A stretch of 64,000 nucleotides of DNA from an uncultured Alphaproteobacteria bacterium. Lineage in GTDB: Bacteria > Pseudomonadota > Alphaproteobacteria > Rhodobacterales > Rhodobacteraceae. The stretch spans positions 62,001 to 126,000 of the forward strand of contig CABZEW010000001.1 in the NCBI GenBank assembly GCA_902524845.1, read 5' to 3'. This document shows, one piece after another, positions 1 to 64,000 of the stretch. A program made the translations under genes and the position numbers. The notes under the pieces were generated by a model. The model was given only the letters and a program-made list of their open reading frames with translations. It had not been told where the DNA came from and searched no databases. Numbering within the stretch: the stretch's first letter is position 1; every line of letters begins with the position of its first letter.

Positions 1-243
1 ATGTAAAAGTTTAGGCAACTTTATCTTATTGCTGACTGCAGTGAACACTTTTTCTTGCTCGCTAGAGGAAAAAGTTGGATTTCTCAAGAAAGCATTCAAT
101 CCGTAATCTGATTTCAAAAGGATACCAAGATCGAGCACGTGTTTCTCTACCTCAATGCATGTTTTCTCTTCCTCACATACAGAAAACAAGGCAAGCGCAT
201 ATCTCGCCGATGGCTTTGAGTTTATCTCCCTAATTTCTTGCAA
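1..243 (-). CDS. atpH: F-type ATP synthase delta subunit, N-terminal part (cut by window edge)
   Basis: This is the first 81 codons of the delta subunit, which links the F1 head of ATP synthase to the membrane stator. The reading frame is open to base 1, so the rest lies outside the window. The translation carries the family's N-terminal pattern: SARYALALFSVCEEE near residue 8, a run of helices, then LRNPTFSSSEQEKVF near residue 55, matching the usual 'A.ALF...L..nP.....eK' layout. The start is taken as the TTG at 243-241, because AAGGTGA lies about five bases upstream. An in-frame GTG at 252 is the alternative. In alphaproteobacteria atpH heads the atpHAGDC operon, which would run leftward off the window. 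A promoter-like sequence lies just upstream (302-330). Identification is by recalled family pattern, not by alignment. Confidence 0.85.
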   Translation of the reverse strand, partial: MQEIREINSKPSARYALALFSVCEEEKTCIEVEKHVLDLGILLKSDYGLNAFLRNPTFSSSEQEKVFTAVSNKIKLPKLLH

Positions 244-301
244 ACAGATCACCTTGAAATGATTAATAGTATGCTTTGTGTCGCAATATTGACCGCTTCC
301 T

Positions 302-330
302 TAAATAACAGAGCATATCAAATATGACAA
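302..330 (-). promoter_or_regulatory. Putative sigma-70 promoter for the atp operon
   Basis: On the minus strand TTGTCA (330-325) is followed by a 17-base spacer and TATTTA (307-302). It lies in the 120-base gap between the methyltransferase stop and atpH, with its predicted start about 50 bases before the atpH start codon. The -35 and the spacing are good and the -10 is only fair, so this is a prediction. Confidence 0.45.
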
Positions 331-363
331 GTTGTTGGTTACTCTTTTTTTAATTTTTTTACT

Positions 364-1110
364 TCAAGATCTAGACCGCGTAGAAATTGGAACCTTGACT
401 GAGCTGAAATACCGTCTTACCTTAGACGATTTTACATTTTTCACCGCGTAAACGTCTTTTCTTGCCTCTACTACAAGGAGACCTCCTAAAAAAAAACTAT
501 TTAACTTTGTCCCTAGTTTTTCCCAAAGCAATAGCGATTTAAGCCAATATCCCTTTTTTGCAGGGAACCCATAAAGACTGGGCGTTATACTATCGACTTG
601 GAATTGATTTTTTCGAAGCAAATCGGTCAGTTGTGAGATTGAATAAGGCTTCCCATATCCGAACGGAGTACTATCTGACCTAGCCCAAAAACCTGTTCTA
701 TTTGGTACAAGTATAATTAGCTTCCCACTATCTTTTAATACACGCAGCACCTCTTGTAATAAAAGATCTTGATTATCACTAACTTCTAAGCCATGCGATA
801 TCAAAATAATATCTGCTGAGGATGTATTTATTGGCCAAGAGACTTCATCGACCAGAGCACTCACACTTTTAGGTTCTTCTGGGCACGAAACAACGCCTTG
901 TTCACTTGGCATAAGCAAAAGAAAATCCTTGTCTTTGCTAATTTTTATTTTATCCTCCAAAAACGGACATGCGAAACCAAAGCCAATCGTCAAAGACCCA
1001 ATACCGGAGTTAATTTTTGCGCCCAAAACTCTGTTTATTAATTGTTTTGTAGTTCTTCCGAGCTCGGTACCATTGTAGAACTCTTTCAATTCAATAACAT
1101 CCAATTTCAT
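364..1110 (-). CDS. Class I SAM-dependent methyltransferase, unknown substrate
   Basis: A 248-residue protein resembling the methyltransferase often found beside gloB in Rhodobacterales. The best evidence is the C-terminal half of a Rossmann methyltransferase fold: HGLEVSDN near residue 105, then LLQEVLRVLKDSGKLIILVPN (the post-motif III strand, residues about 117-138). The glycine-rich motif I is degenerate (LTIGFGFACPF near residue 40), as in that subfamily. A patch rich in aromatic residues, GFWARSDSTPFGYGKPYS, follows. The gene is divergent from gloB with 80 bases between them. No substrate can be inferred from sequence. The C-terminal 25 residues are basic and of low complexity. Confidence 0.7.
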   Translation of the reverse strand: MKLDVIELKEFYNGTELGRTTKQLINRVLGAKINSGIGSLTIGFGFACPFLEDKIKISKDKDFLLLMPSEQGVVSCPEEPKSVSALVDEVSWPINTSSADIILISHGLEVSDNQDLLLQEVLRVLKDSGKLIILVPNRTGFWARSDSTPFGYGKPYSISQLTDLLRKNQFQVDSITPSLYGFPAKKGYWLKSLLLWEKLGTKLNSFFLGGLLVVEARKDVYAVKNVKSSKVRRYFSSVKVPISTRSRS

Positions 1111-1146
1111 TATTAGTATTCCAATATTGCTATATCCGTTAAGTTA

Positions 1147-1175
1147 TTGCTAGTATACTTCTCTGTATATATAAA
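1147..1175 (+). promoter_or_regulatory. Possible promoter for gloB
   Basis: TTGCTA (1147-1152), a 17-base spacer and TATAAA (1170-1175) lie just before gloB. The predicted start would fall after the AAGGA ribosome-binding site, which weakens it. An alternative -10, TATACT (1154-1159), would keep that site in the leader but has no well-spaced -35. The heptamer ATTGCTA occurs twice, 20 bases apart. Confidence 0.3.
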
Positions 1176-1190
1176 AAGGACCTCCGAAAC

Positions 1191-1955
1191 ATGTCTTCTA
1201 TTGAAATTATTCCCTGCCTATCGGATAACTATGCCTATATTATTAAAGATGACCAAACAAACAAGAATATTTTGGTAGATGCACCGGAGCATGCACCAAT
1301 AGAGAGGTATCTAGATGAAAACGCTATGAGCCTCGATTTTATTCTGATAACTCATCATCATGGTGATCATATAGATGGGATAAATCATTTAAAACTAAAA
1401 TATACACCAAAGATTATTGGTGCAAAAAGAGATAAGCATAGACTGCCTCCATTAGATATAGAAGTAGAAGAAGGAACAGAGTTAAGCATCGGATCGAAAA
1501 AATTTGATATTTATGATGTTGATGGACACACGTTAGGACATATCGCTTACAGTTTATTGGATGACAGAGCTTTATTTACAGGCGACTCATTGATGGTCAT
1601 GGGTTGTGGAAGACTGTTCGAGGGAACCCCGGACGATATGTGGAAAAGCCTTAAAAAGCTGAAGGGCTTACCCAAAGACATCATGATTTATTCAGGACAC
1701 GAGTATACAAAATCAAACATTGAATTCGCTTTATCAGTAGATCCAGAAAATGAAAAATTAACGGCCAGAAGAACAAAGGAATTAGAGAGGCTACAACGGG
1801 GAATTCCAACCGTTCCCTCTACTCTTAGAGAGGAGTTGGATACTAATCCCTTTTTAAGGGAAAGCGACCCATTAATAGCAGATCATTTGGACATGACAAA
1901 TCTTGATCCAATTTCTAGATTTGCAAAAATAAGAGCTCTAAAAGATAACTTTTAA
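1191..1955 (+). CDS. gloB: Hydroxyacylglutathione hydrolase (glyoxalase II)
   Basis: Hydrolyses S-D-lactoylglutathione to D-lactate and glutathione, the second step of methylglyoxal detoxification in the cytosol. The 254-residue length is normal for the family. The metallo-beta-lactamase metal site is intact: THHHGDHIDG (residues 54-63), GHTLGHIAY near residue 112, FTGDSLMVMGCGRLFEG near residue 130, and SGHEYTKSN near residue 168. The C-terminal HAGH substrate-binding domain ends in a conserved-looking NPFLR segment. The start ATG has AAGGA 11 bases upstream. It is divergent from the methyltransferase gene and is followed 66 bases later by clpA on the same strand. Confidence 0.95.
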   Translation: MSSIEIIPCLSDNYAYIIKDDQTNKNILVDAPEHAPIERYLDENAMSLDFILITHHHGDHIDGINHLKLKYTPKIIGAKRDKHRLPPLDIEVEEGTELSIGSKKFDIYDVDGHTLGHIAYSLLDDRALFTGDSLMVMGCGRLFEGTPDDMWKSLKKLKGLPKDIMIYSGHEYTKSNIEFALSVDPENEKLTARRTKELERLQRGIPTVPSTLREELDTNPFLRESDPLIADHLDMTNLDPISRFAKIRALKDNF

Positions 1956-2021
1956 TATTTTTGAGAATTTTGGTTTTAATAATTAAAAATATAGGTTAAG
2001 AATTATTGAGAAAGGATCAAA

Positions 2022-4334
2022 ATGCCATCATTCTCCAGTTCCCTTGAAAAGAGCATTCATAGTGCTCTGAAGTTAGCAAATGAAAGAAACCATGAGCTTG
2101 CAACGTTAGAACATCTGTTGCTTGCGCTGCTTGATGAAAAAGATGCGTCAAATGTTTTAAACGCATGCAATGTCAAAATAGATCATCTCAGGAATAATAT
2201 TGAGAACTTTCTAAATAATGAGTTAGGGAGTTTAGTTACTGAGGTTGAAGGGAGTGAAGCCGTTCCGACGACAGGGTTTCAAAGGGTAATTCAACGGGCT
2301 GCTATTCATGTTCAAAGTTCCGGAAGAAATGAAGTAACAGGAGCCAATGTTTTGGTAGCAATTTTTGCAGAGAGAGAAAGTCATGCAGCTTTCTTTCTTC
2401 AAGAGCAAGAGATGACTAGGTACGATGCCGTGAATTTTATTGCACATGGTGTGTCCAAAAATCCAAACTATGAAGAAACAAATGAGCTTGAGGACGGAGA
2501 AGAAAAGGAACCTACTGAAAATTCTAGCAGTAACCCTGAAAAGGAAACTGCGCTTTCAAAATACTGTGTAAACCTTAATGAAAAATCTAAAAAGGGTGAT
2601 ATAGACCCACTAATAGGAAGACATTTAGAAGTTGAGCGATGCATTCAAATCCTCTGCAGAAGAAGGAAAAACAACCCCATACTTGTAGGAGACCCTGGTG
2701 TTGGGAAAACTGCTATTGCTGAGGGTTTAGCACGAAAGGTGATCTCTGATCAAACACCAGACATTCTAAAGGGATCAACCATTTATTCTTTAGACATGGG
2801 AGCCCTTCTTGCTGGCACACGTTATAGGGGTGATTTTGAAGAGCGTTTAAAGTTAGTTATGAAAGAGCTAGAAAAGGATCCTAAGGCAGTTTTATTTATT
2901 GATGAAATACACACTGTTATTGGCGCAGGTGCTACTTCGGGAGGTGCGATGGACGCATCAAATCTGTTAAAACCTTCGCTTCAAAACGGTACACTCAGAT
3001 GTATGGGATCGACAACCTATAAGGAGTATAGAAACCACTTCGAAAAAGACAGAGCTTTAGCTAGGCGCTTTCAAAAAATTGATGTGGGTGAGCCAACTAC
3101 AGAAGACAGTATTAAAATATTGAATGGTCTAAAACAGTACTTCGAAGAACACCATAAAATAAAGTACTCGAGCGAATGCTTAAAAACTGCTGTGGAGCTT
3201 GCAAACAAATACATTCATGACAGAAAACTTCCTGACAAAGCTATTGACGTTATTGATGAAGCAGGCGCAGCGCAAAGCCTACTACCGCTAAATAAAAAGA
3301 AGAAAATAATAGGAGTTAAAGAAATTGAAGAAATAATTGCAAAAATTGCACGAATACCCTCCAAACGGATTTCAAAAAACGACTCAGAAGTTCTAAAAGA
3401 TTTGGAAAAATCACTTAAAAGAGTTGTTTTTGGACAAGATATAGCAATTGAAATGCTCGCTTCATCCATTAAGCTGTCAAGGGCAGGTTTGCGTGAGCCA
3501 GAGAAGCCAATTGGAAGCTACCTGTTTGCTGGACCTACGGGAGTTGGCAAAACTGAGGTATGTAAGCAGTTAGCTGATATCTTAGGTATTTCTATGCTAA
3601 GGTTTGATATGTCTGAGTATATGGAAAAGCACTCCGTTTCCCGTCTTATAGGTGCTCCTCCAGGATACGTAGGGTTTGATCAAGGGGGCTTACTTACCGA
3701 CGGCGTTGATCAGCAACCATATTGCGTTCTTTTACTAGACGAGATAGAGAAAGCCCACCCCGACGTTTTTAATGTTCTACTACAGGTAATGGATCACGGG
3801 AAACTTACAGACCATAATGGCAAATCAGTTGACTTCAGAAATGTGATTCTCGTTATGACATCAAATGCAGGAGCCAGCGAGCAAGCGAAAGAGGCGATCG
3901 GGTTTAATCGAACCAAAAGAGAAGGCGAAGCAGATGCAGCCATCGTAAAGATGTTTACGCCTGAGTTTAGGAACAGGTTGGATTCAATAATCACCTTTAA
4001 TTCTCTATCACTAGATATAATTTTACAAGTTGTGGAGAAGTTTATTTTGCAGCTAGAAGGTCAGCTTATCGATAGAAATGTAACCATAGAATTTTCTGAT
4101 GATACGCTGAAGTGGTTGGCAGAGGAAGGCTATGACGACAAAATGGGAGCAAGACCTATATCGAGAAAAATACAAGAGCATATTAAAAAGCCTCTATCCG
4201 AAGCTCTACTTTTCGGAGAGCTTAAAAAGGGTGGTATAGTTAAAATATCTGTTAATAAAAACAAGCTTGATTTAGACTTTAGACCCTTAGGCGAGAGACC
4301 ACCAAAAAAGATCAAAGATAATATTCTCTCCTAA
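2022..4334 (+). CDS. clpA: ATP-dependent Clp protease ATP-binding subunit ClpA
   Basis: AAA+ unfoldase that feeds substrates, including N-degron proteins, to ClpP in the cytosol. At 770 residues it has the ClpA architecture. An N-terminal Clp_N double repeat (about 1-145) and an acidic linker are followed by AAA1 with Walker A GDPGVGKTAIAEG near residue 223 and sensor/arginine-finger segments. AAA2 has Walker A GPTGVGKTEVCK near residue 505, then a ClpB_D2 small domain. The IGF tripeptide in EAIGFNR near residue 625 fits the ClpP-docking loop, and the absence of a ClpB middle coiled coil separates it from ClpB. A clear AGAAAGGA ribosome-binding site precedes the ATG. No clpS gene precedes it, although clpS-clpA is common elsewhere. 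Its stop codon abuts the stop of the convergent OmpA-like gene with no gap. Confidence 0.95.
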   Translation: MPSFSSSLEKSIHSALKLANERNHELATLEHLLLALLDEKDASNVLNACNVKIDHLRNNIENFLNNELGSLVTEVEGSEAVPTTGFQRVIQRAAIHVQSSGRNEVTGANVLVAIFAERESHAAFFLQEQEMTRYDAVNFIAHGVSKNPNYEETNELEDGEEKEPTENSSSNPEKETALSKYCVNLNEKSKKGDIDPLIGRHLEVERCIQILCRRRKNNPILVGDPGVGKTAIAEGLARKVISDQTPDILKGSTIYSLDMGALLAGTRYRGDFEERLKLVMKELEKDPKAVLFIDEIHTVIGAGATSGGAMDASNLLKPSLQNGTLRCMGSTTYKEYRNHFEKDRALARRFQKIDVGEPTTEDSIKILNGLKQYFEEHHKIKYSSECLKTAVELANKYIHDRKLPDKAIDVIDEAGAAQSLLPLNKKKKIIGVKEIEEIIAKIARIPSKRISKNDSEVLKDLEKSLKRVVFGQDIAIEMLASSIKLSRAGLREPEKPIGSYLFAGPTGVGKTEVCKQLADILGISMLRFDMSEYMEKHSVSRLIGAPPGYVGFDQGGLLTDGVDQQPYCVLLLDEIEKAHPDVFNVLLQVMDHGKLTDHNGKSVDFRNVILVMTSNAGASEQAKEAIGFNRTKREGEADAAIVKMFTPEFRNRLDSIITFNSLSLDIILQVVEKFILQLEGQLIDRNVTIEFSDDTLKWLAEEGYDDKMGARPISRKIQEHIKKPLSEALLFGELKKGGIVKISVNKNKLDLDFRPLGERPPKKIKDNILS

Positions 4335-6017
4335 TTATCGCTCTGTTAACTTAAATTCTATTCGCCTGTTTTTTGCCAGAGAATCCATGGAATCGGAAAA
4401 AGAGATTGGCTGATGCTCTCCAAACCCCGCCGCAGATAGTCTTTTTGGGTTAATTTCATGGGTATTAATCATGTACTTAACAACAGAGAGCGATCTTGCT
4501 TGGCTTAACTCCCAATTATCTTTAAAAATACTGCTCTGACTAAGCGGTGTTTTATCGGTATGACCGTCTACTCTAAGAACCCAATTTATATCTGCTGGAA
4601 TTTTTTGTGAAATATCTTTAAGTACTTTCGATATGGTGTCTAGCTGAAGTTTACCTGCTAACCCAATATCAGCAGAACCCCTATCAAATAGCACTTCAGA
4701 GGAGAAAACAAATCTATCACCAACAACATCAATACCCTCAATATCTCCGAGAATCTTTTTTAATCGCCCAAAAAAGACCGATCTATATTCTCGAAGGTTC
4801 TTCGTTTCCTTTTCTAATCTCTTTCGTTCATTTTCTTCTAGCTCAGCTCTTATTTTTTGTTCAGATGCAACTTTTGCTAGGGCAGCATTTAATTTTGCTC
4901 CTAACGATTTAATTTCTACATTGTTAGAATAGTCCTTGTCGATAGTTGCATCCAATATACCTGTTAATTCCTTAAGCCTCTCTTTGAGGGAATTCGTTTG
5001 AAGCGTAAGATTAGTAACCTCTTGCATTGACGCTTTCGCTTTTTCTTCCTGAACGCTCAATCTCAGCCTAGCTTCCCTCAAAGCTAAATCCTTCTCTTTC
5101 ATTACGTTATCGTTTCCCGACAGCTTTTTCTCAAATTTATCAGCCTGTTCTTTTAAGATCCTTTGTGCTTCTCGTGAAGCAGCTAATAGTTTAAGGGTTT
5201 CTATTGCTTTTTTTCTCTCTTCCTCAATGGTAAGGGTTATTAGGGCTAACTCTTCTTTCTTCTCCATAAGGTTTTCTTTTAGATTACTTATCGCATACTG
5301 TTCTAGTACTCGCCGTTTCTCTGTATCGGTCAAATCCCTATTAATCGATTCCATCTTTTCTTTGACCATACTGAGCTGGGTCTCCTTTTCATCAGTTAAT
5401 TTTTCAAGAGTTTGGTTTTCCAACCTTAATTTTTTTACTAATTGCTCCAAAGCGTCGTTAGTTGCTGCCATCATTTGTTCTTGCGAAATTTTTTGACTAA
5501 TGGTCCCTCTTGCTGCAGCTAAAGCCAATTCTGCAGCTTCCCTGTTTGAAATCTCTTTGGATGTTTTTTCCCTTTCAAGTTTTAGATTGTCATTTAGCTC
5601 TAAACGTTTAGCTATCAAAGACGCAACTTGAGATTTAAAATCTGTTATTTTTGTTTCTGCAATTGTGATATCATTTCGCAGTTTTGTAAGTAGATTTATT
5701 TTTTCTTGTAACTGAGCTTCTTGCATGGTCAGTTTCGCCTGTTGCTCGTTTGATAAAGATTGCAAATTTGACTTCTCAGTTTTTAGCATCCCCAATTGGT
5801 TTTTTAAGTCCTCAAGGTTGTTCCCTAATTGCGAAAGCTCCGTTTGCTGCTCATCCAGTTCAGTTTTTTGAGTGGTGATAGTGTCCCTTAAAACTGATTG
5901 CACTATCATAAATATTGATAGAATGAACATTAAGATAAGCAATATGGCCGTCATAGCATCCACAAATCCCGGCCATATATTTGCAGTAAATCGCTCTCCA
6001 CTCCTTCTGGTAAGCAT
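4335..6017 (-). CDS. MotB/OmpA-like peptidoglycan-binding protein with very long coiled coil
   Basis: Predicted inner-membrane protein anchored to peptidoglycan. Residues about 14-40 form one membrane helix starting WPGFVDAMTAILLILMF, with an aspartate where MotB-type proteins carry their proton-pathway aspartate. Residues about 45-410 are almost uninterrupted heptad-rich coiled coil, high in E, K, L and Q. Residues about 430-560 are an OmpA-family domain with DGHTDKTPLS, a NWELSQARS stretch and NRRIEFKL. Coupling to the ExbB/MotA-like gene two bases upstream suggests an ion-driven 5:2-type motor complex rather than a flagellar one, since no flagellar genes are nearby. The biological role of this pair is not known to me. 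It is much longer than typical MotB (about 300 residues) because of the coiled coil. Confidence 0.8.
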   Translation of the reverse strand: MLTRRSGERFTANIWPGFVDAMTAILLILMFILSIFMIVQSVLRDTITTQKTELDEQQTELSQLGNNLEDLKNQLGMLKTEKSNLQSLSNEQQAKLTMQEAQLQEKINLLTKLRNDITIAETKITDFKSQVASLIAKRLELNDNLKLEREKTSKEISNREAAELALAAARGTISQKISQEQMMAATNDALEQLVKKLRLENQTLEKLTDEKETQLSMVKEKMESINRDLTDTEKRRVLEQYAISNLKENLMEKKEELALITLTIEEERKKAIETLKLLAASREAQRILKEQADKFEKKLSGNDNVMKEKDLALREARLRLSVQEEKAKASMQEVTNLTLQTNSLKERLKELTGILDATIDKDYSNNVEIKSLGAKLNAALAKVASEQKIRAELEENERKRLEKETKNLREYRSVFFGRLKKILGDIEGIDVVGDRFVFSSEVLFDRGSADIGLAGKLQLDTISKVLKDISQKIPADINWVLRVDGHTDKTPLSQSSIFKDNWELSQARSLSVVKYMINTHEINPKRLSAAGFGEHQPISFSDSMDSLAKNRRIEFKLTER

Positions 6018-6019
6018 AA

Positions 6020-7243
6020 TTAACCCTTGCTGCTATTCCTTGCCAAATCTATCATAGCCTTGCTGAGTTGAGCTAAATCTGATCTTAGTTCTGAAAGGGC
6101 ATCTTTACGTGCATTTGCCAATTCATCAACCAACCTTGACAGCTGCACTTCGATATTCCTAAGGCGGGTCAAGTTCTCTAAATCCCTACTACTCCTCTCG
6201 CCAAACTGTCCTTTAATTAATGTATTCAGATCTTGTTGGGTAGAAATTAACTTTTCAATGGAAGTATTTTCAAATCCATCAGTGCTATTTACTGTTTTCG
6301 AACTTGTGAACTTATTGCCCACAAGCTCTTTTATAGCCTTCGATAAGCTATCTATTTGATTACTTGTTGTTGAGTTATTCTCTATCGATTTTTCAAACAT
6401 ATCTCCTAGTTCCGATATTTGTGCCCCCACCGCGGATATAATTGGGGTAATTTTACCGTTGCTTGTTAATCCATCGACGTTTTCAGGATCACCAAAAATA
6501 CCTATACTTGTGAAGGATGAAAGCCATTCTTCCAATTGCATGTAGAATCTGTTCTGACCGTGGTTGGCAAACAACTCCAAAAGACCAACCACTAGACTAC
6601 CAGCCAAACCAAGGAGAGATGAGGCAAATGCCGTTCCCATACCACCAAGTTGGCCTTCTAAACCCGCCATCAAATTATCAAAAACGTCAATCCCCGTTTG
6701 CCCTTCTTTGGGCACTAAACTTTTTATAGTGTTGACGACCTCCGGAACAGTGATTGCGAGTCCATAAAAAGTCCCAAGTAAACCTAAAAAAATAAGCAGG
6801 TTTATAACATAACGCGTTATATCTCTTGCCTCGTTCAACCTTGTAGCTACCGAGTCTAGTATCGAGTTCAAAGAACTTGAATTTAAGCTAGTTTTCGATT
6901 TTTTCCCTTTTAGTAAAGAAGCCAAAGGTATCAACAATCTGGGAGGGTCTGAGAACTCATGGCCTGGCCTATCAAGAGCAAAATTCTCAACCCAATTGAC
7001 GGCACCGATTATTACAAATATTTGCCAAAAACAGCAAAGAATCCCAAAAAAGAAAACTGTTAAAATTACCCCATTTAAGTATGGAGAAGATAAGAAAATA
7101 GGTGCAACGGAGGGGAACATAAAATAACTTCCAACCATTACTAGCAACAATGAAATAAGCATCAGTAGTACCTGCTGTATAGGTTGGCTGAACCCTTGTG
7201 TTTCAGCTCTTACTAATTTGAGTGAGTATTTTTTCTTTGCCAA
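6020..7243 (-). CDS. ExbB/TolQ/MotA-like proton-channel subunit
   Basis: A 407-residue membrane protein. Two hydrophobic segments lie at about 27-48 and 58-83. A further pair lies near 140-165 (NLLIFLGLLGTFYGLAITVP) and 203-225 (GTAFASSLLGLAGSLVVGLLE), the part that resembles MotA/TolQ/ExbB helices 3 and 4. The C-terminal 150 residues are cytoplasmic and helical. It begins with TTG (7243-7241), since the first in-frame ATG would remove the first membrane helix. It is followed two bases later by the MotB/OmpA-like partner, so the two are almost certainly co-translated. It probably forms the stator channel for that partner. TolQ is less likely because tolR, tolA and tolB are absent. Confidence 0.75.
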   Translation of the reverse strand: MAKKKYSLKLVRAETQGFSQPIQQVLLMLISLLLVMVGSYFMFPSVAPIFLSSPYLNGVILTVFFFGILCCFWQIFVIIGAVNWVENFALDRPGHEFSDPPRLLIPLASLLKGKKSKTSLNSSSLNSILDSVATRLNEARDITRYVINLLIFLGLLGTFYGLAITVPEVVNTIKSLVPKEGQTGIDVFDNLMAGLEGQLGGMGTAFASSLLGLAGSLVVGLLELFANHGQNRFYMQLEEWLSSFTSIGIFGDPENVDGLTSNGKITPIISAVGAQISELGDMFEKSIENNSTTSNQIDSLSKAIKELVGNKFTSSKTVNSTDGFENTSIEKLISTQQDLNTLIKGQFGERSSRDLENLTRLRNIEVQLSRLVDELANARKDALSELRSDLAQLSKAMIDLARNSSKG

Positions 7244-7346
7244 TATCTATCCAAAAATTTATTAAAATCTTATTATTTGTTCTTAGCGACTAAAAAAAGC
7301 GTTAACATTGTTGAATCCAAATTAAGTCCACGTATACCAAATTTTC

Positions 7347-8330
7347 ATGAAAAAAAAAATATATACCTTTACCTTAATTCTATTTGTCGTTTTGTTATCA
7401 TTGTACTTCGTATGGACATTGGCTGCAAATATTCAAAAAGAAGCGCTTCAAAAGAATTTACGGGACGAATGGGCATTTAATTTAAGCAATGAGAGTATTA
7501 CAGCCTACGGTTTTCCTTTTAAATTTGGAGTAAAAGTATCAAATTTCCAGTCTCCTCTAAAGCATATTCCAGTCAGTTTGCAGTTCTTAAAATTAGATAT
7601 CGTCAGATTAATTTATAATTTTTCTGATGTTATTATTTTTGTAGAGAAACCTATGATAACCAGTACTGGTTATCCAAAATTCAATAGCTCAGCAAATAAA
7701 TTGGAGGTTAGCATATCTAACAGACCTTTTTCTGGTAGGTTTAAATTAATTAGTGAACAAGAAGATTGGCAAATATCCGAGGATAGAAAACTTAGAAGGG
7801 TCGAAGCAAAAAAAGTAATTTTTGCACTGAAGGATATGGACAAAATGAAATTAGCTTTTTATCTTCAAGCGAACGATTTAAGTTCTAGTTTTTTGAATAA
7901 AATTCAGGAAAGGGACCCTGAAAAGCCAAATGAATTGATCCTTAAAGGTACAATTTCAAATAGTTTTATAGGTAACTCGAATGCTCCTTATCGGCCAATC
8001 AAGCTCGAATCGATAATGCTGGAGCAAATAGATATTGATATTGGGCTCTTAAAGCTAGGTTGTAATGATGCGGTTGCCATAAATTTGATAAACTTGACTA
8101 GTGAAGGTGATATTAATTGCCTCTTAAGACTTAACTCCAAGGACATTTCAAAAATGGAAACTGATAATGAGATACTTAAAAGAATTATAGATTTCATTAA
8201 CTTACTCCTAATCATAAAAAACCCAACCAATACTGCTGAAACACAAGCGGTTCCCGTTAGTTTTAGTTTAGATAAAGGATTATTTTATATAAACGCAATT
8301 CCCATTTACCAGCTTCAAAAAAAAGACTAG
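7347..8330 (+). CDS. DUF2125-family membrane-anchored protein
   Basis: A 327-residue protein with a short basic N-terminus and one hydrophobic segment (residues about 4-25, FTLILFVVLLSLYFVW), so probably a periplasmic protein held by a signal anchor. The remainder is beta-rich with few charged clusters and looks like the alphaproteobacterial DUF2125 family: an early GFPFKFGVKVSNF motif near residue 52 and repeated beta strands after it. No enzymatic motif is visible and the function is unknown. The start codon is followed by a run of ten A. It is divergent from the ExbB-like gene. Its TAG stop shares the palindrome CTAG (8327-8330) with the tyrA stop on the other strand. Confidence 0.65.
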   Translation: MKKKIYTFTLILFVVLLSLYFVWTLAANIQKEALQKNLRDEWAFNLSNESITAYGFPFKFGVKVSNFQSPLKHIPVSLQFLKLDIVRLIYNFSDVIIFVEKPMITSTGYPKFNSSANKLEVSISNRPFSGRFKLISEQEDWQISEDRKLRRVEAKKVIFALKDMDKMKLAFYLQANDLSSSFLNKIQERDPEKPNELILKGTISNSFIGNSNAPYRPIKLESIMLEQIDIDIGLLKLGCNDAVAINLINLTSEGDINCLLRLNSKDISKMETDNEILKRIIDFINLLLIIKNPTNTAETQAVPVSFSLDKGLFYINAIPIYQLQKKD

Positions 8331-9232
8331 TCTCTGCCAAAGTTCGGTATGCCGGTATCTTGACCCGCAGCTACTATGCCTTTCCTAATACTCCTAGTTC
8401 TTTCAAAATATTTTAATAAATATTCTCCATCTTTTTTGCGGATAGCACGCTGCAATGAAAATAGTTCTTCGGTAAATCGACCCAATACTTCCAAATGCGC
8501 ATCTTGATTATTTAAAAAAATATCTCTCCACATAACGGGGTCAGAAGCTGCAATTCTAGTAAAATCTCTAAATCCTGCTGCTGAATAATTTATTATTTCC
8601 GACTTTGTGACAGCCTCTAAATCATCGACAACCCCTACCATCGTGTATGCAATTAGATGAGGTGCATGGGATGTAACAGCTAAAACCAGATCATGATGTT
8701 CAGGTGTCATTATCTTAGTTTGCATACCTAAAAATTTCCAAAAAATCTCAACACTTTTCAATGCTTTCTTGTTGGTTTTTTTCGTGGGTGTCAGTATACA
8801 CCAGCGACCTTCAAATAGTCCGGCATAACCGGCGTCTGGTCCCGATCTTTCGGTTCCAGCTATTGGGTGCGAGGGAACAAATTTGCCCTTGGCCTCGTCT
8901 ATATCAAATTCTAACTCCTCAATAACAGATAGCTTTACTGACCCTACATCTGTTATTGTTGTACCAGGCTTTATAAACTTTTTTAATTTCTGGATTACAG
9001 GTTGCATTTGACCAACGGGTACACAAAGTATTATGAGCTTAGAACCACTTACCGCATTCTCAATATTTCCTTCGATTTCGCATAAACCGATCTTCTTCGC
9101 CCTTTTTCTTACTTTATTATCCTTATCATATCCTACTAATTGAATTCCTGGATCTTTTTTCTTTATAGTTCGACATATTGAAGAAGCTATTAAACCTAGG
9201 CCTATAATGGATATTTTTCTAAACTCGGTCAT
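8327..9232 (-). CDS. tyrA: Prephenate/arogenate dehydrogenase
   Basis: Oxidative decarboxylation of prephenate or arogenate on the tyrosine pathway. The N-terminus is a Rossmann nucleotide-binding fold (IIGLGLIASSICR, residues about 7-19). LCVPVG follows near residue 69, then a TDVGSVK block near residue 92 and SHPIAGTERSGPDAG near residue 121 with the family's catalytic histidine region. The frame is open to a TTG at 9241, but the ATG at 9232 gives the usual MTEFRKI-type start and is preferred, giving 301 residues. It overlaps the 3' end of hisC by 14 bases, so the two are co-translated. The hisC-tyrA pairing suggests that the adjacent aminotransferase also serves the aromatic pathway. Confidence 0.9.
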   Translation of the reverse strand: MTEFRKISIIGLGLIASSICRTIKKKDPGIQLVGYDKDNKVRKRAKKIGLCEIEGNIENAVSGSKLIILCVPVGQMQPVIQKLKKFIKPGTTITDVGSVKLSVIEELEFDIDEAKGKFVPSHPIAGTERSGPDAGYAGLFEGRWCILTPTKKTNKKALKSVEIFWKFLGMQTKIMTPEHHDLVLAVTSHAPHLIAYTMVGVVDDLEAVTKSEIINYSAAGFRDFTRIAASDPVMWRDIFLNNQDAHLEVLGRFTEELFSLQRAIRKKDGEYLLKYFERTRSIRKGIVAAGQDTGIPNFGRD

Positions 9233-10322
9233 TATTATCAAAATATTCCGCTAGGGTAAGATAAAGTTTTTCGCATATCTCTTTATTACCAATAGAAAGT
9301 CTTAGGCACTTTGGAAGGCCATAAGAACTAACCTTTCTTAAAATAAAACCTTTTTCCTTTAAAAATAAATCAATTGTATTAGCCTGCTTTTCGCTTTCAA
9401 ACCTTAGGAGCAAAAAATTTGCGAATGACTGATCGGTCATTATTCCAAGATCAAGCAATCCATTTCTGAGAACCTCTCTATTTACTTTATTGAGCTCTCT
9501 TTGTTCGTTGACGAAATTTACATCTTCAACACTTAATTCTGCCATTTTTAAACCTAGGGATGATACGTTAAAAGGTGATCGGACTGAATTCAAAACATCT
9601 ATTATGTCTTTAGCACCATAGCCCCACCCAACTCGCAATCCACCAAGTCCAAATATTTTAGAAAACGTTCTAGTCACAAAAAGATTTGCAAACTTATTTA
9701 CTAACGAAATCCCCCCATCAAAAGAATTTACATATTCTGCATAAGCTCCGTCTAAAACAAGTAAGATATTCTCAGGGATTTTATTTAGGAGCTTATCTAT
9801 TTCAGTTGCTGAAATCATAGTCCCAGTAGGATTATTTGGGTTTGCCAAAAAAATTATTTTTGTTCTACTCGTGACACCTGCACATATATTGTCTATCGAC
9901 GCGGTACGGTTAGTTTCCTTTATCTCTACTGGTTTCGCTCCAGTAGCTAAGGCAGATAGCTTATACATTAAAAACCCGTGCTCCGTATAAATAACCTCAT
10001 CATTTTTCTCACAAAAACAACGACATAATAACTGAATAATCTCATCAGACCCAGCTCCACAAATTATTCTATCAGGATCGATATTATGAAGCATGCCTAT
10101 TTTGCTTCGTAGTACAAAGTGATTGCTATCTGGATACTCAAAAATGTTTTTGGAATAGTGAGCGATCTGATTTAGCACCTCATTACATGGGCCATTCATG
10201 TTCTCGTTCGCACTCAACTTTATTACATTTTCTTTTCCCAAAATGGTACTTTCTCCACTTTGATACAAAGGGATCTTATGAAAATGGGAGAGTGGTTTTA
10301 TTTTACTATTAAAATTTTGCAT
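9219..10322 (-). CDS. hisC: Histidinol-phosphate / aromatic aminotransferase
   Basis: A fold-type I PLP aminotransferase of 367 residues converting imidazole acetol-phosphate to histidinol-phosphate. In this context it may also transaminate prephenate or aromatic keto acids. Visible features are KLSANENMNGP near residue 34 (substrate arm), LANPNNPTGT near residue 158, and DGAYAEYV near residue 191. The PLP lysine lies in TRTFSKIFGLGGLRVGWG near residue 220, and the phosphate-binding arginine lies in LRLSIGN near the C-terminus. It is upstream of and overlaps tyrA, an arrangement common in alphaproteobacteria. It begins with ATG 30 bases after the priA stop, so it is probably transcribed with priA. 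Confidence 0.9.
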   Translation of the reverse strand: MQNFNSKIKPLSHFHKIPLYQSGESTILGKENVIKLSANENMNGPCNEVLNQIAHYSKNIFEYPDSNHFVLRSKIGMLHNIDPDRIICGAGSDEIIQLLCRCFCEKNDEVIYTEHGFLMYKLSALATGAKPVEIKETNRTASIDNICAGVTSRTKIIFLANPNNPTGTMISATEIDKLLNKIPENILLVLDGAYAEYVNSFDGGISLVNKFANLFVTRTFSKIFGLGGLRVGWGYGAKDIIDVLNSVRSPFNVSSLGLKMAELSVEDVNFVNEQRELNKVNREVLRNGLLDLGIMTDQSFANFLLLRFESEKQANTIDLFLKEKGFILRKVSSYGLPKCLRLSIGNKEICEKLYLTLAEYFDNNDRV

Positions 10323-10351
10323 CAGTCTTTTTAAACAATAATTATTCTGAA

Positions 10352-12523
10352 CTAATAGAAATTATATGGATCAATGTCTATACTAAAGTAGATATTATTT
10401 GGGACTGAAATATTTTTCAGCCAATCTCGTACTTCAATCTGCGATATTTTTGTTATTTTATTCGACTTTATTAATAATCTCACTCTCGTTTTATTTTTTA
10501 TTCTTGAGATCGGTGCAACTGCAGGGCCAAAAATCTCAAAGTCTTGCAAATTTAGGGAGTTAAATTGATTTTTTAATTTAGTACCAAAATTAATTAGTGC
10601 ACTCTCCTCTTTTCCTGATACTATTAGGGATATAAATTTTCCATGAGGTGGAACATTTGCCTCTATTCTCTGTTCTAACTCAATATTGAGAAATTTTTCT
10701 CCATGATCCTTCAGTAACGCTTGTAAAACAGGGTGTCGTGGCATCCAAGTTTGGATCAATGCTCTCCCATCAGAGGCATACCGACCTGCTCTTCCAACTA
10801 CCTGTTTAATAACTTGGTAGCTCTTCTCCATTACCCTGTGATCCCCAGCGTTCAGCCCCATATCTGCATCAATTACGGCGACAAGTTTTAAATACGGAAA
10901 ATTATACCCTTTAGAGACCAATTGAGTGCCTATGATGATATTAATATCCCCTGACTTTATTTTATCCATATCTTCTAAATTTTTTTCTCCCTTTGAAAAA
11001 TTATCTGAAGAAAAAATCTTTGATGAAGCATCAGGAAATAGTTTTGAAACCTCATCTCTTATTCTTTCAACCCCTGGCCCAATAGGTACGAAGTTATCAG
11101 CAGATTTACACTTAACACACTTTGCTGTGTCTGAAACTCTGTATCCACAGATATGGCACATGTAGCAATTTTTTGTCTTATGATAAACAAGCTTTGTACT
11201 GCAGTTTTTGCACGCTAAAGAAATTTTGCATGCAGTACAAAATGCAATGGGCGCATAGCCCCTTCTATTTAAAAAAATCAGGATCTGCTCTTTTTTTTCT
11301 AAACTTAACCTCATCTGATCAATTATTGGAACAGATATCCAACTATTTTTTGGGGTTTCTTCAACATTCATATCAATTAAAGTCACTCTCGGTTCATTAA
11401 ATTCTCCAAACCGTTTTAGAAGGTCAACTTTATGATACTTACCTAACCTACAATTATGCCACGTCTCGATACTGGGAGTAGCTGAAGATAAAATAATTTG
11501 TGATTTCAAAATTGAAGCTCTTAGGACTGCAAGATCTCTTGCATTATAAATTGGCGCTTCCTCTTGCTTATAGGAAGGGTCATGCTCTTCGTCGACAATG
11601 ATAAGGCTTAAATTTTTAAATGGTAAAAATAATGCCGATCTGGCTCCCACCAGAAGTTTCAAACTGCCGTTTGCTACGTTCTCAAACACCCTTCGTCTTT
11701 CGTTTAAAGAAAGTTGTGAATGCCACTCACCTGACATTGCTCCATATCTATTTACAATACGCTGCTTGAAATCGACGGTTAAAGAAATTTCGGGTAATAA
11801 AACGAGGACTTGGTATCCTTTTTCTATGCACTCACTCGCTAGATTCAAATAAACCTCGGTTTTACCAGACCCTGTGACACCAAATAACAGCCATGACTGA
11901 AACTCTTTCTCTACATACTTTTCTCTTATTTTTGAAACAGCTTGTCTCTGTTCAGCAGATAAAACAATTGGCTCATGAGACATTTTTTTTGGTTTAAATT
12001 TATTGTCGGTACCTTTCAATAACACTCCCTTTTTTTCCAAGCTTTTTAAAACTGAAAAACTAACTCCTAGATCTTTCTTTATTTTGTTATATTGAGCGAC
12101 TCTGTCAGGTTGCTCTTTAATGTAAGTAACTACTTCTTTTTGGCGCGGTGTGATTTGAAGATGACTAGAGTTATTAAGCTTATAGGCAATAGGCGCCTTT
12201 TGATATTCATGAAATTTTAAACTTTGGACAGCCATTTTTAAGAAAGATTGTATTGGGGACAACGTGTATGCACTTGCCCTCTTCAAGAAAGAGATGAACT
12301 CAGAGCCTAATTTTATATTATTAACAGTTCCGATAATCTGCTTAAGTCGAGTGTGATCAAACTTTGTATCTCCAGCGCTCCAAACAACGCCGATGACAAC
12401 TTTTGAGCCTAAGGGTACTTCAACTAAACTACCAATTTCAATATTTTCATCTGTAGTACTGTAGTCCAAAACTGGAAGCTTTGGATTTGTGAAGATAACA
12501 CCAACCTGTTTTTCAAATGCCAT
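10352..12523 (-). CDS. priA: Primosomal replication-restart helicase PriA
   Basis: A superfamily 2 3'-5' helicase that reloads the replisome at stalled forks. It has 723 residues, normal for PriA. An N-terminal 3'BD/winged-helix region (about 1-190) is followed by Walker A FGVTGSGKTEVYL near residue 215 and DEEH (IIVDEEHDPSYKQEE) near residue 312. The helicase C lobe is interrupted by a zinc module with eight cysteines spaced as CxxC pairs (FCTACK, CKNC, CYMCHIC, CVKC) near residues 430-475. GTQLVSKGYNFP and QVVGRAGR motifs follow near residues 535 and 570. It is divergent from fsa, with 90 bases between them. Confidence 0.95.
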   Translation of the reverse strand: MAFEKQVGVIFTNPKLPVLDYSTTDENIEIGSLVEVPLGSKVVIGVVWSAGDTKFDHTRLKQIIGTVNNIKLGSEFISFLKRASAYTLSPIQSFLKMAVQSLKFHEYQKAPIAYKLNNSSHLQITPRQKEVVTYIKEQPDRVAQYNKIKKDLGVSFSVLKSLEKKGVLLKGTDNKFKPKKMSHEPIVLSAEQRQAVSKIREKYVEKEFQSWLLFGVTGSGKTEVYLNLASECIEKGYQVLVLLPEISLTVDFKQRIVNRYGAMSGEWHSQLSLNERRRVFENVANGSLKLLVGARSALFLPFKNLSLIIVDEEHDPSYKQEEAPIYNARDLAVLRASILKSQIILSSATPSIETWHNCRLGKYHKVDLLKRFGEFNEPRVTLIDMNVEETPKNSWISVPIIDQMRLSLEKKEQILIFLNRRGYAPIAFCTACKISLACKNCSTKLVYHKTKNCYMCHICGYRVSDTAKCVKCKSADNFVPIGPGVERIRDEVSKLFPDASSKIFSSDNFSKGEKNLEDMDKIKSGDINIIIGTQLVSKGYNFPYLKLVAVIDADMGLNAGDHRVMEKSYQVIKQVVGRAGRYASDGRALIQTWMPRHPVLQALLKDHGEKFLNIELEQRIEANVPPHGKFISLIVSGKEESALINFGTKLKNQFNSLNLQDFEIFGPAVAPISRIKNKTRVRLLIKSNKITKISQIEVRDWLKNISVPNNIYFSIDIDPYNFY

Positions 12524-12613
12524 TTATCTGAGTTTATACTTTTTCTTTTTCTTTGAAATAAATCACCATATAGACTAAAGTCCAAGAAAATACATTAATT
12601 TGGATAAGATTTC

Positions 12614-13267
12614 ATGCAACTTTTTTTGGACGGTTCAGACATTGATAAGATACGTAAATTCAGTGATCTTGGTCTTATAGATGGAATAACAACAAATCCG
12701 TCTATAATATTAAAATCAGGAAAAAACATGATAGAGGTTATATCTGAATTGGCAGAAATAGTCCCTGGCTCTGTAAGCGCAGAGGTATCAGCACTAGACT
12801 CAGAAAAAATGGTTGAAGAGGGAATAAAGCTTTCCGAGATAGCAAAAAATGTCACCGTTAAACTACCAATTACTTGGGATGGATTAGGGGCGTGTAATGC
12901 GTTATCCAAAAAAGGTATAAGCGTGAATATGACTCTATGTTTTTCAGCGTCCCAGGCTCTTTTAGCCGCAAAAGCCGGTGCGGAGTATGTCAGCCCTTTT
13001 ATAGGCCGTTTAGATGATTTAAATCTTGAAGGGGTAGATTTGATTTCTGACATAAAGTTAATTTATTCTAACTATAAGTTTCCGACTAAAATACTGGCGG
13101 CGTCTATACGCACAATTAATCATGTAAAACAATGTGCTTGCCTTGGAGCAGATGTTGCAACAATCCCAGTAGATATTTTTGAAAGGCTTGCAAAGCATTC
13201 TCTAACTGACTCAGGTTTAAAGCAATTTACATCTGACTGGGAAAAAACTGGGCAATCTATAACCTAA
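12614..13267 (+). CDS. fsa: Transaldolase-family (FSA/TalC-like) aldolase
   Basis: A 217-residue class I aldolase of the small transaldolase subfamily, acting on fructose-6-phosphate or sedoheptulose-7-phosphate in central carbon metabolism. Typical features are the start MQLFLDGSDIDKIRKF, DGITTNPSII near residue 25, and the Schiff-base lysine in VTVKLPIT (residue about 85). AGAEYVSPFIGRLDD near residue 119, ILAASIRT near residue 158 and GADVATIP near residue 174 complete the pattern. At about 215 residues it belongs with FSA/TalC rather than the 320-residue TalB type. True transaldolase activity cannot be told apart from fructose-6-phosphate aldolase by eye. It starts a short operon with the DUF484 gene (7-base gap) and xerC. 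Confidence 0.88.
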   Translation: MQLFLDGSDIDKIRKFSDLGLIDGITTNPSIILKSGKNMIEVISELAEIVPGSVSAEVSALDSEKMVEEGIKLSEIAKNVTVKLPITWDGLGACNALSKKGISVNMTLCFSASQALLAAKAGAEYVSPFIGRLDDLNLEGVDLISDIKLIYSNYKFPTKILAASIRTINHVKQCACLGADVATIPVDIFERLAKHSLTDSGLKQFTSDWEKTGQSIT

Positions 13268-13274
13268 AAGATAC

Positions 13275-13973
13275 ATGAATAAAATTGAATTAGTTCCTGA
13301 AGAACGGCAAAAAATATTAGAAAATCCAGACTTAATTTTACTGGATAGGGAATTATTGCTTGCCCTTTTAAAGAGCTCAGATTTCCAAGATGAAGAAAAT
13401 CTGGTGGATATAAGAAATATTTTCTTAAAAAAACTAGGGGAGAAAGTGGAGAAGTTAAAGAATACTAACAGTCATATAATTAAATATGCTTACGAAAATC
13501 AATCAGCAATAAAGAAAATCCATAAATGTTGTTTGGAAGCTATTGAAACAAAAGATGTAGAAGCACTTTTAAAATTTTTATGTTTAAAAGTTACAACAAT
13601 ATTAGGGGTAGATGTTATAAAATTAGTGATAAGCAATAATACCTTCTCTAATACCAACATTGAAAACTGTATATTGAAATCTGATGAGGAAATCATCAGA
13701 TTTGTTGAGAGAAATGGAATAACAAAAGGAAAAACCGTTCGTCTCAAAAATTTAGTTGACGACAAAAAAAAAGAGAATAATGGAATAATTACTAGAGACG
13801 AAAACACAAAATCTGAAGCCATTATTTCCCTTTTAGTTAATAACAACTTTAAAGGTTTAGTTTTCTTTGAATCAGCTGATAAGACTACTTTTTCTGTTGA
13901 TCAATCTACAGACTATCTAGATTTTTTTGCTCAGGTAATATCCAAGCATATGGAAAGCTTATTATTCAGATGA
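13275..13973 (+). CDS. DUF484-family (GAF-like) protein
   Basis: A 232-residue protein with an N-terminal helical segment (ILENPDLILLDRELLLALL near residue 14) and a C-terminal GAF-like domain (about 80-230), the layout of DUF484 proteins. DUF484 genes are conserved immediately upstream of xerC in many proteobacteria, and that is so here. The stop overlaps the xerC start as ATGA. The protein is more lysine- and asparagine-rich than its neighbours. No catalytic residues are apparent. A role in chromosome dimer resolution is suggested only by the gene neighbourhood. Confidence 0.75.
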   Translation: MNKIELVPEERQKILENPDLILLDRELLLALLKSSDFQDEENLVDIRNIFLKKLGEKVEKLKNTNSHIIKYAYENQSAIKKIHKCCLEAIETKDVEALLKFLCLKVTTILGVDVIKLVISNNTFSNTNIENCILKSDEEIIRFVERNGITKGKTVRLKNLVDDKKKENNGIITRDENTKSEAIISLLVNNNFKGLVFFESADKTTFSVDQSTDYLDFFAQVISKHMESLLFR

Positions 13974-14887
13974 AGATAGAGTTAAACTGCTTAATAAAGG
14001 AGTGGGCATCATATAACATAAACTTGAGAAATCTTTCTGAGAACTCAGTTAAAGCATACTCACTAGACTTGAAAGATTTTCTTAATTTTTCATTTAAAGA
14101 GTCCGAAGCAGTTTTAAAGTCTGATCTTTCACATATAAATTCCCATACAATTAGGTTATGGATTTTAAACCTTCGAAATAGGTCTTTAAAAGCTGCATCA
14201 CTTTCCAGAAAAATATCTAGCTTGAAAAGCTTTTTCCAATGGTTAGAGAACTCCCACAATATTTTCAACTCAGCTATCTCAAAATTAGATTCTCCCAAAA
14301 AAGATAAAAAACTTCCAAGACCAATAGCGATTAATGACATAAAAAAACTATTTTGCGCCTTTGAAAACAAAAAAGAGCAGCGCTGGATAATATCCAGAAA
14401 CCAAGCCATCTTTCTATTATTATATACATGTGGTCTTAGGATTTCAGAAGCAATAGATTTAAAAACAAATGCATTGCCTTTAAGCATAAGTGTCTTGGTT
14501 AAGGGTAAAGGAAAAAAAGAGCGGATGGTTCCAATTCTTAGTATTACCAATCAAGCAATTGAAAATTACAAAAAACAGTGTCCTTACTCTATTTCAAGTA
14601 GCGAATATGTTTTTCTTGGAATAAGGGGAAAAAGAATGTTGTCTAGAACTTTTCAGAAGGCTATGGAAAGAGCAAGGGACTCAATTGGTCTTCCTTCATC
14701 AACTACACCACACTCTTTAAGACATTCTTACGCCACCCACTTATTAAATGCGGGCACTGACTTGCGTAGCATTCAAAAACTTCTCGGTCACTCCGCATTA
14801 AGTAGCACACAAATATACACTCAGATAGAGCAAAAGAGGCTACTACAAGTTTATAAGTCAACGCATCCTAGAGAGAGAGCAAACTAA
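13970..14887 (+). CDS. xerC: Tyrosine recombinase XerC
   Basis: Site-specific recombinase that, with XerD, resolves chromosome dimers at dif. It has 305 residues: an N-terminal SAM-like core-binding domain (about 1-100) and a C-terminal catalytic domain. The catalytic set is visible: Arg in CGLRISEAI (residue about 152), Lys in VKGKGKKER (about 178), HxxR in PHSLRHSYATHLL (about 245-248), His in LLGHSALSSTQIY (about 271), and the nucleophile Tyr in QIYTQI (about 280). The DUF484-xerC overlap and single-copy core context argue for a housekeeping XerC rather than a phage integrase. It converges on ileS with four bases between the stops. Confidence 0.92.
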   Translation: MKIELNCLIKEWASYNINLRNLSENSVKAYSLDLKDFLNFSFKESEAVLKSDLSHINSHTIRLWILNLRNRSLKAASLSRKISSLKSFFQWLENSHNIFNSAISKLDSPKKDKKLPRPIAINDIKKLFCAFENKKEQRWIISRNQAIFLLLYTCGLRISEAIDLKTNALPLSISVLVKGKGKKERMVPILSITNQAIENYKKQCPYSISSSEYVFLGIRGKRMLSRTFQKAMERARDSIGLPSSTTPHSLRHSYATHLLNAGTDLRSIQKLLGHSALSSTQIYTQIEQKRLLQVYKSTHPRERAN

Positions 14888-14891
14888 AACA

Positions 14892-17798
14892 TCATTTAGA
14901 ATTTAAATTTACGGCTTGATAACAACGATCGCACAAGTCATGATCACTCTCGTCTAGTGACATGTTGAACGTCCAGCACCGTTGACACTTTTTCCCTTCA
15001 GCAGTTTTGCAAATTACTCCAACATCATTAACATCATTGAGCATAAAACAGGAACCAGGGATGGAAGTTTTGGAAAATTCGACATTTACTCCCGATGTAA
15101 TACATACTTCACTCATATCAACTGGCTTTATTAGTTCAAAAAGCTCTTTGTCTTTTATATAGATAATGGGAGAGGCCTCTAAACTTGAGCCTATTACCTT
15201 ATCTTGTCTTAGCACTTCAATAGCCCCATTGACGACTCGTCTGACGTTTCTAATTTTATCCCAGTGCTTCACATATTCTGGATTATACCATTTTTTCTGG
15301 TTAGTAGGAATATCGAGTAAGTGTACCGAATTCTCTGCTTCAGGAAATCTTTCTAAATAAACCTCTTCCATTGTAAACGGTAGAATTGGAGAAAACCAGG
15401 TTGTCAATCTGAAGAACAAGATATCAAGTATTTTAAGCGTGGCTTTTCTTTTTAAACTATTCTCTTCGTCGCAGTATAAAACATCTTTTCGAATATCGAA
15501 ATAGAAAGCCGAAAGATCCTGGGTGCAAAATTGGAAATAAGTCTGGAACACTGATTGGAAAGAATAATTTTTGTAAGAAGCTCTTATTTTTCTATCTACT
15601 TCACAAACTCTGTGAAGGATATACTTTTCAAGATCAGGTAGTTCGTTATATGAAATATCTTCTTGATCAGAGTATGTACCTAAATTTCCTAACAAAAATC
15701 TTGCTGTGTTCCTTAGTTTTCGATAACTATCGGTCACGCCTTTTAAAATTTCATCGCCTATCCTCAAGTCTACCGTGTAGTCACTTTGGGCAACCCATAA
15801 TCTAAGTATATCAGCTCCAAACTGCTTAATAACCTGTTGAGGGCTTACAGTATTACCAAGTGACTTAGACATCTTGAAACCCTTTTCATCAAGGATGAAA
15901 CCATGCGTTAATACCCCTAGATACGGTGCTTTACCCTGAGTTCCACATGATTGCAAGAGGGACGAATGAAAAAAACCCCTATGCTGATCTGTTCCCTCAA
16001 GATACAAGTCAGCTGGCCACTTCCCATCTGATCTGTCTCGGAGAACATAAGCGTGTGTCGACCCAGAGTCAAACCAGACGTCAAGAATGTCTGTCACTTG
16101 CTCATATTCGCCGGCAGGATATAGTCCTTCTAAAAATCGTTCCTTAGCTCCCTCTTGAAACCAAGCATCTGCTCCCTCCTTTTTTAGTATGTTGGTTATT
16201 CTTTCATTAAGTTTTTTATCCTTAAGAATGAATTCCTCATGATCAGGGCTCAATCCTTTTTTTATGAAGCACGTTAAGGGAACACCCCATGCTCGTTGCC
16301 TAGATAAAACCCAATCTGGTCTTGCCGATACCATGCTGAAAAGCCTATTTCTACCACTTTTTGGTACCCACTCCACCAATTTATCTATTGAGTAGAGTGC
16401 TCTTTCTCTTATTGTTTTACCACATGCTTCTTTATCGTCTTTGAGATCCTTATCTATATTAACGAACCATTGAGGGGTATTCCTGAAAATTACTGGTGCT
16501 CTTGATCGCCAGCTATGAGGGTATGAGTGTTCCAAGATGCCTCTAGCAATTAGCTTATTTGCCTCTATTAATTTATTAATTACAGCCCTATTGCCTTCTC
16601 CTTCTTTTCCCTTTTTGTTAAATATTTGAAGGCCCTTAAAAAACGGTACAAAGGACGCAAAGCTACTATCATCTTCGATATTATTTGTCATACGTGATAG
16701 CCACCCTCGTTTAAGGAAAACTTCAAAATCTTCTGCTCCGTGGCTTGGTGCAATGTGTACGAAACCAGTCCCAGCCTCGTCGGTAACGTGATCAGCTTCA
16801 ACTAAGGGAACAGTATAATCCCAAAAGGTTTCAGCACCTTCAAGTTTTGCAAAAGGGTGGCTTAAAACAGCTTCGTTAAGGTCTCCAAAGCTCAGCTCTT
16901 TTATTTTTTTGTGCTTTGTGACCCTAGATTTCATCATCGTTTCTTCTGCAAGCTTATCAGCAAGTATTATTTTGTCTCTAGGTCTGGCCCAACTTTGGTC
17001 CTGAACTCCTTCTATCTCATAAAGCCCGTATTTTATTGATTTGTTGAAAGCTACTGCCTTATTTGAAGGTATGGTCCAGGGTGTCGTAGTCCATATTATA
17101 ACATCGGAACCCTTTAAACTACCAGAGACTACTCTGAACCTAACCCATATCGTTGTGCTGCGGTGATCTCTATACTCAATCTCTGCCTCGGCAAGCGCCG
17201 TTTTCTCGACTGGAGACCACATTACGGGTTTGGATCCCCTGTAAACGACTCCCTTCATAACCAGTTTTACAAACTCTTCAGAGATTACCGCCTCACTGGT
17301 AAAATCCATGGTGGAATAGGGATTTTCCCAATCTCCCGTTACTCCTAATCTTTTAAATTCTTCTTTCTGAACTTCTATCCAATGGTTTGCAAAAGTTCTA
17401 CAGTCTTCACGAAGCCTGTTTATAGGTATGTCTTCTTTCGATTTACCTTTTTCTCTATACTTTTCTTCAATCTTCCACTCAATAGGCAGTCCATGACAAT
17501 CCCACCCTGGGACATAAACACTGTTATTACCCAAAACCTGTTGGCTTCTTGTTACAAAATCTTTCAGAATCTTATTTAACGCATGCCCAATATGCAGGTT
17601 TCCATTTGCATAAGGGGGGCCGTCATGAAGAACAAAATTTTTCCTATTGCTCGAGTTCTCTCTGAGTTTTTTGTATATTTCTAATTGTTCCCAACGGTCG
17701 AGCCACGCTTTTTCCCTTTCAGGGAGATTGGCTCTCATTGGAAACTTTGTATCTGGTAAAAATAACGTTTCTTTATAATCTTTTTCGTTTGATGACAT
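14892..17798 (-). CDS. ileS: Isoleucyl-tRNA synthetase
   Basis: Charges tRNA-Ile. It has 968 residues, normal for the bacterial enzyme. The class I signatures are HIGH in PPYANGNLHIGHALNK (residue about 70) and KMSKS in GFKMSKSLGNTV (near residue 645). The CP1 editing domain (TTTPWTIPSN near residue 236) and the C-terminal zinc finger (CQRCW ... CDRCY, residues about 936-962) are all present. It is divergent from truA. The 116-base gap is very AT-rich and must hold both promoters, but I could not choose convincing -35/-10 pairs. Confidence 0.97.
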   Translation of the reverse strand: MSSNEKDYKETLFLPDTKFPMRANLPEREKAWLDRWEQLEIYKKLRENSSNRKNFVLHDGPPYANGNLHIGHALNKILKDFVTRSQQVLGNNSVYVPGWDCHGLPIEWKIEEKYREKGKSKEDIPINRLREDCRTFANHWIEVQKEEFKRLGVTGDWENPYSTMDFTSEAVISEEFVKLVMKGVVYRGSKPVMWSPVEKTALAEAEIEYRDHRSTTIWVRFRVVSGSLKGSDVIIWTTTPWTIPSNKAVAFNKSIKYGLYEIEGVQDQSWARPRDKIILADKLAEETMMKSRVTKHKKIKELSFGDLNEAVLSHPFAKLEGAETFWDYTVPLVEADHVTDEAGTGFVHIAPSHGAEDFEVFLKRGWLSRMTNNIEDDSSFASFVPFFKGLQIFNKKGKEGEGNRAVINKLIEANKLIARGILEHSYPHSWRSRAPVIFRNTPQWFVNIDKDLKDDKEACGKTIRERALYSIDKLVEWVPKSGRNRLFSMVSARPDWVLSRQRAWGVPLTCFIKKGLSPDHEEFILKDKKLNERITNILKKEGADAWFQEGAKERFLEGLYPAGEYEQVTDILDVWFDSGSTHAYVLRDRSDGKWPADLYLEGTDQHRGFFHSSLLQSCGTQGKAPYLGVLTHGFILDEKGFKMSKSLGNTVSPQQVIKQFGADILRLWVAQSDYTVDLRIGDEILKGVTDSYRKLRNTARFLLGNLGTYSDQEDISYNELPDLEKYILHRVCEVDRKIRASYKNYSFQSVFQTYFQFCTQDLSAFYFDIRKDVLYCDEENSLKRKATLKILDILFFRLTTWFSPILPFTMEEVYLERFPEAENSVHLLDIPTNQKKWYNPEYVKHWDKIRNVRRVVNGAIEVLRQDKVIGSSLEASPIIYIKDKELFELIKPVDMSEVCITSGVNVEFSKTSIPGSCFMLNDVNDVGVICKTAEGKKCQRCWTFNMSLDESDHDLCDRCYQAVNLNSK

Positions 17799-17914
17799 TT
17801 TGGTTTTTAACTTTTTTTAATAGTTTTTTAGTAGAAAAATAGTTTATATACAATTAAATACTTCTCTAGAAATTTGGTTTTTCGACATTAGAACACTTTT
17901 TATAAACTGAAAAA

Positions 17915-18664
17915 ATGTATAGGTATGCGCTTACTATAGAATACGATGGTTCACCATTTCACGGCTGGCAGATACAAAAGGATATAAAAACCGTACAAGG
18001 AGTAATATTTGATGCAATAAAAAAACTCGATTTACATTGTGAAAATTTTGTTGGGGCAGGAAGAACGGATGCTGGCGTGCACGCTATTGGGCAGGTTGCT
18101 CATGTTGACTTAAAAACTTACCGTGACCACGAAACTGTGAAAAAGGCAATAAATTATTACCTAAACAAATATCCTATTTCGATATTGGATGTGGAAGAAG
18201 TAAGTGCAAACTTTCATGCCCGCTTTTCTGCAACAAGGCGGCACTATACCTACAAGGTTTTTTCTAGAACAACAGATTTGACTTTTGAAAGAGGCCAGTT
18301 TTGGCATGTGAGGCACGCATTGAATATATCCAAAATAGAGGTAGCCGCTAATTATCTCATAGGTAAACACGATTTTACAACCTTTAGATCCTCGATTTGT
18401 CAGGCATCTAGCCCCATAAAGACAATGGAAACAATTAGTATTCACTCTGAAAAAATAAGAGATGGAATTATTTATCACTTTAATTTGTCAGCAAGATCCT
18501 TTCTGCATAATCAGGTTCGAAGTATTGTAGGCTGTTTGGAAAAAGTTGGGAGTGGAATGTGGGCACCACAAAAAATACAGGAAATACTCTTGTCTAAAGA
18601 AAGGGGTCAGTGTGCGGCATTGGCTCCACCAGGTGGCTTATACCTTGTGAAAATTCAGTATTGA
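17915..18664 (+). CDS. truA: tRNA pseudouridine(38-40) synthase TruA
   Basis: Makes pseudouridine at positions 38-40 of the tRNA anticodon arm. The 249-residue length is normal. It begins MYRYALTIEYDGSPFHGWQ, and the catalytic aspartate lies in GAGRTDAGVHA (residue about 52). The family's RRHYTYK (about 108), FRSSICQASSP (about 160) and FLHNQVRSIVG (about 190) follow. It converges on ychF with only three bases between the stop codons. Confidence 0.95.
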   Translation: MYRYALTIEYDGSPFHGWQIQKDIKTVQGVIFDAIKKLDLHCENFVGAGRTDAGVHAIGQVAHVDLKTYRDHETVKKAINYYLNKYPISILDVEEVSANFHARFSATRRHYTYKVFSRTTDLTFERGQFWHVRHALNISKIEVAANYLIGKHDFTTFRSSICQASSPIKTMETISIHSEKIRDGIIYHFNLSARSFLHNQVRSIVGCLEKVGSGMWAPQKIQEILLSKERGQCAALAPPGGLYLVKIQY

Positions 18665-18667
18665 ATT

Positions 18668-19765
18668 TTAAGAGCTGAATAGAAAGTTCATTATATCGCC
18701 ATCTTTAACTAAATATTCTTTTCCTTCACTTCTTACCTTTCCTAACTCTTTAGCTTTTAGCCAACCACCCGCCGACAAGAAATCGGTATAGCTTACTGTT
18801 TCTGCTCGTATAAAACCTTTTTTAAAGTCAGTATGGATCTTTCCAGCAGCATCAGGAGCAAAAGTAGAATTACCAATCGTCCAAGCTCTGGTTTCCTTTG
18901 GACCAGAAGTAAAATATGTACACAATTCTAAAATGCTATATCCAGTCTTTATTAATTGTTCCAGTCCGGTACAGTCCAATCCCATTTCAAATAAAAATTC
19001 TTCAAGCTCTTTTTCGTCAGATATTTCGCTGAGCTCTTGCTCAATTGAAACTGAAATATTCAACGTTCGCGCTTCTAAGGTATTCGCTAGAGCCTCTACT
19101 TTTTTTGAGTGTCTGTTACCTTCTTTAATGCTATTTTCATCGACATTACAGATAAACAAGATAGGTTTTGAGGTTAAAAATTGAGAAAAGTTCAGCATTT
19201 TCAACTCTTCTTTAGAAAAGGTTCCTTGCCTTACAGGAGTACCAATTTCTAAAAGGCCCAGAACTTTTTCTAGAAATGCAAGACTCAGAATTTCATCATT
19301 TTTTTTTCCACTTCTTTTTTTAAAGTTTTCTATTTGTTTAGTTACGCTCTCTAAATCTGCCAATAAAAGCTCAGTGTCAATGATTTCTATATCCGCTACT
19401 GGATCAATAATATTATTAACATGTGTTATATTTTCGTCATCAAAACATCTCGTGACATGTGCCAACGCGTCACACTCTCGTATATTTGCCAAGAACTTAT
19501 TTCCTAAACCTTCCCCTTTAGATGCCCCTTTTACTAAACCGGCAATATCAATAAAAGTCATCTTTGTTGGTGTTGTTTCTTTGGAAACAGAAATTTTAGA
19601 CAACTGGAGAAGCCTTTGATCTGGAACCATAACTTCACCAATATTCGGGTCTATTGTACAGAATGGGAAATTTGCAGCTTGTGCACTGTTAGATTTTGTC
19701 AGTGCATTAAATAACGTTGACTTTCCTACATTAGGTAGACCGATAATCCCTGTCTTAAAACCCAT
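18668..19765 (-). CDS. ychF: Ribosome-binding ATPase YchF (Obg family)
   Basis: A TRAFAC-class P-loop ATPase of 365 residues that binds ribosomes and is linked to stress response and start-codon fidelity. G1 is GLPNVGKSTLFNAL (residues about 8-21), and the switch/G3 segment is FIDIAGLVKGASKGEGLGNKF-like near residue 70. The G4 position reads NVDE rather than NKxD, the change that makes YchF prefer ATP. The C-terminus is a TGS domain ending in a conserved RSEGKEYLVKDGDIMNF segment. The gene often neighbours pth and rplY in proteobacteria, which here lie one gene away on the other strand. Confidence 0.95.
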   Translation of the reverse strand: MGFKTGIIGLPNVGKSTLFNALTKSNSAQAANFPFCTIDPNIGEVMVPDQRLLQLSKISVSKETTPTKMTFIDIAGLVKGASKGEGLGNKFLANIRECDALAHVTRCFDDENITHVNNIIDPVADIEIIDTELLLADLESVTKQIENFKKRSGKKNDEILSLAFLEKVLGLLEIGTPVRQGTFSKEELKMLNFSQFLTSKPILFICNVDENSIKEGNRHSKKVEALANTLEARTLNISVSIEQELSEISDEKELEEFLFEMGLDCTGLEQLIKTGYSILELCTYFTSGPKETRAWTIGNSTFAPDAAGKIHTDFKKGFIRAETVSYTDFLSAGGWLKAKELGKVRSEGKEYLVKDGDIMNFLFSS

Positions 19766-19870
19766 TTCATCTATTTCCTTGTAAAAATATTACTATAAAA
19801 AACACTTAACTAATTTAATTTAGTAGTCTAAAAAAGAACAACTTTTGTGAATAATTTAAATAGACCAATC

Positions 19871-20662
19871 ATGTCAAGGATTAATAAAAAATTTTACCAA
19901 TTAAATAAAGAAAATCAAAAAGCTTTCATTCCATTTATAATGGGAGGGTTTCCAAATATAGGTTACTCAAAAAGTCTACTAAATAAATTACCTGGCCTTG
20001 GGGCAGATATTATTGAAATTGGGATGCCATTTACCGACCCAATGGCTGATGGAAAAATTATTCAGGATGCCGGACATGAGGCATTAAAGGCTGGATTTAA
20101 GATGAACTTCTTATATGAAATGATTGAGGGGTTCAGAAAGATCGACAAAAGCACTCCAATTATTCTTATGGGATATTACAACCCCATACACAAGTTTGGG
20201 TCAGAAAATTTCATAATAAAAATAAAAGATCTTGGGGTCGATGGACTTATAATCGTTGATTTACCTCCTGAGGAGGATAATGAATTGTGTGTTTTTTGTT
20301 TAACCCATAACCTTCATTTTATTCGATTACTAACACCTACTAGTGATAACGAAAGGCTGCCGACCCTACTAAATAATTCCAGTGGCTTTCTTTATTATGT
20401 GTCAGTGGCAGGAGTTACCGGAACAAAGGTGCCAGTTAAGCAAATTGTGGCAAGTGAGGTAGATAGAATAAAAAGACATACTGACCTACCTGTTTGTGTG
20501 GGTTTTGGAATAAAAACTCCACAAGACGCAAAGGCAATCTCTACCGCAGCTGATGGAGTTGTAGTTGGTTCAGCCATTATCGAAACAATCCAAAAGGGAG
20601 CAACGGATAGTGAAGTGTCTGTCTTTATAAGCGAACTCTCAAAATCAATTCACTTTAAATAA
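19871..20662 (+). CDS. trpA: Tryptophan synthase alpha chain
   Basis: Cleaves indole-3-glycerol phosphate to indole, which channels to TrpB. The catalytic glutamate and aspartate are in IIEIGMPFTDPMADG (near residues 50-60), and a phosphate-binding GVTGT loop and GFGIKTPQDA follow. The frame is open to a GTG at 19847, but the ATG at 19871 gives the canonical MSRI-type start and 263 residues, close to family length. Neither start has a strong ribosome-binding site. trpA is separated from trpF-trpB by rplY and pth and faces them, so the subunits of one enzyme are made from opposed transcripts about 1.3 kb apart. Confidence 0.93.
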   Translation: MSRINKKFYQLNKENQKAFIPFIMGGFPNIGYSKSLLNKLPGLGADIIEIGMPFTDPMADGKIIQDAGHEALKAGFKMNFLYEMIEGFRKIDKSTPIILMGYYNPIHKFGSENFIIKIKDLGVDGLIIVDLPPEEDNELCVFCLTHNLHFIRLLTPTSDNERLPTLLNNSSGFLYYVSVAGVTGTKVPVKQIVASEVDRIKRHTDLPVCVGFGIKTPQDAKAISTAADGVVVGSAIIETIQKGATDSEVSVFISELSKSIHFK

Positions 20663-20669
20663 AAAAATT

Positions 20670-20698
20670 TTGACCTTCAGACCGAACTAATATATTAA
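20670..20698 (+). promoter_or_regulatory. Putative sigma-70 promoter for rplY-pth
   Basis: TTGACC (20670-20675), a 17-base spacer and TATTAA (20693-20698) lie between trpA and rplY, about 30 bases before the rplY ATG. This is one of the best -35/-10 matches in the window. It implies that rplY-pth can be transcribed independently of trpA. Confidence 0.55.
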
Positions 20699-20728
20699 CT
20701 CTAGTAGATTTCATTAGGGATTATCAAC

Positions 20729-21385
20729 ATGAACGATAACTTGTCTTTATCAGCGACTTTAAGAGAGAACATTGGGAAAGGAGCCGCAAGAGAAGCTAGG
20801 AGGAACGACCTCGTTCCTGGTGTTGTTTATGGGGGATCAGAAAAGCCTTTAAACATAAACGTTAAGTTCAATGAATTATTAAAAAAGCTTAACGCAGGAA
20901 GGTTTATGTCAACGTTAATTAATCTGACAATAGAAGAGAAAACTGTACAAGTAATTTGTAGAGACATTCAAAAGCATGTTGTGAAGGACCTTCCCACTCA
21001 CCTTGATTTTATGCGCTTGTCAAAAACAGCCCGCATTAAATTGTTTATACCAGTTGTTTTTAATAACCAGGATATATGCAAGGGAATTAAAAGAGGTGGC
21101 GTTTTGACTGTTGTTAGGCCTGAGGTGGAATTGCTTGTAAATGCTATGGCGATTCCATCGGTACTGGAGGTAGATATTGAAGATTTTGAGGTTGGTGATA
21201 CCATAACTATATCAAACGTTGTTCTTCCATCTGGGACTGAAACCACAATAAAAGGAAGAGACTTTGTTATCGCAAATATACAGGCTCCAAGTGGATTGAA
21301 GTCAAGTGAAAATGAAGGCGGAGGCTCCGGGGATACAGACACTGATGCAAGTGAAGAAGAAAAAGAAGCTAACGCTCCAGAGTAA
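20729..21385 (+). CDS. rplY: 50S ribosomal protein L25 (Ctc long form)
   Basis: Binds 5S rRNA in the large ribosomal subunit. At 218 residues it is the long form: an N-terminal L25 domain (about 1-95, with [18 protein letters not shown]-type start and [19 protein letters not shown]) and a C-terminal TL5/Ctc beta domain (about 96-185). The tail is an acidic, low-complexity stretch rich in E, D, G and S from about residue 190 to the end. The start ATG follows a GGGA ribosome-binding site. The gap to pth is 18 bases, the usual rplY-pth operon. Confidence 0.95.
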
Positions 21386-21403
21386 AGTGGATATTCTTAG
21401 CAG

Positions 21404-21961
21404 GTGAAGTTATTAGTTGGTCTCGGTAATCCTGGTTCAGAATATCTGAATAACAGACACAATATAGGATTTATGGCATTAGATAAATTGTCTGCACACT
21501 ATCAATTTGAGGATTGGAGAACTAAACTTGATGGAGTGTTTGCGAGCAGATTCTTTGGTTTTGAGAAAATAATCCTAGTAAAGCCACAAACTTTCATGAA
21601 TATTTCTGGCGTTTGTGTAGCAAAGTTTAAGCAGTTTTTCAAAATTAAGGAAGCAGATATATTTGTTATATATGATGATATTGATTTAGGTTTTGGGGAA
21701 GTGAAAATAAAGCAGGGGGGGGGTGATGCAGGACATAAGGGAGTTAGATCCATATCACAGCATTTGCAAACAAAAGATTTTAACAGAGTACGTTTCGGAA
21801 TAGGTCGCCCAAAAACAAAGGAAGAAGTATCTCATTTTGTCTTGTCAAATTTTTCTAGTACTGAAAGAGACAAAGTCTCAATTATACTTCAGACCTTCTG
21901 TGAAGATTTTGAGAAAATAATCCAGAAAAATACTAACTTAGCTATCCAGAGAAACATTTAA
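21404..21961 (+). CDS. pth: Peptidyl-tRNA hydrolase
   Basis: Releases peptides from peptidyl-tRNA that drops off ribosomes; essential in bacteria. GTG start and 185 residues. [11 protein letters not shown] at the N-terminus, the catalytic His in [12 protein letters not shown] (residue about 20), QTFMNISG near residue 66 and DDIDLGFG near residue 92 are all present. The glycine loop [11 protein letters not shown] near residue 105 is encoded by an unbroken run of nine G (21715-21723). The 3' end overlaps the 3' end of trpB on the other strand by 24 bases. Confidence 0.94.
21715..21723 (+). repeat. G9 mononucleotide tract inside pth
   Basis: Nine consecutive G encode the conserved triple glycine (GGG GGG GGT). 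In such an AT-rich sequence this is a striking homopolymer and a likely slippage site for polymerase or for sequencing. The reading frame is intact here. Confidence 0.9.
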
Positions 21962-23176
21962 TCTTTTAGCTACAGTGAAAATATCTTTGTCTCCCCTTCC
22001 ACACATATTAAGCAAAATGATTTTGTCGTCTGGCAATTTGGGAGCAATTTTAATTACATGGGCCAGTGCGTGACTGGGTTCCAGGGCTGGAATAATTCCT
22101 TCTAATCTACAGCATAGCTTGAAAGCATCAAGTGCCTCAAAGTCAGTTACGGAAACATACTTTACTCGCCCGAGATCATTAAGCCATGAATGCTCTGGAC
22201 CTATTCCTGGGTAATCAAGGCCTGCAGATATAGAGTGCCCTTCAATTATTTGTCCCTCCGGATCTTGCAACAAATATGTTTTATTCCCATGAAGCACACC
22301 AGGAGAACCTCCCGTCAATGAGGCAGCGTGCTTCATTCTGCTATCTATACCTTCTCCTCCAGCCTCAACTCCAATTATATCAATAGCTTCATCATCTAAA
22401 AATTCATGAAAAAGTCCTATAGCGTTTGAGCCACCACCGATACAAGCCACAATGGTATCCGGGGCTCTTCCTTCCATTTTTTTTAATTGAAATCTAGCTT
22501 CTCGCCCAATTATCGATTGAAAATCTCTAACCATTGTAGGATAGGGGTGAGGACCGGCAACTGTCCCTATACAATAAAAAGTATTATCAACATTAGACAC
22601 CCAATCTCTTAAAGCTTCATTCATAGCATCCTTAAGTGTTCCCCTACCGGATGTTACGGATCTAATCTCCGCACCTAATAATTTCATCCTAAAAACATTT
22701 GGAGCTTGTCTCTTCACATCAGTTTCCCCCATAAAAACGATACACTCTAAGCCAAATCTGGCACAGACTGTTGCCGTTGCCACACCATGCTGACCAGCTC
22801 CTGTTTCAGCGATTATCCTTTTTTTTCCCATTCTTTTAGCTAATAAGAGTTGCCCAATTACATTGTTAATTTTATGCGCTCCAGTATGGTTCAATTCGTC
22901 CCGCTTGAAATATATCTTTGGCCCTTTCAGATATGAGGTAAGTCTCTCTGCAAAATACATCGGACTAGGTCTGCCAACGTAATTATTTAATAGTTCCTCA
23001 TATTCTTTCCAAAAGTCATCGTCTTTCTTAAGTTCTCGGTAACTTCTTTCTAATTCTATGATCAAAGGCATAAGAGTCTCTGAAACGAATCTGCCTCCAT
23101 AATCCCCAAAACGACCCTTGTCATCAGGTCCGTTTCGAAAACTATTCGAACCGGAATCTTTAAATAAATTCTCCAT
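21938..23176 (-). CDS. trpB: Tryptophan synthase beta chain
   Basis: PLP enzyme joining indole and serine to make tryptophan. The substrate/PLP lysine lies in HTGAHKINN (residue about 100), with [12 protein letters not shown] near residue 123, the phosphate-binding [10 protein letters not shown] near residue 248, and [14 protein letters not shown] near residue 315. The frame extends to a TTG at 23188, but the ATG at 23176 has GGAAGG six bases upstream and is chosen, giving 412 residues. This start lies inside the last codons of trpF, so translation is coupled. Confidence 0.95.
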
Positions 23177-23807
23177 TTGCCCTTCCAATAAATGTTCTCA
23201 TTTTGTCAAAACTTTTTTTACCTGGTTTAGTTTCTACTCCAGTTGAAACGTCTAACATTCTGGCACCGGTAACCTTTATCGCATTTATAACATTATTTGC
23301 ATTCAATCCTCCAGCCAAAAACCACGGCTTGTTGAAATTAAATCCCCCAATAATGTCCCAATTAAAGCTAATTCCTCTACCTCCCTTTAAATACCGATCT
23401 TCTTTTACTTTGGAGTCCAACAAAATGTAATCTACAGAATCTTCATACTTCCTAATACTAAGGAGATCACTCTCTTTTTCAACACCAATAGCTTTTATCA
23501 AAGGAACATTGGTTATCTTTGCTATCTCTTCCACTCTCTCTGGAGATTCTTCTCCATGAAGCTGTATATAGTCAACTTTGGAACTCATAAGCAACCTTTC
23601 CAGGAAATCATCAGAAGGATCAACCAATAATGCAACTGACTTCAAAGGTTCACGAGTAATCATAGAAAGTGACTTTAATCTTCTTAAGTTAATGTATCTC
23701 TTTGACTTTTCTTCCAGCACAAAGCCGACAAAGCTTGCTCCAAGCTCTTTAGCAGCCTTGAGGTCTTCTTCACAAGTAATACCACAAATTTTAACTATAC
23801 ATTGCAT
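23160..23807 (-). CDS. trpF: Phosphoribosylanthranilate isomerase
   Basis: Isomerises N-(5'-phosphoribosyl)anthranilate on the tryptophan pathway. A TIM-barrel of 215 residues starting [15 protein letters not shown] with the catalytic Cys of the KICG motif. [13 protein letters not shown] near residue 26, QLHG near residue 82, a [17 protein letters not shown] phosphate-loop region near residue 130 and [10 protein letters not shown] near residue 164 follow. It overlaps trpB by 17 bases and lies four bases after lapA, at the end of the long minus-strand run from aroA. Confidence 0.93.
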
Positions 23808-23810
23808 GGG

Positions 23811-24143
23811 TTAATCTAAAAGGTTAAAAATCTTTTCCTCTTCCGTTAGAAACTTTTCTTTGCTTTTGTGTAATTCTTGTTCGATCTTCAAAAGCTCTTT
23901 GTTTTTTTTATTAAAAGACTTTCGAAACCGTACATTTCTTAAATATTCCATTAAAGCTCCAATTATAATCCCAACAAATACTGCTGAAGAGATCAACAAA
24001 TAAATTGGCAAATATATACTCTTATCAATACCTAGATATAGAATTCCAGGAAAGTTTATTCTCACCATATCGTCGTTTGCTATCGCAAATAAAATAAAGA
24101 GGGATAAAAAAATAACACCCGTAATATAACGCCCGAGCCTCAT
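23811..24143 (-). CDS. lapA: LapA-domain inner-membrane protein
   Basis: A 110-residue protein with two hydrophobic segments (about 8-24 and 45-66, separated by a short periplasmic loop with NFPG) and a charged C-terminal coiled coil. This is the layout of LapA/DUF1049 proteins, which in E. coli partner LapB in controlling lipopolysaccharide synthesis. Position between ihfB and trpF is the usual alphaproteobacterial arrangement. No lapB gene follows, so the role here is inferred from family only. Confidence 0.75.
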   Translation of the reverse strand: MRLGRYITGVIFLSLFILFAIANDDMVRINFPGILYLGIDKSIYLPIYLLISSAVFVGIIIGALMEYLRNVRFRKSFNKKNKELLKIEQELHKSKEKFLTEEEKIFNLLD

Positions 24144-24146
24144 AAA

Positions 24147-24428
24147 CTAAGCTTCGTTTAGTTTCTGCCTCAGACCCTTACCACACTTAAAAAAAGGGAT
24201 CGTTTTTTGATCAACATCTACACCAGAGCCCGTTTTTGGGTTTCTCGCCCTTCTAGCTTTCCTATCTTTTGTTGAAAATGCTCCGAATCCACGCAATTCT
24301 ACTCTGTTTCCATTTTCTAACGCAATTATGATCTCATCAAAGATAGTGCCGACGATTTTTTCTACATCTCTGTAGTATAGGTGTGGGTTGTCCTCTGCCA
24401 ATTTTTTTATAAGGTCTGATTTAATCAT
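24147..24428 (-). CDS. ihfB: Integration host factor beta subunit
   Basis: DNA-bending nucleoid protein, heterodimer with IhfA. It has 93 residues: [12 protein letters not shown] start, [12 protein letters not shown] helix, [19 protein letters not shown], and the DNA-intercalating loop [15 protein letters not shown] with its proline at about residue 65. The RNPKTG signature and position downstream of rpsA favour IhfB over HU. The stop is three bases before the lapA start. Confidence 0.93.
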
Positions 24429-24475
24429 ATGTTACCTATTGAACTGTTTGGTAAATTATACAAAAATAATATTCA

Positions 24476-25384
24476 TCAGGAAAGAATTGAATATAACCTG
24501 AAGCCACTATTTGATAAAAAGTTTTTTCTAAAGTTAGATATGTCAACTTCTCGGAAAATTAAGTCAAATAGCGATGAACTTTCTTTATTAGAGACCCAGT
24601 CTACCAACGGGATCGCTTTGATGTTTATTTTCTCTTCTAAATATTGAACAGCCTCTCTTTCGCCTCCAATAAGGTCAACTAAACCTAATTCTCTAGCTTT
24701 CCTTCCAGTGAAAATTCCTCCCTGAGATACTTTTTCCAAATTAACATCCGTTAGCTTTCTTTTTTGAGCGACTAATTCTTTAAACCATAAAAAAGTCTCG
24801 TCTATGACTTGTTTATGTTCCTCAATAGCTTTAGTTGTTGGTTTTTCAAAATAATTAATTGAAGCCTTTAGATCCGATGATCTTAGAGTTTTTATGTCAA
24901 CTCCAATATTTTTGAGTAGTTTCGAAAGATCTGGATATTGAAGCACTACTCCTATAGATCCTGTCAATGTATTGGATCGAGAGATTATTTGGTCTGTTGC
25001 CACTGCTATTAAATAACCACCGGAGGTAGCTGTCTCGCCCAACACAGCCGCAGACGGCTTTTCTTCACTAAGTTGAGATAAAGCCACAAACGTGGACTCA
25101 GCTCCAACCACAGAGCCACCCGGGCTATTAATATGAACGATTACAGCCTTTACGTTTTCATCTGATTCTAATTTATATATAAGTCTATTTAAACCAAAAT
25201 CATCAAAAATGGGGCCCTCAATTTTTATTCTTGCTATGTGTGGGCCTTTTTTGTCATACTCAAATACGATATTCAATATCATCACTGCTATTAATGCTAA
25301 CGCTATAAGAAGTAATGCAAATAAAAATCCGTTTCTTCTAGCTCGTTTTTTTGCTTGCTCGAAGAATTCAGCCTCAATGGACAT
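24476..25384 (-). CDS. sppA: Signal peptide peptidase SppA (short form)
   Basis: Membrane-bound serine protease that degrades cleaved signal peptides. It has 302 residues with one N-terminal membrane helix (about 20-43) and an S49 protease domain. HINSPGGSVVGAE lies near residue 105. The nucleophile serine is in TATSGGYLIAVA (residue about 142), and a candidate catalytic lysine lies in the LVAQKRKLT segment near residue 195. The length matches single-domain SppA, not the 600-residue E. coli type. It lies between rpsA and ihfB on the same strand, three bases from rpsA. Confidence 0.9.
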   Translation of the reverse strand: MSIEAEFFEQAKKRARRNGFLFALLLIALALIAVMILNIVFEYDKKGPHIARIKIEGPIFDDFGLNRLIYKLESDENVKAVIVHINSPGGSVVGAESTFVALSQLSEEKPSAAVLGETATSGGYLIAVATDQIISRSNTLTGSIGVVLQYPDLSKLLKNIGVDIKTLRSSDLKASINYFEKPTTKAIEEHKQVIDETFLWFKELVAQKRKLTDVNLEKVSQGGIFTGRKARELGLVDLIGGEREAVQYLEEKINIKAIPLVDWVSNKESSSLFDLIFREVDISNFRKNFLSNSGFRLYSILS

Positions 25385-25387
25385 CTG

Positions 25388-27079
25388 CTAGCTTTTGTTG
25401 TCTTGGTCTTTTAGCGCAGCGCCAAGAATGTCCCCTAAAGAGGCACCAGAATCTGTCGACCCGTATTGCTCAACTGCTTCTTGCTCCTCTGCTAGCTCCA
25501 ATGCCTTAATTGAGAGATTTAGCTTCCTAGAAGATTTATCTAAATTTACTACTTTGGCATCAATTTTGTCACCTTCAGAAAACCTGTCGGGTCTTTGTTC
25601 ATTTCTATCTCTAGATAGATCAGAGCGCTTAATAAAACCTTTTACTCCATCGCAATTAACTTCTATTCCAGCTTCATCAACCTTCGACACTACGGCAGTG
25701 AGCGTACTACCTTTCTTTACAATTTTTGAAAATTCATCAAAAGGGTCTCTTTCAAGTGCCTTTATTGATAATGAAATTCTTTCTTTCTCAACGTCTATAT
25801 CAGTCACTTTGGCTTTTATAAGGTCTCCTTTTTTATAGTCCTTGAGTGCCTCTTCCCCTGACCTTTCCCAATCCAAATCTGATAAATGTATCATACCATC
25901 TATATCATCTCCTAAACCAACAAATAGGCCAAACTCTGTTATATTCTTAACTTCTACCTCAAGAACAGATCCTGTCGTATTGGCCTGAGCAAAGTTCTGC
26001 CATGGGTTTCCTTGGATTTGTTTAAGCCCTAAACTTACTCTTCTCTTTTCCTTATCAAGTTCGAGCACCATAACCTCTACCTCTTGGCTGGTTGACAATA
26101 TTTTTCCTGGATGAACATTCTTCTTTGTCCAAGACATCTCTGAAACATGTACAAGCCCCTCAACACCAGCTTCTAACTCAACAAATGCTCCATAATCTGT
26201 TATATTGGTTACTGTTCCCTTCTGGTTTGAGCCAATAGGGAACCTCGCCTCAACATCAGACCATGGATCATCTTCCAATTGTTTCATTCCAAGACTTATC
26301 CTATTGGTCTCCTTATTTACTTTTATAATTTGAACCCTGATGGTGTCTCCAAGATTCAAAACCTCAGAAGGGTGATTGATTCTCTTCCAAGCAATATCTG
26401 TCACGTGCAAAAGTCCATCAAGCCCTCCGAGATCTACAAAAGCACCATAATCTGTTATGTTTTTAACTATACCGTCGACGGTATTTCCTTCCGCTAAATT
26501 CCCAACAAGTTCTGCTCTCTGTTCCGCTCGAGACTCCTCTAATACAGCCCGCCTAGACACCACTATGTTCCCTCGTTTTCTATCCATCTTCAACACTTGA
26601 AATGGTTGTGGAACATTCATCAAAGGCAACGTGTCTTTTATAGGACGTACATCAACTTGGCTTCCTGGTAGGAATGCAATTGCTCCATCTAAATCGACAG
26701 TAAAACCTCCCTTAACTTTACCAAAAATAATACCATCCACTCTCTCTTCTGTTTTTGAAGCTTTTTCTAATTTATCCCAAGCCTCTTCTCTTCTAGCCTT
26801 TTCCCTACTTACAACAGCCTCACCTTTAGCATTTTCAACGCGCTCTAAGTACACTTCTACCTGATCCCCAATTTTTAACTCTGCATCTTTATTGGCAGAG
26901 CTTGCAAATTCTCTAATGTCAACGCGGCCTTCCATCTTGTAACCAATATCGATTATGGCTTGGCCTGCTTCAATAGCAATAATTTTACCATTTACAACAG
27001 TGTTCTCTTTAGGTGTCCCACTCTCAAAACTCTGCTCAAGTAGGGCTTCAAATTCAGCCATGTTATTAGCTGTTTCCAT
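25388..27079 (-). CDS. rpsA: 30S ribosomal protein S1
   Basis: Binds mRNA leaders and helps start translation on the 30S subunit. It has 563 residues and six S1 OB-fold repeats, visible as recurring 'NITDYGAFVDLGGLDGLLHVTDI'-like blocks near residues 205, 290 and 377, with degenerate repeats at the N-terminus. Repeats three and four are the most alike. A strong ribosome-binding site (GAGGAGATA) lies seven bases before the ATG, the best such site in this operon. The cmk gene lies immediately upstream, as is usual. Confidence 0.97.
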   Translation of the reverse strand: METANNMAEFEALLEQSFESGTPKENTVVNGKIIAIEAGQAIIDIGYKMEGRVDIREFASSANKDAELKIGDQVEVYLERVENAKGEAVVSREKARREEAWDKLEKASKTEERVDGIIFGKVKGGFTVDLDGAIAFLPGSQVDVRPIKDTLPLMNVPQPFQVLKMDRKRGNIVVSRRAVLEESRAEQRAELVGNLAEGNTVDGIVKNITDYGAFVDLGGLDGLLHVTDIAWKRINHPSEVLNLGDTIRVQIIKVNKETNRISLGMKQLEDDPWSDVEARFPIGSNQKGTVTNITDYGAFVELEAGVEGLVHVSEMSWTKKNVHPGKILSTSQEVEVMVLELDKEKRRVSLGLKQIQGNPWQNFAQANTTGSVLEVEVKNITEFGLFVGLGDDIDGMIHLSDLDWERSGEEALKDYKKGDLIKAKVTDIDVEKERISLSIKALERDPFDEFSKIVKKGSTLTAVVSKVDEAGIEVNCDGVKGFIKRSDLSRDRNEQRPDRFSEGDKIDAKVVNLDKSSRKLNLSIKALELAEEQEAVEQYGSTDSGASLGDILGAALKDQDNKS

Positions 27080-27109
27080 TAACTATCTCCTCAAAAAAGA
27101 CTAGATTAT

Positions 27110-27784
27110 TCAACTCATCTTCATGTTATTTATTCTAAGATTAAGACTTTTATACTTTTTTTCCACAATTTCAATAATTTCTTTATTCAATCTATCTAAA
27201 GAGCCTTTGGAGTTATCAAAAATAATTGCGTCTGGCGTGCAAATCAATGGTGAAACTTTTCGAGTTTTGTCTCTTTCATCTCTTTCCTGAAGTTTGTTTG
27301 CAATATCTCTGACGGAATATTCTTGCCCCATTTTTTTATATTGGTCTTTGCGCCGCTGAGCTCTTACCACTACATCTGCAGTGACAAAAAACTTTATATC
27401 GGCATTAGGGAAGATAACACTTCCTATATCTCTTCCATCTAAAACGGCACCGTCATTTTCATGAGGAAAGTTTCTTTGAAAATATATCAACGCTTGCCTT
27501 ATTCTGTGACTTTCCGCGAGCTCGCTTGCCAAGTTACCACAATTCTCAAACCTAAGTTCGGGGTTATCAAGGTCTTTTAGCTCGATATTTTTTGCAAAAA
27601 AAACTGCTTTGTCAGAAGAGACAGTACTTTTCGATATTAAAAATTTGTATGCTAATGCACGATAAAGCAGACCAGTATCAAGATACTGAACCCCTAGATG
27701 TTTGGAAATTATCTTTCCAATAGTACCTTTTCCTGAAGCTGAAAGACCGTCTACTGCTACTATTATTGGTTCATTTGGTTTGAT
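27110..27784 (-). CDS. cmk: Cytidylate kinase, probable AUC start codon
   Basis: Phosphorylates CMP and dCMP. Reading upstream from the first in-frame TTG (27532) shows a complete, uninterrupted N-terminus: IIVAVDGLSASGKGTIGK with the P-loop, then YLDTGLLYRALAY. The family DGRDIGSVIFPNAD follows near residue 130. Between the in-frame TGA upstream and the P-loop there is no ATG, GTG or TTG. The most plausible start is ATC at 27784-27782, seven bases after GGAG (27795-27792), giving 224 residues beginning (M)KPNEPIIVAVDG, a normal length. It overlaps the aroA 3' end by 22 bases. A frameshift or sequencing error at the start is the alternative, but no frame error is needed anywhere in the protein. 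Confidence 0.85.
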   Translation of the reverse strand: MKPNEPIIVAVDGLSASGKGTIGKIISKHLGVQYLDTGLLYRALAYKFLISKSTVSSDKAVFFAKNIELKDLDNPELRFENCGNLASELAESHRIRQALIYFQRNFPHENDGAVLDGRDIGSVIFPNADIKFFVTADVVVRAQRRKDQYKKMGQEYSVRDIANKLQERDERDKTRKVSPLICTPDAIIFDNSKGSLDRLNKEIIEIVEKKYKSLNLRINNMKMS

Positions 27785-29082
27785 AAATTTGCTCCAATTT
27801 CTTTGAACTTTTCAATAAACTCAGGAAAACTTGTGCTTATTGAATTAGTCTCGCTGATCGTAATAGGTTTTTGAGCTACTTGAGCAAGACAAATAAACGA
27901 CATAGCTATTCTATGATCATTAAATGTATTTATTAATTGCCCGCCTCTAATTTCTTTCATTCCTTTGACGGTCATATAGTCTTCTCCGAAATTAACATCA
28001 ACTCCACATTGTCTCAAGCCTTTGCACATTGAAACAATCCTATCGCTTTCTTTTACTTTCAGTTCCGCTATTTGGTTCATTTCAGTTTTACCTTCGGCTA
28101 AGGCTGCCAATACAGACAAAATAGGGAATTCGTCAATCATAGAAGCAACAAGACTTTCTGGTACTTTTACACCCTTAAGTCTTGAATATTTTACCCTTAA
28201 ATCCGCTACTGATTCACCACAAATAGTTTTCTTGTTATTAACCTCTATTCTGGCTCCCATTTTATTAACGACTTTAAGGAACCCTATCCTTGTCTCGTTC
28301 ATGCAGATGTTCCTTATAGTAATATCTGAGCCTTCTACCATTAGAGCAGCAGCTATAAAGAATGATGCAGATGATGGATCCGAAGGAACTGTGATTTCTT
28401 GTGGTTTTAGCTCTTGTAGTCCTTCTAGGTAATGGGTATAGCCATTTGCAGTTTTTTCAGTTTTAATTTTGCCTCCAAAAGATATCAACATTCTTTCTGT
28501 ATGATCACGCGTCAAAGTTCTTTCAACATATTTTGTTGTACCCCGACTATTAAGACCCGCTAGCAGTATTGCAGATTTTACTTGAGCAGAATCAACCTTA
28601 GAAACGAAGTCAATGGGCATCGCACTAGATATTCCCTCTAAAGTTATCGGCAGAAAGGATCCATTTCGAGCAGAGCATTTCACGCCTATTTCACTCAACG
28701 GCTCAATGACTCTATCCATTGGCCTTTGGGATAAGCTCTTATCACCGACAAATATTGCCGATATAGGAGTCGTCGAAATAGCACCCATTATCAGCCGGCA
28801 AGTTGTTCCTGAATTTCCGCAATCGATTACATTTTCAGGACTCGTAAAGCCCCCAACCCCAAATCCATAAACCTCCCACTTACCATCTTTTTTGTCAACT
28901 TTAGCTCCTAGTTGTCTTACAGCTTCAATAGTTCTTTGAACATCCTCAGATTCTAAGAGCCCTCTTACCGTTGTTCTTCCAACACAAAGGGCGCCAAAAA
29001 TAATAGCCCTATGTGAAATAGATTTGTCGCCCGGTATTGAAATAAATCCGGATAGCTTTTTTGATTTATACACTGTTATCAT
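27763..29082 (-). CDS. aroA: 3-phosphoshikimate 1-carboxyvinyltransferase (EPSP synthase)
   Basis: Sixth step of the shikimate pathway, joining shikimate-3-phosphate and PEP. It has 439 residues. GDKSISHRAIIFGAL (about 18-32) carries the substrate-binding lysine. DCGNSGTTCRLIMG lies near residue 86, DKSLSQRPMDR near residue 113, KESDRI near residue 345 and FNDHRIAMSF near residue 385. The DxGNSGT block reads G-T-T-C in place of the G-T-A/S-M/A of the glyphosate-sensitive class, which suggests the class II type found in Rhodobacterales. It is followed by cmk and rpsA. Confidence 0.94.
   Translation of the reverse strand: MITVYKSKKLSGFISIPGDKSISHRAIIFGALCVGRTTVRGLLESEDVQRTIEAVRQLGAKVDKKDGKWEVYGFGVGGFTSPENVIDCGNSGTTCRLIMGAISTTPISAIFVGDKSLSQRPMDRVIEPLSEIGVKCSARNGSFLPITLEGISSAMPIDFVSKVDSAQVKSAILLAGLNSRGTTKYVERTLTRDHTERMLISFGGKIKTEKTANGYTHYLEGLQELKPQEITVPSDPSSASFFIAAALMVEGSDITIRNICMNETRIGFLKVVNKMGARIEVNNKKTICGESVADLRVKYSRLKGVKVPESLVASMIDEFPILSVLAALAEGKTEMNQIAELKVKESDRIVSMCKGLRQCGVDVNFGEDYMTVKGMKEIRGGQLINTFNDHRIAMSFICLAQVAQKPITISETNSISTSFPEFIEKFKEIGANLSNQMNQ
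27792..27795 (-). promoter_or_regulatory. GGAG ribosome-binding site for cmk (decides an AUC start)
   Basis: On the minus strand GGAG lies inside the aroA 3' coding end and is followed by seven bases and ATC. No standard start codon lies within reach, so this site is the main argument for AUC initiation of cmk. Confidence 0.55.
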
Positions 29083-29121
29083 TCGCTTAGAAAAAAAATT
29101 TCACCTGAATAATTAGCAGCG

Positions 29122-29813
29122 TTACACCTTCTTGTAAACAAGATAAGAAGGAGGTACTCCCTTTATAATTGCTTTCTTCTCGTATTTCGTTTCAACACCT
29201 AAAAAGAAGCTTAAGTCTTTTTTTTTGGGTGAAATATGCAACTTTTTAAATTGATGTAAATTTGAGAAAGTTTCTTTAATTTCAGAGTGGTAATCCTCGA
29301 TGTCCGTGGCTATACAAATAGCACCCTTCGATTTTAAAATTTTAGAAAAAAATTCAATGTTAGTCGATGACAGCAGTCTTCTTGATTTATGTCTCTTTTT
29401 CATCCAAGGATCTGGGAACAGAATGTACAATCGGTCAACAGATCGATATTTAAATGAGTTCAACAGAATTCTGACGTCTCCGTGAAAAACTCTTACGTTC
29501 TCTATTTTATTTTTAAATAGAGAAAAGCATGCAGTAGCAACTCCGTTTTCGTAGACTTCACTCCCTATAATAAATTTATCAGAGTTTCTTTTTGCTAACT
29601 CTACCAAGTGTTGGCCATTCCCAAAACCAACTTCTAGCCAAATTTTTTTTTTTCAAAAGAAAAACTATTCTCCAATGAGAAGCTGTAGTTTGTATGAAGC
29701 ATCTCCAAGCCTACCTTTTGATTTTTTGAGAGCGCTCTTCCCTTTAAACGCCCAAATGTTTTTGTCAATCTAGGCGTTTTGTCGTTTTCTAAGTTTGGCA
29801 AAAACTGTCTCAA
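29122..29813 (-). pseudogene. trmB: tRNA (guanine-46-N7)-methyltransferase, split by a -1 frameshift at an A11 tract
   Basis: TrmB adds m7G46 to tRNA. The downstream frame (from 29642 leftward) carries the SAM motif WLEVGFGNGQHLVELA, then IGSEVYENGVA, and the family signature LFPDPWMKKRHKSRR. The N-terminal part (TFGRLKGRALSKNQ, ending SFEKKK) is intact but in another frame. The two join at 11 consecutive A on the minus strand (29653-29643), where 12 (or 9) A would restore one reading frame of about 230 residues. Upstream the frame can start at TTG 29813, one base after the metK stop. The cause may be a real loss, a sequencing or assembly error, or slippage by RNA polymerase at the A-run that restores some full protein. 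Confidence 0.85.
29643..29653 (-). repeat. trmB: A11 homopolymer at the trmB frameshift
   Basis: Eleven T on the plus strand (29643-29653). It lies between the N-terminal frame (read SFEKKK then a TAG) and the SAM-binding frame. Adding one A joins them exactly. Confidence 0.9.
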
Positions 29814-29814
29814 A

Positions 29815-30981
29815 TTAAAGATTTTTTGATAGCTGATCTACTAGATCCGTTTTCTCCCAAGAAAACCCGCCATCCATCTCAGGTGCTCTTCCAAAATGCC
29901 CATAGGCTGCGGTTCTTTCGTATATTGGTTTTCTCAAACCTAGTTTTTCGATTATGCCCTTCGGAGACAAATCTACTATCTTTGGCAAGCATTCTTCCAA
30001 TTTTTTTTCATACTTTGTTGCACTACCATAAGTATCTACGTAAATTGATAGTGGCTCAGCAACCCCGATCGCATAAGAAAGTTGAATAAGGCACTTCGGT
30101 GCAATTCCTGCGGCCACAATATTTTTGGCTAAATACCTAGAAATATAAGCTGCTGATCGATCCACCTTAGTTGGGTCCTTACCAGAAAATGCTCCTCCTC
30201 CATGTGGCGCTGCTCCACCATAAGTATCCACAATAATTTTTCTTCCGGTCAAGCCGGCATCACCATCAGGCCCTCCTATAACAAACTTTCCGGTAGGATT
30301 TATATGCCAAACAGTATCTTTGGAAATCCATTCGTCTGGAATTACCTCCAAGATATATGGCTCTACTATTTCTTTTACATCTCGGGAAGAAAGTGATGCA
30401 TCAAGGTGCTGAGTAGACAAAACTATTGACGTTACACTGACAGGACTTCCGTTTTCATATTTCATTGTAAGTTGGGATTTGGAGTCTGGTCCCAAATTGG
30501 TCTCAATATTACCATGTCTAGCATCTGCCAGAGATTTCAAAATCAAATGAGAATAATGTATAGGCGCAGGCATTAACTCTTCTGTCTCATTCACTGCATA
30601 CCCAAACATTATGCCCTGGTCACCAGCTCCATCTCTATCAACTCCTTGCGAAATATCACTAGATTGTTGATGGATAAAGTCTGACACGTTTAGGTTATTC
30701 CAGTGAAATCCTTCCTGTTCATACCCAATATTTTTAACTACATTCACAACAAGAGGCTTTATCTCGGAAGCAAGAGATTGAGAATCCGTATCAGATCTTA
30801 ACCCCACCTCTCCCCCTACGATAACGGTGTTGGTAGTAGCAAAAGTTTCACACGCTACTCTGGCAAAGCTATCCTTTTTTAAACAGAAGTCTAAAACCGC
30901 ATCGGATATTCTGTCACAAATTTTGTCTGGGTGACCTTCTGAAACTGACTCGGAGGTAAACGTGTAATCTTTTCTAGCCAC
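29815..30981 (-). CDS. metK: S-adenosylmethionine synthetase
   Basis: Makes S-adenosylmethionine from methionine and ATP. It has 388 residues. [21 protein letters not shown] at the N-terminus (split here as [11 protein letters not shown] and DRISDAVLD) carries the ATP-binding histidine. [12 protein letters not shown] lies near residue 118 and [19 protein letters not shown] near residue 258. GTG start with AGGA upstream. It follows lnt by nine bases, so there is no room for a SAM riboswitch in front of it. The trmB remnant begins one base after its stop. Confidence 0.96.
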
Positions 30982-30990
30982 CTAAATTTC

Positions 30991-32511
30991 CTATTTTTTT
31001 CTATTCAACACTGAATAATATAAAATTGGAAGCAATAAAAGTATTAAATGGAAATAGGATGAAATGTTTTTCCCAATAGTTGTATAAAACGTATTTTTTC
31101 TTTTAAAGTTGAAAGCAAGCTTAACATCTAAAAAGTCCCTTTTGTTCAATTCAATATATTTTTCAATTTTTCCATTCTCAGAAATCTTGGCGGAAATACC
31201 ATTATTTGAAACTCTTATAAGGGTAATATTATTTTCCAAAGCCCTCATTCTTGCAATATTTAGGTGTTGTTTAGGGCCACCATCGTTCCCAAACCAAGCA
31301 TCATTTGTTATGTTTAATATCCAACGTGCTTCTTTTACCTCTCCTAAAATTTCATTTGAAAATAGCGCCTCGTAACAAATAAGCGGGAGAAAGGCTGGAA
31401 ATCCTGAATTTTTGATCAACTCTAGACCGGTTCCACTACTAAAGCCATCAATCAAACGATAGCTATTACCAAAGATATTAAAGTACCTCATTAATCCTCC
31501 TAATGGCACATATTCTCCAAAAGGGACTAGAAATGTTTTGTCATAAATACTCTGTATCTCTCCTTTACCATCTATCAAAAAAATTGCGTTAAATAATTTT
31601 TTAGCATTTCGGTTGAAGCGCAAAGCTCCAAATAACAACGGAGATCCTAACTGCGCGGCAATGGTTTTAAGTTTCTCTGGATTCTCTTCCGGAAGCCAGT
31701 AAACAGCAGTTTCTGGCCAAACAACTAAATCAGGTTTTGGGCTTTTATTGCTTAGGCCAATTAATATTTCTAGATGACGTAATTCATTCTCCTTTTTCCA
31801 CTTATCCTTCTGTTTGATGTTAGGTTGAACTAACCTTACAGTTAAATTTTCGCTAGTTTCTTCGGGGCCTTTTTCTAGGTAATTATTTTCTAAACCAAAA
31901 AACGCAGTGAGAAGAAAAACAATCTTAAACACATTACCTGGGATTGAAGAGTATAACAAGTTGATGCCCACTATAATGATGATGGAATTTAAAATATATG
32001 GTCCAAACCACGTTACAAAAAAGGATACAGGGGTATCTAGCCACCCGTAAGATAGTATTGCCCATGGAAATCCTGAGAACAAGTAACATCTCAACAATTC
32101 CGCTAATGCAAAAAGAATTGATAAACAAAATACTTTTTTACTGTTCTCTTGTTCATCTTTCATTAAATAGTTTGAAAGGTAAAATGCAATAGCCCAAAAA
32201 AGAGAGAGCGCTGAGACAAAAAGAAAATAAGCAAACGGTGCCAACCAAATATTCTTTTGAGGGTCAACCAAGAATGGGTTTATTATCCAGCTGAATGTTA
32301 ATCCGAAATAACCCATACCAAAAGTAAACCCACTAAATAAATGTTGTTTAGAGGTTTTTAAAAACCTTATTACCAATAGGGGAACCAAAGGTAATACCAA
32401 AAATGTGCAATAGGGTAAGTTAAAAGGTTCTTGTGTAAAGGCTAATGCTAAGCCTAATAAAAAAAATCTCAAAAAAGCAGACTTTGAAAGCGTTATTATC
32501 CTAGATATCAC
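30991..32511 (-). CDS. lnt: Apolipoprotein N-acyltransferase
   Basis: Adds the third acyl chain to lipoproteins in the inner membrane. It has 506 residues: about seven membrane helices (1-190), a periplasmic carbon-nitrogen hydrolase domain (about 220-470), and a closing membrane helix. The catalytic triad is visible: Glu in VVWPETAVYW (about 267), Lys in YDKTFLVPFGEYVP (about 330), Cys in LICYEALFS (about 380). GTG start three bases after the corC stop. It sits in the conserved corC-lnt-metK order. Confidence 0.93.
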   Translation of the reverse strand: MISRIITLSKSAFLRFFLLGLALAFTQEPFNLPYCTFLVLPLVPLLVIRFLKTSKQHLFSGFTFGMGYFGLTFSWIINPFLVDPQKNIWLAPFAYFLFVSALSLFWAIAFYLSNYLMKDEQENSKKVFCLSILFALAELLRCYLFSGFPWAILSYGWLDTPVSFFVTWFGPYILNSIIIIVGINLLYSSIPGNVFKIVFLLTAFFGLENNYLEKGPEETSENLTVRLVQPNIKQKDKWKKENELRHLEILIGLSNKSPKPDLVVWPETAVYWLPEENPEKLKTIAAQLGSPLLFGALRFNRNAKKLFNAIFLIDGKGEIQSIYDKTFLVPFGEYVPLGGLMRYFNIFGNSYRLIDGFSSGTGLELIKNSGFPAFLPLICYEALFSNEILGEVKEARWILNITNDAWFGNDGGPKQHLNIARMRALENNITLIRVSNNGISAKISENGKIEKYIELNKRDFLDVKLAFNFKRKNTFYTTIGKNISSYFHLILLLLPILYYSVLNRKK

Positions 32512-32514
32512 TAA

Positions 32515-33324
32515 TCAACTTCTTAAATTTAGCCTCAACCTTTTTATGCTTCGAGGATCTGCCTCTAATACTGAAAATTCATTTCCTGAGGAGTCTGCTA
32601 CAACCTCACCTCGGGATGGTATTCGATTGGTAATGTTAAACACTAAGCCTCCAATAGTATCATATTCCTCACCATTTCTTTTTTTAGTTAAATCCACACC
32701 AGTCTGTGATTTAAAATCCTCTAAATTAAGCCTAGCGTTCACTATGAAGACATTTTCTTTTTCTCTACTCCATAATAGATCTTCTTTAAGCTCATGTTCA
32801 TCATTGATCTCGCCAACTATTTGCTCTAAAAGATCTTCAATTGTCAGAAGACCCTCGACTCCTCCATATTCATCGATAACCAGAGACATATGAATTCGCT
32901 CAGCTTGCATCTTTTGTAAGAGGGTGCCCAACGTCATAGAAGGAGGAACATATATCAAAGGCCTAATTAAATCTGTAATATTAAATTTTTTCTGTCTACC
33001 AAATCCGTTTCTGAGCGCCAGATCTTTTAAATGCACAAAACCAATTGGGTTATCAAGGGTGCTTTTGAATATAGGCAACCTAGTTAAGTTCGACTCCCTA
33101 AATATTTTTGTTAGCTCGGATAAAGAAATCTTGTCAGGTGCAGCTACAATATCAGCTTTTGGAATAGCCACGTCATCCACTCTTTGATTATGCAGATTAA
33201 AAGATATTTCTTTTTGGACTAAGTTTTTAACCGAAGGTTCTGTCGACTTATTCTCAGTGAAATTTTCAGATTTGTTTCTGAAAGACATGCTATCGAGAAA
33301 TTTTCTCACTATCAATTTTAACAT
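32515..33324 (-). CDS. corC: CBS-domain protein of the CorC/HlyC family
   Basis: A 269-residue cytosolic protein with two CBS domains (about 60-180: VAIPKADIVAAP, LTRLPIFKSTLDNPIGFVHLKDL, IHMSLVIDEYGGVEGLLTIEDLLEQIVGEI) and a C-terminal transporter-associated CorC_HlyC domain (about 190-265). The family is tied to magnesium and cobalt efflux or to membrane-linked regulation. The frame opens at a TTG (33333), but the ATG at 33324 (MLKLIVRK) is preferred. It follows ybeY by 16 bases. Confidence 0.88.
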   Translation of the reverse strand: MLKLIVRKFLDSMSFRNKSENFTENKSTEPSVKNLVQKEISFNLHNQRVDDVAIPKADIVAAPDKISLSELTKIFRESNLTRLPIFKSTLDNPIGFVHLKDLALRNGFGRQKKFNITDLIRPLIYVPPSMTLGTLLQKMQAERIHMSLVIDEYGGVEGLLTIEDLLEQIVGEINDEHELKEDLLWSREKENVFIVNARLNLEDFKSQTGVDLTKKRNGEEYDTIGGLVFNITNRIPSRGEVVADSSGNEFSVLEADPRSIKRLRLNLRS

Positions 33325-33340
33325 AAAAATCAAACTCTAA

Positions 33341-33844
33341 TTAAATACTATTATACTTTGGTCTGTTTGACAGGACTGAGTTTAAAACTCTAGTCTCCAT
33401 TAACTGCATTTTTGAAGTCCTCACTGAAAAGTCATGATCATAACCCAACAAATGTAGTATTGCGTGAACTAATAGCTTGCTGCAATATTTTTCGAAAGGG
33501 ATATTTTGGAAACATGCTTCTCTCGCACATCTGTCATAAGATATTGCTATATCCCCTAAAAACAAATAATTATTTTTATCGTACGAACAATAACATGGAT
33601 CAATGCTAAACAAATAATCTATAGCCGGCCACGCTAAAACATTAGTTGCTTTATTTTTTTTTCTGTAAATCTTGTTAAGTTCTTTAATTTTTCCATCACT
33701 GCAAGCCAGAATCGACAGCGAAAAATCATTTAACCTCATCTGATGAATTTGAATCACTTTAGATGCCAACGAAGTCACGTAGCTTCTTAAATTGTAGCGT
33801 TTCCACCTTGGATCATTATAATTAATTGATACTCTAACGGTCAT
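33341..33844 (-). CDS. ybeY: Endoribonuclease YbeY (rRNA maturation factor)
   Basis: Metal-dependent RNase acting in 16S rRNA 3' maturation and ribosome quality control. The zinc site HAILHLLGYDHDF (HxxxHxxxxxH) lies near residue 129. NKIYRKKNKATNVLAWPA near residue 67 is the family's 'LN..yR..d.aTDVLSFP' block. The longer frame begins within phoH at 33880, but ATG 33844 (MTVRVSINY), four bases after the phoH stop, fits the family and gives 167 residues. Confidence 0.92.
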   Translation of the reverse strand: MTVRVSINYNDPRWKRYNLRSYVTSLASKVIQIHQMRLNDFSLSILACSDGKIKELNKIYRKKNKATNVLAWPAIDYLFSIDPCYCSYDKNNYLFLGDIAISYDRCAREACFQNIPFEKYCSKLLVHAILHLLGYDHDFSVRTSKMQLMETRVLNSVLSNRPKYNSI

Positions 33845-33848
33845 TTTT

Positions 33849-34859
33849 TTATTTTTCTGAGCTTTTGCTTTGTATCGCATTCTTTTCGTAAGCTATAGCT
33901 ATTTTTCTTACTAAAGAGTGCCTCACAATATCAACATCATCGAATTTAATAAAATCAATTTCTTTCATTTTTGATAGAATTTCAGATGCTTCAACCAATC
34001 CGCTCTTAAATCCTTTTGGCAGGTCAATTTGAGTTATATCACCTGTCACGACCATTCTTGAACCTATGCCTAGTCTGGTTAAAAACATTTTCATCTGGGA
34101 GGGCGAAGCATTTTGGCCTTCATCTAAAACGATAAATGAATCTTTTAGTGTCCTCCCTCGCATGAAGGCTAATGGGGCAATTTCTATTGAGCCCCTTTCA
34201 TACATTTTTGATACAACTTTACTCGGTAGGAAATCATTCAGCGCGTCATAGAGAGGTTGCATATATGGATCTACTTTTTCTTTCATGTCACCGGGCAAAA
34301 ACCCCAATCTCTCTCCTGCCTCGACAGCTGGCCTAGTTAAGACAATTTTCTCTACTAATCCTTGAGAAAACAAAGAAACACCCACCGCAATTGCTAAATA
34401 TGTTTTTCCTGTTCCAGCGGGACCAATACCAAAAACCAGTTCTTTAGTTAGCATAGAGTCAATAAAGTGATTCTGATTGCTTGATTTTGCCAGCACTAAT
34501 TTTTTTTGAGTTTTGATTTCTAGGTAATTTTCTTTATTATTCACACCTTCATCAATTATTTTTTTATTTTTAATTCGCCTAACTTTCTGATCTTCAAACT
34601 GCTGAAAATAAATTTCCAGCTCACGTTCATCTAAAGTTTTTCCACGTTCAAGATCTGAATATAAATCACTAATTAACTTTCTGGTAATATCACAATCACT
34701 CTTAGCTCCATAGATTGACAAGGCATTTCCTCGACGCACTATCTGAACTCCAGCCCAGCTTTCAATCTTAGAAAGATTTATGTCTAACTGACCACAGAGT
34801 TCAATCAGCAACTTGTTAGAACTTAACCGGAGAGTATCTGAGCTTTCTATAAAACCCAT
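33849..34859 (-). CDS. phoH: PhoH-family ATPase (PhoL/YbeZ)
   Basis: P-loop ATPase and probable RNA helicase that works with YbeY. It has 336 residues: a KH-like N-terminal domain (about 20-90, with the VQIVRRGNALSIYGA block), Walker A GIGPAGTGKTYLAIA (about 144-158), TRPAVEAGERLGFLPGD near residue 180 and Walker B FIVLDEGQNA near residue 246. MVVTGDITQIDLP lies near residue 271. miaB lies 72 bases upstream and ybeY four bases downstream, the usual order. Confidence 0.94.
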   Translation of the reverse strand: MGFIESSDTLRLSSNKLLIELCGQLDINLSKIESWAGVQIVRRGNALSIYGAKSDCDITRKLISDLYSDLERGKTLDERELEIYFQQFEDQKVRRIKNKKIIDEGVNNKENYLEIKTQKKLVLAKSSNQNHFIDSMLTKELVFGIGPAGTGKTYLAIAVGVSLFSQGLVEKIVLTRPAVEAGERLGFLPGDMKEKVDPYMQPLYDALNDFLPSKVVSKMYERGSIEIAPLAFMRGRTLKDSFIVLDEGQNASPSQMKMFLTRLGIGSRMVVTGDITQIDLPKGFKSGLVEASEILSKMKEIDFIKFDDVDIVRHSLVRKIAIAYEKNAIQSKSSEK

Positions 34860-34931
34860 ATTATTTATATAACGACCCCATCACCTATATATTATAATCA
34901 TAAGAAAATTATTCAATGTTTCAGTTGCAAT

Positions 34932-36239
34932 TTATTTTAAAACGCCTCTCAACGAATGTGACATAACTGCATTAATTTCCACCCTCCGTATATCTCCTAC
35001 TATATTTTCTTTACTCACAACAGTAACGGGAGAAAAGTGTTCTGTCCTACCAACATACTCATTAATTCCCCTACCAATTTTTTCAAACAACACATTGTGT
35101 TGTCTATTCTTCTGTCTCTCAAGAAAGGTCGTTTGCTGCTTAGTTAATAAATCTTGTAATACGTGCAATCGTCTTTTTTTTACATCCTCGTCGAGTTCTT
35201 CTTTTCTCGAAGCTGGTGTCCCAGGTCGTGACGAATAGTTGAAACTGTAAGCTTGGGCGAACTGAACTTGTTCACATAAATCAATAGTTTCTTGAAAATC
35301 TTTTTCAGTTTCTCCAGGATATCCCACTATGAAGTCACTCGAAAAGCAAATATCTTTTCGTATCACTCTCAGCTTATTAATGATTTCTACATATTCTTCA
35401 ACAATATGTCCTCTATTCATTGACTTCAGAATTCTATTACTTCCGGATTGAACGGGTAGATGTAAAAAAGGCATTAATTTTGAAATATTACCGAAAGCTC
35501 TTATCAACTCATCAGTCATATCTCTGGGGTGGGAGGTCATGAAGCGAATTCTCTTGATATCATCTATCTCTGCCAAAGAATAAATCAATGATGGAAAACT
35601 TATTCCCTCAAAATTATATGAATTAACATTTTGTCCTAAAAGAATTACCTCTTTTACACCCTTTTTTGCACTTTCTATTATTTCTCTTAAAATGTCTTTA
35701 TGACTTCTCGATACTTCTTTACCTCTTGTATATGGAACAACACAAAACGTACAAAATTTGTCACAGCCTTCTTGAATTGTGACAAACGCCGATGGCTTAG
35801 GTTTCACTGCCAAGGACGCAATGCTTTGAAATTTATCTAAAGCTTCGAAGTTCGTTTCAATTATATTTTTCTCACCATCATTTACCTTAGAAATAATCTC
35901 TGGGAATTTATGGTATGATTGAGGACCAACAATAAAATCGACAGCCGGCTGTCTATCAAATATTTCTAAAGATTCTGCTTGTGCTACGCAGCCTGTTACA
36001 CCGATTTTTAAATCCGTTTTGTGATCCTTAATTTTTTTTACTCTACCCAGCTCTGAGTATACTTTCTCAGCAGCTTTCTCCCTAATATTGCAAGTATTGA
36101 GCAACACCATATCTGCTTCTTGAATGTCACCTGTTTGTTGGTAGTGATTTTTTTCTAAGTCTAATAGTAACTTTTCGCTGTCATATTCATTCATTTGACA
36201 GCCGTATGTTTTTATAAAAACTTTCTTTTTGTTAGACAT
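34932..36239 (-). CDS. miaB: tRNA-2-methylthio-N6-dimethylallyladenosine synthase
   Basis: Radical-SAM methylthiotransferase modifying A37 of tRNAs that read UNN codons. It has 435 residues. The N-terminal domain carries three Fe-S cysteines (TYGCQMNEYDS, LLNTCNIREKA, VTGCVAQ). The radical-SAM CxxxCxxC lies in EGCDKFCTFCVVPYTRGKE near residue 160. HLPVQSGSNRILKSMNRGH near residue 265, DFIVGYPGET near residue 305 and a C-terminal TRAM domain (about 375-435) complete it. MiaB rather than MtaB/RimO is supported by IRE..AEKVYSELG and by the phoH-ybeY neighbourhood. Confidence 0.95.
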   Translation of the reverse strand: MSNKKKVFIKTYGCQMNEYDSEKLLLDLEKNHYQQTGDIQEADMVLLNTCNIREKAAEKVYSELGRVKKIKDHKTDLKIGVTGCVAQAESLEIFDRQPAVDFIVGPQSYHKFPEIISKVNDGEKNIIETNFEALDKFQSIASLAVKPKPSAFVTIQEGCDKFCTFCVVPYTRGKEVSRSHKDILREIIESAKKGVKEVILLGQNVNSYNFEGISFPSLIYSLAEIDDIKRIRFMTSHPRDMTDELIRAFGNISKLMPFLHLPVQSGSNRILKSMNRGHIVEEYVEIINKLRVIRKDICFSSDFIVGYPGETEKDFQETIDLCEQVQFAQAYSFNYSSRPGTPASRKEELDEDVKKRRLHVLQDLLTKQQTTFLERQKNRQHNVLFEKIGRGINEYVGRTEHFSPVTVVSKENIVGDIRRVEINAVMSHSLRGVLK

Positions 36240-36319
36240 CTATAGCACCTAGTCTAAAATATTATTAAAATACTGAGTACGATTTATTAAACCTTTTTTT
36301 TACAAAAGGAAAGAATTTT

Positions 36320-36326
36320 GGGGGGG
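36320..36326 (+). promoter_or_regulatory. G7 tract serving as ribosome-binding site of the dehydrogenase gene
   Basis: Seven G end two bases before the ATG at 36329. They can pair with the anti-Shine-Dalgarno as GGGG, but the spacing is unusually short. AAGGA further upstream (about 36306-36310) is too distant for a normal site. Confidence 0.45.
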
Positions 36327-36328
36327 AT

Positions 36329-38821
36329 ATGAAGACTAATTATCAAGCCATTGTCGTTGGCGGTGGTGTTGTTGGAGTAAGTATAGCATACCATCTCGCT
36401 CTAAAGGGTTTAAAGAAGGTTTTACTTTTAGAAAGAGACGAGCTTACTTCCGGTTCTACCTGGCATGCCGCAGGCCTACTCCCACTGTTTAACATGTCCT
36501 ACGCTACATCACACATACACGACTATTCTCTTAAACTGTATCCATCATTAGAAAAGCAAACTGGAATGCCTGTGGGATTCTCACGGGTCGGCAACCTTAG
36601 AATGGCTCAGACAAATGAAAGAATGGATGAATACAAGCTTTATGCGTCAACGGCTGAAACAGTTGGAATTCCATATGAGTGGCTTACACCTAAAGAGATT
36701 AGCGAGAGGTGGCCTCTTATTAATACATCTGATCTTGTTGGAGCAATATTTCACCCAACAGATGGATATATCAACCCAGCAGACGTGACCCAAGTAATGG
36801 CTAGAGCGTCACGAGACCTGGGCGTAGAAATTATTAGAAAAATTGAGGCTACAAGTTTTAGTTATGAGAACGATGTTTGGAAGATATCCTGTGATTATAT
36901 GGAAGACAAGGGAGGAAATCTTGTGCCTAATGGCGAAAAGATATCTTTTTTGTCAGAACATTTAATTACCGCTACTGGAAATCATTCTCAAGTTACGGCA
37001 AAAAAGTTGGGACTGAAAATCCCTGCTATTCCAGTTGAGCATCAATATATTGTTACTGAAAAAGATCCGAAACTTGAACATTATCGTGAGAAAAATGGAG
37101 AGCATCCTGTAATTCGTGATGCTGATGCAAAGTGGTATGTAAGAGAAGAACGATCAGGTTGGATATTAGGCCCGTACGAAAAAAATGCACCTTCAAAGTT
37201 CGAATTCGCAGTACCAAAAAGTTTTCGAGCTGATTTATTCCCTGTCGACCTAGAGAGAATAGAAAAAGAATATATGTCTTTTATCCACAGGATCCCATCG
37301 AGTGAAACCCTTGGAATAAAAGATGATTATAATGGCCCCATTTGTTATACACCAGATGGAAATCCACTATTAGGACCAGTTCCAGGTTTACGAAATGCCT
37401 GGATAGCTGAAGGATTTTCATTTGGCGTAACGGCCGCTGGTGGAGCAGGCTATTATTTAGCACAACTGATTGTCGATGGAGAAGCGGAAATAGATATGGG
37501 ATCGTTGGATCCACGAAGATATGGAAATTGGATGACTACTCAATACGCAATGAAAAAGAACGAAGAAGCCTATGAACATGTTTTTATCTTGCATCACCCT
37601 GATGAAGAAAGAGAAGCATGCAGACCTTTAAGAACAGCACCCTCTTACAATAGGTTTAGGGAATTAGGGGCACGATTCGGTCAGGTTAATGGATGGGAAC
37701 GACCCAACTATTTTGCAAAAGATGACTTCGATGATAAGCAATCGAGAAGCTTTAAAAGAGGTGGATGGTGGGAGTATTCTAAAAATGAAGCAGAGGCAAT
37801 TCGATCAGGTTTAGGCCTAATTGACTCCACTGCTTTCACAAAACACCTCGTTAGTGGTAAGAATGCAAAAAATTTTCTAGATTGGTTTACTTGTAATAAA
37901 TTACCTAATAAGGGGAGAATTAATCTTACCTATGCTCTCTCTGTTTTGGGAACTATCAGGACTGAATATACAATAGTTTGTCTTTCCGAGGAAAGCTATT
38001 ACTTGATTTCAGCTGGCGCTTGGACTGAATATGATTCAGATTATTTACTTAAGTCTCTGTCTGACAGCAAATTGGATAATGTTCACATTTATGATTGCAC
38101 CAACCAATGGGGTGTATTTTCAATAGCTGGACCAAATTCCAGGAACTTTTTAAAAAAAATAGTTGTCAGTGAAGACCCAGATAGAACTCTGTCTAACAAA
38201 GAGTTCCCATGGCTCTCATACAGAGATATTGAAATTGGTATGTGTCCTGTTCGAGCTTTAAGAGTTGCTTATACAGGCGAGCTTGGCTGGGAGCTCCATC
38301 ATCCTATTGAGATGCAAAATTACTTATTAGGTATATTACTGAGTTCAGGAGAAGAGTTTGATATAAAATTGGTTGGAGCGAGAGCACAGAACTGGCTCAG
38401 ACAAGAAAAATCCTATAAAGCATTTGGATCAGATCTTGGAAGAGATGCTGGACCATTCGAGTCTAACCTCAGGAAATTTGTAGATCTTAATAAAGAATTC
38501 CTGGGTAAGAAGGCTCTAGTGAATAGGAAAATAGAAGTATCATGTGTTACTCTTTTAATAGATGGTCCTGAAAATATAGACCCCTGGGGACGAGAAGCTT
38601 TATATAACGAATCAGAGAAATTGATTTTAGGAAGATTAACTTCAGGCGGGTACTCAGTACATTTTAAAAAGAGTATAGGTATAGGTTATGTAAAGTCCTC
38701 ATTTTCTAAAGCGGGAACTAAGCTTAGAGTAAAAATGGATAATAGGTTTTGGGATGCAGAGATAGTCCAAGATAGCCCATACGATCCTCAAAATGAGAGG
38801 ATTATAGACAGAGATCATTAG
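36329..38821 (+). CDS. Dimethylglycine/sarcosine dehydrogenase-like FAD protein with GcvT domain
   Basis: An 830-residue two-part enzyme. Residues about 1-400 are a DAO-type FAD oxidoreductase: GGGVVGVSIAYHLA dinucleotide motif at 11-24, GSTWHAAGLLP near residue 42 with the histidine that covalently holds FAD in dimethylglycine dehydrogenases, and IAEGFSFGVTAAGGAG near residue 368. Residues about 430-830 are a GcvT-like tetrahydrofolate-binding aminomethyltransferase region (AGPNSRNFL near 600, YTGELGWELH near 648). Such proteins demethylate dimethylglycine or sarcosine and pass the one-carbon unit to folate; Rhodobacterales carry many paralogs. The exact substrate is not certain. It stands alone, divergent from miaB and with its stop one base from the convergent next gene. 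Confidence 0.85.
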   Translation: MKTNYQAIVVGGGVVGVSIAYHLALKGLKKVLLLERDELTSGSTWHAAGLLPLFNMSYATSHIHDYSLKLYPSLEKQTGMPVGFSRVGNLRMAQTNERMDEYKLYASTAETVGIPYEWLTPKEISERWPLINTSDLVGAIFHPTDGYINPADVTQVMARASRDLGVEIIRKIEATSFSYENDVWKISCDYMEDKGGNLVPNGEKISFLSEHLITATGNHSQVTAKKLGLKIPAIPVEHQYIVTEKDPKLEHYREKNGEHPVIRDADAKWYVREERSGWILGPYEKNAPSKFEFAVPKSFRADLFPVDLERIEKEYMSFIHRIPSSETLGIKDDYNGPICYTPDGNPLLGPVPGLRNAWIAEGFSFGVTAAGGAGYYLAQLIVDGEAEIDMGSLDPRRYGNWMTTQYAMKKNEEAYEHVFILHHPDEEREACRPLRTAPSYNRFRELGARFGQVNGWERPNYFAKDDFDDKQSRSFKRGGWWEYSKNEAEAIRSGLGLIDSTAFTKHLVSGKNAKNFLDWFTCNKLPNKGRINLTYALSVLGTIRTEYTIVCLSEESYYLISAGAWTEYDSDYLLKSLSDSKLDNVHIYDCTNQWGVFSIAGPNSRNFLKKIVVSEDPDRTLSNKEFPWLSYRDIEIGMCPVRALRVAYTGELGWELHHPIEMQNYLLGILLSSGEEFDIKLVGARAQNWLRQEKSYKAFGSDLGRDAGPFESNLRKFVDLNKEFLGKKALVNRKIEVSCVTLLIDGPENIDPWGREALYNESEKLILGRLTSGGYSVHFKKSIGIGYVKSSFSKAGTKLRVKMDNRFWDAEIVQDSPYDPQNERIIDRDH

Positions 38822-38822
38822 T

Positions 38823-39425
38823 CTAGCGTAAACGCTTGAATGCTCTAAATACTCTAATTACATGCGTCAGTATTGTCAGACCAAAAAAAATATAAGCGGC
38901 GTTGACATATAAATTTGGAAAAGAGCAAATGAGTAAAAAGAAACATATAGTTTCAAAACCCTCAATTAATCCAAAGGAGTAGAAAAATCCCTTATCTTTT
39001 TGGTCAATTTCAATATTATATTTTTCTACTATTATAGCCTCTGCGAGAAAACTTGACCCATTTACATAAAAAGCTGCTAATAAAAAAGCTGTTGGTAATG
39101 CATTTTCGTATGGAGAAAAAACCGCGAAACCTAAAGGAATTAAAGCATAAAACGCAAAGTCAGACGTAATATCTAAAAAAGCACCAAATTTTCTTGGTTT
39201 GCTGAGCCTTGCCAAGCTTCCATCTAACCCGTCTAAAAATCGATTAATTATGATTAATATTAATCCCAAATAAAAATGACCAAACGATAGAACTATAAAG
39301 CATAGAAAGGCTATGATTAATCCCGATATTGTAACCCAGTTCGCATTGATACCTTTTCTACACAGAACCTTTGCAATATCGTTTAGATAACTGTGAATAT
39401 ATTTGTTTATTTTGTTATCGATCAT
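38823..39425 (-). CDS. CDP-alcohol phosphatidyltransferase family protein
   Basis: An integral membrane enzyme of 200 residues with about five or six helices. The catalytic signature is intact: DGLDGSLARLSKPRKFGAFLD then ITSD (residues about 65-90), which is D-x2-D-G-x2-A-R-x7-G-x3-D-x3-D. It transfers a phosphoalcohol from CDP-alcohol to an acceptor in phospholipid synthesis. It resembles the short PgsA-like, archaetidylinositol-synthase-like branch rather than classical PgsA or PssA. The substrate cannot be told. It has no operon partner. Confidence 0.82.
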   Translation of the reverse strand: MIDNKINKYIHSYLNDIAKVLCRKGINANWVTISGLIIAFLCFIVLSFGHFYLGLILIIINRFLDGLDGSLARLSKPRKFGAFLDITSDFAFYALIPLGFAVFSPYENALPTAFLLAAFYVNGSSFLAEAIIVEKYNIEIDQKDKGFFYSFGLIEGFETICFFLLICSFPNLYVNAAYIFFGLTILTHVIRVFRAFKRLR

Positions 39426-39580
39426 TCTCAGAACCTTTGCACCTCAAAGAGTTGGAGTATTTTTTTTGAAACAATTTGATCGTACCCCCGTTTCCCTATG
39501 CAGAAATTAATAAATAAAATTCAACCTTTGAATAACTTTTTTAAAGCAAAGAAATCTTCTAGGCTGTTATCACAGTTAGT

Positions 39581-39889
39581 TTAAATTGTCTCATAAAGGG
39601 TATTAACTTCAATTAAGATCTCCTCATTCCAAATCTTTGTATCTAGACCAAATTCAAGACAGTTCATGATATATTGAAGACACTCACTGTGTCTTTTTTC
39701 TCTAGTTCTAAATACTACAGAGCTATCTAAATTACAGGAAATTTGAACTGAGCACCCATTAGAAATTATCGTCTGACCGTCTAAACGAATAAAATCACTC
39801 CAGGTGTTTTCATTCTTTTTGAATAAATCTTTTATGTCTTTCAATGTAACTTTTTTTGAAACAGACTTATATGATTCGTATATGCTCAT
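39581..39889 (-). CDS. Hypothetical protein, 102 residues
   Basis: A reading frame I do not recognise. From the ATG at 39889 it starts MSIYESYKSVSKK and is soluble in composition. A longer form from a TTG at 39973 adds a hydrophobic N-terminus but would overlap the divergent 57-residue gene by eight bases, so the shorter form is preferred. It contains FKKNENTWSDFIRL and ends in an acidic helix (WNEEILIEVNTLYETI). No ribosome-binding site stands out. A 155-base gap before the CDP-alcohol gene contains no other feature that I can see. Confidence 0.45.
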   Translation of the reverse strand: MSIYESYKSVSKKVTLKDIKDLFKKNENTWSDFIRLDGQTIISNGCSVQISCNLDSSVVFRTREKRHSECLQYIMNCLEFGLDTKIWNEEILIEVNTLYETI

Positions 39890-39965
39890 AAGTGAAATTA
39901 GAACAAAAAGTGAACATTTGTAAATAGTTTTTTGATTATCTTTTATAAAGGCTATTTGTAATAAT

Positions 39966-40139
39966 ATGGCCAAGAGAACATATGAAATAGATGCAAATAA
40001 TATAGAAATAGCTCAAGATTTTGAAGATATCGTAAAAGACAAGCGTGAAAATTGGCGAGCAAATATAACCAAGAATCGACAAAGGCAACGTAGATATAAA
40101 AAACGACTTACAAAGCAACTGCTAAAAAGATATGCTTAA
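39966..40139 (+). CDS. Small basic protein, 57 residues
   Basis: ATG GCC AAG AGA opens a 57-codon frame that is missed by length cut-offs. The N-terminal half is acidic-amphipathic (YEIDANNIEIAQDFEDIV). The second half is strongly basic with KREN-W-R followed by RQRQRRYKKRLTKQLLKR. This pattern of a conserved-looking tryptophan and an RRYKKRL helix suggests nucleic-acid or ribosome binding, but no family is assigned. Its TAA stop shares the palindrome TTAA (40136-40139) with the stop of the convergent dehydratase, as seen for other true gene pairs in this window. That supports it being real. Confidence 0.55.
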   Translation: MAKRTYEIDANNIEIAQDFEDIVKDKRENWRANITKNRQRQRRYKKRLTKQLLKRYA

Positions 40140-41134
40140 CCTTGAACATCTATTAAATCTAAAGCTCTTGAAAAAATAACCGGGTCAACATTTCCACCGG
40201 TACAAACAATAATAAGTGCATCCGAATCAATTTTTTCACACTGATTTAATGCCGCTGCTAGTGAGATGGCACCTCCAGGCTCGACAACCAGATTATGATG
40301 CAAGAATAGCAAAGCCATCGCCTCAAGAACTTGCTCGTCGCTTGCAACTAGACCGGGGGCCGCATACTTTTCAAGAATTTCGAAAGTTAACTCCCCAGGC
40401 GTGGGTGTTAGAATAGCATCGCAAATAGATCCATCCATCACCTTATTTGTTACTCTGCTCTTTTGTTTCAAGGATCTAGCCATATCATCAAAATTTTCAG
40501 GTTCACAAGTTCTAACTTTAAAACTCTCACTTAGTCCTTGAAAAGCCAAACTGATTCCTGAGGCCAATCCCCCTCCTCCACAACAAACTAGTACATCCGC
40601 TGACTCTACCTTCATCCTTTTTGCTTGATTAATTAACTCAATTCCCAGAGAGCCTTGCCCAGCAATTACAAAGGGATCATCGTAGGGTTTTATAAGTTTT
40701 AAACTTTTTTCTTTTTGGAGCCTTTCACCAATTTCTTCTCTGCTTTCTTTTATTCGGTCATAAAAAATTACATTAGCTCCATATGACTGGGTATTTTTTA
40801 TCTTAAGTCTAGGGGCATCCTTTGGCATGATTATAGTTGCTTGAATTTTTAATTGATTTGCTACCGCTGCTATTCCTTGGGCATGATTTCCTGAAGAGTA
40901 GGATATTACACCCCTTTTTAAGTCTTCAATGTCATTATTTACAAAAGAAGACCAACTGCCTCTATATTTAAAAGAACCTGTTTTTTGTAAACACTCAGCT
41001 TTGATCAAAACGCGCCTATTTAGTCGGTTACTCAGGAAAGAAGATTCAAGTAAAGGGGTTTCAACTAGATGCTGATGGATTCTGTGATAGGTATCATAGA
41101 TAAGAGAGAAATCTACCAACTCATACCTTCTCAA
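40136..41134 (-). CDS. Threonine/serine dehydratase (PLP, fold type II)
   Basis: A 332-residue PLP-dependent ammonia-lyase. The PLP lysine lies in TGSFKYRG (residue about 54), SYSSGNHAQGIAAVA near residue 78, the phosphate-binding CCGGGGLASG near residue 185, and GGNVDPVIF near the C-terminus. There is no ACT regulatory domain, so it belongs with the catabolic/TdcB or serine-racemase-like group rather than biosynthetic IlvA. It starts at TTG (41134), inside the last codons of fabI, so it may be translationally coupled to the fatty-acid operon. Confidence 0.85.
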   Translation of the reverse strand: MRRYELVDFSLIYDTYHRIHQHLVETPLLESSFLSNRLNRRVLIKAECLQKTGSFKYRGSWSSFVNNDIEDLKRGVISYSSGNHAQGIAAVANQLKIQATIIMPKDAPRLKIKNTQSYGANVIFYDRIKESREEIGERLQKEKSLKLIKPYDDPFVIAGQGSLGIELINQAKRMKVESADVLVCCGGGGLASGISLAFQGLSESFKVRTCEPENFDDMARSLKQKSRVTNKVMDGSICDAILTPTPGELTFEILEKYAAPGLVASDEQVLEAMALLFLHHNLVVEPGGAISLAAALNQCEKIDSDALIIVCTGGNVDPVIFSRALDLIDVQG

Positions 41135-41918
41135 TATTATCTAATTTGGGCATACCCATCACATGGTAGCCACCGTCTACAAAGATCACTTCCCCAGAGA
41201 CATGCATCCCATAATCACTAAGTAAAAACGCAGCTGTGCCACCTACTGATTTTAATGATGGGTTTGACTTTAGAGGAGAATTTTGTTCTGAAAGACGGAA
41301 TACTCGTCTTGCTCCTCCTATAGCAGCTCCAGCCAGTGTTTTCATTGGTCCAGCACTGATTGCGTTCACTCTAATACCATCTTCACCCAAGTCACTTGCA
41401 AGATATCTAACAGAGGACTCCAAAGCAGCTTTTGCTACGCCCATCACATTATAATTTGGAGTAACTCTTTGAGAGCCTAAATAACTAAGCGTTAAAATTG
41501 CTCCACCAGTCTTCATAAGAACAGAGCATTTCTTTGAGACATCAATTAGACTGAAACAAGATATGTCCAAAGAATTTAAAAAATTTTGTCTCGAAGTATT
41601 AATGAACCTGCCAGACAATTCAGACTTGTCAGAAAAAGCAAGTGCATGTACTACAAAATCAAGTGATCCCCACTTCTTTGACAAGTCATTAAAACATTGG
41701 TCTACGGAACTTTCATTCGTAACATCAACATCAAACATAAGATTTGAACCTATACTCTTTGCGAGTGGCTCTACTCTTTTTTTAAAGCTGTCACCCTGAT
41801 AAGTTAAAGCCAAAGATGCTCCTTCACTACTTAAAACCTCAGCTATTCCCCATGCGATGGACTTTTGGTTAGCTATACCCATAACCAGACCTTTTTTATT
41901 TTTCATAAGGCCAGACAA
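41121..41918 (-). CDS. fabI: Enoyl-ACP reductase (NADH)
   Basis: Last reduction of each fatty-acid elongation cycle. It has 265 residues in an SDR fold. The N-terminus GLVMGIANQKSIAWGIAE is typical of FabI, and the catalytic Tyr-x6-Lys is in TPNYNVMGVAKAALE (about 157-171). AISAGPMKTLAGAAI lies near residue 190. The TTG start at 41918 keeps an SGLM leader typical of relatives. An ATG four codons in (41906) is the alternative. It follows fabB by five bases in the fabA-fabB-fabI order used for unsaturated fatty acids. Confidence 0.94.
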   Translation of the reverse strand: MSGLMKNKKGLVMGIANQKSIAWGIAEVLSSEGASLALTYQGDSFKKRVEPLAKSIGSNLMFDVDVTNESSVDQCFNDLSKKWGSLDFVVHALAFSDKSELSGRFINTSRQNFLNSLDISCFSLIDVSKKCSVLMKTGGAILTLSYLGSQRVTPNYNVMGVAKAALESSVRYLASDLGEDGIRVNAISAGPMKTLAGAAIGGARRVFRLSEQNSPLKSNPSLKSVGGTAAFLLSDYGMHVSGEVIFVDGGYHVMGMPKLDNIEKV

Positions 41919-41923
41919 TGGAG

Positions 41924-43150
41924 TTACCCTGAATATTTACTTAGTGCCATAGAGGCATTGGTGCCACCAAACCCAAAGCTATTTGATAAAACAGTATCTA
42001 ATTCAATACCTTCAATCAACCCTGTAGCCACTTCATCAGAATTGATTCCTTCATCCAAATTAAAAACATTGGCACTTGCAGATATAAAGTTATTTTCCAT
42101 CATAATCAGAGAATAAATAGCTTCTTGAACGCCAGCAGCACCAAGACTATGACCAGTAAGTGATTTCGTGGAAGCAACTAAAGGTTGTTTTTCTTTGCCG
42201 AATACATTTCTAACTGCGTGAATTTCAGTGACATCCCCTGCTGGAGTTGATGTGCCATGCGCGTTAATGTAATTAACACTTCTACCATTCAACGAGGACA
42301 AAGCTAGTCTCATCGCTCTTTCAGCTCCTTCACCAGATGGCGCCACCATGTCATAACCATCTGAGGTTGCACCATAACCCGTAACTTCCGCATATATTTT
42401 TGCTCCTCTAGCAATAGCGTGGCTTAACTCCTCTACCACAACGACTCCTCCTCCACCTGCAATAACAAAACCATCTCTATCTTTGTCGAAAGCTCTTGAA
42501 GCGTTTTCCGGTGTATCATTATATTTACTTGACATTGCGCCCATGGCATCAAAAAGACAGGAGAGTGTCCAGTCTAATTCTTCTCCTCCACCTGCAAATA
42601 CTATGTCTTGTTTATTCAGTTGTATTTGTTCAACAGCGTTTCCTATACAATGAGCAGAGGTTGAACAAGCTGAGGTTATAGAATAATTAACACCCTTTAT
42701 TTTAAAGGGTGTTGCTATACAAGCTGAGTTTGTAGATGACATTCCCCGTGTAACCATAAATGGTCCCATCCTTTTAGGACTACCTTTTTCTATGACAGTT
42801 TTATGCGCAGAAAAAAGGTTCTTTGTTGAAGGTCCTCCCGATCCAACAATAAGTCCCGTTCTTTCATTAGAAACTTCTTTTTCCTCTAGCCCACTATCTT
42901 CAATAGCTTGTTGCATCGCTATAAAGTTAAAGGCTGCTCCGTCTCCCATAAATCTTAGCTGCCTTTTATCTATAAAATCCTCTATATTTATATTTGGTTT
43001 TCCATGAACTCTACTCCTGAAGCCATGTTCTTCATAATCTAAACTTTTGCTTATACCAGAAGTCCCTTTTCTAAGGCTCTCCTCTACTGCTTTCTTATCA
43101 ATGCCTATACATGAAACAATGCCTAAACCTGTAATAACTGCGCGACGCAT
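41924..43150 (-). CDS. fabB: 3-oxoacyl-ACP synthase I
   Basis: Condensing enzyme required for unsaturated fatty-acid elongation. It has 408 residues in a thiolase fold. The active-site Cys lies in [13 protein letters not shown] (residue about 163). The two histidines are in [11 protein letters not shown] (about 300) and [12 protein letters not shown] (about 335), and a GFGGTNAS block lies near residue 394. Pairing with fabA identifies it as FabB rather than FabF. ATG start, 28 bases after fabA. Confidence 0.95.
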
Positions 43151-43178
43151 GATCGTACTTTTCTCCCATAGAAATAAA

Positions 43179-43685
43179 TCAGCTTTGAAACAACCCTACT
43201 TTCATATTTTCAGCTGAATATATTTTTTCATTATCTGCATACATAGTTCCATTAGCTAAGGCTAGTTTTAATTTCCTATCAATAACTCTTGTAAAATTTA
43301 CTTCGTATCTCACCAGCTTGATATCTGGGGTTACCATTCCTGTGAACTTTACCTCACCAACACCTAGGGCTCTACCTCTACCTTTCATTTCTCTCCATCC
43401 TAAGTTAAACCCAGTTAGTTGCCATAATGCATCCAAACCCAGACATCCTGGCATTACAGGATCTCCTTCAAAATGACATTCAAAAAACCATAATTTTGGA
43501 TTTATCTCGAACTCTGCTATTATGTGTCCCTTATTATGTTCACCACCATCATCTGATATCTCTGTGACCCTATCAATCATTAACATAGGGGGCATTGGAA
43601 GTTGAGGATTTCCTGTTCCAAATAATTCACCTTTTGCGCATGATATTAGATCATCATAATCAAACTTATTTTTTCTGGATATCAT
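43179..43685 (-). CDS. fabA: 3-hydroxydecanoyl-ACP dehydratase/isomerase
   Basis: Introduces the cis double bond at the C10 stage of fatty-acid synthesis. It has 168 residues in a hot-dog fold. The catalytic His is in [23 protein letters not shown]-like sequence (residue about 70, read [10 protein letters not shown]) and the aspartate in [10 protein letters not shown] (about 84). The family start has the [10 protein letters not shown] block. A TATAAT -10 lies upstream. No iron-response regulator gene (irr), a frequent divergent neighbour of fabA in Rhodobacterales, is present. Confidence 0.96.
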
Positions 43686-43713
43686 AGTGTTCTTTTACTG
43701 TATTATTTCTCGT

Positions 43714-43719
43714 ATTATA
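43714..43719 (-). promoter_or_regulatory. -10 element of a probable fabA promoter
   Basis: TATAAT on the minus strand, about 30 bases before the fabA start codon. No good -35 hexamer lies at 16-18 bases, so only the -10 is reported. Confidence 0.35.
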
Positions 43720-43866
43720 CAAATCAAATTACGTTAATGCCTTAAAAAATGTTCTATTTTTTGTCGTTATCTTCTATCACAAAATTATTATCGGAAATCC
43801 TATCAGGGTATATTTACAAAAGATAGGTAAAATAATCTTCATATCTATCACACCCAAAAGTAAAAA

Positions 43867-43895
43867 TTGAGTTGGACTTTTCATTAGTTTACGAT
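43867..43895 (+). promoter_or_regulatory. Putative promoter of the imuB cassette
   Basis: TTGAGT (43867-43872), a 17-base spacer and TACGAT (43890-43895) predict transcription starting near 43902, just at the LexA box and only about nine bases before the imuB ATG. The hexamers are moderate matches. The position relative to the operator is what makes it credible. Confidence 0.4.
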
Positions 43896-43901
43896 TAAAA
43901 A

Positions 43902-43916
43902 GAACAAATCATGAAC
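43902..43916 (+). promoter_or_regulatory. LexA (SOS) box overlapping the imuB start codon
   Basis: The plus strand reads GAAC-AAATCAT-GAAC, the exact reverse complement of GTTC-N7-GTTC, the LexA operator known from Rhodobacter and Caulobacter. The ATG of imuB (43911-43913) is inside it. LexA bound here would cover the predicted transcription start. This is a perfect match on eight defined bases at the gene most expected to be SOS-controlled. Confidence 0.75.
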
Positions 43917-45599
43917 AAAATAAAGTTGAAAAATAGATTCGCTTCCATTTGGTTTCCGCGATTACCATTAGAGACCATTTTATCTAAAGAGCCCCTATTA
44001 GATGCATTACCTATGATTGTTTCTTTTTCTGATGGGGAAGAAATAATATGCGCCAATGAATTAGCAAGAAAACTAAATATACATCTTGGAATGTCTACTA
44101 AAGAAACTCTCACACTAAACCCTCATGTTGTTAGTAAAACAGTTCAACATTCAGATATTAAGAAAAAACTGATTAACCTTTTTCGTTTCACATATCAATT
44201 CACACCTCTCGTCAGACTAGATAGCTATGATAGTTTGATGCTTGATATAACGGGATGTGAGAGATTTACTGGGAAAGAGGAAGACTTTATAGATCAACTA
44301 AGAACTCATTTTTCTAAAATTAATATATTCAGTGTTGTAGGGATTGCAGGAACTCAGGGAGCTGCTTGGGCTATAGCAAGATTCCAAAATAATTCTAACC
44401 AAAAACAACCAAGAGTAAGTCTTAGAAAAATAATCAATGACCAAAGTAGAGCCACAAGGATTAAAATCCCTAGTGATAGAAATACACAGAATTCTCAAAA
44501 GAAATCATCTGTCTTTAATACAAGCTATTCTATTAATAGCCCCAGATACAGGTCTAGAATAATTGACAATAATGAAACAGAAAAAGCCCTTACTTCCTTA
44601 CCATTAGAAGCTTTGAACTTAGAAAGTACTGATATAAATCAATTAAATTTATTTGGTATTTACAAAGTTAAAGATCTAATAGATATAGATTCATCTTCTA
44701 TTAATAGAAGGTTTGGAGATCATATACTCAAAAGAGTACGGCAAGTTTTGGGAAAAGACGCAGAATTATTCAGTAAAATTGTCTTGGAAGAAAAATATTC
44801 TTTTTCAAAAGACCTGTTCTTAGAAGAAATCACCTTCCAGGGTATAAGCGAGTTCATTAAAGCTCTTATTGATAAACTGTGTAATAAGCTTAAGAAAAAT
44901 AAGAAGCTAATTAGGAGATGTAATATTAGGTTTCCACCAAACCACAATCTACTTATAGAGATAAATTTCGGTAACCCGACACAAGATAGAGCCAAAATAG
45001 AACTGGTAACAATAGAAAAGCTCAGGACTATTAAAAATCTCAAAAATATAGAATCAATAATCCTTGAAGGAGCACATATTGAAGAAGCAAAAGAAAAACA
45101 AATAGCTATAAATGTTTCTGGTGAAGGTCGTGGCTCTAAATATTTAGATGAGGAAGAGAAAATAAGTTTATTGATAGCCAGAATTGAAGCTAGGTTAGGA
45201 AAAAATAAGGTGGAATCGTTCGCGCAGTACCATAGTCACATACCAGAGAAAACTTTTTCTTTAGATGAATTTAAAACAAGAAGAACAATGGAAAGGCAAT
45301 GGCAGAAAAGTAAATTTATAAGACCAATACTTTTATATTCACCGGATCTCATTAATGATACTTTGTATAGAAACAACTATATAAACCAATTTATTTGGAG
45401 AGGAAAAAAGTATGAAACCTTATATGTACGTGGCCCTGAAAGGATAGCGTCTGAATGGTGGAGAAAGAGTAAAGGAAAAAATTTTAGATTACGCGACTAT
45501 TGGGAGGTGGCAACAACATGTGGAGTGAGGTTATGGATGTTTGAAGAAAAGAATAAGCTCTCAGAAAATAAATGGTTCGTACACGGTAATTTTTGTTAA
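43911..45599 (+). CDS. imuB: ImuB, Y-family polymerase-like mutasome scaffold
   Basis: A 562-residue catalytically degenerate UmuC/DinB relative that links the error-prone polymerase ImuC to the replication clamp. It opens with the ImuB-type FASIWFPRLPLE. The palm/little-finger region has SLMLDITGCERFTG (about 108-121) where active polymerases carry acidic residues, and SVVGIAGTQGAAWAIARF (about 141-158) follows. A helix-hairpin-helix segment lies near 232-280. QLNLF at about 244-248 matches the general clamp-binding pattern QLxLF, though it lies in the hairpin region. The C-terminal domain ends with an ImuB-type WRGKKYETLYVRGPERI and YWEVATTCGVRLWMFEE. It heads a cassette with a methyltransferase (21-base gap) and dnaE2. 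imuA is absent. Confidence 0.9.
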   Translation: MNKIKLKNRFASIWFPRLPLETILSKEPLLDALPMIVSFSDGEEIICANELARKLNIHLGMSTKETLTLNPHVVSKTVQHSDIKKKLINLFRFTYQFTPLVRLDSYDSLMLDITGCERFTGKEEDFIDQLRTHFSKINIFSVVGIAGTQGAAWAIARFQNNSNQKQPRVSLRKIINDQSRATRIKIPSDRNTQNSQKKSSVFNTSYSINSPRYRSRIIDNNETEKALTSLPLEALNLESTDINQLNLFGIYKVKDLIDIDSSSINRRFGDHILKRVRQVLGKDAELFSKIVLEEKYSFSKDLFLEEITFQGISEFIKALIDKLCNKLKKNKKLIRRCNIRFPPNHNLLIEINFGNPTQDRAKIELVTIEKLRTIKNLKNIESIILEGAHIEEAKEKQIAINVSGEGRGSKYLDEEEKISLLIARIEARLGKNKVESFAQYHSHIPEKTFSLDEFKTRRTMERQWQKSKFIRPILLYSPDLINDTLYRNNYINQFIWRGKKYETLYVRGPERIASEWWRKSKGKNFRLRDYWEVATTCGVRLWMFEEKNKLSENKWFVHGNFC

Positions 45600-45620
45600 T
45601 AACTGAGGCTGTGAATAAGG

Positions 45621-46502
45621 ATGCAATTTCAAAAGAATAACACATTGGATACTAAAGCCCTTGGTCTCGAGGTCTCTTTGGCAATAGCAAAGTTTGTTAC
45701 TGGGAAAGAGAACATGCACTATGGCGTTTGGGACAATCTAGACCCTTGTCTTGAAAATTTAGGTAAAGCTCAAGAACAGTATACGAAGCTACTACTCAAA
45801 TACTTTCCAAAAAAGAAAAAGCTGAAGATCCTTGATATCGGTGGAGGTGCTGGAGAAACAGCAAAAAAGTTAATCTCCTTAGGCCATAGCGTCACTGTTG
45901 TTGTACCTAGCAATATACTAAGCAGACGATGCTTGAAAAATACAGATAATAAAGCTGAAGTGCATAATATAAAGTTCGAGAATTATGAACCAAAAAAAAA
46001 TCAGTCATTTGACTTGTGTCTCTTTTCAGAAAGCTTTCAATATATTCCTGCGAAAATTGCGCTAGAGAAGGCTAAAGGACTACTAAGTAAAGATGGACAA
46101 ATATTAGTCGCAGATTGTTTCCGCTCCGATCTAAAGCATAATAGTTACAATAGAAGGCCAGGAGGAGGACACCCTTTATCAGAAATGCTAAAACTCATTA
46201 AGGATATAGATTTGGGTATAGTATCAAAAAAAGAAATAACAAAGTCTGTTGCTCCGTCTTTGGATATAGAGCAAAAATTTTACAATGTGGTTGGTGTTGG
46301 GATAGACAAGGTGCAACAAGGTTTAGTAACAAGCCATCCTTGGAAAATGAGACTGTTTAATCTGGTCTATAAGACGATATTAAGTCAGAAAAAGCGAAGG
46401 CGTTTACACGATAGGATTTATGGAAACATGAGAAATTCCAGTAATTTTATCAAATTTAATCACTACATGATCTTTCAATTGTCTTCCAATAAGGAAGGTT
46501 GA
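45621..46502 (+). CDS. SAM-dependent methyltransferase inserted between imuB and imuC
   Basis: A 293-residue class I methyltransferase. An N-terminal helical region contains ENMHYGVWDNLDP near residue 35, a phrase shared with cyclopropane-synthase-, tocopherol- and sarcosine-methyltransferase-like enzymes. Motif I is LKILDIGGGAGETAKK (about 72-87), motif II/III CLFSESFQYIP near residue 135, and post-I KDGQILVADCFRSD near 155. A distinctive NRRPGGGHPLSEM segment lies near residue 178, followed by a basic C-terminus. The substrate (small molecule, lipid, DNA or protein) is unknown. It is on the same strand with 21- and 25-base gaps to imuB and dnaE2, so it should be co-transcribed with them under the same SOS control. 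Confidence 0.75.
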   Translation: MQFQKNNTLDTKALGLEVSLAIAKFVTGKENMHYGVWDNLDPCLENLGKAQEQYTKLLLKYFPKKKKLKILDIGGGAGETAKKLISLGHSVTVVVPSNILSRRCLKNTDNKAEVHNIKFENYEPKKNQSFDLCLFSESFQYIPAKIALEKAKGLLSKDGQILVADCFRSDLKHNSYNRRPGGGHPLSEMLKLIKDIDLGIVSKKEITKSVAPSLDIEQKFYNVVGVGIDKVQQGLVTSHPWKMRLFNLVYKTILSQKKRRRLHDRIYGNMRNSSNFIKFNHYMIFQLSSNKEG

Positions 46503-46527
46503 ATAGCTTAGTAAATAGAGCTTTTAG

Positions 46528-49383
46528 TTGTCATATTCAGAGCTTTGCATAACATCTAATTTTAGCTTTCTAGAAGGAGCTAGCCATCCTGAGGAGTATG
46601 CAGAAAGAGCGATAGAGTTCGGTTTAAAATCTATAGCAATTGTTGATAAAAACTCCATTTCTGGAGTAGTGAGAGGACTTAAAGTCATAAAAGAGCTCGA
46701 ATGTGACACCAAAAGTAAATTCTCTTCTCTAAAAATAATACCAGGGGTTACTATCGTCACAACTCATAGAACCGAAATAACATGCTTAGCTCAGACACAA
46801 CAAGGATGGAAAAATATATGTAAAATTTTAACTATTGGGAAAAAGAATTCGAAAAAGGGTTGTGCCCATATTGACTATAAAAGTATTCTCGCAAACCAAG
46901 ATGGCATTATATTCTTAGCTCATATTTCAGAAAAAAATCATAGCTTTTCAGAGAGACTTGGGTGGCTGAGGTTTATCCAGCGTCTCAAAAGAAATAGTAG
47001 TAGATCTATATACATAATTATGGCGCCTAGATATGATGGTTTAGATGAAATACGTTTTTACAAAATCAATAAGTTTGCAAAAAATATTAAGTGCGAGGTT
47101 ATAGCGTCCTCTACTCCTCTAATGCATCATGGCTCCAGACGAAAAGTCAGAGATACTTTATCTGCAATAAAAATGAAATGCACAATAGATGACCTGGGGA
47201 TTGAATCAAGCATTAATGGGGAACAAAGAATGAGATCCCCCCATGATTTTGTAACGATATTTAAAGAATATCCTAAAGCGGTACAAAACACTAACTTTGT
47301 AAGTGATAGATGTTCGTTTTCTTTAGATGAACTAAGCTATACATACCCTAAAGAAGTGCTAAAAGGAGAGAACCCTGACACACTATTACATAAGCTGACC
47401 TTTAACGGATTAAATGAATATTATGAAAAAAATATTCCTGTGAAGATATTAAAGGGAGTAAAAAAAGAGCTTCTTTTAATAAAAAAACTCAAATACGCTC
47501 CTTATTTCCTCACAGTGTATGACATAGTAAAATTTGCAAGAGGTAGAGGTATTTTATGTCAAGGCCGTGGCTCTGCCGCTAATTCCATAGTTTGTTTTTC
47601 TTTAGGAGTAACATCTGTTAGCCCAGAAATTGGGTCGATGGTTTTTGAGCGATTCATATCAGAAGCAAGAAACGAACCTCCTGACATTGATATTGATTTT
47701 GAACATGAACGCAGACAAGAAGTAATAGACGAAATTTACAGGAAGTATGGTGATAGAAGAGCTGCATTATGCGCTACAGTCATCCACTACAGAATGAAAG
47801 GGGCAATAAGAGATGTGGGTAAGGTAATGGGACTAAGCAAGGAAATAATATCCTCAATGGCTGAAAATATTGTTGGATGGGATAAATATAAGGTACCTCA
47901 TTATAACAATACCAGCTTAGAAGGTGAAAGTGAACACAATAGAATATTAGAGACTTTAGCTATCAGTGACCAACTGATAGGCTTCCCTAGACACCTAGGG
48001 CAGCATGTGGGCGGCTTTATAATCACTGAGGATTATTTAGATGAGATTACATCTATTGAAAATACTGCTATGGAAGGTAGAAGTATAATAGCATGGGATA
48101 AAGACGACATAGATTTTTTAGGCATACTAAAGATAGATATTCTAGCCCTTGGAATGCTAACATGCATAAAGAAATCTTTTGATTTAATAAAAAACCATCA
48201 TAATCGGAAAGTTAGCCTAAACAACATTCCACATCGAGATGCACGTGTCTTTAATATGCTTTCGGAAGCAGACACTATAGGAGTTTTTCAGGTTGAGAGC
48301 AGAGCTCAAATGAACTTCCTTCCAAGATTAAAACCGCAATGCTTTTATGATCTAGTAATACAAGTTGCCATAGTCAGACCTGGACCAATTCAGGGGGACA
48401 TGGTGCATCCCTATATAAAAAGAAGAAATGGACAAGAAAAAGTCACTTTTCCTTCCGAAAAACTAAAAGAAATTCTTGGTAAAACTCTTGGCGTGCCGCT
48501 ATTTCAAGAACAGGCAATACAAATTGCCATGAAAGGTGCAGGATTTTCGTTACAAGATACTGATAGACTGCGGAAGTCATTAGCGACATTCAAGAGAAAC
48601 GGTACTGTTAATAAATTTAAAAAAAGGTTTATTGATGGAATGCAAAAAAATGGGTACGACAAGGATTTTGCTAAAAAGTGCTTTTCTCAGATATCAGGTT
48701 TTGGTGAATACGGATTCCCTGAAAGCCATGCTGCAAGCTTCGCTATTCTTGTATATGCATCTGCTTGGATAAAATATCATTATCCTGACGTTTTTGCCTG
48801 CGCTTTACTAAACTCTCAACCGATGGGATTCTACTCTGCTTCCCAAATAATACGTGATGCAAAAAATCATGGGGTGAAAGTCAAAGAAGTATGCATAAAC
48901 AGAAGTGAGTGGGACCATTCTCTAGAAAATAACGGTGAATCTTGTCTTAATTTACGACTGGGATTCAGACAGATCAAAGGACTGTCAAAAAATGACGTCG
49001 ATAGAATTATTGAAGAGAGAGGCAATGGTTATAATGATCCTCAGGATTTATGGCATCGTATTAGACTGAGCCCAAGCATTATAAAACTACTAGTTAAAGC
49101 AAATTCCTTTCACTCTCTTAATGAGAACAGACGACTATTACTTTGGGATGCTCAAGCTATTAAAAAAACAAATTCTTTAGCCCTTTTTGAGGGTTATTCT
49201 GAGAAAGAATACTTACCGGAGAAGAGTGTCAATCTTCCTAGTATGACTTTAGGTGAAGAATTGATTCTAGATTATCAATCTTTACGGTTAAGTCTCTCTA
49301 AACACCCCATGAAACTACTGAGACCATTTCTTAAAAAGAGCTTCATAGAAAAATATTGCGCTAGTAGCATCCAACATGTTTAA
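46528..49383 (+). CDS. dnaE2: Error-prone DNA polymerase ImuC/DnaE2, C-terminally short
   Basis: C-family polymerase for SOS-induced mutagenic bypass. It has 951 residues. The PHP domain starts YSELCITSNFSFLEGASHPEE. The catalytic acidic residues are in PPDIDIDFEHERRQEVID (about 389-406, read PPDIDIDFEHE), then RPGPIQGDMVHPYI near 632 and GFGEYGFPESHAASFA near 730. A helix-hairpin-helix region lies near 810-870. The only possible start is the TTG at 46528, since a TAG lies directly before it in frame. After SLSKHPMKLLRPFL the protein ends within about 20 residues, whereas relatives usually continue about 100 residues into an OB domain. The stop shares TTAA with the convergent I78 gene. Confidence 0.9.
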   Translation: MSYSELCITSNFSFLEGASHPEEYAERAIEFGLKSIAIVDKNSISGVVRGLKVIKELECDTKSKFSSLKIIPGVTIVTTHRTEITCLAQTQQGWKNICKILTIGKKNSKKGCAHIDYKSILANQDGIIFLAHISEKNHSFSERLGWLRFIQRLKRNSSRSIYIIMAPRYDGLDEIRFYKINKFAKNIKCEVIASSTPLMHHGSRRKVRDTLSAIKMKCTIDDLGIESSINGEQRMRSPHDFVTIFKEYPKAVQNTNFVSDRCSFSLDELSYTYPKEVLKGENPDTLLHKLTFNGLNEYYEKNIPVKILKGVKKELLLIKKLKYAPYFLTVYDIVKFARGRGILCQGRGSAANSIVCFSLGVTSVSPEIGSMVFERFISEARNEPPDIDIDFEHERRQEVIDEIYRKYGDRRAALCATVIHYRMKGAIRDVGKVMGLSKEIISSMAENIVGWDKYKVPHYNNTSLEGESEHNRILETLAISDQLIGFPRHLGQHVGGFIITEDYLDEITSIENTAMEGRSIIAWDKDDIDFLGILKIDILALGMLTCIKKSFDLIKNHHNRKVSLNNIPHRDARVFNMLSEADTIGVFQVESRAQMNFLPRLKPQCFYDLVIQVAIVRPGPIQGDMVHPYIKRRNGQEKVTFPSEKLKEILGKTLGVPLFQEQAIQIAMKGAGFSLQDTDRLRKSLATFKRNGTVNKFKKRFIDGMQKNGYDKDFAKKCFSQISGFGEYGFPESHAASFAILVYASAWIKYHYPDVFACALLNSQPMGFYSASQIIRDAKNHGVKVKEVCINRSEWDHSLENNGESCLNLRLGFRQIKGLSKNDVDRIIEERGNGYNDPQDLWHRIRLSPSIIKLLVKANSFHSLNENRRLLLWDAQAIKKTNSLALFEGYSEKEYLPEKSVNLPSMTLGEELILDYQSLRLSLSKHPMKLLRPFLKKSFIEKYCASSIQHV

Positions 49384-49724
49384 CCGCAATAGACGCTGAC
49401 TATCTTCTTCTGACTGCCAACAATAATGGTCAATCTTTTAGAGTTAGTATTCTCAATACTTTCATTTCTGTCTAAGAAAATAATTCTAGTATTAGCAGGG
49501 TACTCCATGGCACCGAGAGCTGATTCAGGTTGCCCCACTAAAAAGTTCAAATTACGTGCTATACACTGACCGTCATCGGAAAGCTTAACCTCATTCCCGA
49601 TTGTTGGGCCTGTATATGTTCCCGTAATATTTGGTTGATCGATAGTAGATTGGTTTGTTTGACAAGCTACTGCTAGAAAACAAAAAGTTATAATAATAAA
49701 ATTTTTAACCACAGATATCCTCAT
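49380..49724 (-). CDS. I78-family protease-inhibitor-like lipoprotein
   Basis: A 114-residue predicted lipoprotein: basic start, hydrophobic h-region FIIITFCFLAVAC with a lipobox ending at Cys21. The mature part carries the peptidase-inhibitor I78 pattern: CIARNLNFLVGQPES near residue 53, NTRIIFLD near residue 78, KRLTIIVG near residue 95 and VSVYCG at the end, with the paired cysteines. It is probably periplasmic and acts on serine proteases of foreign or self origin, but only family resemblance supports this. It lies 14 bases after acs on the same strand. Its stop overlaps the dnaE2 stop. Confidence 0.75.
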   Translation of the reverse strand: MRISVVKNFIIITFCFLAVACQTNQSTIDQPNITGTYTGPTIGNEVKLSDDGQCIARNLNFLVGQPESALGAMEYPANTRIIFLDRNESIENTNSKRLTIIVGSQKKIVSVYCG

Positions 49725-49738
49725 TAATTTAATTCACT

Positions 49739-51685
49739 TTAAAGTTTCTTGCGATTAGAAATCAGATCATCGACAACAGCAGGTTCTGCTAGGGTAGATG
49801 TATCACCTAAATTACTAAAATCATCCTCAGCAATTTTTCGCAAAATTCTTCTCATTATCTTACCCGATCTGGTCTTTGGAAGACCTAGAGAAAATTGAAT
49901 GATATCGGGTTTGGCGATAGCACCAATCTCCTTCCTAACCCAGTTCTGAAGCTCTTTCAAAAGCTCATCAGAACTTTTTTCTCCAGACATCAAAGATACG
50001 TATGCATATATCCCTTGGCCTTTAATCGGGTGTGGGAAACCAACTACTGCACTCTCGTTGACTTTTGGGTGAGCGACTAAAGCGCTTTCAATTTCAGCCG
50101 TTCCCATTCTATGACCAGAAACGTTTAAAACATCATCAACTCTTCCAGTTATCCAATAATACCCGTCCTTATCCCTTCTACAGCCATCACCTGTAAAGTA
50201 ATAACCTTTATAATCATTAAAATAAGTCGAAACAAACCTTTCATGATCCCCAAAAACGGTACGCATCTGTCCTGGCCAACTATCCTTAATAACCAACACG
50301 CCTTCACACTCTTGATCAGTAATTTCTTTACCCGAGTTTGGATCGAGAACCGCAGGTTGAATACCAAAAAAAGGTAAAGTAGCAGAACCAGGCTTAGTTG
50401 TTGTAGCCCCTGGTAAAGGTGTAATAAGAATTCCCCCCGTTTCGGTTTGCCACCAAGTATCAACTATTGGACAATTGTTTTTACCAACCACACGATTATA
50501 CCACTCCCAAGCTTCAGGGTTAATAGGTTCTCCTACGGTGCCTAGAGTTCGAATGCTAGACAAATCATTTTTGTTAACAAATTCGTCACCTAACCCCATT
50601 AAAGCTCTTATAGCTGTTGGAGCTGTGTAAAATTGATTGACTTTATATTTTTCACATATCTGCCAAAATCGTGATGCATCCGGATAGGTAGGAACTCCTT
50701 CAAACATAAGGGTAGTCGCTCCATTTGCTAAAGGCCCATAAACAATGTAGCTGTGACCAGTTACCCAACCTACATCAGCGGTGCACCAATAGATATCTCC
50801 ATCATTATAATCGAAAACAGATTTATGGGTCATTGAAGCGTATAGAATATATCCCGCAGTTGAATGTAAAACACCCTTAGGTTTGCCAGTTGAGCCAGAG
50901 GTATAGAGGATAAATAGCGGGTCCTCTGCATTCATAGGCTCAGGGGGGCAAACAGTATTCGCTTTATCCATCAAATCATTCAACCAGAAATCACGCCCCT
51001 CCTTCATACTTACTTCAGTTGAAGTTCTCTTTAAAATGAGAGAAGTTATATCCCCAGATATATCTAGAGCCTTATCAACATTCTTCTTTAAAGGAGTTTG
51101 TTTTCCACCCCTTGGCGCTTCATTTGCGGTAATTACCGCTTTAGCTCCACAATCAATAATTCGACTTGCAAGAGCTTCTGGAGAGAACCCCGCGAAAACA
51201 ACGGAGTGTATAGCGCCCACCCTGGCACACGCTAACATGGCGTACGCCGCTTCAGGAACCATTGGCATATAAAGAATTACTCTATCCCCCTTTTTTATGC
51301 CTCGATCCTTTAAAACGTTCCCAAACCTACACACGTTTTCATAGAGCTCTCTGAACGTAATCTTTTTAGAAACCCCTGGCTTATCGCCCTCCCATAAGAT
51401 TGCCACCTCTTCACTTTTCTTTTCTAAATGTCTATCTACACAGTTCTCAGATACATTGAGCACACCATCTTCAAACCACTTTATGGAAATATCAGGATAG
51501 GAATATGAAACATTCTTGACTTTGGTAAAGTCTTTTTGCCATAGCAGTTGATCACGAGCCTGCTCCTCCCAAAAAGCATCAGGACTTTCAACTGACTTCT
51601 TGTACATTTCTTGGTATTTAGTTCTATCAATTAGCGCTTTATTGGAAAACTCTTCCTTGGGCTTATATCCTTCTACAGTTTTCAT
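49739..51685 (-). CDS. acs: Acetyl-CoA synthetase (AMP-forming)
   Basis: Activates acetate to acetyl-CoA through acetyl-AMP. It has 648 residues, normal for Acs. P-loop [16 protein letters not shown] (about 262-277), a WWQTETGG motif near residue 413, [32 protein letters not shown] (read YFTGDG and [13 protein letters not shown]) near 495-525. The acetylatable catalytic lysine lies in [10 protein letters not shown] (about 608). Context (aminotransferase upstream, I78 lipoprotein downstream) gives no operon logic. Confidence 0.96.
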
Positions 51686-51731
51686 TTCATTAATCCTAAT
51701 TTAATTATACTTGGATAAATCTTCACTGGCT

Positions 51732-52910
51732 TTAGATTACGTTTGCGATCGCACTTGCTAGATAATTTATCACGTCTTTACGCAAACCTGCTACATTTAT
51801 TCTACTATCGGAGACCATATATATACCATGATCTTTTCTTAAAACTTCAACTTGGTCAGAGGTTAAACCTAACTTAGAAAACATACCCCTATGTTTACTC
51901 ACGAAGCTAAAACGATCTGATTTGGTTTCACTATGTAACTCTGATGAAAGCCTTTCTCTCAAATCTAACATATTTACACGCATTTCTTCTAGTTCGTCTT
52001 CCCACAACCTCTTAAGTGTATCATCCTGCAATATTTGGTTAACTACTGCAGCGCCATGATCTGGAGGAAAAGAAAATGTGAGACGGTTCAATGATTTAAG
52101 GTTGTCTTGAACTACGCCTTTCTTTGCTGCCTCTGAAACTACAATTGCTACACCTACTCTATCTCTGTACACACCAAAATTTTTTGAGCAAGACACAGCA
52201 ATCATCGCCTCTGATACATTTTTTATAAGGTAATTTAGGCCCTCGACATCTTTATTTAGCCCATCTCCAAAGCCTTGATATGCTAGATCTATGAAGGGCA
52301 AAACACTTTTGTCCTTTATCAATTGTGTTAACTCTACCCATTGCTCCAAGCTTAAGTTAGCTCCTGTGGGATTATGACAACATCCATGCAACAACAATAT
52401 ATCGTTTTCATGCATAGCATTAAGGTCTTGATACATTTTTTCAAAATTCACCTCACATGTGATTTCATCAAAATAAGAATAGAGGCTCATATTCATGCCT
52501 AGGTGTTTCAATATTGCTTGGTGATTGGGCCAGCTTGGATCTGAAATCCAAACATTGCCAACGCTTTTTGTAGCTCTTGCTAGGAGAAGGAGTTGGTGCA
52601 AGGCCCCAGTTCCTCCAGGTGCTTGAGCATATGATAGCCTTTTCTCATCCACAGAATTATTTAAGACTAATTTTCCAATATTTTTGGAGAATTCAATTGA
52701 ACCTATTAAGCCAACATAACTTTTACTGTCCTGCAAATTGTGTAGTATTTCTTCACTTTTCTTTACAGCTTTCATTATTGGCGTGGCTCCATGGGCATTT
52801 TTATAAACACCAACACCCAGATCTAACTTATTTGTTCTATTATCCTCAGCATATTGAGCCATTAACTCCATTATCTTATCTGATGGTTGACTTTTTAATT
52901 GCTCAAACAT
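51732..52910 (-). CDS. tyrB: Aromatic/aspartate aminotransferase
   Basis: A fold-type I PLP enzyme of 392 residues of the aspartate/tyrosine aminotransferase group (TyrB-like). It starts MFEQLKSQPSDKIMELM. LGVGVYKNAHGATPIM near residue 35, HGCCHNPTGANLS near residue 175 and the PLP lysine in SCSKNFGVYRDRVG (about 245) all fit. It could make aspartate, tyrosine or phenylalanine. The ATG overlaps the acetyltransferase stop as TAATG, so the two are translationally coupled. Confidence 0.88.
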   Translation of the reverse strand: MFEQLKSQPSDKIMELMAQYAEDNRTNKLDLGVGVYKNAHGATPIMKAVKKSEEILHNLQDSKSYVGLIGSIEFSKNIGKLVLNNSVDEKRLSYAQAPGGTGALHQLLLLARATKSVGNVWISDPSWPNHQAILKHLGMNMSLYSYFDEITCEVNFEKMYQDLNAMHENDILLLHGCCHNPTGANLSLEQWVELTQLIKDKSVLPFIDLAYQGFGDGLNKDVEGLNYLIKNVSEAMIAVSCSKNFGVYRDRVGVAIVVSEAAKKGVVQDNLKSLNRLTFSFPPDHGAAVVNQILQDDTLKRLWEDELEEMRVNMLDLRERLSSELHSETKSDRFSFVSKHRGMFSKLGLTSDQVEVLRKDHGIYMVSDSRINVAGLRKDVINYLASAIANVI

Positions 52911-53473
52911 TATGGATACTCCTTATTTTCAAATTGAGACCAAGCTCTTCTCTTATGTCTCTCTGTTTTATATAGATTAAAACCAGCGTTTTCGTAAAGA
53001 GGAAGGGCGCTTTTGTGATCCAACGTATTTGTATTGACTGTTAATGTTTTTACGTCATCTTTTTCTATTACTTCTTCAAAAACTCTATTAATCATAAGTT
53101 TACCCAGGCCTTTGCCAGTTACATCATCAAATAACCCAAAATAGGCTAAGTCACAAATAGGTAAATGTCTATAATCCAGGACAAAAAAGCCTTTAGGCGC
53201 GCCTCGTAGGATGAGAGAGTATAGTATAACGTTGTCGTCAGTCAAAAAGCTTTCCAACTTGCCTCTTTCAGATTGCAGCCAATCGGTCCACTCGTATTTT
53301 TGACCAACCTCTTTATAAAGGTACAAAAAATAAGATGTATTCGGTGATATAGCTTTTAGAAAACTAACGAAATGATTACCCGAAACATTTTCAAAAAACT
53401 TAATGTTCTCCACTTCTAAAGATAAATAGGAGACAGTATAGTTTAAAATTCCACTTGCTTCTTCACGTACCAT
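52910..53473 (-). CDS. GNAT-family N-acetyltransferase
   Basis: A 187-residue protein with a GNAT fold: GFFVLDYRHLPICDLAYFGLFDDVTGKGLGKLMINRVFEE contains the acetyl-CoA loop (D-x2-G-K-G-L-G-K, about 128-136), followed by LTVNTNTLDHKSALPLYENAGF near residue 155. The acceptor cannot be inferred. It is sandwiched between sseA (9-base gap) and the aminotransferase, with which its stop overlaps. Similar genes accompany this pair in other Rhodobacterales. Confidence 0.8.
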   Translation of the reverse strand: MVREEASGILNYTVSYLSLEVENIKFFENVSGNHFVSFLKAISPNTSYFLYLYKEVGQKYEWTDWLQSERGKLESFLTDDNVILYSLILRGAPKGFFVLDYRHLPICDLAYFGLFDDVTGKGLGKLMINRVFEEVIEKDDVKTLTVNTNTLDHKSALPLYENAGFNLYKTERHKRRAWSQFENKEYP

Positions 53474-53482
53474 TTGAAATTT

Positions 53483-54310
53483 CTAATCAATTTTTCCCCA
53501 CTCCGCCCAGGAACCATCATACAATGAAATTTTTGAGCAGCCAATTTCGTCTAACGCCAAATATAAAACCGCTGCAGTTACGCCTGACCCGCAAGTTGTG
53601 ATAATATAATTACTAAAAACAATTCCCTTCTGAGAAAAAATATCTAAGATCTCCTGCTTTTTTTTAAACGTAAAATCTTCATTCAGTAGAGTCTCATAAG
53701 GAACATTAATTGAATTTTTTATTGATCCAGATCGCAAACCACTTCTGGGTTCAGGCTCTGTTCCCAAAAAACGCCCTTCAGAACGAGCGTCAATAATAGA
53801 ACAGTGATTTAATTTAGTTGCCCTCTGAACATCATCCCTATCGGCTACTATACTCTTATCCTCATAAATAGTCAGGTGTCTAATTTCTTTTTCGGTTAGA
53901 TTAGCTGTAATCGATCTATTTTCTTTGACCCACTTCGGGAAACCTCCATCAAGTACAACTACATCAGAATATCCAAACACTTTAAACATCCACCATAGTC
54001 GAGCAGCAGACCTCATTCCCAATCCATCGTATATAACCACTCTATGTCCATCGCCTATACCAAGTTTCCGAACTGTGGAATTGAACATCTGCGACGGGGG
54101 CAACATGTGAGGCAAATCGCTTTCTTTATCTTTTATTTCGTCTATATCAAAAAAAGATGCTCCTGGAATATGACATTCTACAAACTCTTGTTGTGCGTTT
54201 CGCTTCTCATGTGGAAAATACCAGCTAGAATCTATTACTCTTATATCAGGAGCCTCTAAATGTTGTTCCAACCAGTCTGTAGAAACTATATTCTTGAAAT
54301 CATTTTCCAT
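53483..54310 (-). CDS. sseA: 3-mercaptopyruvate sulfurtransferase (double rhodanese)
   Basis: Two rhodanese domains in 275 residues. The first, inactive one has DSSWYFPHEKRNAQ near residue 26 and GMRSAARLWWMFKVFG near residue 105. The second carries the active cysteine in TTCGSGVTAA (about 242-250). The CGSGVTA loop favours 3-mercaptopyruvate sulfurtransferase over thiosulfate sulfurtransferase (CRKGV[T/S]). It acts in the cytosol in cysteine breakdown and sulfur transfer. It follows smc by seven bases, a common arrangement. Confidence 0.9.
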   Translation of the reverse strand: MENDFKNIVSTDWLEQHLEAPDIRVIDSSWYFPHEKRNAQQEFVECHIPGASFFDIDEIKDKESDLPHMLPPSQMFNSTVRKLGIGDGHRVVIYDGLGMRSAARLWWMFKVFGYSDVVVLDGGFPKWVKENRSITANLTEKEIRHLTIYEDKSIVADRDDVQRATKLNHCSIIDARSEGRFLGTEPEPRSGLRSGSIKNSINVPYETLLNEDFTFKKKQEILDIFSQKGIVFSNYIITTCGSGVTAAVLYLALDEIGCSKISLYDGSWAEWGKID

Positions 54311-54317
54311 AAAACCC

Positions 54318-57300
54318 TCAATTAATTAACTCTTCTGCACGATTGAGATCTACTCCAACCAACTGGCTTACCCCAGGTTCCATCATGGTAACACCAAACA
54401 ATCTATCCATTCTAGTAATAGTTATTATGTTATGAGTAATCACAATAAATCTCGTGTTGGTTTCGTTCGTCATAAAGTCGAGAATATCACAGTATTTTTC
54501 AATATTTGCATCATCCAAAGGCGCATCAACCTCATCCAGTAGGCAAACAGGACTTGGGTTTGATAGAAATACGGCAAAAATCAACGCCAAAGCTGTTAAC
54601 GTTTGTTCACCTCCCGAAAGAAGTGAAATTGTCGTAACTTTTTTTCCTCGTGGTTGACACATTATTTCTAAACCAGCCTCTAATGGATCTGTGCTATCTA
54701 CCAATGCGAGCTCTGCTTTCCCACCTTGGAAAAGTCTAGTAAAGAGTGTTTGAAATGTTTTATTTACTTCACTAAAGGCCTCAGTTAATTTTTTTCTGCC
54801 ATCCTTATTGATATTTCTTACCGCCTTATTTAACTTCTCAATTGCTTGAGCAACATCGTTTCTCTCAGACAGGATGGTTTCGAGCTCATCACTAATCTCT
54901 TTTGCATCTTGCTCAGCTCGTAAGTTAACAGATCCTAGATTATTCCTTAATCTGATCTGTCTTTCTAATCTCGTCTCTATTTCCGTTTGAGAAAAATCCT
55001 TGGTTTGATTATTTGAAAACTCATCCTGAAATTTCTCAAAACTTAAGTTATATTCGTTATTTATTCTACTATCTAACTCAGCAAGATTATCAGCCAAGCT
55101 CTCTTTTTTTGTGGTTAATCTCACTTGATTTTCTTTCTCTACCCCGAGCTCAGCAATAAGTTCCTTATTTCTGGATTGTAACTTTCTAAGATTACCTTCT
55201 GATAAAGCTAAAGTATCCCGGGCGTCCGCAAGCTCTTCACTAGTGACTTCCATTTTTCTATCAATGGCCTCTTTGTTATTTTCTAAATCTCTTGGAAGTG
55301 ATGAGTTTTTTTCGATCTCCATTTTTAGACTCTCTATTCTAGCTTGAATACTTGATTTTCTTTCACTAGCAATTTCTGACTGAGCCTTCCATTTTGACCG
55401 ATTGAGCTCAATTTCTTTTTTTCTATCTCTTAGAAAATTTTTATCGTCCGTAAGTTTATCAAAATTCGCCTTTTCATTTCTTAAATCTTCTCTTTGTTTA
55501 TCCAGTTCTTCTAAATTAAGAACAAGTAATTTGTGCTCATTTTCATCGGCTTCTGGGCTATTAAGATCCCTTTTATCAGTATCCCGCCCTTGATATTTTT
55601 TGAGCTGGACATTCTCTTCTTCGATTTTCTTCTCCAGAGATATGATATTATCGCTAGCGATAGCGCGCTGGTTCTTATGCCGTGCTATTTCACCTTCCAA
55701 GGCCTGAAGATCAGATGCCCCTTTAGATATTTTTGATCTCTCAAGCTCTAAGTCTCCGGATGAAGACATTTTTTCTTTCAATATTATCTTTTTGTTTTGT
55801 AAAGCACCTAGCTGTGACTCTGCCTCTTCAAGGCTCCCTTGTATATCGACTACTTTTTTTTGATTTCTCACTCTTAATGCATTCTTTGAAATTTCCCCAG
55901 TCGAATACCTTACAAACCCATCCCATCGCCATAGATCTCCCTCTTTTGTAATAAGCTGCTGACCAGGAAAAAGCATTTTACTGAGTTCATCTCCCTCTTC
56001 GGTTGAATTGACTATACCAACATGCTCAAAGAGATAATTTAAAACATCGGGACCCTTAATATGCGAAGATAAATTTTCTAATCCAGAAAAGTTCTTTTCT
56101 ATTTTATTCTCGATTTTATCTACAACCTTTTGCCAACCAGATACTTTGTTTTTTGTTATTTCTGGGTATTCTAACTCTGAAAAGAATAGAGCATCTAGAC
56201 AACGCTCAAATCCATTTTCAATTTCTAGTTCGTCAAAAAGTGTTTTTTGACCACTATTCTTATTTAAAAAACCTTTTGATGCCACCAGCTCAGAAATATT
56301 TACTGCCTTTCTCGCATTAAGCTTATTAATTTCGTTATCAACGAATGCGATATCCTCTTGGTTTTTTTGAAAATCCTTTTCTTTTTGAGAAAAATTGTTG
56401 GAATGAATTTGGTATCTAGATTTAAGATTATCTTGTTCCTCCAAAAGGTCCTCAAGTTTCTTAATTTCATGTTGTTCAGCACTCTTTAATTGTTCAAGTG
56501 AATCATTTAGCTTTTCAACACTTCTAGCTAAGCCTGAAAGATTAGATAAATTTTCCTCTTTTATTTTTTCATTCAGAATTTTCTCAGCTCTCAACTCGTT
56601 TAACTTATCTCTTAGAAAGTTATAGCTGTCGTCTACTGCTTGCATGCGTTCGTTGTTTTGCTCTATCGCTTCTTTTTGATTTTCAATTTTCTTATCAACT
56701 TCATGCAGTTTTTCGTCTACTTCATGTAATAGGTTTTTTTGTTCCACCATATTGCTCTTTGCATCTGCCATCAACTGATCTTCTCTTTGCAAATCCGCTT
56801 CACTTCGTATCAATTGACTTTGTGATTCGTTAGCTTTTCTCTCTGATAAGTTGATTTCATTCATCACAACTTGTCGTTCTAGTAGAGTGTTTTGTTGGGC
56901 TTCAGATTTTTCCTCGACTTCTATTTTTTGTTTTGAAATATTTCTATTTTCGATATCAATTTTTTTTTCAAGTTCACGGTCTTCATTCTCTAGGCGGGAT
57001 AGTATTTTCAATTTTTCAGTGGACGATGTGTTAACTGAGTTAATATCGGATCTCAAACTCAAATACTGTTTTAGTAACAACAGCCCTTTAAGTGCTCTAA
57101 TTTCTTTGGATAAATTTGCATACCTTTCAGCCTCACGTGCTTGCTTTTCGATGGTCTTCAACTGCACCTCCAGTTGAGAAATTAAATCTTGAAGTCTTTC
57201 AAGATTTCTCTCCGCTCCGTTAAGTTTTAGTTGGGCTTCGTGACGACGATGGTAAAGTCCTGAAATTCCAGCCGCCTCTTCTAAAATTTTTTTTCGGTCT

Positions 57301-57773
57301 TTAGGCTTCATGTTTAAAAGCTCTGCAATCTGCCCCTGTTTTATAAGACTTGAAGAGTTAGAACCTGATGAAAAATCTGCAAATAGGGTCTGTACGTCGC
57401 GTGCTCTTACTTCTTTCCCATTGAGCCGATAAGATGAACCTATTTCTCTTGAAATCTTTCTCGATATCTCAATTTCTTTGTGTCGGTTGAATTCACTAAA
57501 AGCTTTTTGTTCAGAGTTATCAATTTCTAAGGTGACTTCAGCGAAGTGCCTTGGGCTTCTCCCTTCTACACCTGCAAAGATTACGTCTTCCATTCCAGAT
57601 GCCCTCATAGAAGATGGTCTACTCTCACCCATCAACCATTGGAATGCATCTATAATATTAGATTTTCCACAACCGTTAGGCCCTACTATTCCTGTGAGGC
57701 CTGGCAGTATCTCGACCTCCGTAGAATCTACGAAGCTCTTGAATCCTTGAAGTCGAAGTTTTGTAATCTCCAA
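54318..57773 (-). CDS. smc: Chromosome segregation protein SMC
   Basis: Condensin ATPase that compacts and segregates the chromosome. It has 1151 residues. Walker A GIVGPNGCGKSNIIDAF (about 29-45) is followed by coiled-coil arms (about 170-490 and 660-1000) and a hinge near 500-640 with VNSTEEGDELSKMLFPGQQLI. The C-terminal LLSGGEQTLTALALIFA signature lies near 1058 and Walker B VCLLDEVDAPLDD near 1085. The start is TTG (57773). SMC, not MukB, is the family. scpA and scpB are not in the window. Confidence 0.96.
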   Translation of the reverse strand: MEITKLRLQGFKSFVDSTEVEILPGLTGIVGPNGCGKSNIIDAFQWLMGESRPSSMRASGMEDVIFAGVEGRSPRHFAEVTLEIDNSEQKAFSEFNRHKEIEISRKISREIGSSYRLNGKEVRARDVQTLFADFSSGSNSSSLIKQGQIAELLNMKPKDRKKILEEAAGISGLYHRRHEAQLKLNGAERNLERLQDLISQLEVQLKTIEKQAREAERYANLSKEIRALKGLLLLKQYLSLRSDINSVNTSSTEKLKILSRLENEDRELEKKIDIENRNISKQKIEVEEKSEAQQNTLLERQVVMNEINLSERKANESQSQLIRSEADLQREDQLMADAKSNMVEQKNLLHEVDEKLHEVDKKIENQKEAIEQNNERMQAVDDSYNFLRDKLNELRAEKILNEKIKEENLSNLSGLARSVEKLNDSLEQLKSAEQHEIKKLEDLLEEQDNLKSRYQIHSNNFSQKEKDFQKNQEDIAFVDNEINKLNARKAVNISELVASKGFLNKNSGQKTLFDELEIENGFERCLDALFFSELEYPEITKNKVSGWQKVVDKIENKIEKNFSGLENLSSHIKGPDVLNYLFEHVGIVNSTEEGDELSKMLFPGQQLITKEGDLWRWDGFVRYSTGEISKNALRVRNQKKVVDIQGSLEEAESQLGALQNKKIILKEKMSSSGDLELERSKISKGASDLQALEGEIARHKNQRAIASDNIISLEKKIEEENVQLKKYQGRDTDKRDLNSPEADENEHKLLVLNLEELDKQREDLRNEKANFDKLTDDKNFLRDRKKEIELNRSKWKAQSEIASERKSSIQARIESLKMEIEKNSSLPRDLENNKEAIDRKMEVTSEELADARDTLALSEGNLRKLQSRNKELIAELGVEKENQVRLTTKKESLADNLAELDSRINNEYNLSFEKFQDEFSNNQTKDFSQTEIETRLERQIRLRNNLGSVNLRAEQDAKEISDELETILSERNDVAQAIEKLNKAVRNINKDGRKKLTEAFSEVNKTFQTLFTRLFQGGKAELALVDSTDPLEAGLEIMCQPRGKKVTTISLLSGGEQTLTALALIFAVFLSNPSPVCLLDEVDAPLDDANIEKYCDILDFMTNETNTRFIVITHNIITITRMDRLFGVTMMEPGVSQLVGVDLNRAEELIN

Positions 57774-57911
57774 AAAAACTCTTCCTTTTTATTTGAAAAA
57801 TTTGATTATCAAACTTATAACCTTCAGTTATAGATAAATCACTATAAAAAACATAACCCAATCCTTCTGACATTACATCAAAACTCAATTAAAAAAAAGC
57901 CGGAACATAGC

Positions 57912-58469
57912 ATGATAAAATCTACGACAATAGTTGGACTTTCTGGCTCACTCAGAAAAGCGTCCTCAAACACCAAACTATTAAAATACACAGAAAAAAA
58001 AATTAAATTGATAGATAAAGGTATTCGCTTTTCATTCGGCAATATTGATCTTCCTCTTTACAACGACGATCTGGAGAGGGAAAGGGGTATGCCAGCGACT
58101 GTTATAAAACTTGGAGATATTCTAAGCCAAGCTTCAGGGATAATAATATCAACTCCAGAATATAATAAAAGTATCTCTGGTGCGTTAAAAAATTGCTTTG
58201 ATTGGATGTCCAGACTTAAGCCAAACCCGTTCACGTCTAAAACCATAGCTATCGTTTCCGCTACCGATGGGAGATCTGGTGGAGAAAGATGTCAATACAT
58301 GCTCAGAATGTGCCTTACTCCCTTTGACTGCAACATATTGCAGACTCCCGAGGTTTTAATTGGTCACTCAAGCAAAGCCTTTAATGAGGCTGGAGATCTT
58401 ACTGATGAAAAATCTAACGAGTTGCTAGATAAATTGTTAGAAAAATTTCTTGCACAAGCCTCAATATAA
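57912..58469 (+). CDS. NAD(P)H-dependent FMN reductase
   Basis: A 185-residue flavodoxin-like protein. The N-terminal phosphate loop GLSGSLRKASSNTKLL (about 9-24) and STPEYNKSISGALKNCFDW near residue 82 are the marks of the NADPH-dependent FMN reductase family (ArsH, ChrR, YieF and others). It probably reduces flavin or quinone. It is divergent from smc and probably transcribed with the downstream hydratase, 44 bases away. Confidence 0.85.
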   Translation: MIKSTTIVGLSGSLRKASSNTKLLKYTEKKIKLIDKGIRFSFGNIDLPLYNDDLERERGMPATVIKLGDILSQASGIIISTPEYNKSISGALKNCFDWMSRLKPNPFTSKTIAIVSATDGRSGGERCQYMLRMCLTPFDCNILQTPEVLIGHSSKAFNEAGDLTDEKSNELLDKLLEKFLAQASI

Positions 58470-58513
58470 TAATTTTGAAACGTGATTAGAAAATCTTATA
58501 TCGGTCAAATAAA

Positions 58514-59341
58514 ATGCTCTCACAAGAAGATATTAGAAAAAATTTATATAAACAAAAAGTAATTAAGGATACCGTTGATATAGCGAGATCACGCGTTGCT
58601 AAGGACTTTTTCCAAATTAATAAACTCGAATTAAAGTCAGGTGCACCGCTCCCTAAATACTGGCATTGGTTTTTCTGTTGGGAAACTGCTGAAGATAAGC
58701 ATCTCGGTTTAGATGGCCACATTAAACCAGGAAACAACATAATTCCAGATACTGGCTTCCCGAGAAGAATGTGGGGGGGAAGTGAAATCAATTTTTATAA
58801 GCCACTATTGATCGGAATGGAAATAACGAGGATTATTACACTTGAAGGGATAAATTACAAAAGAGGTAATTCAGGCGACTTCTGTATAATTGAAATAAAA
58901 AATGAATTGAAAAATAATGAAACAACACTTCTGATCGAACGGCAAAGCCTTGTATATCTTCCCGTCCGCACAGGATTTGATCAGAAGGTAACCAATCCGC
59001 ATAACAAACTTTCTGAAGTTGGTTCAAATAGGAAGTATACAGAAAATCAACTTTTTAAATATTCTGCATTAACAATGAATAGTCATAGAATTCACTATGA
59101 TTTGGATTATTGCAAAACTAATGAATACTACCCTTCATTAGTCGTTCATGGCCCATTACTAGCTCAAAATTTAATAAGTGTTGCAGATCAGAGGTTTGAG
59201 GGAAGATTACAGTTTTTTAAATATAGAGCACTAAATCCAATATTTGTCTGCGATGAATTTACTGTTAACACTTCAGATACTGGCGAGTTTTGGATTACAA
59301 ACAAGTCTGGGGTTTTGTCCATGTCTGCAGTGGCATCATAA
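58514..59341 (+). CDS. MaoC/HTD2-like hot-dog hydratase (mesaconyl-C4-CoA hydratase-like)
   Basis: A 275-residue double hot-dog protein. GAPLPKYWHWFFCWE (about 42-56), DGHIKPG and GFPRRMWGGSEINFYKPLLIG (read PRRMWGGSEINF, about 85) match the family that includes mesaconyl-C4-CoA hydratase and fungal-type HTD2 dehydratases. The hydratase 2 pattern lies in LTMNSHRIHYDLDYC (about 195) and VHGPLLAQNLI near residue 215. It would hydrate an enoyl- or mesaconyl-CoA. The substrate is not identifiable, and no 3-hydroxypropionate genes are nearby. It abuts the DMT gene: its TAA is followed directly by the TTG start. Confidence 0.8.
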   Translation: MLSQEDIRKNLYKQKVIKDTVDIARSRVAKDFFQINKLELKSGAPLPKYWHWFFCWETAEDKHLGLDGHIKPGNNIIPDTGFPRRMWGGSEINFYKPLLIGMEITRIITLEGINYKRGNSGDFCIIEIKNELKNNETTLLIERQSLVYLPVRTGFDQKVTNPHNKLSEVGSNRKYTENQLFKYSALTMNSHRIHYDLDYCKTNEYYPSLVVHGPLLAQNLISVADQRFEGRLQFFKYRALNPIFVCDEFTVNTSDTGEFWITNKSGVLSMSAVAS

Positions 59342-60232
59342 TTGACTGGTCAGAACGTTAGATTAGGCGTAGCTATGATGCTTATTGCTAGTTTAGTTTT
59401 TGCTACACAAGATGGCCTTTCAAGATTTCTTGCTGAAAAGTACTCCGTAGCGCTTACGATTATACTAAGATTTTGGGCCTTAGCTGCAGGAATTTTTTTA
59501 TACTTTTTTTTAATCAAGGAATCCCGTTCCTATATATTAAGCAAAAAACCAATCTTGCAAATTTTAAGAAGTAGTATTTTAGTAGCCGAAATTTTTGTCA
59601 CCGTCTACTCCTTCACTATAGTCGGCTTAGTTGCTACGTCTGCAATTTTCTCTAGCTATCCTTTATTAGTCGTAATCTTCTCTTACTTTATTTTAAGGGA
59701 GGCGCTTACAAAGCTAAAACTAGCCATAGTAGTTGTAGGATTTTTGGGCGTACTGATCATCGTCAGACCCAGTAGCGATGTATTTCAAATGCACTCAGTT
59801 ATTCCATTGATTGGAGCTGTCTTGTTTGCACTTTATGGAGTTTTAACTAGGATGGCAAGTTTTAGTGACAGTGGTTATACGAGTCTAATTTGGACGGGAT
59901 TGATAGGAGCTTTCTTCTCAACACTTATAGCTCCATTTTATATTATACCTATTGAAAAATCAGATATTTTCTGGATGTTAATATTATGTATTTTGGGTAT
60001 AATCGGGCATTTCTTACTCATCAAAGCATTCGAGTTCGCAGAAGCAGTCGTTATTCAACCATTTGCCTATTTTCACTTAGTCTTTGCTGGTGTTATTGGA
60101 GTTCTAATATTTAACGAGAGTATAACATGGCCTATCATATTAGGCTCTTCTCTAGTTATATTCGCAGGTATTTACTCATACTTTCTCGACAACATTGCCA
60201 AAGATCTAAAAAACGAAAAATTTGAGAAATAA
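59342..60232 (+). CDS. EamA/DMT-superfamily transporter
   Basis: A 296-residue integral membrane protein with about ten helices in two EamA repeats (about 5-140 and 150-285). The first repeat starts VRLGVAMMLIASLVFATQDGLSRFL. The second ends in a FNESITWPIILGSSLVIFAGIYSY block typical of exporters of amino acids or other small metabolites. The TTG start directly follows the hydratase stop, and another start cannot be excluded (AMMLIA, codons 11-13). No substrate can be inferred. Confidence 0.85.
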   Translation: MTGQNVRLGVAMMLIASLVFATQDGLSRFLAEKYSVALTIILRFWALAAGIFLYFFLIKESRSYILSKKPILQILRSSILVAEIFVTVYSFTIVGLVATSAIFSSYPLLVVIFSYFILREALTKLKLAIVVVGFLGVLIIVRPSSDVFQMHSVIPLIGAVLFALYGVLTRMASFSDSGYTSLIWTGLIGAFFSTLIAPFYIIPIEKSDIFWMLILCILGIIGHFLLIKAFEFAEAVVIQPFAYFHLVFAGVIGVLIFNESITWPIILGSSLVIFAGIYSYFLDNIAKDLKNEKFEK

Positions 60233-60251
60233 ATATCTGCTTTGATAAGCT

Positions 60252-62339
60252 TTAAAAGCGATGGCCAAAATATTTTTTTGCCAAGTTAGGCTTTTCAATT
60301 GATCCAGATATCTTGCTATCATAAATCCAAATTGCTTCCAATACACGCTTTATATAATTTCTCGTTTCTGGGTATGGTACCAATTCAATCCAAACTAGGG
60401 GGTCAACACCCCTTTTTCTTGGATCTCCCATATTAGATAACCATTTGTTCAAATTTGCAGGACCGGCATTGTAAGCTGCTAACGTAAGGACTTTACTACC
60501 TTCGTATCTTTTTAATAAATACTTCAAATAATATGACCCTAAGCGAATGTTGTAATTTTCATTAAGAATGAGCTTTGACTTTTGGTATTTAATTTTTAGT
60601 TTTCTAGCCACTTCTTTTGCCGTATTGGGCATTAGTTGCATTAAACCAAGTGCTCCTGTTCTGGACTTCGCGGCTCTAAAAAACTCACTTTCTTGTCTTA
60701 TGACCGATAAAACCAGTGACTTATCGACACTCTGGTCAAATACAAAATCTTTGTTAGTGGGGAACAATTCACTATAAAGGGGGATCCCATCTGCCGTTGA
60801 CTTTTTCGCCACTGTCAGCGAACCCTTTATAAATCCAGCGTCATCAAGTATACTACAAAGATTATATCTTTCTGGCTTTGATAGGTCCTTAGCCAAATGT
60901 CCAAATATATAATCAGCTAGAACACCTCTTTCTGCAAAATATAGACTGGCTGCTACTTCAACTAGATCTTTTTTATTATTTATCTTAAGTTCTCCTCTAT
61001 CCTTTTTTGTGAGGTAACGCCGGCTCGGGTTTGCCTTCAACCTCTCCAGAGAAAGCTGACCGTAAAAAGAATAATCATAGTTTGCCGATAACGTAAAGAA
61101 TTCCTGAGCAGTCTTTTTGTCGCCCAATTTTAAAAAGGTTTTTCCAAGCCAATAACCTATTCTAGCGCTAGCGATGTCAAGTGAAATTATATCTCTATGA
61201 TAACCAATTTCATTTAAATAATCGGATTTTTCTTTCCAGCTTTTTAGTAATGTAAGAAAATTTAAGAAATGTTTCTTCGCTAATTTAGAGTCATTTAAAA
61301 ATTCTAAAGCAATAAAACCTGCCAACCATTCAAGATAAAGAAAATCGCTTAGAAAGTTTGGTTTGTTTGAAAAATTATATTTGGTATTTGCTATTTCATA
61401 AGCTCTTTGAGCATATCCTCCTCGTAGCGCTCTGAGAGAATAAATTTGCTTGATTTGAAGCCATCTCTCATCCTCAATTATATCAAAATGCTTTGATGAA
61501 TTTATTCTAATAAGCTTTTGAGCCAAATCAAATTGGCCAGATCTTCTCAAAAGGGATATGTAATCATATGCCAACCCCACATCATTGAAAACTCTTTCTT
61601 TATGGGTGAAATTTTTAGACAGTTTTTTTATAATTTTATATTTTTTTATATCCTTTAAAACCTTCAATTCCCTTTCATCTAAAAAAATTGAAGTTCTATC
61701 CAACTCCTTCAGGTCAGATGTTTTCTTAAAGTGTTTAAATCTCTGAGTAGCAATCTCAACTAATTTACTTTTATGATAAGTTTTTAGATAGTTCCATTGC
61801 TTATCTGTCACTGTTTGCCGGACAGCTAGCTTTTCCAAAACCTCATTGAATAATTCTTTGTTTGTATTTTCGTCGAGTATCTGCAGGAGAGCTATCGACC
61901 CTTGAGCTGTCTGGGGAAGGCAGTCGTCCTCATATAACCTATATAAAGTTTCTTTAAGTCTTTTACAAACCGCACCAAATTTGAAAAATGCTTGTACATC
62001 TCTTCTATCGACACTTTTGTCAATAGAAAGCTCTCCGAATTTTTTTAATAAACGCTGTTGTGGCCAATGTTTATAATCTTTCAAAAACTTGGTATATTCG
62101 GAAAAATTCCCTTTACCTTCACGTAATTTAAGCCATTTTATAAACACCAATAAACTTTCATTATTAGTGCTTTTGATTTCATTGGCAGCTTTCTCAAACA
62201 TACCTGCATCAGAATACTTTAGTGCTTCCACTAAAATTTCTACATGCCTTTTATTTACATAATATTCCAAGTCCTGAGCCATGCTTACCTTGAAAAGAGT
62301 AAGAAATGTAGTAAGACTTAATAAAAATAAATTTTTCAT
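60252..62339 (-). CDS. slt: Soluble lytic murein transglycosylase (Slt70-like)
   Basis: A periplasmic cell-wall hydrolase of 695 residues. A signal peptide (LFLLSLTTFLTLFKVSMA, cut near residue 21) and a long helical, superhelix-like region (about 25-500, many TPR-like repeats) precede the SLT catalytic domain. The catalytic glutamate is in SVIRQESEFF (about 545), with GALGLMQLMPNTA near residue 562 and LAAYNAGPANLNKW near residue 625. Long N-terminal repeats and length match Slt70. It is divergent from dapA. It converges with the DMT transporter gene with 19 bases between stops. Confidence 0.92.
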   Translation of the reverse strand: MKNLFLLSLTTFLTLFKVSMAQDLEYYVNKRHVEILVEALKYSDAGMFEKAANEIKSTNNESLLVFIKWLKLREGKGNFSEYTKFLKDYKHWPQQRLLKKFGELSIDKSVDRRDVQAFFKFGAVCKRLKETLYRLYEDDCLPQTAQGSIALLQILDENTNKELFNEVLEKLAVRQTVTDKQWNYLKTYHKSKLVEIATQRFKHFKKTSDLKELDRTSIFLDERELKVLKDIKKYKIIKKLSKNFTHKERVFNDVGLAYDYISLLRRSGQFDLAQKLIRINSSKHFDIIEDERWLQIKQIYSLRALRGGYAQRAYEIANTKYNFSNKPNFLSDFLYLEWLAGFIALEFLNDSKLAKKHFLNFLTLLKSWKEKSDYLNEIGYHRDIISLDIASARIGYWLGKTFLKLGDKKTAQEFFTLSANYDYSFYGQLSLERLKANPSRRYLTKKDRGELKINNKKDLVEVAASLYFAERGVLADYIFGHLAKDLSKPERYNLCSILDDAGFIKGSLTVAKKSTADGIPLYSELFPTNKDFVFDQSVDKSLVLSVIRQESEFFRAAKSRTGALGLMQLMPNTAKEVARKLKIKYQKSKLILNENYNIRLGSYYLKYLLKRYEGSKVLTLAAYNAGPANLNKWLSNMGDPRKRGVDPLVWIELVPYPETRNYIKRVLEAIWIYDSKISGSIEKPNLAKKYFGHRF

Positions 62340-62427
62340 AATATGGTTTTACCTAATAAGATTTATTTATCTGATAACAAATACAGAGTTTTTAAACCCT
62401 CATATTTTAGGAACGAGTTTATGAATC

Positions 62428-62455
62428 TTGCAGATTTTTGTTTCCACTATATTAT
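62428..62455 (+). promoter_or_regulatory. Putative sigma-70 promoter for dapA-smpB
   Basis: TTGCAG (62428-62433), a 16-base spacer and TATTAT (62450-62455) predict a start near 62462, leaving a leader that contains the AAAGG ribosome-binding site of dapA. Confidence 0.45.
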
Positions 62456-62488
62456 GTTTAAATCTTATATATTGAAAAGGTTAAAATA

Positions 62489-63376
62489 ATGTTCAAAGGT
62501 TCCATCCCTGCGCTGATAACTCCATTCAAAAATGGAGAAATCGATTTTTCTGCTCTGGAAGATTTAGTTGAGTGGCATATCAGTGAAGGAAGTTCTGCAA
62601 TAGTGGCCGTTGGAACAACTGGTGAGTCTCCGACATTAAGTCACCAGGAACACAAGGATGTTGTAGAAGCAATAATAAAGTGTTCAGGAAAAAGGATACC
62701 AATAATAGCTGGTGCGGGCTCTAATAGCACAGCTGAGTCAATTGAACTTATGGAATTTTCTGAAAAAGTAGGAGCCGATGCTGCTCTAGTAGTTACTCCT
62801 TACTACAACAAGCCAAATCAAAAAGGTCTGCTCAATCATTACACAACACTGCATGATAATTCGGATTTGCCTATTATAATTTATAATATCCCAGGTCGAT
62901 CCATAATTGATATGAACCCTGCCACTATGGGAAAGTTATCTAGGTTGGAAAGAATTATAGGGGTCAAAGATGCAACCGGTGATGTCTCTAGGGTCTCTGA
63001 CACCAGAGAAACGTGTGGAAAAGATTTTCTCCAATTATCTGGCGAAGATGCCACAGCACTAGGATTTAACGCTCATGGTGGCGTTGGCTGCATTTCAGTA
63101 ATTGCAAATATTGCTCCAAAACTTTCAGCACTTTTTCAAAATGCGATGTTGGTTGGAAATTATAGAAGAGCACTTGAATATCAGGATAAGCTGCTACCTC
63201 TTCACCGAGCAGCTTTTGCAGAGCCAAGTCCAGGACCTACTAAATACGCCTTAAGCCTACTAAGGAAATGTGATAATGAAGTGAGAGCACCACTTTGTAC
63301 AATATCTACCAAGACCGAGAGCCAGATAAAAGCAGCTATGCGCGCAGCTGGTTTAATTTCCGCCTCCGATGAGTAA
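62489..63376 (+). CDS. dapA: 4-hydroxy-tetrahydrodipicolinate synthase
   Basis: First committed step of lysine and diaminopimelate synthesis, condensing pyruvate with aspartate semialdehyde. It has 295 residues in a TIM barrel. [14 protein letters not shown] (about 42-55), the catalytic tyrosine in VTPYYNKPN (about 133) and the Schiff-base lysine in [10 protein letters not shown] (about 162) are visible. [21 protein letters not shown] lies near residue 186. smpB starts within its last eight bases, a typical dapA-smpB coupling. Confidence 0.96.
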
Positions 63377-63836
63377 AAAAAAAGTATTATCCAAGTCTCT
63401 CGCCGAAAACCGTAAAGCTAGGTACAACTATGAGATTGGTGAAACACTTGAATGTGGCGTGGTTTTAGTAGGATCAGAAGTAAAATCTCTAAGAAATAGT
63501 GGGGGTCTAATTGCTGAAAGTTATGCAAGCATTGAAGAAGGTGAGTTGTGGCTAATTAACTGTTATATACCTCTCTACAGTAATTCAAAAACATTTGGTC
63601 ATGAAGAAAGAAGAAGACGAAAATTGCTCATCAATAAAAAGGAGCTGAAAAAAATGTGGGTAAATTTAAGTAGGGAAAGAATGACACTTGTCCCCTTAAA
63701 ACTTTACTTAAGCGAAAAAGGAAAAGTTAAACTTTTAATTGGTGTTGCCAAAGGAAAGAAGGTAGTCGATAAAAGGCAAACCGAGAGAAAAAGAGATTGG
63801 CAAAGAGAAAAGTCAAGACTATTGAAACAAAGTTAA
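63369..63836 (+). CDS. smpB: SsrA-binding protein SmpB
   Basis: Brings tmRNA to stalled ribosomes for trans-translation. It has 155 residues: [32 protein letters not shown] (split as [11 protein letters not shown] and EVKSLRNSG), the OB-like core with YIPLYSN, and a basic C-terminal tail ([20 protein letters not shown]) that inserts in the mRNA channel. ATG overlaps dapA. The stop is two bases from the next, convergent gene. No tmRNA gene was found in the window. Confidence 0.96.
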
Positions 63837-63838
63837 TT

Positions 63839-64000
63839 TCAAACATTTATTTGACGAGCTGATAAGACGATTCTTCTGAAAGGAAACAAGAATAGCGCTG
63901 CAAGAACTATCTTTACCATGAAATCAGCAACAGCCATGCTTATCCAAAAAGGTGCATCAATTGGAAAAAAGTTCAGCAGAGCTGATGCCTCGTTCGCCCA
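63839..64000 (-). CDS. Queuosine-precursor transporter (VUT/YhhQ family), C-terminal end
   Basis: Only the last 53 codons lie inside the window; the gene begins beyond base 64000. The translation is WANEASALLNFFPIDAPFW followed by a membrane helix ISMAVADFMVKIVLAALFLFP and a short basic tail. The W-A-N-E-A, A-P-x-W and A-D-x-x-V-K pattern is that of the C-terminus of VUT/YhhQ transporters, which import queuine precursors. With so little sequence the assignment rests on that pattern. The alternative is another small integral membrane protein. Confidence 0.6.
   Translation of the reverse strand, partial: WANEASALLNFFPIDAPFWISMAVADFMVKIVLAALFLFPFRRIVLSARQINV

Follow-up and report, generated by a model that had tools for sequence, protein, structure and literature searches.

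Gene order at the locus

Within the window (the whole 64,000-nucleotide stretch of DNA that was analyzed, from an uncultured marine member of the Rhodobacteraceae), three closely spaced genes lie on the forward strand, behind a single LexA-type box. The first of them, imuB (43911..45599, (+) strand, 562 aa), encodes a homologue of Y-family polymerases, putatively of the inactivated type, with a Pfam IMS domain (E 6.6e-14) and the motif LDITGC at residue 111. The second (45621..46502, (+) strand, 293 aa) encodes a class I SAM-dependent methyltransferase (Pfam Methyltransf_23, E 1.2e-9), and the third, imuC or dnaE2 (46528..49383, (+) strand, 951 aa, with a TTG start), encodes a catalytic core comprising PHP, polymerase, fingers and HhH regions. 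The box, of the form GTTC-N7-GTTC and found by pattern scan at 43902..43916 on the (-) strand, overlaps the imuB start codon. The coordinates confirm the initial annotation in placing the three genes on one strand, with gaps of 21 bases between imuB and the methyltransferase gene and of 25 bases between the latter and imuC.

That annotation had proposed a search for the same order in related genomes, and had allowed that it might be confined to this one. It is not: of 21 genus-mates, 15 have both junctions, the gaps there measuring 21-22 and 26-27 bases, and the order is also found at four further loci. Because both junctions recur in those 15 genus-mates, the order is more than chance. The remaining six comprise one in which the junctions lie on two contigs (G010), two in which the locus is cut by contig ends (G020 and G021), and three (G002, G004 and G009) in which none of the three genes was detected; since the neighbouring fabA gene was also not found in those three, the region seems to be unassembled there. 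Wherever the locus is assembled in a genus-mate, the methyltransferase gene remains in the operon.

ImuB has near full-length matches to the ImuB proteins of genomes from other genera that possess a short imuC (described below), and its dN/dS within the genus is 0.24. QLNLF at residue 244, the single match to a beta-clamp binding pattern, seems to be located in the thumb region and could be a chance occurrence. Scans for promoters and terminators gave an output about equal to that from shuffled sequence.

The initial annotation further described imuA as missing. It is indeed not at the locus, yet it is present in the same genome on a different contig (G000:C5:3112-3744, L238), with a LexA-type box of its own, and the idea of its absence was consequently rejected. 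The identification is founded on a direct match (E 8e-21) and on a profile-profile comparison with cassette ImuA proteins (probability 99.9, E 1.5e-36); the sole NCBIfam match of the protein is likewise ImuA (E 8e-4, below the cut-off). An imuA gene elsewhere in the genome had been named in that annotation as an outcome that would speak against its own proposal of an imuA-less cassette, and such a gene is what was found. In the draft genomes that contain two related loci, L158 and L171, imuA was not found.

A short DnaE2 core and a stand-alone OB gene

The imuC product matches the model of error-prone DNA polymerases with 1124 bits (cut-off 939), and does so only to about position 943 of the 1047 in that model; approximately 100 positions are absent, and the protein ends ahead of the DnaE2 OB domain. 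The core keeps the acidic polymerase motif PDIDIDFE (residue 385), which we take to be the catalytic motif, and its dN/dS within the genus is 0.093. The shortness of imuC had passed without remark in the initial annotation. A structure model of the core (pLDDT 65, 19 rows) was not used.

A separate gene in the same genome (about G000:C7:23720-24073, L282) encodes a protein that matches positions 935-1037 of the error-prone polymerase model (E 4.4e-29), which is by far its best family. The OB-fold Pfam domain was found in two such stand-alone proteins and in one full-length DnaE2, and not in two short cores. Row by row, an OB match was observed for none of 37 short-type sequences (35 once a duplicate and a row cut by a contig end are excluded) and for all 43 full-length ones (37 of them distinct). 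In a survey of 140 Rhodobacteraceae genomes, one per genus, a stand-alone OB gene was present in 59 of 63 genomes with a short core and in none of 62 genomes with only full-length DnaE2, a contrast of which the Fisher value is not corrected for kinship. The exceptions among the short-core genomes are G155, G174 and G248, which lack an OB match, and G190, which is ambiguous; among methyltransferase-bearing genomes the OB gene is absent from 3 of 21 clear cases (G103, G109 and G122). One genome (G162) possesses a stand-alone OB gene and imuA and has no DnaE2 core above the cut-off. A candidate short DnaE2 at G030:C2 was rejected because its contig ends at that point.

In a DnaE2 tree, a branch with support of 100 separates the short cores from the other sequences; a tree of OB sequences requires two changes rather than one, with a single change seen in 48% of bootstraps. 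All 24 positions that are at least 90% conserved in fused OB domains have the same majority residue in the stand-alone proteins. Short cores extend at most 60 residues beyond the part that matches the core in the window (which served as the query), and OB proteins in this genus have a total length of 101-117 aa, leaving no room at the break for intein halves of the known sizes.

These comparisons suggest that close to half of the Rhodobacteraceae genera sampled encode a DnaE2 composed of two polypeptides. It is probable that the two are separately encoded and both LexA-induced, having arisen by fission at a domain boundary with both halves kept; the core and OB pieces would then work together.

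LexA-type boxes and predicted SOS control

Only one exact LexA-type box is found between 43701 and 49400, namely that at the imuB start, and it occupies position -9 in all 16 genus-mate imuB starts in view. The pattern occurs three times in the whole window against an expectation of 1.38, so that the weight of the imuB box comes from its conservation. Exact boxes, for which the background over all loci examined is 0.075 per kb, are present at the imuB, imuA and OB genes: 19 of 20 imuA-like genes have one within -400 to +150 bases of the start of the longest ORF, as do 39 of 44 stand-alone OB domains within the preceding 250 bases. The methyltransferase gene has no such feature at its own start, either beside imuC (0/18) or elsewhere (0/52); in the 18 neighbouring methyltransferase-imuC pairs, which represent 16 distinct contigs, the imuC start has an exact box in two cases and a box with one mismatch in 13. 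The lexA gene was not found in the genome to which the window belongs (a draft that is 74% complete) and was found in 12 of 22 genomes of the genus.

The imuB, methyltransferase and imuC genes are predicted to form one transcription unit under LexA control. Co-induction of the methyltransferase by DNA damage, which the initial annotation had suggested, is likewise predicted, the only exact box of the operon being the one that overlaps the imuB start.

Distribution and nature of the methyltransferase

Strong purifying selection acts on the methyltransferase within the genus (dN/dS 0.077), and the DIGGG region of its SAM-binding motif is conserved. A structure-based search for its nearest relatives had been put forward in the initial annotation; when conducted with an AlphaFold2 model (pLDDT 93.7), Foldseek returned TleD, SpnF, AtmM, BezA, cyclopropane synthases and RebM as top matches, with identities of 10-19% among the 50 matches listed. 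Profile searches similarly matched AtmM (6uv6, E 3e-13) and RebM (3bus, E 1.3e-12). TleD, AtmM, RebM, BezA and the cyclopropane synthases (Foldseek E 1e-13 to 1e-12, TM-scores of about 0.6-0.7) share with the protein a class I SAM fold that has an N-terminal extension. Both searches favour small-molecule enzymes, and the model is closest to small-molecule and lipid methyltransferases, which speaks against a role in mutagenic repair. A nucleic-acid (tRNA) substrate is possible: the best single-sequence match in the PDB is a uridine-34 tRNA methyltransferase (E 6.4e-5), and the best NCBIfam match is CmoM (E 2.6e-7, 30 bits against a cut-off of 366), which also acts on tRNA uridine 34. NCBIfam and Pfam provided no specific family, all NCBIfam matches being far below cut-off.

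In other Rhodobacteraceae, the gene is usually found 3' of rppH, and sometimes adjoins imuC with a LexA-like box in between. Seohaeicola saemankumensis (L221), a cultured representative with a split DnaE2, is one example of the rppH-methyltransferase-imuC order. Eighteen of the 140 surveyed genera possess it, of which six have a short DnaE2, eight a full-length one and four none; its frequency (6/63 with a short core, 12/77 in the others; p 0.32) gives no co-occurrence. At L158, the methyltransferase gene is intact although imuB and imuC are both broken. An obligate part in the mutasome was rejected on the grounds of its presence without DnaE2 or with a classical one, and of its survival at that decayed locus. 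Two further candidates were also rejected: a plasmid-borne module (only four plasmid records match, all cyanobacterial and with less than 60% identity) and a defence module (a single PADLOC match, to a methyltransferase-like stretch, E 3.4e-8).

A proposed scenario and its alternatives

The explanation that we prefer, to which we assign a probability of roughly three in four, is that of a dispersed SOS mutasome with a split DnaE2 and a methyltransferase passenger. Its parts would reside at three genome sites (imuB with the core, imuA, and the OB gene), each with a LexA-type box, and LexA cleavage upon DNA damage would induce all three together. The OB protein would most likely associate non-covalently with the core, or with the complex bound to ImuB, to rebuild a working DnaE2. 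In the ancestral state the methyltransferase gene probably had rppH on one side and, on the other, an imuC that possessed a LexA site of its own; we infer that the methyltransferase-imuC pair then moved behind imuB in this clade and that the imuC box was lost, which would have placed the methyltransferase under SOS control without making it part of the mutasome. It is probably a metabolic passenger captured in the operon, given its occurrence without DnaE2 or with the classical form, the lack of co-occurrence with the mutasome, its integrity beside decayed imuB and imuC, the LexA-like box between it and imuC where imuB does not adjoin, and the small-molecule and lipid enzymes closest to its model.

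Those same observations disfavour the role in mutagenic repair first proposed for it, and make it improbable that the enzyme is a recruited damage-response component, kept between imuB and imuC because it methylates either a protein of the mutasome or a substrate linked to damage. A useful contribution to the damage response would likewise be compatible with its retention in the operon under strong purifying selection, with its predicted co-transcription behind a single box, with the gaps of just 21-25 bases, with the recurrence of the order in genus-mates and at four further loci, and with the weak tRNA methyltransferase matches that leave a nucleic-acid substrate possible. However, 12 of the 18 genera that possess it have either no DnaE2 (four) or a classical one (eight), and elsewhere exact boxes are absent ahead of the gene and the imuC box lies downstream of it.

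It is also conceivable, and in our estimation rather unlikely, that the stand-alone OB protein has ceased to be part of a polymerase and has become an SOS-induced single-strand-binding protein or the partner of something else, and that short DnaE2 functions without it. OB-less DnaE2 proteins have been reported (PMC3919608), some short-core genomes have no detectable OB gene, and G162 has the OB gene without a core; set against this are the co-occurrence of the two genes (again, uncorrected for kinship), the LexA-type boxes common to both, and the fused-type majority residue at every conserved OB position. Decay or mis-assembly of imuC, as opposed to a functional split form, would account for the missing model positions and has a precedent in the decayed copy at L158, but conservation renders it very unlikely: in 63 of 140 family genomes the core ends at approximately the same point, these cores form a single well-supported clade, dN/dS within the genus is low, and both the polymerase motif and the LexA-type box of the operon are kept.

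Relationship to known systems

The split-DnaE2 arrangement resembles the ImuA-ImuB-DnaE2 (ImuC) SOS mutasome of Caulobacter, Mycobacterium and Pseudomonas in that ImuA, ImuB and DnaE2 all have genes in this genome, the units have LexA-type boxes ahead of them and the core retains the polymerase motif. It differs in that the genes are dispersed, the C-terminal OB domain of DnaE2 is encoded by a separate gene instead of in the same chain, and a methyltransferase gene lies within the imuB-core operon. Dispersal of imuA, imuB and imuC over different loci, each under LexA control through its own SOS box, is a known configuration (PMC3901139, citing other work, probably Erill 2006), for which the relevant passages describe neither a division of dnaE2 nor an inserted methyltransferase. 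DnaE2 proteins without an OB domain are noted by Timinskas et al. (PMC3919608), in the main text of which the terms 'separate gene' and 'stand-alone' are absent; in the present case, the lacking domain is encoded by its own gene, which has a LexA-type box. The cyanobacterial DnaE that is split by an intein (described in passages of PMC3919608 and PMC3901139) is likewise a C-family polymerase encoded in two separate pieces, but its halves are rejoined by the intein, whereas the break described here is at the OB boundary and affects the translesion polymerase. Neither a DnaE2 with a separately encoded OB domain nor a methyltransferase in an imu operon was reported by title or abstract in the open-access literature searched.

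Implications

In the passages of the literature examined, the DnaE2 OB domain is given no role, and its natural fission would permit the OB part to be removed or titrated alone, with the polymerase untouched, in studies of its role in lesion bypass and mutasome assembly. The OB gene is a candidate partner for DnaE2 proteins listed as lacking that domain, and is a small gene of the kind that scans of LexA regulons could miss; if the proposed assembly is correct, its product would constitute a fourth, separately dosed mutasome component. The methyltransferase, in turn, serves as a cautionary case, in which a tight and conserved three-gene operon apparently resulted from rearrangement and neighbourhood alone would mislead as to function. 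The route that we infer, from an imuC box to both boxes and then to an imuB box only, would represent a readable record of the capture of a gene by the SOS regulon. Two loci have the double boxes expected for an intermediate arrangement of that kind: at L159 both the imuB and the imuC box are kept, and at L158 the imuB box is kept together with an imuC box that has one mismatch.

Conservation of the locus and its predicted regulation

In the window, imuB (43911-45599, carrying a Y-family IMS domain), a gene for a class I SAM-dependent methyltransferase (MT; 45621-46502, with class I methyltransferase domains) and imuC, or dnaE2 (46528-49383, scoring 1124 bits against the error-prone DNA polymerase model, cut-off 939), follow one another on the forward strand; the positions, strand and intergenic gaps of 21 (imuB/MT) and 25 bases (MT/imuC) reported in the initial annotation were confirmed by the gene coordinates. 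Upstream of imuB, on the opposite strand, lie genes which we take to be fabA, fabB and fabI, and downstream of imuC, beyond a small ORF, lies what is presumably acs; these names, like those of gpmI, envC, ctpA and rppH used below, were read from the sequence without a family scan. The small ORF (49380-49724) is convergent to imuC, with whose end it shares its last 4 bases; it weakly matches peptidase inhibitor I78, under the cut-off, and an equivalent occupies the same place in genus-mates and at the fetched loci L091, L158, L159 and L171. Among named relatives, the nearest to the window's genome are uncultured members of the Rhodobacteraceae, for example MED-G56 and isolates of the AG series.

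A search for the same gene order in relatives found both junctions in 15 of the 21 other genomes of the genus, with gaps of 21-22 and 26-27 bases. The remaining six do not contradict that order: in G010 the two junctions are split over two contigs, in G020 and G021 the locus is interrupted by contig ends, and in G002, G004 and G009 neither the locus nor fabA was found, so that the region seems to be unassembled there. The operon was also found at the same fab/acs place at L159 and L165 (genome G054), at L171, where imuB is cut, and at L158, where imuB and imuC are broken.

An exact GTTC-N7-GTTC direct repeat, given as the alphaproteobacterial LexA motif (PMC3323433), overlaps the start of imuB (43902-43916). 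Because the count for the whole window is not significant by itself (3 exact repeats against 1.38 expected, a number reached in 20 of 100 shuffles), the weight of this box lies in its conservation. It was present at the identical place at all 16 genus-mate imuB starts in view, and an exact box was found at 14/14 imuB genes from short-imuC genomes outside the genus, starting 21-73 bases before the extrapolated start; over all fetched loci, the exact repeat occurs at 0.075 per kb. Since the imuB box is conserved and a search of 43701-49400 found no other exact box, imuB, MT and imuC are predicted to form a single SOS unit. Exact repeats at 39901-39915 and 53749-53763 are compatible with chance.

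A DnaE2 polymerase apparently encoded by two genes

The imuC product of the window stops at position 943 of the 1047-position model. An OB-fold domain located near the end of full-length DnaE2 was absent from the two short forms scanned, and an OB profile matched none of the 37 short-type rows, which include one copy and one row cut by a contig end, and all 43 full-length rows, which include six copies. A separate small ORF matching the missing end of the model was found in 18 of 21 clear short-core genomes, a count that leaves out the broken or partial cores of G101, G104, G105, G118 and G127. The window's own genome carries such a gene on contig C7 (L282:2721-3074), which is accompanied by an exact LexA-type box and encodes a protein of 117 aa that matches positions 935-1037 of the error-prone polymerase model (E 4.4e-29; next family 3.5e-7). 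Judged from these sequences, the DnaE2 polymerase of this genome is split between a core gene and an OB gene. The stand-alone OB gene was found in 15 of the 22 genomes of the genus, the other 7 being drafts (G001 among them 90% complete), and an exact box lies within 250 bases before the domain at 39 of 44 stand-alone OB loci; those without one are L260, L261, L273, L300 and L301, with L261 and L300 representing a single gene.

The generality of this arrangement was assessed in a tally compiled by hand over 140 Rhodobacteraceae genomes, each representing one genus and, except for the window's own, having a completeness of 95% or more. The short core was present in 63, the full form in 63 (G056 having both) and neither in 15. 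A stand-alone OB gene accompanied 59 of 63 short-core genomes versus 0 of 62 full-only genomes (Fisher p about 1e-30, kinship ignored), and all 63 full-form genomes carried the domain fused. In this tally, open frames of 322-400 aa with an OB match (G190, G195, G199) were set aside as fragments, frames of 286-343 aa in G022, G048, G152 and G255 were counted as stand-alone (G022 and G048 after inspection), and an extra OB match right at the beginning of contig C2 of G030, whose core reaches the contig's other end, was counted as a cut full-length gene. All that G245 holds is part of a core, lying at the edge of a contig.

Short cores without a clear OB gene were seen in G155, G174, G248 and G190, and, in the set of 21, in G103, G109 and G122; apart from G190, these cases could reflect an assembly gap, loss or strong divergence. 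G162 (7 contigs, 100% complete) carries a stand-alone OB gene (C4:2083564-2083899) and imuA, with no DnaE2 core over the cut-off, and G056 combines an imuA, imuB and full-length DnaE2 cassette on C4 with the split form on C1. At the end of G030:C2, a single open frame of about 1509 aa (L104:6059-10585) runs from imuB into dnaE2 up to the contig end, and the final part of imuB matches in a different frame.

In a quick tree made without G030:C2 and without identical rows, 35 short-core rows were separated from 37 full rows by one branch with support 100. The OB tree, which is poorly resolved, gives two changes, one change being also possible. At all 24 positions whose conservation in fused OB domains is 90% or higher, stand-alone domains have the identical majority residue, and at 20 of these its conservation reaches 90% there too. 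Among 40 genomes from other families of the class, 20 DnaE2 matches exceeded the cut-off, and every one of them extends to model position 1037 or beyond.

DnaE2 proteins without the OB domain were noted in 2014 (PMC3919608), and a survey of 2026 noted many DnaE2 partners (PMC12926913); the portions of these surveys that were available do not describe the domain as a separate gene, which is what it is here. A literature search over titles and the starts of abstracts, mostly of open-access papers, returned no report of a separately encoded DnaE2 OB domain; since subscription papers lie mostly outside that search, novelty is not proven.

Neighbourhoods of the methyltransferase gene

A genome-wide scan with the MT (METHYLTRANSFERASE) returned 212 related loci, and the analysis was continued with the best 80. 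Within those best 80 of 212, imuC lies in the fetched flank of 31 (15 of them from the window's genus), and 8 of the other 49 have less than 2.5 kb of contig downstream. Outside the genus, 38 of 65 loci (again from the best 80 of 212) carry an rppH-like gene just upstream of MT, often with gpmI-envC-ctpA further upstream, and a short imuC follows MT in some of these and not in others; at L107 and L120, rppH and imuC are adjacent with no MT between them.

In 18 rows (16 distinct contigs) that hold MT and imuC in one stretch, a box before the imuC start was exact in 2 and had one mismatch in 13, mostly reading GAACAAAACGTGAAT or GAACAAAAGGTGAAT about 25 bases before the start; one shuffle of these stretches gave 0 exact and 3 one-mismatch boxes. 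No exact box was found at MT starts, either beside imuC (0/18) or without it (0/52). At L158 and L159 alike, imuB carries an exact box; the imuC box is exact at L159 and has one mismatch at L158. From the operons of window type at L165/L091 and L171 the imuC box is gone (two mismatches), and none was found at the MT/imuC position of the window. This pattern is read as successive steps of capture, in which imuC with its own box would have stood behind MT, the MT-imuC pair would then have been placed behind imuB, and the imuB box alone would finally have been relied upon. The MT tree requires at least 9 changes of imuC adjacency, 3 of them forced by well-supported branches.

Distribution and probable function of the methyltransferase

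At a threshold of E < 1e-90, which leaves out weaker matches in G174, G210, G220 and G252 and a second one in G233, MT of this family was found in 18 of the 140 family genomes (6 short, 8 full, 4 without DnaE2); across the 140, its presence was associated neither with the short core (p 0.32) nor with DnaE2 of any kind (p 0.10). G024, a single-contig genome, has MT, and a search of it for imuA, imuB and DnaE2 found none. At L158 (Paracoccaceae MAG cluster2_bin.97), the MT frame, 78% identical to the MT of L159, is open, as are fab, acs and the other neighbours, but imuB and imuC are interrupted by several frame changes and stops; the OB match of this genome spans 43 positions within a frame of 68 aa. 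Within the genus, dN/dS was 0.077 for MT, 0.239 for imuB, 0.093 for imuC and 0.042-0.086 for five neighbours (12-15 comparisons each).

A structure-based search for the nearest relatives of MT, using a model with pLDDT 93.7, returned TleD, SpnF, AtmM, BezA, cyclopropane synthases, a putative sarcosine/dimethylglycine methyltransferase and RebM; these act on small molecules or lipids, and from the model's resemblance to them MT is taken for a small-molecule enzyme. Counting against that reading are matches to tRNA methyltransferases, which supply both the best NCBIfam match (CmoM, E 2.6e-7, far under the cut-off) and the best single-sequence PDB match (E 6.4e-5); in the profile search, tRNA methyltransferases rank under AtmM, RebM and TleD.

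An unlinked imuA gene

The initial annotation had described imuA as missing, which does not hold for the genome as a whole: a profile search with cassette ImuA proteins located it on contig C5 of the same genome (E 8e-21), and in a profile-profile comparison its product matched cassette ImuA with probability 99.9 and E 1.5e-36. This imuA (L238:3112-3744) encodes 210 aa and is preceded, 33 bases ahead of its start, by an exact LexA-type box; in NCBIfam, ImuA is the protein's sole match (E 8e-4, under the cut-off). Equivalents were found by profile search in 19 of 21 genus-mates (E < 1e-18), where second matches (E 4e-5 to 1e-4), in frames of 353-369 aa, probably represent RecA; no imuA turned up when the L158 and L171 draft genomes were searched. 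Nineteen of the 20 unlinked imuA genes fetched, L244 being the exception, have an exact box between -400 and +150 bases of the longest-ORF start. That imu genes can be dispersed is already known (PMC3901139). Adjoining the imuA of the window's genome is a convergent gene of 1208 aa (L238:3746-7372), which caprolactamase alpha and then beta models match in succession, under their cut-offs.
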